DNA of 28,331 bases, from IMG/VR virus record IMGVR_UViG_3300033984_000199, positions 1 to 28,331 of that record; one strand, given 5' to 3'. The position numbers and the translations under genes were made by a program. The notes beneath the pieces are model-generated. The model saw nothing but the letters and a program-made list of their open reading frames with translations, did not search any database and was not told the origin of the DNA. The first letter of the stretch is position 1, and the number at the start of each line of letters is the position of its first letter. Origin of the DNA: a virus. Below are positions 1 through 28,331 of this stretch, piece by piece.

Positions 1-127
1 GTTCCGCTATTGATTGAACCCGCGGTCATATCCGCGCCTCTTTCTAAACCAACCATAAAGAACTGACCCGCTCTAGTTTTAACCACAATATGCGGTCTAC
101 CATAAGCTAACAACTTAACTGTTTTTG
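1..127. repeat. Terminal direct repeat, left copy (assembly overlap of a circular genome)
   Basis: These 127 bases are identical to 28205-28331. The repeat lies inside one open reading frame that reads through without a break when the ends are joined, so the unit genome is circular or circularly permuted and about 28,204 bp long. A length of exactly 127 equals a common maximum k-mer of short-read assemblers, so this is more likely an assembly overlap than a physical terminal repeat of the virion DNA. Confidence 0.95.
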
Positions 128-410
128 TCGTTGTTGAATCTTGTTTCTTTAGTTGTACAACAACCATTTGGTCAAAATAAGTAGTACCATTATCTCTTGA
201 CGTATTAATTGTTTGGTCAAAAGTATTAGCTCCTTTTAATTCATATTTGTAAAGAGTTGTAACCCCCGTTACTTCAGTAATTACATTTTCAGTATCAACC
301 GTAACATCTGCGGGGTAACTGATTCCGTAATTAATAAAGTAAATAGCGTCTAATCCCGATACTGAATCTTTGCACGCCTCTAGGCGGCCATTTTCTATAT
401 CACAAGCCAT
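1..410 (-). CDS. Conserved virion protein, possible major tail tube protein (N-terminal part; continues at the window's right end)
   Basis: The gene starts with ATG at 408-410 (MACDIENGRLEACKDSV...) and runs off the left edge. Joined to 28204-28072 it gives an uninterrupted 180-aa protein. From memory, proteins with the GRLE-CKDSV start and a central YKYELKG...NGTTYF...LLAYGRPHIVV core recur next to capsid genes in Bacteroidota phages. The size, the beta-rich look and the place after the capsid gene fit a tail tube subunit, but that role is inferred. The gene lies between two terminator hairpins (425-447 and 28021-28047), so it may have its own transcript level. There is no Shine-Dalgarno; the leader is AT-rich. 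Confidence 0.85.
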   Translation of the reverse strand, partial: MACDIENGRLEACKDSVSGLDAIYFINYGISYPADVTVDTENVITEVTGVTTLYKYELKGANTFDQTINTSRDNGTTYFDQMVVVQLKKQDSTTTKTVKLLAYGRPHIVVKTRAGQFFMVGLERGADMTAGSINSG

Positions 411-424
411 TTTATATAAGTTTT

Positions 425-447
425 AAAAGGGGGATATTTCACCCCCT
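425..447 (-). terminator. Intrinsic terminator after the major capsid gene
   Basis: On the minus strand a 6-bp stem (AGGGGG/CCCCCT, arms 442-447 and 428-433) with an 8-base loop is followed by TTTTAAAA. It lies in the 50-bp gap between the capsid stop and the next start. The T tract is short, so termination may be partial; this would let RNA polymerase continue at reduced level into the next gene. Confidence 0.7.
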
Positions 448-460
448 AAATGTTATTTAA

Positions 461-1411
461 TTAAATCCAAGCCGCGATACCGTATGTAACGCAATCTTCA
501 ATGATACCTACTTGCGTACCCGCCGTCCAACGCATTACGAAACGTACATTTTCCGAACCGTCAATATCCGCCATATCAATAAACTTAACGGTATTCGTAT
601 CATTTTGAAGGCCGCAACCAAATGCCAGGTTCTCAGTTGTTGTCGCTACCATAACATTGTTTGGTAAACCATTTGCAACAAATAAAGGAATTCCATTAAA
701 AGACAATCCGCTACCTTCTGCATACCATTGTGTACCTTGTGCGTTTGTACCCGCTGCACCAACTCCCGCCGCACCAAATCCGCCTAATGCGCGCGTGTAT
801 GCTTTAGCTACATTTCTAGGTACAAAGATTTTCAAACCTTCTTTTCCCCAAAGTCTATCAGGAATAGCAGCCGTTACCAAATCTAATTGAGCTAATACGT
901 TTGACGCGTCAACCGTTGTACCCGCGATAACTTGACCAACTGGCGGCGGAGTAGTATCTAATATAGATAAGAAACCTTCATATTGTCCGCTATTAGCCGC
1001 GAAACCTTGCCATAAAGAGATTTCATTCGCTTCAGCTACTTGACCCAACAAACGCGCTAATAAGAAATCTTGGAAATTTTTAGGTAGTACATCGAATGCT
1101 GAATACCCCATTGAAACCGCTTCCCAATCTGAACGGAAATCTTTTTTACAAAGAAGAACGTTTACATCAAGTTCTTTAGGCTCTAAAATACGTTCCGATA
1201 AAACGATGTCCCCCGTTGCTGTAAAGTCACAACTTGCATCTTTGATTAAATTTGTAGCGTCAAAACGTTTAACCGTTTCGCGGTACTTAATATTTGCCAT
1301 TACTGTTACGCCACCCTTATCAATAGTGTTTGCGCTTAATAAAGCCATTCCAATATACTTACCCGCGAATTCGCCCGCGTAAGTTGTTTCGATATTTAAA
1401 CTTGTTGCCAT
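461..1411 (-). CDS. Major capsid protein
   Basis: A 316-aa protein with no membrane or catalytic motifs. Its length, alanine/glycine-rich composition, and its place right after a scaffold-like gene and before a terminator fit an HK97-fold major capsid protein. The segment at about residues 75-160 (ILEPKELDVNVLLCKKDFR..., then FLLARLLGQVAEANE) resembles capsid proteins of Bacteroidota phages, and the C-terminal part (about 240-316) looks like a beta-rich domain. The ATG has an A-rich leader with no Shine-Dalgarno, as for other strongly expressed Bacteroidota genes. Assignment rests on context and recalled family resemblance. Confidence 0.8.
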   Translation of the reverse strand: MATSLNIETTYAGEFAGKYIGMALLSANTIDKGGVTVMANIKYRETVKRFDATNLIKDASCDFTATGDIVLSERILEPKELDVNVLLCKKDFRSDWEAVSMGYSAFDVLPKNFQDFLLARLLGQVAEANEISLWQGFAANSGQYEGFLSILDTTPPPVGQVIAGTTVDASNVLAQLDLVTAAIPDRLWGKEGLKIFVPRNVAKAYTRALGGFGAAGVGAAGTNAQGTQWYAEGSGLSFNGIPLFVANGLPNNVMVATTTENLAFGCGLQNDTNTVKFIDMADIDGSENVRFVMRWTAGTQVGIIEDCVTYGIAAWI

Positions 1412-1437
1412 TTTTATTTGTTTTTATTTTTTATTTA

Positions 1438-2007
1438 TTAATACATTTTTTCTAAAATTCTATCTACTGTTCCCTTTGTTTTATTTGCGGAAAATCTTTT
1501 AACTTCAATTTCGTTTCTGTTTTCAGGATTAAATGAAATAGGTTTAATTTCTGTTTGAACGCTTAATGCTACTTGTTTTAATGCTTCAAGTTCTGCCTTT
1601 AGTTTAACGTTTTCAGTTAAGATACTTTCGTACTTTGAAAACATTGTTTCTTTAGATACCGTTTCAATCGTTTTCTTTGGTACTAAATTCATCATTTGTT
1701 CCTCAGGCACTTCAGTTGCTACTTCTTCAGGGCTTTCAGTTTCTTCTTCAGCCATTGCAGCGTCTTTAATTTCACCGATAATACCTTCAGTTACGATAAC
1801 TAAAATTTGCCCGTTTTCTAATTCATATTCTCCAACGGGAACTTTAATATTACCGTCCGCTGTTACTACGAAAATTTCGTTTTCAGCTGTAAATTCATTC
1901 GCTTCTAATACCGTTGTACCGTCCGCTAATTTCATTTGAGCCAATTTAACCTCTACTTGCATATTAAGTATGGTTTTAATTTTGTTGATTGCTTCGTTTG
2001 CTTTCAT
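1438..2007 (-). CDS. Probable capsid scaffold / head assembly protein
   Basis: A 189-aa protein directly upstream of the capsid gene. The N-terminal half (residues 1-85) has alternating short beta-like stretches around LAQMKLADGTTVLEANEF and VPVGEYELENGQ. The middle (about 86-110) is very acidic (EEETESPEEVATEVPEE). The C-terminal half is helical and charged (KYESILTENVKLKAELEALK), likely a coiled coil. Acidic, coiled-coil proteins next to the major capsid gene are usually scaffolds; similar proteins occur at this position in related phages. No catalytic residues are visible, consistent with the protease being encoded separately at 3409-3990. Confidence 0.65.
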   Translation of the reverse strand: MKANEAINKIKTILNMQVEVKLAQMKLADGTTVLEANEFTAENEIFVVTADGNIKVPVGEYELENGQILVIVTEGIIGEIKDAAMAEEETESPEEVATEVPEEQMMNLVPKKTIETVSKETMFSKYESILTENVKLKAELEALKQVALSVQTEIKPISFNPENRNEIEVKRFSANKTKGTVDRILEKMY

Positions 2008-2020
2008 TGTTATTTATTTA

Positions 2021-2335
2021 TTATTTGTTAAGATTTTTATATAAATCAGACGCTAAATAACTATCAATAGCTTTAAAGCTAGGGTTATCCATTGCTTTCA
2101 GCCCTAAATCGTTTGCGGTTGAATTATATTTTATTGCTACATTATAGGCTTTATCCGCTTCATCGTTAAAACTTTTTTTAGCCATTTCATATTTATCTTT
2201 AACAGCTCCATAACTTAACAATGCAGTTTTTAAATCGTTTTCAGATTTTCTTATATCGTCAGCTAATGCCAATTCTACTTTAAAAGTAGTTTGGTCGTTT
2301 AATTTCGATAATTTTTGTAAGATACTTTTATTCAT
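2021..2335 (-). CDS. Small helical virion-region protein of unknown function
   Basis: A 104-aa, lysine-rich and mostly helical protein (for example ADDIRKSENDLKTALLSYG and KYEMAKKSFNDEADKAYN). It has no signal peptide or recognised domain. It lies 13 bp upstream of the scaffold-like gene in the capsid block, so it is probably co-expressed with head proteins. Its function is not recognised. Confidence 0.6.
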   Translation of the reverse strand: MNKSILQKLSKLNDQTTFKVELALADDIRKSENDLKTALLSYGAVKDKYEMAKKSFNDEADKAYNVAIKYNSTANDLGLKAMDNPSFKAIDSYLASDLYKNLNK

Positions 2336-2372
2336 AATGATTAAACTTTAAAATTAATATTCGTTGTATTTT

Positions 2373-2585
2373 TTATCTTGTTTCGCTTGCTGTTTTTGGT
2401 TCTAAGCCTTTCCAATACATAGATGTAAATGTATTATCTATATCGTTAATTAATGGTAATAACGATCTTAAATCAACTTCTTTTTGAAATTGTCCACTTT
2501 TATTTCTATAAACAACTATAATATTTGAAATTGGGTCAACTATTCTATTGCTTTTAATTTCGCGTTTTATTATTCTATTTGCCAT
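2373..2585 (-). CDS. Small basic protein of unknown function
   Basis: A 70-aa protein (MANRIIKREIKSNRIVDPI...) with a basic N-terminus and one predicted beta stretch (NIIVVYRN). It starts 2 bp after the stop of the 207-aa gene, which indicates translational coupling inside the head-gene block. No family is recognised. Confidence 0.6.
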   Translation of the reverse strand: MANRIIKREIKSNRIVDPISNIIVVYRNKSGQFQKEVDLRSLLPLINDIDNTFTSMYWKGLEPKTASETR

Positions 2586-2587
2586 TA

Positions 2588-3211
2588 TTATATATATATT
2601 TCGATTTCTATTGATGTTCTGAAAAAATTATCAATGTCATTTAATAAATTATCTTCACTATCCCCAGTCGCTGCATCAATGGAATTAATATAAATAATAG
2701 CCTCTTCATAACTAAATACAGAGTTAACAATTGTTGTATTACCAAAAAAGCCCGCGCCAATTCCTTTAGTTGTAGTTATTATTGGAATGTTATTATATGC
2801 GTATTTTTGCCATAATGTTTCTTGTAAATTATCCCCAATAAATATTTGATACATTCCAAGTCCTACATAAGCCACACAAGGCGTATATCCTAAAGTATTT
2901 TCAAAAACATTTAAAACGGGCGCGCCCCTATCATATGATAATTTTAAATCCGCACTAAATAAATCTTCATAATCTCCATTTGAAACAAAATTAGTTCCCG
3001 CCAAATTACTTTGCGCGCCTATCGTTGTTAAATCTTCGTTATTGTCGTTACGGTTAATTCGATAAGTAACCCCTTTATAAAGTTTTTGGTTGCCCGTAGC
3101 ATTCACCACAACCGTACCCCCGTTTTGATATAAAACCGCTTTAAAAGTTAATGGTTGTACCCCTCTTGTTTCTACTAAAAACCTATTTTTTGTTGTGTGT
3201 TCTGTTGCCAT
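2588..3211 (-). CDS. Virion-region protein of unknown function (207 aa)
   Basis: A 207-aa beta-rich protein with many Asn, Gly and Thr residues, no cysteine-based metal site and no membrane segment. The composition (long polar beta-like stretches such as VVVNATGNQKLYKGVTYRIN) suggests a structural or surface protein of the particle. It lies between the Cys-containing 65-aa protein and a 70-aa protein, with gaps of 2-3 bp, so all three are probably translated together. A decoration or minor head protein is possible, but nothing in the sequence decides it. Confidence 0.65.
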   Translation of the reverse strand: MATEHTTKNRFLVETRGVQPLTFKAVLYQNGGTVVVNATGNQKLYKGVTYRINRNDNNEDLTTIGAQSNLAGTNFVSNGDYEDLFSADLKLSYDRGAPVLNVFENTLGYTPCVAYVGLGMYQIFIGDNLQETLWQKYAYNNIPIITTTKGIGAGFFGNTTIVNSVFSYEEAIIYINSIDAATGDSEDNLLNDIDNFFRTSIEIEIYI

Positions 3212-3214
3212 AAT

Positions 3215-3412
3215 TTACCCCCTTGTTGTGTTAATTATTCGTTTATCTTCTATTTGCGTTATTACTGAATTTCCTTGACCTTCTAAAGTCCCTATTCCTT
3301 GATTAATTAGATTTCCATTACAGCATTCAATGCTATACGTGTTATCTTCGCATAAGCAAGCGCGCCGCCCCCCTTTAGGGCTTGTTTTACCTTTTGTTTC
3401 TAATTCATTCAT
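3215..3412 (-). CDS. Small cysteine-containing conserved protein
   Basis: A 65-aa protein with the stretch KGGRRACLCEDNTYSIECC, which holds four of its cysteines in about 15 residues (CLC...ECC), and a QGIG motif after it. I recall this type of short CLC/ECC protein beside head genes in other Bacteroidota phages, with no known role. Its start overlaps the stop of the XkdF-type protease gene (ATGA at 3409-3412), so translation is coupled. A small metal-binding or disulphide-stabilised virion protein is conceivable. Confidence 0.7.
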   Translation of the reverse strand: MNELETKGKTSPKGGRRACLCEDNTYSIECCNGNLINQGIGTLEGQGNSVITQIEDKRIINTTRG

Positions 3413-3990
3413 AAAGCCTCCAGGATCATTTTTATTTTATTTAACGTTTCGTCTTCAATAGAAAACGCGCTTAAATTTTCTTCTTTAGATTCGAAAAATC
3501 CTTCAATTGAAAAGCCTTTTATTTTGCCTAATTTAACATCATTCCAAACCTCGTCGTTATCTACCTTCATAGCAATTACCCACGTACCCACGGGAAAACT
3601 AAAGTTATATAATTTCGACTTGTCTATGTTCTCATCTTCGACTATCCAACTTTCGACAACGCTCATTCCTTTTAAATTAGTAGCGTGTTCGTATGTAGCG
3701 TTATTTTGATTAGAATTTTTCAGGAATAATTGGGACGCTTTACTAATCGTTTCTTTAGAAAAGTAAATATAATATTCACCGTTTTCCTTATCCGCTCTCA
3801 AAATCTGTTTATTCGGAATCAAAGCCGCGCCCATCAAAATACGTTTATCTAGGTCAATGGTTTTTAATTCAACTTCGTGTTTTTTCAAAGCAACCCAATC
3901 CGACTCAATAGCGGGGGAATTTACAACTGAAACCGCGTGAATACCTTGTTCGGCGGAATCTTCATTTAAAATCATTTCAATTATTTGCAT
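3409..3990 (-). CDS. XkdF-like putative prohead serine protease
   Basis: A 193-aa protein resembling the S78-type XkdF putative phage proteases. The N-terminus has the family-like VSVVNSPAIESDWVAL. The predicted catalytic histidine is in YEHATNLKGMSVVESW (about residue 100) and the serine in GKIKGFSIEGFF (about residue 160). This enzyme would cleave scaffold and capsid N-termini during prohead maturation. It sits in the head block, three short genes plus a scaffold upstream of the capsid gene. The protein ends soon after the protease core; a Cys/His domain that I recall at the end of longer XkdF proteins appears here on the portal instead (see the finding for 25846-27627). Confidence 0.8.
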   Translation of the reverse strand: MQIIEMILNEDSAEQGIHAVSVVNSPAIESDWVALKKHEVELKTIDLDKRILMGAALIPNKQILRADKENGEYYIYFSKETISKASQLFLKNSNQNNATYEHATNLKGMSVVESWIVEDENIDKSKLYNFSFPVGTWVIAMKVDNDEVWNDVKLGKIKGFSIEGFFESKEENLSAFSIEDETLNKIKMILEAL

Positions 3991-4010
3991 ATCTTTTAAA
4001 CTTAAAATTA

Positions 4011-6182
4011 TTATAACGTTGCATTTTGTATTCTATTTCTATCAAGGCTTTGCGCGCTTGTCATATCCCCACTTACTACATAAGCATTTACGGGTTGCGC
4101 CTGTAAACTTGCAAGTTGATTAATGGGGCTGTTACCTACTATATTAAATTCGGGGGATATAACCGAACTAGGGGCTGAAGCTCCGCCACCGCCGCCACCA
4201 CTTGGAACGCTAGCCATTGACCCGCCGCCACCACCGCCGCCCTCAAATTTAGTTTTGGATATTTTCGCAATTTGCATAACGGCAAAGATTCCCGACAATG
4301 CAGCCGCAACCCCTTTTATTACGGGGCCACCTGGAGTATTAGCATACGTACTCATTACCGCTTTATATCCATCAATTGTAGCACTTGTAATGTCAGCCGC
4401 TTTCTTTATGTTAAACGCTCTTTTTTGTCTTCTAACATCTTGACCCGCATTCATTTCCGCAATGCCCGCGATCATTTGCATACCTTGACTTGCAATATCC
4501 AAAGACGCGTTCATTACATCGCGATTTAATTGTTTCTTTTCTTCAGCGTATTTTTCGTTTATAGCCTTTTCTTCAGCCCCCCTAGCTTCAGCAATAACAG
4601 CCATTTGTTCGGCGTTGTCCTGAGCTAATATTTCAAGTTCAAAATATTTATCTTGTACCGCTTGTAACTCTATTTCCTGGGCGGTCATTAACGATTGAGT
4701 TATGCGTTCGGTATTCGCTTCATCAATCAGTAAAATTTGCGCTTCAAATGCTAACCTTGCTTCAAGTTCTAAGGCTAATGCTTTATCTTTTGCTTCTTTA
4801 ATTTTCGCTTCAGAATCTTCAATTATTTTTAAACGCTCTTGTTCTTCTTTTACATTTATTTCGTTTAATGCTGTTTTCTTTGCCTCTTCTAAAACTGTAA
4901 CATCTTGATTATATTTTACAGCTAATGCAATCTCTTTAGCGTATTTTTCATTTACCTTTTGAACTTCTAAATCGTGATCGCTTAATAAAGTATCGTTATA
5001 TTCCTTTTCTAATGCTCGAATGGAATCAATAGCCGCTTTCCTATCCGCTCTATATTGTTCGTTTGCCGCTTTTCTTTTGTCACTTGCTTCTTTTGCCGCC
5101 TCTTCAGCCTTTTGTTTTTCTTCAGCTTTAAAGGTTTCTGTTTCTATTTGAACTTCTTTATAATAAGTTGAATTTTGTTGTTTTAACGTTTTCCATTTAT
5201 CTTGACTTGTTTTAATTTCTTCTAAAGTTGACGCGGCTAAATCCGCTTCACCCCTTTTTAATTGTGCGTTTCTTTGTATTCTTAATCTATTTAAATTATA
5301 CCCCTCTTCACTTGCGGCGACATCTCGGGCTGTTTTTTCAGATTTTAATAAAGTTAATTTTTGGTTATATAAATCTCTTTCTGAAGCCCCGCGAATTTTC
5401 ATTAATTCTAAATCGTGCCTATTGGAATCCGCCATTTTAGTAAATAACGAAATATACTCTTCGCTTTCTTTTAACCTATCATTTAAACGTTTTTGTGAAT
5501 CCGCGGCATCGTCCGCCGAACTACTGAATAATGCGAACGCCCCAACTAATGCTGTAATTCCCCCAATAATTAAAAATACTGGGTTTGCCTTCATTACTAA
5601 ATTCAATGCTCTTTGCGCGATAGTCATTCCACCCGTTGCCGCCGCTCCCGTTACCGTTACAGCTGTTTGTGCGGCTGTAATTGCGGTATCAACTTCTTTA
5701 GCTTTACTAACTATTCCTAAAGTCATTCCTAACGCTTTGAATGAATTAGCGGACTCTTTAATAGTTTGAACCCCTTGCGCTATGGCCATTGCGCTTTGTA
5801 CTTTTAGTAATGCAGCTTCGACCTCTTCGCCTTGCGCCCCGAATGCACCCATTACCCCCTGAGCCATTTCAAATGCTCCCGTTATTCCCGTTAACGCGCC
5901 GCCTAATTTTTGCCCCGTTGTCATAGATAAGGCTTCAATTTGCATATCCGTTTCGCGTACCGTTTTACGCATTCCCGCCACTTGCGTAGAAAGCTGCATA
6001 AACTTTTCGCTTGACGTGTCACCCGCGTGCGCCATAAGCATTAATTGGTCTTCCATTTCCCCCATTTGCGTGGTTAAAGGAATTAATTCCGCTTCGACAT
6101 CATTTAAAGCCGCCTCTAATTTATTTAAATCTTCAACTGATTTTCCCGTGTCGGCTATTACTTTTATTTTATGCTCTTCCAT
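4011..6182 (-). CDS. Tail tape measure protein
   Basis: A 723-aa protein, among the longest in the genome and largely alpha-helical with long charged coiled-coil stretches (about residues 225-590). A hydrophobic segment (about 195-220, PVFLIIGGITALVGAFALF) could be a membrane-inserting helix. The C-terminus has two poly-glycine tracts (7 and 6 Gly) and ends with PVNAYVVSGDMTSAQSLDRN, a tail I recognise from tape measure proteins of Bacteroidota phages. At roughly 0.15 nm per residue the helical rod would set a tail near 100 nm, so a siphovirus morphology is inferred. The start overlaps the upstream 55-aa gene by 14 bp. Confidence 0.88.
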   Translation of the reverse strand: MEEHKIKVIADTGKSVEDLNKLEAALNDVEAELIPLTTQMGEMEDQLMLMAHAGDTSSEKFMQLSTQVAGMRKTVRETDMQIEALSMTTGQKLGGALTGITGAFEMAQGVMGAFGAQGEEVEAALLKVQSAMAIAQGVQTIKESANSFKALGMTLGIVSKAKEVDTAITAAQTAVTVTGAAATGGMTIAQRALNLVMKANPVFLIIGGITALVGAFALFSSSADDAADSQKRLNDRLKESEEYISLFTKMADSNRHDLELMKIRGASERDLYNQKLTLLKSEKTARDVAASEEGYNLNRLRIQRNAQLKRGEADLAASTLEEIKTSQDKWKTLKQQNSTYYKEVQIETETFKAEEKQKAEEAAKEASDKRKAANEQYRADRKAAIDSIRALEKEYNDTLLSDHDLEVQKVNEKYAKEIALAVKYNQDVTVLEEAKKTALNEINVKEEQERLKIIEDSEAKIKEAKDKALALELEARLAFEAQILLIDEANTERITQSLMTAQEIELQAVQDKYFELEILAQDNAEQMAVIAEARGAEEKAINEKYAEEKKQLNRDVMNASLDIASQGMQMIAGIAEMNAGQDVRRQKRAFNIKKAADITSATIDGYKAVMSTYANTPGGPVIKGVAAALSGIFAVMQIAKISKTKFEGGGGGGGSMASVPSGGGGGGASAPSSVISPEFNIVGNSPINQLASLQAQPVNAYVVSGDMTSAQSLDRNRIQNATL

Positions 6183-6336
6183 TGTGGCGGTATTTAAATA
6201 TTATTTCGCGTTTCGCTTGTTTTAATGCTTCTTTTATTTTCGTTGGAATTTTATGCTTTCCTTTTGCTATTTCGATATTTTTAGATTGAGCATAGTAATC
6301 TGTTATCTTCAGCATTTCAATAATATTTTGTATCAT
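6169..6336 (-). CDS. Small basic protein upstream of the tape measure
   Basis: A 55-aa reading frame (MIQNIIEMLKITDYYAQ... ending HNGRA) that fills the gap between the 791-aa tail protein and the tape measure gene. Its start lies 1 bp after the upstream stop and its end overlaps the tape measure start by 14 bp, the same tight packing as its neighbours. It is basic and predicted helical. Function unknown; a tail-assembly accessory role is suggested only by position. Confidence 0.7.
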   Translation of the reverse strand: MIQNIIEMLKITDYYAQSKNIEIAKGKHKIPTKIKEALKQAKREIIFKYRHNGRA

Positions 6337-6337
6337 T

Positions 6338-8713
6338 CTATTGAGTTATTAATAAGTAATCAATTTCTGTAATATCGTTTTCAAAGTTGTATGTAAGTTT
6401 TACGTTATAAGGAACAGTTGTAACCTCTTCGTTTATTCTTTGAGTTGTATTTTCTGTAATTCTATTTGCTAATCCATCTTCAGTAACTCTATTATATTTT
6501 GAAGGTACTTCAGGCAAAATAAAAGTAACCGTTGTATCTTCGTAAACAGTTATATAGTCAACTGAAATTATATCCGTTGCTGTAATATCTATGTCAATTG
6601 ATAAAGCCCTATTCGGTAATAATAAATCCACCCTAACAACTGAATAACCTAAATCCTTACCTTTATCCCCTTTACCAGGTTTAGTCCTTTGTACGGGTCT
6701 GAAATCGTTTATTAAAGTAAAGTTTACAACTCCGCTTGTCAACTCGGAATTCATTTCATTAATTATATATCTTTTGTCCCGAATTATTAAACGATCATTT
6801 AATTTTAAACCCGTCATTATTGACAATGGTAATATGCAGCGTATTTTAGTGAGCCTATTTTTAAGGTTAAAAAGATTCGTTAAATATGGAGCGTAATATG
6901 TTTGGTAAAGGCTGTTTACTATAGGGGTTTGGTAAAATGTACTCATATCTTGACCCCAATTCAAAGAATAATTTAACGTGTTAGCAAATAAATCTTGACC
7001 AAATCTAACAATTCTAGTTAATGGCGCGGTATATGTTTCTAACTGAAAATATATATCATCATAAGAAAATTCGTTATCATATAAAATTATTGGCTTAGGT
7101 ATATAAGGCTTAAAATCGGGGAATGGGGTTAAACAATACCCCACCTGAATATCTGTATTCGTAAACTTATTAAACATTAAATTCTCAAATGGTAATGTAG
7201 TTACAAAATCCCCGCCATCATATGGAAAATCAATAAACATATTCCCGTATTCGCGTTCAAAGAAAGTTTTAAATTGTTTATTCATAAAAGATTGCGATTG
7301 TTGATATTCAAACGAAATTCTTTTATATAATTTTATTCTTTCTATATCTATATTTTCAATAGTTGTATATTTACTAATATCGTAAACCGTACCTTTATTG
7401 TACCAATCTTCTAGGGGTTCTATTTGATATGTATTATCCGCTAAACCATAACAAGTCAAATTAAATTCCTGAAGTATTCCCCTAAAAAAATCTTCAAGTT
7501 TTATATCGGGCATATAATTAGCTAAATTCAAATTAGCCGTTAATGTTTGGGTTGCGCTTAATGCGTGATCTAATGAATTATAAGAATAATTTTGTAACGT
7601 TCCCGTGCCATCGTCTAACTGATAAACAACTTCAAAAAGGTAATCTATTGTGACCGTTAAATTTATAACATTCTCGGAACGTATTTTAAAAGTAATAACT
7701 TCATTTAAACCTATTGAATCGTCAACCGTATATACAGTTCCCGAACTATTCCCCGTATTAGAATATGTCATTAAAAAGTTGCCGTTTTTATACAAGTCAA
7801 CAAAATATACTATGGTCGCATTATTTACAACAACGTTAATTAAAATAGAATGTTTTTGAACTGAATTAATACCAACGCCGCCCAACGTATTATATATATC
7901 GTCTCTATATTGTAGGGTCAAAGTATCATTTACTAAATTAAACGGCTCATAAGGGAAAGAATCCCCCCACATAGAGGTCAAGTCTAATGTTTGCGCGTCT
8001 GTTAATAGTTTAAACGCCTCTTTGTTTTTACAGTATAAAAATGCCTTCGTAAATTTTATATTATCTAAAAATAACCCCGTGAATGTAACCCCGAATGTAC
8101 TTTCAATTAATTCAAATATTTTACTTATTCTAAGCGCGGGGTATAATTCAGTGTAACTAATTGCCCCCGCAATAGTATCTATATTATCTAGGGGCGTTGT
8201 TGGTTCGTTATATTGCCATAACCTGGAACTAGATATTAAAGGAAATTTTACATCATAATCTACATAGTTTTCTATTCTGTTCTGAATTTCAGCGGCTGAA
8301 TATAAAAATGAAAATGCGGAATAATCTAAATTACTTAGTTTTAAATCACCGAATGCGTCTTTTAAAGTTCGTATGTCACCGTAAAATGTTACTGAATAAT
8401 TATAGGGTTTACCGTCTTTTAAATTTGCCTTTTCTAATTGTAGTTTTCCTTTTCTAAATGGTATTAAATCAATTTCTATCCAAGCTTTACGTCTTAAATT
8501 ATGATTTATTACACCGTTAACATCTGAATTGTAATAGTGTTCAAATATTTTATTATTAATTGTTGACGCGGGAATTGTAAACGACTGGCTGAAATCGGTA
8601 AATACTTTCGATATATCGGATATATTTTGAACTGAAGACGATACCGAAATATTCTCATCTGAAAATAATTCTAGCCTATTCCCTTCTACGTATATTTGTA
8701 CACTTCTTTTCAT
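6338..8713 (-). CDS. Large tail protein (distal tail / baseplate type)
   Basis: A 791-aa protein whose first 120 residues carry a pattern I recall from Bacteroidota phage tail proteins (SVQNISDISKVFTDFSQSFT, IPASTINNKIFEHYYN, then FRKGKLQLE). The rest is beta-rich with many Tyr and Asn residues; a late segment (YSVVRVDLLLPNRALSIDID and following) looks like a separate C-terminal domain. It is translationally coupled to the upstream 356-aa gene (the two frames share base 8713) and precedes the tape measure. A role in the distal tail or hub is likely; receptor binding cannot be shown. Confidence 0.75.
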   Translation of the reverse strand: MKRSVQIYVEGNRLELFSDENISVSSSVQNISDISKVFTDFSQSFTIPASTINNKIFEHYYNSDVNGVINHNLRRKAWIEIDLIPFRKGKLQLEKANLKDGKPYNYSVTFYGDIRTLKDAFGDLKLSNLDYSAFSFLYSAAEIQNRIENYVDYDVKFPLISSSRLWQYNEPTTPLDNIDTIAGAISYTELYPALRISKIFELIESTFGVTFTGLFLDNIKFTKAFLYCKNKEAFKLLTDAQTLDLTSMWGDSFPYEPFNLVNDTLTLQYRDDIYNTLGGVGINSVQKHSILINVVVNNATIVYFVDLYKNGNFLMTYSNTGNSSGTVYTVDDSIGLNEVITFKIRSENVINLTVTIDYLFEVVYQLDDGTGTLQNYSYNSLDHALSATQTLTANLNLANYMPDIKLEDFFRGILQEFNLTCYGLADNTYQIEPLEDWYNKGTVYDISKYTTIENIDIERIKLYKRISFEYQQSQSFMNKQFKTFFEREYGNMFIDFPYDGGDFVTTLPFENLMFNKFTNTDIQVGYCLTPFPDFKPYIPKPIILYDNEFSYDDIYFQLETYTAPLTRIVRFGQDLFANTLNYSLNWGQDMSTFYQTPIVNSLYQTYYAPYLTNLFNLKNRLTKIRCILPLSIMTGLKLNDRLIIRDKRYIINEMNSELTSGVVNFTLINDFRPVQRTKPGKGDKGKDLGYSVVRVDLLLPNRALSIDIDITATDIISVDYITVYEDTTVTFILPEVPSKYNRVTEDGLANRITENTTQRINEEVTTVPYNVKLTYNFENDITEIDYLLITQ

Positions 8714-9783
8714 TAAATTACTGAATTAATTATATCGAATGTATATTCAAATTCTAAAGAATAATTTATCAACTTAGTATTTACTTTCTTTAGTTTTCCA
8801 ACGTCGCGCGTTTTCAATTGAGCGGGTAAATAGTCAACTAAAATACGTTCACTTAATAGTATTTCTTGAATTATAGTTGAATAATTTTCATTTACATAAT
8901 CAGTATTTACCTTAATTGTTTTTGTACCGTTATTATTAAATTCTCTTCGTTGCCCTTCGTCTATTGCATAGTTAGGGTATACGCTAGGTAAAATATTATA
9001 AACGTCACTTTTTGTACTTATATTATTAAAACTTGCTTTAAAGAAAAATTCACGTTGCCACGCCCCGAACCTATTTATAAAATCAATTATTACGGGTTTA
9101 TACCTACATTCTATAATTGGCCTAAAAGTATATTCAGCGATCGTATCAAAAACAGAATCTAATATTTCAACCTTATTACCTTCAGCATAATTTGCGGGGA
9201 ATACCCTATATATATTTGTAAATGGGCTTAATACAGTTAATGGTTCGGTATGTATTGAACCCGTTACTAAGTTTGTATATTTTGCGTGCCTTGCCTCTTG
9301 ATTAGATAACGTAATCATTCCCGCGCCGTGCGTAGATAATGGATAGGCCAAATCATAATTATACGAATAATCTATTTTTTCAGTTAATAAAGTATCGGTT
9401 AATATGGGGTTTGTACCGTCTTCATAATATCCGTAACCGTCAACCGCGTAATAATTTTTCGTATCAATTAATATATAACTTGTTCCGTTAAACCTGAAGC
9501 GTTGTACTTTTACCGTTGCAAACTGTAAAGGGTTATTCGAACTAATTATATTATATACGGGCTGAATAAAATTATGTTTAATATATTCCCTAATATACGG
9601 GCTAATATTATACATATTATTTGTATTCGTTGCTGAAGCGTTTAACTTAGATACCGTTATCGTTGGGGTTGATGGCAAAGCTCCGTTGCTAATATATATC
9701 TTTAACATACTTCCTAATTGTCCCGATTGATTTACTGAAATAATATAGGGCGAACGTGCGTTAATTATTGGTAATGTAGGCAT
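8713..9783 (-). CDS. Tail protein (356 aa)
   Basis: A 356-aa beta-rich protein with a C-terminal pattern (FGAWQREFFFKASF, then NGTKTIKVNTDYVNE, IQEILLSERI, and a final YSLEFEYTFDIINSVI) that I recall from proteins encoded just upstream of the large tail protein in Flavobacterium-type phages. It has no enzyme motif. Overlapping stop/start with the following gene indicates that the two are made together, probably as partners in the tail tip. Confidence 0.7.
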   Translation of the reverse strand: MPTLPIINARSPYIISVNQSGQLGSMLKIYISNGALPSTPTITVSKLNASATNTNNMYNISPYIREYIKHNFIQPVYNIISSNNPLQFATVKVQRFRFNGTSYILIDTKNYYAVDGYGYYEDGTNPILTDTLLTEKIDYSYNYDLAYPLSTHGAGMITLSNQEARHAKYTNLVTGSIHTEPLTVLSPFTNIYRVFPANYAEGNKVEILDSVFDTIAEYTFRPIIECRYKPVIIDFINRFGAWQREFFFKASFNNISTKSDVYNILPSVYPNYAIDEGQRREFNNNGTKTIKVNTDYVNENYSTIIQEILLSERILVDYLPAQLKTRDVGKLKKVNTKLINYSLEFEYTFDIINSVI

Positions 9784-9784
9784 A

Positions 9785-10291
9785 TTATTTATTTATTTCT
9801 TTTAAAAATTTATCTATATCCAAACCGAATGAATCTACTAATTCTTTAGGCAACCTCTTTACAGCGTTGTTAAATGGTTTTGTAAAGAATAAACTAGGTT
9901 TAATTCCATTCTTGTATATTGAACGTGCAATTAAAAACGTTAATGCTTTACGCGTTATGAATTTTCCTTTTGAATCCCGCGGCGCAATTCCTTTACGAAT
10001 AGTCCATTTATCCAATTTACTTGGCGGGGGCATTTTGTTTGTATAACTTGCTTTAACTCCAGGGTATTTTTTTTCTTTACCGTTTACCCCTTTATCTTGA
10101 TAATATCCATAATCTAACATTTCAAACGTAACGCTGAAATCTTTTTTAGTATGTTTATATTCGCCTTTAATAGAATTATATAAACGTTTTGACGCGTTTT
10201 TTTTCATTCTAGTAAGGTTTGAACGGGATTCTTTAATTACGTATTTCTTGAAATCATTTAACGCCTTTTCAAGTTCTTTGTTTTCTAACAT
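9785..10291 (-). CDS. HK97 gp10-like head-tail connector / neck protein
   Basis: A 168-aa basic protein resembling the gp10/neck family: an N-terminal helix with MKKNASKRLYNSIKGEY, then a beta region YGYYQDKGVNGKEKKYPG, and a C-terminal helix after FFTKPFNNAVKRLPKEL. I chose the ATG at 10289-10291 because the longer frame to 10336 would begin with TTG and overlap the preceding gene by 52 bp, whereas this start overlaps it by only 7 bp. Proteins of this family sit at the head-tail joint. Confidence 0.75.
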   Translation of the reverse strand: MLENKELEKALNDFKKYVIKESRSNLTRMKKNASKRLYNSIKGEYKHTKKDFSVTFEMLDYGYYQDKGVNGKEKKYPGVKASYTNKMPPPSKLDKWTIRKGIAPRDSKGKFITRKALTFLIARSIYKNGIKPSLFFTKPFNNAVKRLPKELVDSFGLDIDKFLKEINK

Positions 10292-10737
10292 ATGCTCATT
10301 TCGTTTGGCATTATAATATCTAGCGTCATAGTCCAACCCGCTAAATAATTCTCAAAACGTTCTGTAAATTGTTCCATTGTTGGGAACCCGCTAACTTCAA
10401 TACGATCGTTTAAAGAGCCTCTATTTAACACTTCATATAATCTTAACAAAGTAATCATTTGAGTATTTAGAACGTCTATTTCGTTATCGTTGCCTATAAA
10501 TTTATCCGTTGTTTCTGTTTTTGATATATCAACTATATCCATTGCAAGTATAGAAACATTGAATCGTAATATGTTATTTTCGGGGCTTGCTGAATTAACT
10601 ATTATATGACAAAGCGGGAACATAGTTTGTTTATAATTATCTATATCGTCTAAATTTCCTTGCGTAACATTTGTAACCAAAGGAATAGAAAGTAATTCCT
10701 CTTGTAATTGTTCTAATAAGTAGTAATATGCTTTCAT
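10285..10737 (-). CDS. Probable tail terminator / tail completion protein
   Basis: A 150-aa protein starting in an ATGA overlap with the stop of the -1 frame of the upstream gene. The arrangement of an N-terminal helix (YYLLEQLQEELLSIPLVTNVTQG), a central beta sheet with conserved-looking PLCHIIVNSA, and a late AGWTMTLDIIMPN strand fits small tail-terminator folds. It lies next to the gp10-like gene, the usual partner. Assignment is by shape and position, not by a diagnostic motif. Confidence 0.6.
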   Translation of the reverse strand: MKAYYYLLEQLQEELLSIPLVTNVTQGNLDDIDNYKQTMFPLCHIIVNSASPENNILRFNVSILAMDIVDISKTETTDKFIGNDNEIDVLNTQMITLLRLYEVLNRGSLNDRIEVSGFPTMEQFTERFENYLAGWTMTLDIIMPNEMSIC

Positions 10738-11494
10738 CTTTTCAATCTTTTTTTAATGTTATTATTTTCTATTGTTACGCGTTCCTTTTCAAACGTCAAG
10801 TATGTTAAACACTTCATTAACGGTAATGCGGTAACTTCGTCGAATTTAGTAACGTCTCCTTTTGCAAGTCCATATATGCTTTGATACCAGCCCCACCGTT
10901 TGCCAAATTGAGCTGTTTCGCTAAAATCGTTTTCTCCTTCGTCGTTAATTGTTGCGCTGAATAACCCATCAAACCTACTAATAACTCTCTCCCTAAATTC
11001 CAAAAAAAAACATTAACTCCAAAAACAATATCTAAGGGTAATGCTTTCATTACTTCAGAATAATTAATAGCTGAAATATATTTTTCAATTTCATATTTAC
11101 CCCCTTTTATTTTCTTTGTGATTGGCCTATATAAAACAGCCATTGCGGAATGCATTGTTTCCCACTTATCCAAATAAGATTCTGTATCTATGTATTCGCC
11201 AAAACTCATTTGTTCAATATTTGTAATGAATCCAAATTCAACCCCGCCTAATTTAAATGTCGTTGTTAATTCAGGCGTTTCGCTAAACATTAAATCGAAA
11301 TTTTCTAGTATCTCTTTTATACTTGAATACTCAATATTTAAAACTTGGCTTAAAGGAATTTTACAAAAGGTTGAAATCATTTTACGCGCTGTAATCTCTT
11401 CGCTATCTTCGTCATTTCGTAACTTCATAAACAATTGATATTGTTCTAAAGTAATATCGTTTAACGAACTCGGTATAAAAATTTTGCTTTCCAT
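10734..11494 (-). CDS. Probable tail assembly chaperone, -1 frameshift fusion product
   Basis: Predicted 253-aa fusion: residues 1-164 of the zero frame followed by 89 residues read in the -1 frame (LEFRERVISRF..., with FGKRWGWYQSIYGLAKGD and KFDEVTALPLMKCLTYL). The -1 frame is closed by a TAA at 11013-11015 just before the T run and has no ATG, so it can hardly be reached except by slipping on T TTT TTT. Its stop overlaps the next start as ATGA (10734-10737), the coupling expected of a real gene end. The WGWYQSIYGLA-GD block looks like a conserved phage domain. A single-base error in the T run is the alternative. Confidence 0.7.
10817..11494 (-). CDS. Probable tail assembly chaperone, short (zero-frame) product
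   Basis: A 225-aa protein. Residues 1-164 form a helical domain (SLNDITLEQYQLFMKLRND at the start). At codons 162-164 the gene runs through nine T residues (GTT TTT TTT, bases 11002-11010). In the zero frame it continues for 61 residues (WNLGRELLVGLMGY...) to a stop at 10817. The zero-frame tail contains an FF-NLG-ELL pattern that looks protein-like, so both this and the frameshifted product may be used, as in lambda gpG/gpGT. Its place before tail genes supports a chaperone role; its sequence is not close to lambda G. Confidence 0.75.
   Translation of the reverse strand: MESKIFIPSSLNDITLEQYQLFMKLRNDEDSEEITARKMISTFCKIPLSQVLNIEYSSIKEILENFDLMFSETPELTTTFKLGGVEFGFITNIEQMSFGEYIDTESYLDKWETMHSAMAVLYRPITKKIKGGKYEIEKYISAINYSEVMKALPLDIVFGVNVFFWNLGRELLVGLMGYSAQQLTTKEKTILAKQLNLANGGAGIKAYMDLQKETLLNSTKLPHYR
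11002..11010 (-). other. Slippery T9 site for -1 ribosomal frameshifting
   Basis: Nine consecutive T residues on the coding strand contain T TTT TTT in the correct register (X XXY YYZ) relative to the 225-aa frame. The -1 frame is open from here to 10734 and stopped just upstream (TAA at 11013-11015). I did not identify a clear downstream stimulatory stem-loop. Confidence 0.7.
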
Positions 11495-11524
11495 ATACTA
11501 TTAACTTTTTATTTTATTATTGTA

Positions 11525-12667
11525 CTACCTAACATTGTATTTACCCCTATTAGGGTTTGAAACGGCTGTAAAGACAAAATACCTAACAGCATCTATACAG
11601 TGATTCCATTTATCCTGGGGAATACTTTTATTGCTTTTTTCAACCCACGAATAATTATTAAATTCTTTGATTAGATTCTTTGAATTGGGGTCTATTATAA
11701 TTGTGTATTCACTCATTAAACTTATTCCCGCTGTAATGCTGCCCGTTCCCTTTTCGCTTTCAATAACATTTAAACCGCGTTGTCTTAATTCTTGTATTAA
11801 TCGAGGTTCGGCCGAATCCCCTACTATTAATTTTTTACCCGCGTATTGTTTGTTTAATTCGTAAATTTGCCCCGTGTTCAAACCTACATCGTGAAAACAT
11901 TCTTTAAGATATATTATCTTTTGTCCCCGATTAACTGAAACGTGTATTAAAACTGAAGGGTCGTTACTAAATCCGTAATCTTGACCAAACCCGCTTATTT
12001 CGCATTCAATAAAATTACCGATTGACCAATTATTAAATATTGCGCCCGTTGGTTGCGCCCGTTCCCCGACCCCGTAAACTTTCCACCAATAAGGGTTGTT
12101 AATTTTACTTTCAATATCGTTTATTTGTGCGCGTGTTAAATGGGGGTTATCGCGATAAGTTGTAATTAACGGCGGGTATTTAACGATATAAGTATCTAAC
12201 CAATGTTCGGAACTTAATGCGGGGTTATAATCACATATTATTTTATGCCGTGTTCGGGGCATTAATTGGTCTATTGTTTCTTCAGGAAATTGATGCGCTT
12301 CATTTATCCATAAAAAATCCCTAGACCGCCCGTGTATTTTATCGGGGGTATCCGCTCCATAATAATTAACATTATTCCCAAACAAATTATAAATATGATC
12401 CGTTTTATTATGGTATTCGTCCCTATAAATATTATGCTTTATTAGAACGTCTTTAAAATCTTTCCAGGCGGTCGCCTTTAATGCTGAATAAGTATCTCTA
12501 CAAATATCAATTTCTAGGCCCGCGTTTTTATGCGCTTGACAAAGCCAAATAATATAATATACTACTGAGTATGTTTTACCCGAACGTGTACCCCCTTGTA
12601 ATAAAGTAACGCGGTTTTTAGGTACATTCGATTTTAAGTATAAAAAATTAGGATTCGCTTTCATCAT
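11525..12667 (-). CDS. terL: Terminase large subunit (packaging ATPase and nuclease)
   Basis: A 380-aa terminase of the PBSX/Terminase_3-6 type. Walker A is GGTRSGKT at residues 25-32; Walker B is FLWINEA at about 118-124 with the catalytic Glu123. The RNase H-like nuclease domain has acidic motifs in FGQDYGFSNDPS, VGDSAEPRLIQEL and near the end DKWNHCIDAVRYF. It packages DNA into the prohead through the portal and cuts the concatemer. The start overlaps the TerS stop by 20 bp. Its nuclease motifs look intact; the length is slightly short for the family. Confidence 0.95.
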   Translation of the reverse strand: MMKANPNFLYLKSNVPKNRVTLLQGGTRSGKTYSVVYYIIWLCQAHKNAGLEIDICRDTYSALKATAWKDFKDVLIKHNIYRDEYHNKTDHIYNLFGNNVNYYGADTPDKIHGRSRDFLWINEAHQFPEETIDQLMPRTRHKIICDYNPALSSEHWLDTYIVKYPPLITTYRDNPHLTRAQINDIESKINNPYWWKVYGVGERAQPTGAIFNNWSIGNFIECEISGFGQDYGFSNDPSVLIHVSVNRGQKIIYLKECFHDVGLNTGQIYELNKQYAGKKLIVGDSAEPRLIQELRQRGLNVIESEKGTGSITAGISLMSEYTIIIDPNSKNLIKEFNNYSWVEKSNKSIPQDKWNHCIDAVRYFVFTAVSNPNRGKYNVR

Positions 12668-12935
12668 TTAGCCATTCAGGGAATGTACTTTCTATATTCG
12701 TTTGTTCTATTTGCTGAATAGGCGCGCCATATGCGCTATCTAAAACGGCTTTATACGCGTTGGTATCTCTTAATTCAATAGCCTTCGCAATTTGCGCAAC
12801 GTGCATTTTATATTCATTCTCATCTAAAGAAAGTAATTCGCGTAAAATTGTACTTCTATTTCGCACCCCTTTAGGCCGCCCGTTTGGGTTTCCGCTTTGC
12901 CCCTTTTCGAATGGTATTAAGTCTTCTTTGCTCAT
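12648..12935 (-). CDS. terS: Terminase small subunit-like protein (DUF5681 type)
   Basis: A 95-aa protein with the DUF5681 signature FEKGQSGNPNGRPKGVRN near the N-terminus (about residues 9-26), followed by a helical part. Proteins with this signature commonly lie just before terL in Bacteroidota phages and mobile elements and are taken as small terminases that recognise phage DNA. The 20-bp overlap with terL supports this. Direct DNA-binding evidence cannot be seen. Confidence 0.8.
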   Translation of the reverse strand: MSKEDLIPFEKGQSGNPNGRPKGVRNRSTILRELLSLDENEYKMHVAQIAKAIELRDTNAYKAVLDSAYGAPIQQIEQTNIESTFPEWLNDESES

Positions 12936-12953
12936 TCTGTTTTTATTCTGTTT

Positions 12954-13391
12954 TTAATAGTTATCGTAAACCTTGCGTAATTTTTGAAGCACGGCCTTAA
13001 TACAGCTTGCGCACGTTGTCGGTTCGTTACGTTCTGAAAACACTCTATTATAAGTTGTAAGTAATCTTTTTTGAACGCTCGGAATTATTACGTTATTATT
13101 TAATTCAAAAAACTCTTTTAAAAATAGGTACTCTTCTTCAGTTAAACATAATGGTCGTTTATACGGGAACATTTTATTTAATTTTTCTTTACGTTCTTCA
13201 CAACCGCAATCTTCGCCCGCAATAAATTTGACTAGCTTATCTATTCCTATTGCTTTAAATCCCTTTTCTAAAGTATCCCCTAAACCTTTTGATTCGTTTA
13301 CTTGTTCTACTTCATTTAGCGTGTTTTCTTCGTTTATAGGCGTGCTTTTTATTTCACCCATTAATACTTTTTTTGGTCTACCTTTTGCCAT
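12954..13391 (-). CDS. Conserved cysteine-containing phage protein (unknown function)
   Basis: A 145-aa protein. The start (MAKGRPKKVLMGEI) is basic; the middle has GLGDTLEKGFKAIGIDKLVK and then GEDCGCEERKEKLNKMFPY; the C-terminal part has TTCASCIKAVLQKLRKVY. The CGC and CASC cysteine pairs, about 60 residues apart, could bind zinc. I recall GLGDT...DCGC..RK-KLN proteins as a conserved small family in Bacteroidota phages, usually near the terminase. It starts 3 bp after the sigma-like gene. It may assist packaging or act as a transcription partner; neither is shown. Confidence 0.75.
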   Translation of the reverse strand: MAKGRPKKVLMGEIKSTPINEENTLNEVEQVNESKGLGDTLEKGFKAIGIDKLVKFIAGEDCGCEERKEKLNKMFPYKRPLCLTEEEYLFLKEFFELNNNVIIPSVQKRLLTTYNRVFSERNEPTTCASCIKAVLQKLRKVYDNY

Positions 13392-13394
13392 TTT

Positions 13395-13934
13395 TTATTT
13401 TATTAAGTTATACTCTTCATTTAAATAGTCTTCGTAATCTTCGCCGCATTTTATACGGATTTTTTCCTTGCAATTCTTAATAGTATTAAAGATACTTGTA
13501 AGGCTTATATTTGTACCCGCTGAAATTTCACGCATTGAAATGTCCCCCTTTAAATATAAACTAAATAAACGCTTATCGTATTCTATCCAGGAATCAATTT
13601 CACTATATATTTTATCTTCAATTTTATCATAAGACGTAAACATTGTTTGTTCGTAATCTTCAACTGTTAAATTATCAATTTCATAAAGTGAAACCTTAAT
13701 ATTCTTTTGGCGGTATTTAGTGAGATCAATATGAGAATTTTTTAAGATTAAATAAATATACGCTTTGTTGGGCTTTCCGTTTATTACGCATTTTTCTTGT
13801 TTCTTTAATCGCGCTATTCTTAAATACATTTCCTGAACAATATCTTCAGCGTACAAATATTCCCCGAATGACTTTACAATTGTTACCCAATCTTTATGAT
13901 GTTTACAAAGTACGTTTATCCAATCTTCAGCCAC
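13395..13934 (-). CDS. Phage sigma-70-like (ECF-type) RNA polymerase sigma factor
   Basis: A 179-aa protein with the two-domain layout of small sigma factors. The region-2-like part has YAEDIVQEMYLRIARLKKQ (about residues 28-46); the region-4-like part has LYLKGDISMREISAGTNI followed by SLTSIFNTIKNCKEKIR, a helix-turn-helix for -35 recognition. It is the first gene after a strong terminator and a TACATTTG promoter box, and heads the late (packaging and virion) genes, so a role in late transcription is likely. A few other HTH regulators could look similar, but the DIVQEMYLR motif favours a sigma factor. Confidence 0.8.
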   Translation of the reverse strand: MAEDWINVLCKHHKDWVTIVKSFGEYLYAEDIVQEMYLRIARLKKQEKCVINGKPNKAYIYLILKNSHIDLTKYRQKNIKVSLYEIDNLTVEDYEQTMFTSYDKIEDKIYSEIDSWIEYDKRLFSLYLKGDISMREISAGTNISLTSIFNTIKNCKEKIRIKCGEDYEDYLNEEYNLIK

Positions 13935-13950
13935 TTGTTTATATTTTAAT

Positions 13951-13958
13951 CAAATGTA
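13951..13958 (-). promoter_or_regulatory. Promoter -7 box (TACATTTG) for the sigma/late operon
   Basis: The minus strand reads TACATTTG, matching the Bacteroidota -7 consensus TAnnTTTG, 16 bases before the sigma-like ATG and right after the terminator at 13962-13992. The -33 element is poor: the only TTG at near-right distance (13974-13976) is spaced 15 bases and lies in the terminator stem. Confidence 0.6.
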
Positions 13959-13961
13959 AGC

Positions 13962-13992
13962 AAAAAAATAGCCCAATTTTTAAATCGGGCTA
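13962..13992 (-). terminator. Intrinsic terminator closing the early operon
   Basis: On the minus strand TAGCCC/GGGCTA arms (13987-13992 and 13969-13974), extended by four more A-T pairs after one mismatch, are followed by seven T residues (13968-13962). It lies 12 bp after the stop of the HTH-like gene and before the late promoter, so it separates early from late transcription. Confidence 0.85.
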
Positions 13993-14004
13993 AATTATTT
14001 ATTT

Positions 14005-14202
14005 TTACAAATTTTCCAAAACGTAACTTTCTATTTTCTTTAACGTGGATAAACTTATAGGTTTATTCCCTAAAAACCTATCTATATGTAATTGATGAAA
14101 TTTAAAGCCTTTTGCCTGTATATCCAAAACAATTTTATTACGTGTTTTATTTATAAGTATCTTTTGTAGGTCTTTTTTTAAACCTGAATCGTTTATATAC
14201 AT
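14005..14202 (-). CDS. Small HTH-like protein (possible regulator)
   Basis: A 65-aa basic protein. The C-terminal half (FHQLHIDRFLGNKPISLSTL then KKIESYV) resembles the end of small Cro/CI-like helix-turn-helix domains, where an N..RFL-G-K-ISL-TL-K-E pattern is common. It is the last gene before the early terminator and directly precedes the late operon, which fits a switch regulator, but no complete HTH can be confirmed by eye. No integrase accompanies it, so a lysogeny repressor is unlikely. Confidence 0.6.
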   Translation of the reverse strand: MYINDSGLKKDLQKILINKTRNKIVLDIQAKGFKFHQLHIDRFLGNKPISLSTLKKIESYVLENL

Positions 14203-14224
14203 ATGCTTATTTAAAATGGTAGTT

Positions 14225-14752
14225 TTACACTCCCGTTATTATTTTATTTATATATTCTATATGCTCTTCTTTTGTGTGTAATAACTCATTATTATCAATT
14301 CTTCTATACATCATTCTTTCTTGATCATAAATAATAAAACGATGTATTAAATTATGATTTTTTGCTTCAATCTCAATTACATCTGTTTGATATTCTAATT
14401 TGTAACTCCAGTGATGTAAATGATTACCAACTGTTTTCTTAATTCTTTGACTTTTATTTTTAGCTAAATATTTTTCAGGATATTTATTCCTATAATTATC
14501 TATTGCTATTTTTTTTGCCTTAATTGTTGGCTTATGTTTTTCCTTATAATTTAAACGATAGTATTTTTCACGATGTCTTTGTCGTTCTTTTTCTAAGCCT
14601 TCTTTTGTAGAAGTAAGTTTTATAAGCCTTTTTGAAGTATCATTTTTTGTGCAAATTTTACATTTATTTAAAAATCCATCTGACATTCCACTATGCTTAT
14701 AAAACTCATCTACTTTTTTTATTTCATTACATTTAAAACATTTCTTTTCCAT
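14225..14752 (-). CDS. HNH endonuclease-like protein with N-terminal zinc finger
   Basis: A 175-aa protein with CFKC (C5, C8) and CKIC (C31, C34) at the N-terminus, a pattern of phage HNH proteins, then a very basic middle and a candidate HNH site: GNHLHHWSY (H111, H113, H114) followed by [10 protein letters not shown] (N132, H133, H137). It has its own TATATTTG box. Its DNA lacks the CGCG and CCCG words frequent around it and is especially AT-rich, suggesting recent acquisition. It could be a homing-type nuclease or take part in packaging; its location away from terL favours the former. Confidence 0.75.
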
Positions 14753-14769
14753 AATAAATTTTTTATGTA

Positions 14770-14777
14770 CAAATATA
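14770..14777 (-). promoter_or_regulatory. Promoter -7 box (TATATTTG) upstream of the HNH gene
   Basis: An exact TATATTTG lies 17 bases before the HNH start, in the 52-bp gap after the SSB gene. No TTTG -33 element is found at 17-20 bases, so strength may be low. Confidence 0.5.
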
Positions 14778-14804
14778 CTAATTTAAAACGGTAAATTAAA
14801 ATAT

Positions 14805-15185
14805 TTAAAATGGTAATCCTTCAAATTCATCATTCTCTTCAGCCATCATTCTTATACTTTCTTCCTGGAATGCAGCCTCAATATTTCCTAATGGTTTTTT
14901 TTCAGCTGTAAAGCTTTCAATTTTCCAACCTTCTAAAGTATTAAAACATTTTTCTATGTTATCGTTACCCGTCCATAAACGGCCTTTAAGGTTGATTGAA
15001 ACACTTACTTTTGAACCAATATTAAAACTATCTAATAAATCACATTTTGCATTACTAAATTGAATTGATAAATATTGTTTGTATTCCCCTTCAATTACTT
15101 CTAGTATAAGATCTCTTTTAGAAAACTTTTCGCTTTTAATTTCTTTTGTTCCGATTTTATAAATCGTTCCTTCTATGTTACTCAT
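14805..15185 (-). CDS. Single-stranded DNA-binding protein (DUF3127-like OB fold)
   Basis: A 126-aa protein resembling DUF3127: a beta-rich OB-like core (MSNIEGTIYKIGTKEIKSE through NTLEGWKIESF) and a flexible tail ending in the acidic tip NDEFEGLPF. The tip matches the C-terminal interaction motif of bacterial SSBs. It would coat single-stranded DNA during replication and hand it to the annealing protein and exonuclease encoded upstream. The leader is a run of AATAAATAAAATAAATT with no Shine-Dalgarno. Confidence 0.85.
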   Translation of the reverse strand: MSNIEGTIYKIGTKEIKSEKFSKRDLILEVIEGEYKQYLSIQFSNAKCDLLDSFNIGSKVSVSINLKGRLWTGNDNIEKCFNTLEGWKIESFTAEKKPLGNIEAAFQEESIRMMAEENDEFEGLPF

Positions 15186-15208
15186 AATTTATTTTATTTA
15201 TTTATTAT

Positions 15209-15391
15209 TTAATTGTCTATATACCATTCGTCCGCTGTATATACGTGTTTTGTACCGTCTTTTAGCGTGTTTATAAATGATTCGCCTATATTCTCATCGT
15301 CAACCCATTTCGCATATCCGATAAACTCCCCGTTCCTAAATAATTTATATTCCACCCCATAAATTAGCAAATCATTTTTTTTGTTTTCCAT
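15209..15391 (-). CDS. Small hypothetical protein (60 aa)
   Basis: A 60-aa acidic protein (MENKKNDLLIYGVEYKLFRN... ending ADEWYIDN), with predicted beta strands and no known motif. It lies between the SSB gene and a 66-aa gene with an A/T-rich leader typical of real starts in this genome. Function unknown. Confidence 0.6.
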   Translation of the reverse strand: MENKKNDLLIYGVEYKLFRNGEFIGYAKWVDDENIGESFINTLKDGTKHVYTADEWYIDN

Positions 15392-15426
15392 AACTTTTTT
15401 TAATTAAATATTAATAATTTATTTAT

Positions 15427-15627
15427 TTATTTGTATATTTCAGTTCTTAAATTCTCTAAAAATTCCCTTATATCTTTTCTATATACGTCATCAAGTAAAT
15501 TAGGAATGCTAACATCAAAAGAAGTCATTTCAAGAATTGAGTTATACTCTTCTATGCTTTCAATCGTAATATTTAAAACTATTGGCTTAAATTCCGATTT
15601 TTTATCATTTACCTTTTCAATTTTCAT
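15427..15627 (-). CDS. Small hypothetical protein (66 aa)
   Basis: A 66-aa protein (MKIEKVNDKKSEFKPIVLNI...) with a central beta stretch and a C-terminal helix (VYRKDIREFLENLRTEIYK). It starts 8 bp after the exonuclease stop, so it belongs to the same transcript. No family recognised. Confidence 0.6.
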   Translation of the reverse strand: MKIEKVNDKKSEFKPIVLNITIESIEEYNSILEMTSFDVSIPNLLDDVYRKDIREFLENLRTEIYK

Positions 15628-15635
15628 AATTTATT

Positions 15636-16424
15636 TTAATTAAACATTAATAATTGCGCGTTTATTTTTATGCGCGTTTTCCACTCCATTGATTCTTTTT
15701 TATACTCTTCGCAAACAGCGCGAAATTTACCGTATTTAGAACGGTTTAAAAGTAGTTTATTGGCTTTTACTTTGCCTATTCCATAAATACCTTTTATGTT
15801 ATCTGAAACGTCCCCAACTAACATCATTTCAAATATTAAATGTTCCGCTTGCTCCTGGGTCACTTCTAAAAATCCTTTACGCTTTTTTACTTCTTTGCCA
15901 AATGGGTCTAAAATATATTCGCCGTTTTCGTCTTTAACCTTTAATTGATAATAATCAAAATGAAGCCCGACAATTTGCTTTAAATCTTTGTCAATTGAAC
16001 AAATAATATAGTCTTCAATATCCATATTTTGCGCTTGATAATAAATTAAATCGTCCGCTTCGTATTCGTCACTTGAAAATGAATTAGGCATATATTCGAG
16101 CAAATACTTTCTTAATTTTGAAACCCATTTATTACCTTTTCTGTTTGCTTTATAAGTTGGTTCTATTTGCTTTCTAAAGTTGTTTTTACAATTAGTATAA
16201 TAATAAAAAGTATCGGTAACATTGTACGTTTCTTCTATTTCATTATGTATATCAAAGTACATCTTTTCAAAACGATCATAGGCGCGTTGTAATATTTCAA
16301 GTTCAATATCTTCGCGCGTTAATTGGTTTTGTAGTAACGCCCGAATTTCCCCGAACGTTACCACTTTATAAACAGCCTGATAAACTAAACTATCCGCGTC
16401 AAATAAAATTACCTTATTTTTCAT
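15636..16424 (-). CDS. 5'-3' exonuclease (FEN / PolI N-domain type)
   Basis: A 262-aa protein with the metal-binding motifs of flap-type exonucleases: LFDADS (D9, D11), DEYEADDL (D119-D125), CSIDKDLKQ (D145, D147) and GDVSDNIKGIYGIGKVKAN (D205, D208, then the helix-hairpin-helix). It digests 5' ends or RNA primers. It overlaps the stop of the Rad52-like gene (ATGA), which pairs resection with annealing in one recombination module. No polymerase domain follows, so it is a stand-alone exonuclease. Confidence 0.9.
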   Translation of the reverse strand: MKNKVILFDADSLVYQAVYKVVTFGEIRALLQNQLTREDIELEILQRAYDRFEKMYFDIHNEIEETYNVTDTFYYYTNCKNNFRKQIEPTYKANRKGNKWVSKLRKYLLEYMPNSFSSDEYEADDLIYYQAQNMDIEDYIICSIDKDLKQIVGLHFDYYQLKVKDENGEYILDPFGKEVKKRKGFLEVTQEQAEHLIFEMMLVGDVSDNIKGIYGIGKVKANKLLLNRSKYGKFRAVCEEYKKESMEWKTRIKINAQLLMFN

Positions 16425-17056
16425 AATTCAGCTGTATAATTCCCAAACTCAAAACGTTTTTTTCCGTTGTTATCTTTGCACGCTAAATATGTTAATTTGC
16501 CGTTATACCATTGTGAAAACCATTTCCAATCCTTTAATTTTAAATTGAATGTTTGACGCGCCCGGCCATCTGTTAACTCAAATTCATTCGCATTAAGTTT
16601 AATTTGAATAATAGGATAATCGTATAATTCGCGGCCTATTCCTAAATTAAAACAAGCCCGTTTAAATGCGTCACTTGCTTCGCCCTTTGTTTTTTCTGTT
16701 AACGATTCAGTGCCTACGTCCTGTTTCCAAATCCACTCATTTGTCAATGGGTTTAAAATACCAATCGAACAATAAAGGTTGTTTTTAATTACTTCGTATT
16801 TTTTCTGCCACCCGTAAATGCTAAATTTTTCATCTAAACGCTTCATATCCGCGCGTGCGTCTTTATAAGCTAAAATTGTAGCGTAACCCGCCTTATTAAT
16901 AGATTGAACTCTAAAATCAATCTCATCAATATCTAACGGCCTAAATTGACTTTCAAAGTTTTTAGGTAAATCAATTAATGAATCTATTTCTTTAACCGCG
17001 TTTTGTTTTGATATTTCTAAATAATCTTCAAAACTTAATTTTTCTACATTTTCCAT
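16421..17056 (-). CDS. Rad52/Rad22-like single-strand annealing protein
   Basis: A 211-aa protein with the Rad52-family core: SINKAGYATILAYKDARADM, then YGWQKKYEV, and the signature GTESLTEKTKGEASDAFKRA followed by CFNLGIGRELYDYP. It anneals complementary single strands during phage recombination and replication. I chose the ATG at 17054-17056; the frame is open to 17086 only through a TTG, and that extension would contain a TATATTTG promoter box. It is coupled to the exonuclease gene, and the SSB is encoded further along. Confidence 0.88.
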   Translation of the reverse strand: MENVEKLSFEDYLEISKQNAVKEIDSLIDLPKNFESQFRPLDIDEIDFRVQSINKAGYATILAYKDARADMKRLDEKFSIYGWQKKYEVIKNNLYCSIGILNPLTNEWIWKQDVGTESLTEKTKGEASDAFKRACFNLGIGRELYDYPIIQIKLNANEFELTDGRARQTFNLKLKDWKWFSQWYNGKLTYLACKDNNGKKRFEFGNYTAEL

Positions 17057-17074
17057 ATACGTATTTTTAATATT

Positions 17075-17082
17075 CAAATATA
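17075..17082 (-). promoter_or_regulatory. Promoter -7 box (TATATTTG) upstream of the recombination genes
   Basis: TATATTTG lies 18 bases before the annealing-protein ATG in the gap after the 89-aa gene. The -33 region is poor. It may add an internal start for the annealing protein, exonuclease and SSB. Confidence 0.5.
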
Positions 17083-17089
17083 ACAATTA

Positions 17090-17359
17090 TTATACTACTT
17101 TGCTAATTAAATAGCCATTATCTTTTAAAAGTTTTATTGCGTTTTCTATTGATAATTCTAGGAACGGTTTGCAACCCATTTGTTTAATTATATACGGCCT
17201 TTCAAGGTCTTCATAATTTTGTTCTGTTACCCAAACAATCTGTTTGTTGTGTAATTTCACTTTATAGTGAATATATTTTCCTAAAGTTCCAGGGATAAAA
17301 TCAACTATTTTTCCACTACCTAAACTTGTTAAAACTAAATTACCCTTTGTGTATTTCAT
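17090..17359 (-). CDS. Small hypothetical protein (89 aa)
   Basis: An 89-aa protein starting MKYTKGNLVLTSLGSGKIVD at the ATG 17357-17359. The frame is open upstream to a GTG at 17470, but that part overlaps another well-supported small gene, so the shorter form is preferred. N-terminal beta strands (LVLTSLGSGKIVDFIPGTL, YIHYKVKLHNKQIVWVTE) suggest a small SH3-like barrel; the C-terminus is helical. Function unknown. Confidence 0.7.
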   Translation of the reverse strand: MKYTKGNLVLTSLGSGKIVDFIPGTLGKYIHYKVKLHNKQIVWVTEQNYEDLERPYIIKQMGCKPFLELSIENAIKLLKDNGYLISKVV

Positions 17360-17366
17360 ATTTATT

Positions 17367-17522
17367 TTATTTAGGATCGTTTTTACTATAACCATCTTTC
17401 CACCCGCGCATATATTCAGCGTGTTTTTCTTGTTTCTCCATTTCTTTGGCTTTTTCAATATACCAATCACTATCTACTAAATCAATATCTAATTGCTTAA
17501 CTAACCATTCTATTACTGTCAT
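17367..17522 (-). CDS. Small protein, tandem paralogue of the upstream gene (51 aa)
   Basis: A 51-aa frame (MTVIEWLVKQLDIDLVDSDW... ending DGYSKNDPK) that starts in an ATGA overlap with the stop of the 61-aa gene (17519-17522) and ends 7 bp before the 89-aa gene. It is clearly related to that upstream neighbour: both begin MT-[AV]-[VI]-EW and share AKEMEKQ in the middle. Tight overlap plus paralogy make it a real gene. Function unknown; similar MT-VEW...KAKEMEK proteins are common short genes in Bacteroidota phages. Confidence 0.8.
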   Translation of the reverse strand: MTVIEWLVKQLDIDLVDSDWYIEKAKEMEKQEKHAEYMRGWKDGYSKNDPK

Positions 17523-17704
17523 TCTTTCGTGTTTTTAAAGGTTTCGTTGTAGTATTGTTTATCTTTTGCCTCTCCAGCTAAATAAGCACTTTCCATCTGT
17601 TGCTTTTCCATTTCTTTGGCTTGTTCAATTGCTTTTATTTGTTCTGAAGCTGTTACAAATTTATTGTTTCTAATTTGTTCCATAAACCATTCTACGGCTG
17701 TCAT
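17519..17704 (-). CDS. Small protein, tandem paralogue of the downstream gene (61 aa)
   Basis: A 61-aa helical protein (MTAVEWFMEQIRNNKFVTAS then EQAKEMEKQQMESAYLAGE). It shares its start and the AKEMEKQ block with the next gene, 17367-17522. Its start overlaps the stop of the 48-aa gene as ATGA (17701-17704). No function known. Confidence 0.75.
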   Translation of the reverse strand: MTAVEWFMEQIRNNKFVTASEQIKAIEQAKEMEKQQMESAYLAGEAKDKQYYNETFKNTKE

Positions 17705-17847
17705 AATATTTCTGTTTTAATAATTAATTTTTCATAAATATCCGCTTTACGGTTCGCGTCTTCAATGCTGTTTGCCTGAAGCAATTTAAATCCAACTTTC
17801 CAACTGAAACGGTCTTTAAATTTATAAGTGACTTTAAACATTTTCAT
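17701..17847 (-). CDS. Small basic protein (48 aa)
   Basis: A 48-aa frame (MKMFKVTYKFKDRFSWKVGF... ending KTEIL). It follows a good Bacteroidota promoter (17870-17899) by 22 bases and its stop overlaps the next ATG (17701-17704). Predicted beta-beta-alpha, rich in Lys. Not recognised. Confidence 0.75.
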   Translation of the reverse strand: MKMFKVTYKFKDRFSWKVGFKLLQANSIEDANRKADIYEKLIIKTEIL

Positions 17848-17869
17848 ATCTTTACTTTTTAATTATATA

Positions 17870-17899
17870 CAAATATAACTATTATATTTAAATATCAAA
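17870..17899 (-). promoter_or_regulatory. Bacteroidota-type promoter (TTTG, 18-base spacer, TATATTTG)
   Basis: TTTG at 17896-17899 and TATATTTG at 17870-17877 are separated by 18 bases, a good match to the Bacteroidota vegetative promoter. It lies in the gap after NinG and 22 bases before the 48-aa gene, so it starts the recombination and small-gene part of the early region. Confidence 0.75.
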
Positions 17900-17905
17900 C
17901 TTTTT

Positions 17906-18448
17906 TTATTTATTTTTCAATGTTTTTATTTTCAATTCGTATTTTGCCTTAATTTCATAAAGTTCATTTATAGTAAAATTCCTTACTTTATGCGCGTCTT
18001 GACATAATAAAACATAATTTTCGTGGCCTATTTTATTTTTTAAATTTATTTCATACGGAATAGGGTTACCGTGTAAATGGGTATTACAGTACTCGCATTG
18101 TAAATGTACGTTACGCTCATCAAAACGTACGTTCCAATGATTATTTGAATTAAAATAATGCCCCGCGTTTTCCTTCAAACAAGGTTTTTTACAGGTTATA
18201 CAGTTTTCCCCTTGATCCCTTAACCGTATAAATGAATTAAATACCTTTTGAACGTCAATAGCGACCTTTGTAACCGTTTCAATGGATTTCTTTAGTATTG
18301 GCTTGCGTTTGTTCCAATCTTTTAAATTTGCTTCGTAAACCCAAACTTTTAAACATTCAGGGGCAAAACAATACTTTTGATTGAATTGTACAACCTGGAA
18401 TAGTTCCTTACAATTTTTACACTTTTTAGGCTTAATCTTCTTTTCCAT
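17906..18448 (-). CDS. ninG: NinG-like recombination protein (HNH-type, zinc-binding)
   Basis: A 180-aa protein matching lambda NinG/Rap: a first zinc pair CKNC (C10, C13), then YCFAPEC (C27, C32), a basic helix (KRKPILKKSIETVTK), a second cluster CITCKKPC (C83, C86, C90) with H97, and an HNH-like CEYCNTHLHGNP (C118, C121, H124). NinG proteins act as structure-specific nucleases or recombination mediators on branched DNA. It lies between the helicase block and the annealing/exonuclease genes. Confidence 0.88.
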   Translation of the reverse strand: MEKKIKPKKCKNCKELFQVVQFNQKYCFAPECLKVWVYEANLKDWNKRKPILKKSIETVTKVAIDVQKVFNSFIRLRDQGENCITCKKPCLKENAGHYFNSNNHWNVRFDERNVHLQCEYCNTHLHGNPIPYEINLKNKIGHENYVLLCQDAHKVRNFTINELYEIKAKYELKIKTLKNK

Positions 18449-18487
18449 AATTCAGCCAATTGATAATTAGTAAATAAATAAAGTTTT

Positions 18488-18781
18488 TCATATACCGTTA
18501 ATTAAATGCGCGTTTTGTTCCTTTAACTTTTCAATCTCAAATCTAAATTCCATATTTTCCTTATGGTAATTAAAATTCATTTTACTCAATAATTCGTATT
18601 CCTTATTTAGCTCTTTAAAGGTTAAATAAACTTCATTCATTTGAATTATATGTTTTTCCATTCCGTTAATAAAATCTTTACGTTTGGGGTTTTTTTCTTT
18701 TATTTCATTTATCGTAAATTTTAACGATTCAATTATTGATGTAATATTTATTTGAGCGCGAATTATATCTATGTATTCCAT
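18488..18781 (-). CDS. Small coiled-coil protein (97 aa)
   Basis: A 97-aa, mostly helical protein (MEYIDIIRAQINITSIIESL..., later LLSKMNFNYHKENMEFRFEI and EKLKEQNAHLINGI) with a likely C-terminal coiled coil. It starts 9 bp after the helicase stop, so it is on the same transcript. It could be an accessory to the helicase, but no loader motif is visible. Confidence 0.65.
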   Translation of the reverse strand: MEYIDIIRAQINITSIIESLKFTINEIKEKNPKRKDFINGMEKHIIQMNEVYLTFKELNKEYELLSKMNFNYHKENMEFRFEIEKLKEQNAHLINGI

Positions 18782-18790
18782 ATTTTTTAT

Positions 18791-19771
18791 TTAAAAAGGT
18801 AAAGAATCTCTTTGATTATTTAAAGATTCTGAATAATTTTTTAATTCTACAATTGTTTTTTTCGTTTCTGTTTGTTCGGCTGCATATATTTTAATATGGT
18901 TATTCGGGTTTGAATAATCTATATCATAATACCTAAATTTAGATATATCAAACCTTAAATTTATAACGCCTATTTTTCCGATACTTCGCGGTTTTATTTT
19001 ATTGAAATGAATTTGACATTGATTATCTGTTAAATCTTCCCTATGTACTGTAATCATACATTTACCACTATTGAACCATTCAGAACCGCCCTTTAAATCA
19101 TATGGGCCTGGGGGCGTTCTTTTGCCGTTTTCCTTATCCGTTAATTTTGGGTGAATTATTGTGTGTAAATGTAAATCATTATCTTCAGCTATTTGATTTC
19201 TATAAGGTAAAACGAATTCTAAATATTGCGCGTAACCCCCATAATTAGAATAATCGTGGCTTAAATCTTTCCAACTATCTATACACGCCGTGTGTAAACC
19301 CTCTTCATTTTTTAATTTAACCGCATAGTCCCAAAATTCCACCGCTGTTAATTTTGCTTTTACGTCACTTTTCGTAAGTACTTTAAAATAGTAACATACC
19401 CATTCGCTCGCTATACTTATCTCACTATCTGTAATTGTGTTCGGCGCGTCGGGATCAAATGATTTACCCGTTTTTTTATGTATTAAATCCGCTATTATTT
19501 CAATATTGTTACCTACATCGGGAAAATAAAGTAAATGTTTCCAGGAATAAAATAATGATGTATTCATTAAGCATTCCATTAATACTTGAGTTTTACCACT
19601 CATAGGGTAACCCGTCCAATCCGTACAACTACCTAATTGCATTGAATAATTATCTCGCATCGCTTCAAACCCTAAATACATTCCTTTTTCGTGGTACGTC
19701 TTTTTATAGTTCTGTAATGAATTAAGTATCTCGCTAGCTTGCGTTACCTTAAAACCCTTTAAATTATCCAT
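18791..19771 (-). CDS. Replicative DNA helicase-like ATPase (DnaB/RecA type)
   Basis: A 326-aa RecA-fold ATPase with Walker A GYPMSGKT at residues 54-61, a Walker B-like ACIDSWKDL (D165), the likely sensor HLHTIIHPK and a later KGGSEWFNSGKCMITVHRED segment like DnaB-type helicases. There is no primase or zinc domain, so it would unwind DNA with a host primase. It overlaps the initiator gene by 8 bp. The C-terminus ends NQRDSLPF, resembling the SSB tip; the phage SSB also ends LPF. Confidence 0.82.
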   Translation of the reverse strand: MDNLKGFKVTQASEILNSLQNYKKTYHEKGMYLGFEAMRDNYSMQLGSCTDWTGYPMSGKTQVLMECLMNTSLFYSWKHLLYFPDVGNNIEIIADLIHKKTGKSFDPDAPNTITDSEISIASEWVCYYFKVLTKSDVKAKLTAVEFWDYAVKLKNEEGLHTACIDSWKDLSHDYSNYGGYAQYLEFVLPYRNQIAEDNDLHLHTIIHPKLTDKENGKRTPPGPYDLKGGSEWFNSGKCMITVHREDLTDNQCQIHFNKIKPRSIGKIGVINLRFDISKFRYYDIDYSNPNNHIKIYAAEQTETKKTIVELKNYSESLNNQRDSLPF

Positions 19772-20396
19772 ACGGGTTAAATTTAGATTCGTTAGTTACA
19801 ACCGTATTTACATATTTAGAAAAATTAGTATTTACTAAAAAATGAGTAGGGGTATCAATCTTATTTATTTTTACCCATTCTGTGTCAATCATTATTTTGT
19901 ATGCGTGTTCAAAATCTTCAGGGGTATAATTTGCTTTTTTTAATTCTTTAAGATTGGATATATCCGTTTTTGTTAATGTTTTAAAATTTCCTTTAATTCC
20001 TTTATGCTTAAATTTCATTTCGTTAAACCATTTTAAAAAATTCACGGTTAAAAGCGTTTGCGCTTGCTTAACTAATTGTTCTTTCTCTTTCTCTTTCCCT
20101 TCTTCTTTCTCTTTCTCTTGTACCGAACCCCCTACCGTACCCCCTTGCGAACCCCCTACCGTACCCCCTTGACTAGGGGTTATTTTTGTTTTTGTTTTAT
20201 TCTCATATCCAAGAACTTGAGTATCTATATTAAATTTTTGAGATAAGTAAGCAAACTTTGCCATACCCGTTAATTCGGTATCTATTCCTTCAAATTGTTT
20301 TTGAATTAAAGCCCATAAAAATTTTAGTTTATCCGAATCATTTAATTCGTTTGCGACATCGTAATAACTACGATAAAAGTTAAATCCTTTTCTCAT
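19764..20396 (-). CDS. Replication initiator-like protein (DUF6291-type N-domain, DnaD-like C-domain)
   Basis: A 210-aa protein. The N-terminal domain (about 1-70: GFNFYRSYYDVANELNDSDK, then FAYLSQKFNIDTQVLGYENK) matches the DUF6291 type found in replication proteins of Bacteroidota phages. A low-complexity linker (about 72-110) contains two copies of SQGGTVGG and a run of Lys/Glu. The C-terminal part (YTPEDFEHAYKIMIDTEWVK) resembles DnaD-like or O-like primosome proteins. It lies just before the helicase gene, as lambda O before P. Its coding sequence carries the tandem repeat at 20124-20171. Confidence 0.8.
   Translation of the reverse strand: MRKGFNFYRSYYDVANELNDSDKLKFLWALIQKQFEGIDTELTGMAKFAYLSQKFNIDTQVLGYENKTKTKITPSQGGTVGGSQGGTVGGSVQEKEKEEGKEKEKEQLVKQAQTLLTVNFLKWFNEMKFKHKGIKGNFKTLTKTDISNLKELKKANYTPEDFEHAYKIMIDTEWVKINKIDTPTHFLVNTNFSKYVNTVVTNESKFNPYG
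20124..20171. repeat. Two perfect tandem copies of a 24-bp GC-rich unit in the initiator gene
   Basis: Bases 20124-20147 and 20148-20171 are identical 24-mers (starting CGAACCCCCTACCG on the plus strand) and encode a repeated glycine-rich octapeptide. A polypyrimidine stretch (TCTTTCTCTTTC type) is adjacent on the plus strand at about 20080-20120. In lambdoid phages iterons within the O gene form the origin, so this is a candidate origin element, but it could merely be a linker repeat. Confidence 0.75.
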
Positions 20397-20398
20397 AA

Positions 20399-20602
20399 TT
20401 AAAACATTAAAGAAATTTGTTTTTTCAATTCCCTACTTAATTTAATAGCTGTTTCTTTATCTAAAACAGTATAATTAGCGGAATAACCTATATCCTCTAT
20501 TTGAATAAACAGCATTCCAGCTGTATTAACATAAAGTTGTAATTGTTTTTCATATTGTTCGGCATCTTCATTTCCGCAAAAAATCAGTTTTACATTTCCC
20601 AT
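20399..20602 (-). CDS. Small hypothetical protein (67 aa)
   Basis: A 67-aa protein beginning MGNVKLIFCGNEDAEQYEKQ and ending SRELKKQISLMF. The ATG at 20600-20602 follows TTTATT, the usual AT-rich leader here; an ATG four codons upstream (20614) is possible. The frame is open farther to 20668, but that extension runs through the arm of a terminator-like hairpin, so it is unlikely to be translated. It starts 45 bases after the candidate small RNA's T tract. Function not recognised. Confidence 0.6.
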   Translation of the reverse strand: MGNVKLIFCGNEDAEQYEKQLQLYVNTAGMLFIQIEDIGYSANYTVLDKETAIKLSRELKKQISLMF

Positions 20603-20646
20603 AATAAACCGCATTTTATTTAAAAACACGTAAAAATTTAGTGTAT

Positions 20647-20741
20647 AAAAAAAACCTTTACATTCCATAGGGATTCGACTTCCTACTTCATATAAAGGTT
20701 AATTAAAATTCCTTTTGTTACTATAATGTCGAATCGTAACG
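20647..20741 (-). ncRNA. Candidate structured small RNA or leader with two kissing hairpins and a terminator
   Basis: Read on the minus strand from a predicted start near 20741: hairpin 1 has arms GTTAC (20740-20736) and GTAAC (20721-20717); its loop contains GATTCGAC (20735-20728). Hairpin 2 has arms AACCTTTATAT (20700-20690) and ATGTAAAGGTT (20663-20653), 11 pairs with one G-U; its loop contains GTCGAATC (20679-20672), the exact complement of the loop-1 octamer. Hairpin 2 is followed by six further T residues, like an intrinsic terminator. A TATATTTG box lies just upstream. A 90-100-nt transcript with a loop-loop or pseudoknot contact is inferred. It could be an sRNA or an attenuator leader of the 67-aa gene. 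Confidence 0.5.
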
Positions 20742-20745
20742 TTTG

Positions 20746-20753
20746 CAAATATA
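20746..20753 (-). promoter_or_regulatory. Promoter -7 box (TATATTTG) of the candidate small RNA
   Basis: An exact TATATTTG in the 165-bp gap between the HNH gene (ends 20768) and the 67-aa gene. Transcription would start near 20741. No good TTTG is found at the -33 position. Confidence 0.5.
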
Positions 20754-20767
20754 ATAATATTATTTAA

Positions 20768-21112
20768 TTACATACGTTTTTTTCTTTTATCCTTATTTAC
20801 ATTTTCGCGCATTGAAATAACTTGTAAATTATTCAGGTTGTTATTTAATGGGTTGTTGTCTATATGATCAACAACTATTTTCCTATCCCCGTAAACGTGA
20901 CCTAAAAACGTTTCAGCCATTAAAGCGTGTACTTTCCGCGTTACCCATTTTTGACCGTTAAACAAAGTTACTTGACCATAATCGCGTTTTGTTTTACTTG
21001 AATGCGGTTTTACTTCGCGGTTGTTTTTATGACAAAATATATAACCACTCTTTGAAATAGTATAACGTTCTTTATGTCCTGGAATGAATTTAATTATTGT
21101 CTTCATAATCAT
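20768..21112 (-). CDS. HNH endonuclease (NUMOD4/HNH type)
   Basis: A 114-aa protein with an N-terminal NUMOD4-like segment (KFIPGHKERYTISKSGYIFC) and a complete HNH motif: VDHIDNNPLNNNLNNLQVIS at residues 81-100 (D82, H83, N-rich loop), then an EN dipeptide. Typical of small homing-type nucleases that sit free-standing in phage genomes. The start overlaps the DnaA-like gene by 23 bp; a second ATG two codons later is equally possible. The basic end (KDKRKKRM) may bind DNA. Confidence 0.85.
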   Translation of the reverse strand: MIMKTIIKFIPGHKERYTISKSGYIFCHKNNREVKPHSSKTKRDYGQVTLFNGQKWVTRKVHALMAETFLGHVYGDRKIVVDHIDNNPLNNNLNNLQVISMRENVNKDKRKKRM

Positions 21113-21497
21113 ATATTTTTAATAGTGTTTTTTCTGTTTTAAGCATCATTTTTGCGCGAAAGTAATTAACTCTTTTTATTGATGGTAAAGGCCTTGTAAA
21201 CCTAAGTAACCGTACATTTTCGTAATCATTTAACAATGTTTCGACTTCTTTAATACTCCATAAAAACAATTTATCGTTTATTTGTGTATATAAATCATAA
21301 GTTTTTAAACCGTGCATTACTGTACAATGGTCTTGATTAAAACATTCGCCAATACCCATTAAAGACATTCCCGTGTTTTTGCGTAAAAAGTTAAACGCTG
21401 CATATCTTTGATAAACGATTTCGCGCTTTCTACTTTTTTTTGTTAACCCTAACTTTTCGCAAATCTTAATTACTTTTTTAACATCAACATTCTCCAT
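21090..21497 (-). CDS. DnaA domain IV-like DNA-binding protein
   Basis: A 135-aa protein whose residues 28-66 match the C-terminal DNA-binding domain of DnaA: VYQRYAAFNFLRKNTGMSLM followed by GIGECFNQDHCTVMHGLKT, which fits the DnaA signature (G-x-x-F-x-x-x-D-H-x-T-V). It lacks the AAA+ ATPase part. It may bind DnaA-box-like sites in the phage or host origin, or recruit or block host DnaA. It is encoded in the early cluster before the helicase and initiator. The C-terminal 65 residues are basic and unrecognised. Confidence 0.82.
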   Translation of the reverse strand: MENVDVKKVIKICEKLGLTKKSRKREIVYQRYAAFNFLRKNTGMSLMGIGECFNQDHCTVMHGLKTYDLYTQINDKLFLWSIKEVETLLNDYENVRLLRFTRPLPSIKRVNYFRAKMMLKTEKTLLKIYDYEDNN

Positions 21498-21639
21498 AAT
21501 TCAAGTATTTTATTTCACAAATTCTTATATATAATTCCGTATTAAATGAGCCGCCCTTATCGTCTTCAGATTTTTGACCGCGCCAATGCTTTAAGTAATC
21601 AACTATATTATAGCATTTACTTTTTTTCTTTGCTTTCAT
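21484..21639 (-). CDS. Small basic protein (51 aa)
   Basis: A 51-aa frame (MKAKKKSKCYNIVDYLKHWR... ending KYLNYGEC) in the gap between the 71-aa gene and the DnaA-like gene. It starts in an ATGA overlap (21636-21639) and its end overlaps the DnaA-like start by 14 bp. Strongly basic N-terminus. Function unknown. Confidence 0.7.
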   Translation of the reverse strand: MKAKKKSKCYNIVDYLKHWRGQKSEDDKGGSFNTELYIRICEIKYLNYGEC

Positions 21640-21851
21640 AATTTTTCAATTTCTTGTTTAACGCCTAATAAATATCTTTGTATTAAACTACCTTCGTTAA
21701 TATATAAACCGTTTCTAAAGTCTAACATTTCATCAACCGCAATTAATGCGCATTGTTTAGCATAATCAAAAGTATAATGGTGTTCACCTCTTTTACTTAA
21801 AATCATAAAATTCTTTTCAACTAATTCTTTGGCTTTATCTTCAGCTTTCAT
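21636..21851 (-). CDS. Small hypothetical protein (71 aa)
   Basis: A 71-aa helical protein (MKAEDKAKELVEKNFMILSK..., YAKQCALIAVDEMLDF). It shares a K-A-x-x-LV pattern and an A-x-x-CA-[LI]-x-x-V pattern with the 94-aa protein at 22053-22337, suggesting a distant paralogue. It follows the 67-aa gene by 1 bp. Function unknown; such small early proteins often modify host functions. Confidence 0.65.
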   Translation of the reverse strand: MKAEDKAKELVEKNFMILSKRGEHHYTFDYAKQCALIAVDEMLDFRNGLYINEGSLIQRYLLGVKQEIEKL

Positions 21852-21852
21852 A

Positions 21853-22056
21853 TTAATTATTTAAATATTGTGAAATTTTATCTTTTAATTCAGAATCAAA
21901 ACACTCCATTAATTCGGTTATATCCCCCCCGTTATGTTCTACGTTTAAAATCTCAATTACTTCAGGCGTTCCAAAATTATTATCCTCTTCAATGGCTGTT
22001 AAATAATTGAATTCTATTTGTAAATCTGAATGTTTAAAATTGATCGTTACTATCAT
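21853..22056 (-). CDS. Small acidic protein (67 aa)
   Basis: A 67-aa acidic protein (MIVTINFKHSDLQIEFNYLT... then DITELMECFDSELKDKISQY) with a beta N-terminus and helical C-terminus. It starts in an ATGA-type overlap with the 94-aa gene. No family recognised. Confidence 0.6.
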   Translation of the reverse strand: MIVTINFKHSDLQIEFNYLTAIEEDNNFGTPEVIEILNVEHNGGDITELMECFDSELKDKISQYLNN

Positions 22057-22337
22057 AATTCTAAATTGTTTAAAAATGTTTCTACTTCATTTAAAAAATG
22101 GGTTTGGCTTATTTGCGTGGCTGTTTTCTGAGCGTTTTGCACGTGAACAATTGCGCATTTAATAGCCGTGTGGCGCGTCATAAAATGGTAACCGTCTTTA
22201 TCAGTTACGGAATAAAAATCATATACTAATTTTTGCGCGTATTTTTCTATTTCTTCTTTACTTTTCATATCTTCTATTTGTTTTTGATGTATTAAAAATA
22301 ATCTTTCCAGGTTCTCTAAATAATTTGAAATTGTCAT
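22053..22337 (-). CDS. Small hypothetical protein (94 aa)
   Basis: A 94-aa helical protein with IEKYAQKLVYDFYSVTDKDG and TRHTAIKCAIVHVQNAQK, a pattern partly repeated in the 71-aa protein. Its start shares one base with the preceding stop (TAATG), so the two are co-translated. Function unknown. Confidence 0.65.
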   Translation of the reverse strand: MTISNYLENLERLFLIHQKQIEDMKSKEEIEKYAQKLVYDFYSVTDKDGYHFMTRHTAIKCAIVHVQNAQKTATQISQTHFLNEVETFLNNLEL

Positions 22338-22474
22338 TATTTATTATTGTAAATATTACAAATTGCTATAAACTTTTTTCTAGGTAATTTCTTAAATTGT
22401 TCCAACGTCAAATTATTGGCCGCTGCAATTAAAACCATTTTAGCGTTTAATTCTGCTATCGTTGCCATTTTCAT
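22337..22474 (-). CDS. Small protein (45 aa) missed by length cut-offs
   Basis: A 45-aa frame (MKMATIAELNAKMVLIAAAN... ending CNIYNNK). The start lies in an ATGA overlap with the upstream stop (22471-22474) and its stop overlaps the next ATG as TAATG at 22337. Two such junctions in a 134-bp gap strongly support a real gene. Helical, with a basic end. Function unknown. Confidence 0.82.
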   Translation of the reverse strand: MKMATIAELNAKMVLIAAANNLTLEQFKKLPRKKFIAICNIYNNK

Positions 22475-22689
22475 ATGAATAATTCTCTACGTTCTACGGT
22501 TGTAAATGGTTCTACATTTAATTCACGTAAAATAGTGTAAACCGTATTCCATTGAGCGCGCTTAAAATCTATCGCGGTTTCATTCTCTATACGCGTTTCG
22601 AATTCGATATTAACCATTTCGCTTAATTCATTCCAATACTTAGCCTCTTTTAGTTTTAAATGAGTTATTATTTCTTCGTTGCTTTTCAT
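22471..22689 (-). CDS. First early gene: small hypothetical protein (72 aa)
   Basis: A 72-aa charged protein (MKSNEEIITHLKLKEAKYWN...) that is the first gene after the early promoter at 22730-22759. Predicted all-helical. First-expressed phage genes often inhibit or redirect host functions, but nothing in this sequence identifies a target. Confidence 0.7.
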   Translation of the reverse strand: MKSNEEIITHLKLKEAKYWNELSEMVNIEFETRIENETAIDFKRAQWNTVYTILRELNVEPFTTVERRELFI

Positions 22690-22729
22690 AATGTTTTGTT
22701 TTTAAGTTTTCTTTACCGCTTTGGTTCAA

Positions 22730-22759
22730 CAAATATAAACATATTATTAACAATAACAA
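22730..22759 (-). promoter_or_regulatory. Early promoter (TTG, 19-base spacer, TATATTTG)
   Basis: TATATTTG at 22730-22737 with TTG at 22757-22759 and a 19-base spacer fits the Bacteroidota vegetative promoter. It is 40 bases before the first early gene, in the 202-bp intergenic space that also holds the terminator at 22843-22870. Nothing else was recognised in the AT-rich stretch between them. Confidence 0.75.
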
Positions 22760-22842
22760 TACTTGAATATAATATTTATTAAAAATAATTCTGAAACCCT
22801 TGTAAATACTAAGGAAAAAAAATAAAAAAAAATATGTAAAAC

Positions 22843-22870
22843 AAAAAAAAGCGACCATTATAGCCGCTTT
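22843..22870 (-). terminator. Intrinsic terminator at the end of the late operon
   Basis: Minus-strand hairpin AAAGCGGC/GTCGCTTT (arms 22863-22870 and 22848-22855; one G-U pair; 7-base loop) runs into T residues down to 22843. It lies 21 bp after the small acidic gene and before the early promoter, so it marks the end of late transcription. Confidence 0.85.
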
Positions 22871-22891
22871 AATTAGTAGTAAAGTTACTTA

Positions 22892-23128
22892 TTAACCCCT
22901 TTTTGACTTTATTAACCGCCCTAATTTTTTCAGCCCGTTTAATATTTTTTCTGAAATAACCCCGTCGCCTTCAATATCTATTGTTGTACCGTTCTCATCT
23001 TTATCAATAGTTACGTCAATATGTTTACCGTCAAATTCAGCGTGGAATTCGCCACCTTTACGCGTAACTTTTACATCAATATTTTTTGTATCTATATCAA
23101 TATTTAAATCTTTTTTCTTCTTAGCCAT
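22892..23128 (-). CDS. Small conserved protein (78 aa) after the endolysin
   Basis: A 78-aa protein (MAKKKKDLNIDIDTKNIDVK...) with a repeated beta-hairpin pattern: KVTRKGGEFHAEFDGKHIDV and TIDKDENGTTIDIEGDGV. The charged alternating strands suggest a small beta-sandwich. A longer form from an ATG at 23146 adds six residues; I prefer MAKKKK. It is the last late gene before the terminator. I recall similar short proteins in Bacteroidota phages, of unknown role. Confidence 0.65.
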   Translation of the reverse strand: MAKKKKDLNIDIDTKNIDVKVTRKGGEFHAEFDGKHIDVTIDKDENGTTIDIEGDGVISEKILNGLKKLGRLIKSKRG

Positions 23129-23216
23129 TTTAATTAGTTTTAACATTATTTAATTTATAATTTATATGAATATACTTCTTTTACTTTAAAGTTCTTTAAA
23201 TGCGTTTAAAAGTATA

Positions 23217-23675
23217 TTATTTATCCATTCTTATATAATTAGTATAAACAGATTTACCCTTTATTTTTTTCATTCTTAAAACTTGCTTTCGGTTTCTGTT
23301 TGGCGTTTTATAGGATATATGAAACCAACCCGCGGAATTGTCCGTTCCCGCTTCAAATATTAATTGGTCAAAATCTACATTGTCAATTATCCATTCAAAT
23401 AAACCGCGATCGTGTAAATCTAAATCCATTGCTTCGCCCTTACAATGCTGACTTGAAATTGCGCCCCCGATTCGGGAATTAACGCGAACCGAACGAAACC
23501 CGCTATTTATTCTAATCGGTTGCCCTAAATGCGCTCTAATTGGTTCGAATACATTGTCACAAAGTCTTTTAGCCGCGTCCTTTTCGGTTAAACCCATAGT
23601 GTTATTAATACCGTGTTTAACCGCCGTTTCTGAGCGTTCAAATTCTGCTATTGTAACGTGTTTTGATAAGTACAT
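23217..23675 (-). CDS. Endolysin: D-Ala-D-Ala peptidase (M15 family)
   Basis: A 152-aa M15A-type peptidase. Zinc and active-site motifs: SSQHCKGEAMDLD at residues 74-86 (H77, D84) and GWFHISY at 116-122 (H119), with NSGFRS (57-62) upstream. It cleaves peptidoglycan stem peptides to lyse the host at the end of infection. There is no signal peptide, so it depends on the holin encoded 700 bp upstream. It follows a fibre-like gene by 2 bp. Confidence 0.9.
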   Translation of the reverse strand: MYLSKHVTIAEFERSETAVKHGINNTMGLTEKDAAKRLCDNVFEPIRAHLGQPIRINSGFRSVRVNSRIGGAISSQHCKGEAMDLDLHDRGLFEWIIDNVDFDQLIFEAGTDNSAGWFHISYKTPNRNRKQVLRMKKIKGKSVYTNYIRMDK

Positions 23676-23677
23676 AA

Positions 23678-24385
23678 TTAAAAAGTTTTATTTAATACAA
23701 AATTTTGAGATTGAATGACATTTGAACGGTGCGCGGTTATCCATTCGGCCGTTATATCTAAAGTATTGGATACGGTTGTATCAAATGTAGTATTTCCTAT
23801 TTCGCCAAAATGCAACCCATCTATACTTGTTGCTGCGTCTTTATTATAAGTGAATGTTCCGTTTGCGAATAATTCAGCCGTTCCCGCGATACCTATTTTA
23901 GTAACCGTAAAATCGAGAATTAAGTCCCAATATTTATCCGAGCATTTAGGCATTGTGTATGCCAACACATTAAGAATAATTATACCATTTGAAAGAACGT
24001 GTATATGTAATACTTCAGCATTCGCGCACGTAATTTTACCACACATTTTAACAACAAAAGAATCCCCAACTTGAAAAACATCTCTCGGAACTTCCAAAGT
24101 GCCAACGCCTAAACCTATTAAACTTGCTTCTCCGCTTGAGGGTACAATTGGCGTGCATTGTTCAATTTGCGCGTGTAAACCGTAATTATTACTTAACGGA
24201 ATTTCATTAACATATATATCGGTTGAATCGTTTATAAGATTATCGGTAACGGTTGCACCCGAACCAATAAAATTAAGATTTGGTCTATGCGTAAATGATA
24301 CTTCGTTTTCCTGAATAACGTGACCAATCCCTCCTATTGCATCTTCTAACTCATCTATTCGCCTTTCCGTTGTTTTCCACCGCAT
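23678..24385 (-). CDS. Fibre- or receptor-binding-like virion protein (235 aa)
   Basis: A 235-aa protein. The N-terminal 30 residues are helical (MRWKTTERRIDELEDAIGGI, a probable short coiled coil for trimerisation or attachment). The rest is beta-rich with Asn, Thr and Gly (ADGTFTYN-like stretches, final VIQSQNFVLNKTF), like C1q/jelly-roll tips of phage fibres. It lies between holin and endolysin, where small phages often keep host-range proteins. No specific family is identified. Confidence 0.6.
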   Translation of the reverse strand: MRWKTTERRIDELEDAIGGIGHVIQENEVSFTHRPNLNFIGSGATVTDNLINDSTDIYVNEIPLSNNYGLHAQIEQCTPIVPSSGEASLIGLGVGTLEVPRDVFQVGDSFVVKMCGKITCANAEVLHIHVLSNGIIILNVLAYTMPKCSDKYWDLILDFTVTKIGIAGTAELFANGTFTYNKDAATSIDGLHFGEIGNTTFDTTVSNTLDITAEWITAHRSNVIQSQNFVLNKTF

Positions 24386-24389
24386 AATA

Positions 24390-24812
24390 TTATAATTTAT
24401 CGGACGTTTCGCGCGCTCGCTTTATAAAATTAATCAATTTATGCCAAATGTTTACTTTTGTCACAGCGTAATAAGATTCGTTTATTGATTTCCCCTCGGT
24501 AATTAAACAGAATAACGTAAACCCTTTGGTAAAGATATTATCAATAGCAGTATAATGCTTACTAAAACCTACTAGTATATATTTTTCAACAAAGAATATT
24601 AAAACGATTCCACCTACATAAAGTAAAGACTTTGTAATTGTATCACTTAATCGTCTACTTCTAATTGCTTTAAACCCGAATATCTTAACAGTTTTCCAAA
24701 GGCCAAAATACGTATCTAAAATAATTGCAGCAAACGCCATAATTATTAAAGGTTGAATAGGTGTTAATATGCTTAAAAAAGCAATTGATAAAGAAAGTAT
24801 ATATGTTTTCAT
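24390..24812 (-). CDS. Phage holin
   Basis: A 140-aa membrane protein. Helix 1 (about residues 4-35, YILSLSIAFLSILTPIQPLI then IMAFAAIILDTYFGL) is likely two closely spaced segments; another (about 64-82, SLLYVGGIVLIFFVEKYILV) follows the basic loop KAIRSRRLSDTITK. The DTYFG-WK...RS-RL--T--K pattern is typical of the toxin-secretion/phage-lysis holin families in Bacteroidota phages. It permeabilises the inner membrane so the endolysin two genes later can reach the cell wall. Confidence 0.85.
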   Translation of the reverse strand: MKTYILSLSIAFLSILTPIQPLIIMAFAAIILDTYFGLWKTVKIFGFKAIRSRRLSDTITKSLLYVGGIVLIFFVEKYILVGFSKHYTAIDNIFTKGFTLFCLITEGKSINESYYAVTKVNIWHKLINFIKRARETSDKL

Positions 24813-24813
24813 A

Positions 24814-25272
24814 TTATGGATAAACTTCTATTTTAAATGGCGTATCAATAAGCAAATCGTCTACTTGCGTCATTGTTGTTAATTGAGTTGTTTTGATTTT
24901 GATATTATCATCATCTGTTCTATTAACTGAAATAAAACCCGTGGACGTTGTCGGGCTAATAAACATAACTACTTTGCCCAATGGAAAGCCGCCCAATAAA
25001 TAACCGTTATAATACCCTAAACCTAAACGCGTCCAAGTAATTGTACCCATTGTATCAAGCCCTAGGGGCGTTTCTACGGGGTCTAGTATTCCTATTTGAT
25101 TCAATAGCGCGTTATGCGTTAAAAACGTTCCGCTAGGGACAATTTTATTTACTTCGTATTTTTTACTTACATAAGTTGACGTTCCCGAATCCCACTCACT
25201 TACTTCTAGTAAATCGTTCGGGTCTATTGTTGTCGTTTTGTTTGGTAGTTCGCTTATCTTTATCTCTAACAT
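24814..25272 (-). CDS. Virion protein with KISELP N-terminus (tail fibre/attachment type)
   Basis: A 152-aa protein starting MLEIKISELPNKTTTIDPND followed by LLEVSEWDSG. This ISELP...DDLLE-S N-terminus is a recurring attachment module of phage fibre proteins, after which a beta-rich binding part follows (residues 45-152). It ends 1 bp before the holin gene. A role in adsorption is inferred. Confidence 0.65.
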   Translation of the reverse strand: MLEIKISELPNKTTTIDPNDLLEVSEWDSGTSTYVSKKYEVNKIVPSGTFLTHNALLNQIGILDPVETPLGLDTMGTITWTRLGLGYYNGYLLGGFPLGKVVMFISPTTSTGFISVNRTDDDNIKIKTTQLTTMTQVDDLLIDTPFKIEVYP

Positions 25273-25339
25273 CGTTTATCTTTTTTAAAAACAATTCTAA
25301 TTTTTGAATGTTCTGAATTTTTGGTTTATACGTCTTCAT
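25196..25339 (-). CDS. Possible small basic protein (47 aa)
   Basis: A 47-aa frame (MKTYKPKIQNIQKLELFLKK... ending PERFTRSK) that starts 4 bp after the adaptor stop (TAAATATATG) and fills the 71-bp gap before the KISELP gene. It overlaps that gene by 77 bases in another frame, much more than other pairs here, so its reality is uncertain. Confidence 0.35.
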   Translation of the reverse strand: MKTYKPKIQNIQKLELFLKKINDVRDKDKRTTKQNDNNRPERFTRSK

Positions 25340-25343
25340 ATAT

Positions 25344-25844
25344 TTAGATTACCCACCCGCTAAAATAGTTCTTTCGATCGGGATAAACGTCACCGTTTGC
25401 GTTTGCTGTATATTCAGGAAATTGATTAGAGTTAAAACTCATAAAATCTATAAATCGTTGCGTGTAATTTTGCGCTATATCACGTTCCTTATTTACTAGA
25501 AAATCTACTTCAACCTTTTCGACGTTTTCCGCATTTTCTGAACTATGTTTAAACACTCCTTTATTAGCTATCGTATAGGCTGAAAATGGTATATATTCTA
25601 ACATAGCCCAATGTATAAGCATAGGCTTTACATAATCAACTAATAAAGATAAATATGGTTCTGCTAAATTCTCATTAACAATTCCATCTTGAATTTTTCT
25701 AAATAATCGCGTGCCTAAATAATTCTGTATATGGATATCCTGGGCTATTTTGATAAACTGAATAAATTTATCAGTATCTACATTTCCGCCTAATATAGTC
25801 AATTTGACTAAATCATTTCTTGTTATTAATAATGCTTCAGCCAT
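25344..25844 (-). CDS. Head-tail adaptor-like protein (DUF6712 type)
   Basis: A 166-aa mostly helical protein (LITRNDLVKLTILGGNVDTD, FIKIAQDIHIQNYLGTRLF, then YVKPMLIHWAMLEYIPFSAY). The IQ-x-x-LGTRL and PYL...Y-x-P pattern matches the DUF6712 family, found next to portals in Bacteroidota phages and thought to be an adaptor ring that binds the portal. It starts 1 bp after the portal stop. Confidence 0.7.
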   Translation of the reverse strand: MAEALLITRNDLVKLTILGGNVDTDKFIQFIKIAQDIHIQNYLGTRLFRKIQDGIVNENLAEPYLSLLVDYVKPMLIHWAMLEYIPFSAYTIANKGVFKHSSENAENVEKVEVDFLVNKERDIAQNYTQRFIDFMSFNSNQFPEYTANANGDVYPDRKNYFSGWVI

Positions 25845-25845
25845 C

Positions 25846-27627
25846 TTATAAAACGTCTTTAGGTAAATTCTTATTCTTTGGACTAAATCCTTTTAGCGGT
25901 AAATTATTAGGGTAAAAAGATACTTCGTAAGGGTTCGTTACTTTGTAACCTTTTACACTAGCGGCCGCCGTTCCGATTTCCTTATAACCGTCTTCTATTT
26001 TATCTAAATCTAACATATATGTAACGCGCTCAAATTTATGGTGACAACGTGCGCCGCCTTTAAACTTGAAAATGTCGTATGTATTCGCGCCTAATTCCCC
26101 GAATCCAGGATTTACCGCCTTCAAACTCATAGCATCTATATCTTCTTTACGAAACAACCTACTTTGTTGACTCATCATAGCCTTACAAAATTGGCGTTCG
26201 GGGCTTTTATTCCCCGTATAACGATATCTAACCTTAAAGTATTTATATTCCCCAACTTTTTTATCTTGTTCGCTTTTAATATTCGGTTGTGGGTTACCCG
26301 TTTGAACTAAATTAATAACCTTACTTAATAGGCTTTTTTTAGGCTCAAAAAAACTTTGTGCGTTTAATAACATTGAATCTAATTCAAGTTCGTTATCCCC
26401 AACTTCGCGGCTATCAACTTCGACCCATTCGCCGCCCAATTGATTATTATCAACCTCTTTTAAAATTGCCTCTAATTCTGTATTAATCGCGCTTAATTCG
26501 GTATTCGTTTCAATAGGTTGCACGTTACCAACTTCGGAAAATTCCAAAGGTTTTAACGTCTCGAAATAAAGATTTAAAGAAACCCCATTGAATGCAAGTA
26601 TTTTATCATAACCCCTTAATATTTCTTCTTGTAATGGAACAATTACCATATTATAATACAAAATAAAAGAGTTCTTTAATTCGTCTGCATTTGAACTGAA
26701 ACCGTTTGCCGTACTTATTCCAAATAATAACGGGCTTGTTACGTTATGGCCTAACATAATTTTGCGTAAACATTCATCACTCAAATATTCATAATGCGCG
26801 GGCGCGTCATTTAATGCTATATCGTCAACCGTTGTTTTATATTTTTCATCTGTATTAAATGAAACGATAACTCTTTTACCTTTAGAACCCGTTAATTTTC
26901 CAACAACTCGGCGTTCAATATCGTCCATTTCCTCTTCACTTGGAACGGAATTATTAAAGTTTACAATTTTAGTACCGCTGAAACCATTTTGAACTTCGTT
27001 AATCAAATAATCTGAAATTTCTTGTTCTAAAACTGAATAAGGTAAAGCCCCTTGATAATCAACTAATGAAAAATATTTTAACCCTACGGAATAAGGCTGC
27101 ATATATAATATTTCTATTTCGTCTTTTGACGTTCCAAACGCGGAAAACCTTTTAGGTACAAACTGTTTTGTATCAAGCCAATTATCAGAATAAAAATAAC
27201 CGTTAATTTTTCCCTCTTCGTCGCACTTTTCAGGGCGTAATAAATGCACGGGTATATGTAAGGCCTTAATAATACTTTTATGGTCTTTTGAATAATGTAC
27301 CTGGAAAGCATATTGACCTAACATTTTTAAATCAGTAATCAACTTCTTTGTACATTCAGTATCAAAAACGCTTAACATATTAGCCCAATCCATAACCTTT
27401 TTGGACGCGTCTAAGGCTTTAATTCCTTTGCCGAATACTAACTTAATAATATTGTTTATGATCGCGTTATTTGTAGGGGAATAAGTATAACGGTCAATTA
27501 AGTATTGAAAGTAATTATTATCCGCGCCAAATTCAATCCATTCGTCTTTATTGCTTTCTTTAACAATTGGACTTTCGTATTTTGCTAATTCAACAATTCG
27601 ATTATTATTTATTTTTTTATTCGCCAT
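25846..27627 (-). CDS. Portal protein with a C-terminal Cys/His-rich extension
   Basis: A 593-aa protein. Residues 1-400 are portal-like: DRYTYSPTNNAIINNIIKLV near the start, a wing/stem region with HIPVHLLRPEK, and a C-side GHNVTSPLLFGISTANGFSS typical of Bacteroidota phage portals. A linker rich in Glu/Asn (about 405-445) leads to an extra domain (about 460-540) with RQFCKAMM, LFRKEDI, FGELGANTYDIFKFKGGARC and then HHKFERVTYM. The Cys and two His could bind a metal. The portal forms the DNA entry ring where terminase docks. The start overlaps the 121-aa gene by 11 bp. Confidence 0.85.
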   Translation of the reverse strand: MANKKINNNRIVELAKYESPIVKESNKDEWIEFGADNNYFQYLIDRYTYSPTNNAIINNIIKLVFGKGIKALDASKKVMDWANMLSVFDTECTKKLITDLKMLGQYAFQVHYSKDHKSIIKALHIPVHLLRPEKCDEEGKINGYFYSDNWLDTKQFVPKRFSAFGTSKDEIEILYMQPYSVGLKYFSLVDYQGALPYSVLEQEISDYLINEVQNGFSGTKIVNFNNSVPSEEEMDDIERRVVGKLTGSKGKRVIVSFNTDEKYKTTVDDIALNDAPAHYEYLSDECLRKIMLGHNVTSPLLFGISTANGFSSNADELKNSFILYYNMVIVPLQEEILRGYDKILAFNGVSLNLYFETLKPLEFSEVGNVQPIETNTELSAINTELEAILKEVDNNQLGGEWVEVDSREVGDNELELDSMLLNAQSFFEPKKSLLSKVINLVQTGNPQPNIKSEQDKKVGEYKYFKVRYRYTGNKSPERQFCKAMMSQQSRLFRKEDIDAMSLKAVNPGFGELGANTYDIFKFKGGARCHHKFERVTYMLDLDKIEDGYKEIGTAAASVKGYKVTNPYEVSFYPNNLPLKGFSPKNKNLPKDVL

Positions 27628-27982
27628 ATGGAATATACTCGTTTAAACTTGGTTTTGATTTATATGTATTTTCGCCGTCATTCAATACATTTACTGAATA
27701 AGTGAAAACACTTTGGTCCGTACAAAATATTTTATCTCGGAAAATTAACGCGCCTTGATTATATATGTTTACCATATAAAATCTATTTTGAATTAACGGC
27801 TTTAATGGGTCGTTAAAATCAATAAATATTGTTGTATAATATTCCTTAACTATAATATCCCTAATATCGTATTCATTTGTAATATTGCTTGATTCGTCCG
27901 TTAACTGAAATAAATCCATCACTTCGCTCCTGGGCGTAATAATCAATTCTTTTGTTTCTAAAGTTGAATTTAATATAAGCAT
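27617..27982 (-). CDS. Small virion-region protein (121 aa)
   Basis: A 121-aa beta-rich protein (DIIVKEYYTTIFIDFNDPLK, FYMVNIYNQGALIFRDKIFC) with no enzyme motif. It lies between the second late terminator and the portal, overlapping the portal by 11 bp, so the two are coupled. No TAnnTTTG box is visible ahead of it. Function not recognised; a minor structural role is inferred from position. Confidence 0.65.
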   Translation of the reverse strand: MLILNSTLETKELIITPRSEVMDLFQLTDESSNITNEYDIRDIIVKEYYTTIFIDFNDPLKPLIQNRFYMVNIYNQGALIFRDKIFCTDQSVFTYSVNVLNDGENTYKSKPSLNEYIPYGE

Positions 27983-28020
27983 ACATATATAACTATTCGC
28001 TTTAAATTTGTTTTAAAAAC

Positions 28021-28047
28021 AAAAAAGGGGACGCGTTAACGTTCCCC
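28021..28047 (-). terminator. Intrinsic terminator after the tube-like gene
   Basis: Minus-strand stem GGGGA/TCCCC (28043-28047 and 28027-28031; 11-base loop containing the palindrome CGTTAACG) followed by six T residues (28026-28021). It lies 24 bp after the 180-aa gene stop. Genes further on (portal, holin, endolysin) need read-through, antitermination or another promoter. Confidence 0.78.
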
Positions 28048-28071
28048 CTCTTTTGTATATGGAATCTTAAA

Positions 28072-28331
28072 TTATGCCGTTACAATTGCAGCCGTATCAA
28101 AAACAGTAATTAAACCCGCTTCGTCCGCGCAATCAATAAAGTTTGCGGGATAATTTTCTTGAGCCGTAAAAGTCAAGTTATATCCGTTAAAGTCCCCTAA
28201 TGCCGTTCCGCTATTGATTGAACCCGCGGTCATATCCGCGCCTCTTTCTAAACCAACCATAAAGAACTGACCCGCTCTAGTTTTAACCACAATATGCGGT
28301 CTACCATAAGCTAACAACTTAACTGTTTTTG
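28072..28331 (-). CDS. Conserved virion protein, possible major tail tube protein (C-terminal part; begins at the window's left end)
   Basis: C-terminal part of the 180-aa protein whose start is at 410 on the left end; the reading frame is continuous when the 127-base overlap is collapsed. This part includes LLAYGRPHIVVKTRAGQFFM, GLERGADMTAGSINSGTALG, GDFNGYNLTF and the ending VFDTAAIVTA. The ATG-like codon inside (28317) is an internal Met, not the real start. Confidence 0.85.
   Translation of the reverse strand, partial: KTVKLLAYGRPHIVVKTRAGQFFMVGLERGADMTAGSINSGTALGDFNGYNLTFTAQENYPANFIDCADEAGLITVFDTAAIVTA
28205..28331. repeat. Terminal direct repeat, right copy (assembly overlap of a circular genome)
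   Basis: Identical to bases 1-127. When collapsed, the circular map is 28,204 bp and the 180-aa gene is intact. Confidence 0.95.

Follow-up and report, generated by a model that had tools for sequence, protein, structure and literature searches.

The window analysed here, a 28.3-kb IMG/VR virus record, has its portal, terminase and tail genes and its replication region on the minus strand throughout. On that strand, the gap that separates an HNH endonuclease gene (20768-21112) from the gene for a 67-aa protein (20399-20602) houses an RNA that reads, 5' to 3' from 20753 to 20647, as a promoter box, a first hairpin, a conserved linker, a second hairpin and a U tract. The box, TATATTTG (20746-20753), is of the Bacteroidota type (TAnnTTTG), is seen also in homologues and lies 5 nt 5' of hairpin 1; the surrounding region (20738-20778) forms a weak A/T palindrome with an 81% self-match on the opposite strand. 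Hairpin 1 reads GTTAC-GATTCGAC-ATTATA-GTAAC, and its two strands (20736-20740 and 20717-20721) enclose the loop 1 octamer GATTCGAC (20728-20735) and an unpaired ATTATA (20722-20727) that is conserved in homologues fetched through the replication protein too. A 16-nt linker follows (20701-20716), A/G-rich and then U-rich, with the consensus AAAGRNRUUAUU. Hairpin 2 reads AACCTTTATAT-GAA-GTAGG-AA-GTCGAATC-CCTAT-GGA-ATGTAAAGGTT: an outer stem of 11 bp (20690-20700 with 20653-20663), a G•A-rich internal loop (GAA, consensus UGAA, at 20687-20689; GGA at 20664-20666) and an inner stem of 5 bp (GTAGG, 20682-20686; CCTAT, 20667-20671) that closes the loop 2 octamer GTCGAATC (20672-20679), the exact complement of GATTCGAC. 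The U tract (20647-20652) comprises 8 T in total, including two within the stem. Both hairpins are returned by the minimum-free-energy fold. The preliminary description had placed the box, the hairpins, the octamer loops and the T tract correctly; its 11-pair stem of hairpin 2 stands, and the 5-bp inner stem and the GAA/GGA internal loop had been missed. The whole structured RNA, of about 95 nt (20647-20741), is delimited by covariation and by a match to our second covariance model, R2 (20648-20744, E 3.5e-14 in a search of the window's own record).

As had been proposed, the RNA stands ahead of the 67-aa gene and the replication genes. The 67-aa protein, for which an in-frame ATG at 20617 is a possible alternative start, has no Pfam or PHROG match, and related small proteins occupy its position in four other loci (L004, L006, L018, L410). 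Behind it lies the gene for a 210-aa replication-region protein (19764-20396, minus strand) with a DUF6291-like N terminus (Pfam PF19808, E 2.4e-5, below the cut-off); proteins at this position are annotated 'replication protein' in cultured phages. Among the homologues the next gene in most cases either serves replication or is a small gene preceding one that does, and the genes concerned are diverse: they encode unrelated replication-type proteins (DUF6291-like, MSGWIKLHRQ..., MARPERNN...), many proteins of 60-70 aa, ParB/methylase-like proteins and HNH proteins. The position that separates the RNA from the replication gene, occupied in the window by 20399-20602 on the minus strand, behaves as a variable cargo site, with unrelated 60-70-aa proteins in different phages, some of them with the motif LDKETAIKxSKELRKQ. 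Just upstream, the window encodes a stand-alone protein of 135 aa that resembles DnaA domain IV (Bac_DnaA_C; 21090-21497, minus strand), possibly an origin-binding protein.

The spacing of these signals is strongly conserved. The box is found 4-7 nt ahead of hairpin 1 in 101 of 103 homologues, in which T and A dominate even its free positions and A-tracts lie upstream, and the upstream gene often stops 10-30 nt 5' of hairpin 1. At the other end, a T run of at least 6 occurs in 102 of 124 homologues, compared with about 6% of random windows from the same loci. The terminator-like look of hairpin 2 and its T tract, remarked on at the outset, is supported: with a U tract immediately behind a stable hairpin, the RNA bears the signature of a predicted intrinsic terminator. 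The first ATG comes at a median of 19 nt past the U tract (46 nt or less in 98/102); the intervening sequence is A/T-rich, lacks a Shine-Dalgarno-like sequence in 118 of 123 gaps and contains no second TAnnTTTG box in any of the 123.

In one sequence alone the arrangement is modest. The window RNA has a folding z-score of only -1.4, and its score with our own descriptor, 26.0, is the highest in the window, yet one of five whole-window shuffles reached 27.1. It was comparison with homologues that settled the observation as real. Relatives of the 210-aa protein were fetched from viral contigs, and upstream of most of them we found the same arrangement with other loops that were again complementary, for example GGTCTCAC/GTGAGACC, CATCTCAC/GTGAGATG, GGCTTCAC/GTGAAGCC and GAGTCTCA/TGAGACTC; hexaloop forms such as GAGCAG/CTGCTC occur as well. 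A first covariance model built from five homologues matched the window at E 2.7e-9 and also matched most of the other loci. Searching with the exact octamers was of little use for finding homologues, since it gave mainly chance matches except for one near-identical phage.

A search of IMG/VR viral contigs for hairpin 1 in which the loop was left free (GTTC-N6-ACANTATAG-AAC and GTTAC-N6-ACANTATAG-TAAC) selected RNAs independently of their loop letters. It produced 151 distinct matches, 106 of which have the promoter box, with 27 different loop hexamers among these 106. In 104 of them the exact reverse complement of the loop hexamer, preceded by GT, is present within 125 nt downstream, and the remaining two (GTTCCGAC/GTCGGAGC) differ by one U•G pair; when loops were swapped between phages as a control, 3% matched. 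Loop changes without compensation in related phages, which had been named as grounds for abandoning the loop-loop contact, were therefore not found among these 106 RNAs.

For the alignment of 100 sequences, model R2 was used without the loop-loop pairs, and the kissing helix was added afterwards. Standard pairs fill 97.1% of the pair cells (67.1% when shuffled), and the covariation score is 0.783, compared with 0.219 +/- 0.008 in shuffled and at most 0.127 in slid alignments. All four helices covary, as the preliminary description had suggested checking, the counts being of sequences rather than of phylogeny-corrected events. Helix 1, which forms the stem of hairpin 1, reaches 99.2% pairing across 99 distinct sequences, though the search patterns had partly set its letters, as they had those of ACANTATAG; ACANUAUAG is conserved also in loci obtained through the replication protein. 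The kissing helix is 96.2% paired, with changes on both sides in six of its eight pairs and with the last two pairs partly misaligned wherever an extra base is present. Helix 3, the outer stem of hairpin 2, is 97.2% paired with double changes in 11/11 pairs, and helix 4, the inner stem, is 95.9% paired. In a scan of all column pairs these helices rank at the top, together with columns 75-103 of the internal loop, where A.G and G.A replace each other. Among 29 close RNA pairs, changes in the kissing helix were double in 11 of 11 cases, against 22% of the changes in the outer stem. Complementary hairpin loops are thus maintained through compensatory change, as in kissing-loop RNAs. The shape has been retained while the letters changed and, judged from these alignments, the RNA is real and its structure nearly certain. 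The unpaired segments ANUAUA, AAAGRNRUUAUU and UGAA/GGA are strongly conserved too. The same scan contained no covarying competitor of the terminator stem, and hence no conserved, mutually exclusive antiterminator helix of the kind that marks riboswitches and attenuators, which leaves a classical two-state switch formed by the RNA on its own unsupported. Pairing of the linker with the terminator stem (AAAGG/CCUUU) can be drawn in some sequences but does not covary.

The RNA belongs to a widespread family, carried by viruses whose hosts are marine and freshwater Bacteroidota. It is mostly present once per phage record; in the few records with two copies (L203, L245, L280, L357, G466) the loops always differ between the copies, which head different genes: cassettes for ParB/methylase, helicase-methylase, a replication protein or a small late-region protein. 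Among 397 Flavobacteriaceae genomes the structural pattern was no more frequent than in the reversed control, and one genome had a model match, on a 3.5-kb contig. A phylum-wide set of host genomes gave 0/395, a weak negative as only ten candidates per genome were scored. A pattern at control level and a single model copy indicate that the RNA belongs to phages, and rarely to integrated ones.

The predicted energies point to a role for the contact between the loops. The kissing octamers have a GC content of 59%, compared with 36% for the RNA overall, and their duplex has a predicted median energy of -12.5 kcal/mol, calculated for a duplex without kissing geometry. Hairpin 1 alone is weak (median -2.4) and hairpin 2 is moderate (median -17.2). 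Given so strong a loop-loop duplex and so weak a first hairpin, the contact is predicted to be a main stabilising element of the fold. Because loop 2 is the apex of the predicted terminator and a gene lies right behind it, attenuation of the replication operon is the simplest reading. On the evidence of sequence comparison we lean towards regarding the RNA as the 5' leader of the replication-region operon and as a new structured-RNA family, in which a kissing pseudoknot within an intrinsic terminator would bring about attenuation; it probably sets how often the replication genes are read. Transcription would start next to hairpin 1, and the hairpins and the kissing helix would consequently form while the RNA emerges. 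Hairpin 2 would act as the terminator, its apex clamped by hairpin 1, and most polymerases would halt there and free a compact, roughly 95-nt RNA; the rest, a controlled fraction, would continue into the replication genes. This fraction is probably altered at the conserved unpaired segments, whether by a host factor, a phage factor or RNA polymerase itself, and the conservation of these segments suggests that a factor is bound. We think that the contact stabilises the terminator, and an effect of the opposite sign is possible; it may switch termination on or off, as was originally suggested. The free RNA and the leader, which had been offered as alternatives, are compatible: the one would be the terminated RNA and the other part of the read-through mRNA.

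Terminated small RNAs also occur just upstream of genes, so placement alone is no proof of action in cis. The RNA might be a stand-alone small RNA that acts in trans on host or phage RNA or protein, with the downstream genes merely following its terminator. Its own promoter, compact fold and predicted terminator would suit such a role, as would its strongly conserved unpaired nucleotides, but the ATG follows the U tract at an almost fixed spacing that contains no further promoter box, which speaks against it, and we hold this explanation to be fairly unlikely. Extra copies of the loops that might serve as targets elsewhere in the phage showed no excess (2 and 7 octamer matches in phage loci, compared with 4.3 and 5.6 expected).

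A more speculative and, in our judgement, doubtful proposal is that of a control element of a new category, made of RNA only: a pseudoknot close to the promoter, with a terminator as its second half and with interchangeable loop 'codes'. The freed RNA would act on leaders of the same code and set replication timing or superinfection compatibility across many Bacteroidota phages. An immunity or copy-control RNA of the P4 CI or ColE1 type acting in trans, in which loop pairing between the freed RNA and nascent leaders of its own loop type alters their termination, with specificity residing in the loop type, strikes us as improbable. Loop-loop complementarity ahead of replication genes and 27 loop types on one scaffold speak for it. 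Every two-copy phage seen has unlike loops, which fits it too, but in five phages that is the chance expectation as well. The loop pairs change at the pace of the other stems in close RNA pairs (9.5% compared with 9.6-11%), giving no sign of diversifying selection on the loops, and the practical absence of the RNA from host genomes makes prophage immunity unlikely.

The chances are small that the RNA loads on RNA polymerase as an antiterminator, as HK022 put does, or that it binds an elongation factor of the host, with the result that this terminator and later ones are read through. The promoter-proximal, compact fold of two stem-loops with conserved unpaired bases is reminiscent of put, and use by different phage groups within one host group suits a target conserved in the host, but put itself has no terminal terminator. 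A DNA-level inverted repeat, an operator or origin element mimicking RNA structure, would account for loop pairs that are almost purely Watson-Crick, but it is refuted in the main by the covariation of the hairpin stems, for the repeats sit in the loops of two further, G-U-tolerant stems, and the promoter and U tract are found on one strand only.

Rfam 15 had been expected to hold no family for this RNA, and it gave no match at the gathering score in the window, none in eight homologous loci even with E values up to 5 allowed, none except a tRNA in eight further loci (five from cultured phages) and only below-threshold chance matches for the isolated RNA stretch; the model for c4 antisense RNA (RF01695) matched neither the window nor the homologous loci. 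Searches of the available literature returned no description of this RNA. By analogy, the RNA may work most like P4 CI, c4 and put, leader RNAs by which phages control early termination, although no feature that would specifically assign it to any of them was encountered. P4 CI RNA and P1/P7 c4, also short and phage-encoded, have complementary segments in loops or leaders, lie upstream of early or replication genes and act by premature termination. The likeness lies in a short phage RNA with complementary segments ahead of such genes, whereas here a single RNA holds both segments, the loop of the terminator is itself the second of them, the phages have Bacteroidota hosts and Rfam offers no match. 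In the leader pseudoknots of the IncI and IncL/M repZ type and in the kissing of ColE1 RNA I and RNA II, loop-loop pairing controls replication genes. Those are plasmid systems, however, with translational or primer control and an antisense RNA from the opposite strand, none of which was seen here. The HK022 put RNA likewise comes from a phage and lies close to its promoter; it has two stem-loops in about 70 nt and controls termination in cis (PMC9378689); unlike the RNA described here, put persists along the operon without a terminal terminator, and the available part of that source describes no kissing loops for it. For Gifsy-1 IsrK, a terminated small RNA and a read-through mRNA are reported to arise from a single phage promoter (PMC4825925), the combination that we propose here; the function of IsrK differs, and the likeness is one without shown homology. 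The c4 antisense RNA and its leader motif are listed in PMC2864571.

To our knowledge, little has been established about the timing of replication genes in Bacteroidota phages. The RNA occupies a replication control point in more than 100 different phages from metagenomes and in phages cultured on Flavobacterium, Cellulophaga and Olleya, which makes the question directly testable. A kissing loop within a terminator would constitute a compact, reprogrammable form of transcription control. The cultured phages carry the RNA in the same place. We searched Nonlabens phage P12024S and Flavobacterium phage 1/32 and found no convincing copy. In Flavobacterium phage FL-1 the copy has no annotated feature and the loops are CGTCTCAC/GTGAGACG; the snork, tooticki, hemulen and stinky phages have the octamers of FL-1 exchanged between the hairpins. 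The same pair is shared, in opposite hairpins, by FL-1 (KY421186, 18911-19026) and the lillamy group (MN812232, 13573-13684). Cellulophaga phage phi19:3 has CTCTCACAA/TTGTGAGAG, Olleya phage Harreka_1 has GTGGTGG/CCACCAC and the elemo phages have TGAGAGC/GCTCTCA, a pair read by eye to which the descriptor gave no score. In the elemo phages (MT497067; L480, 1864-2265) the RNA is placed after a phage tRNA gene.
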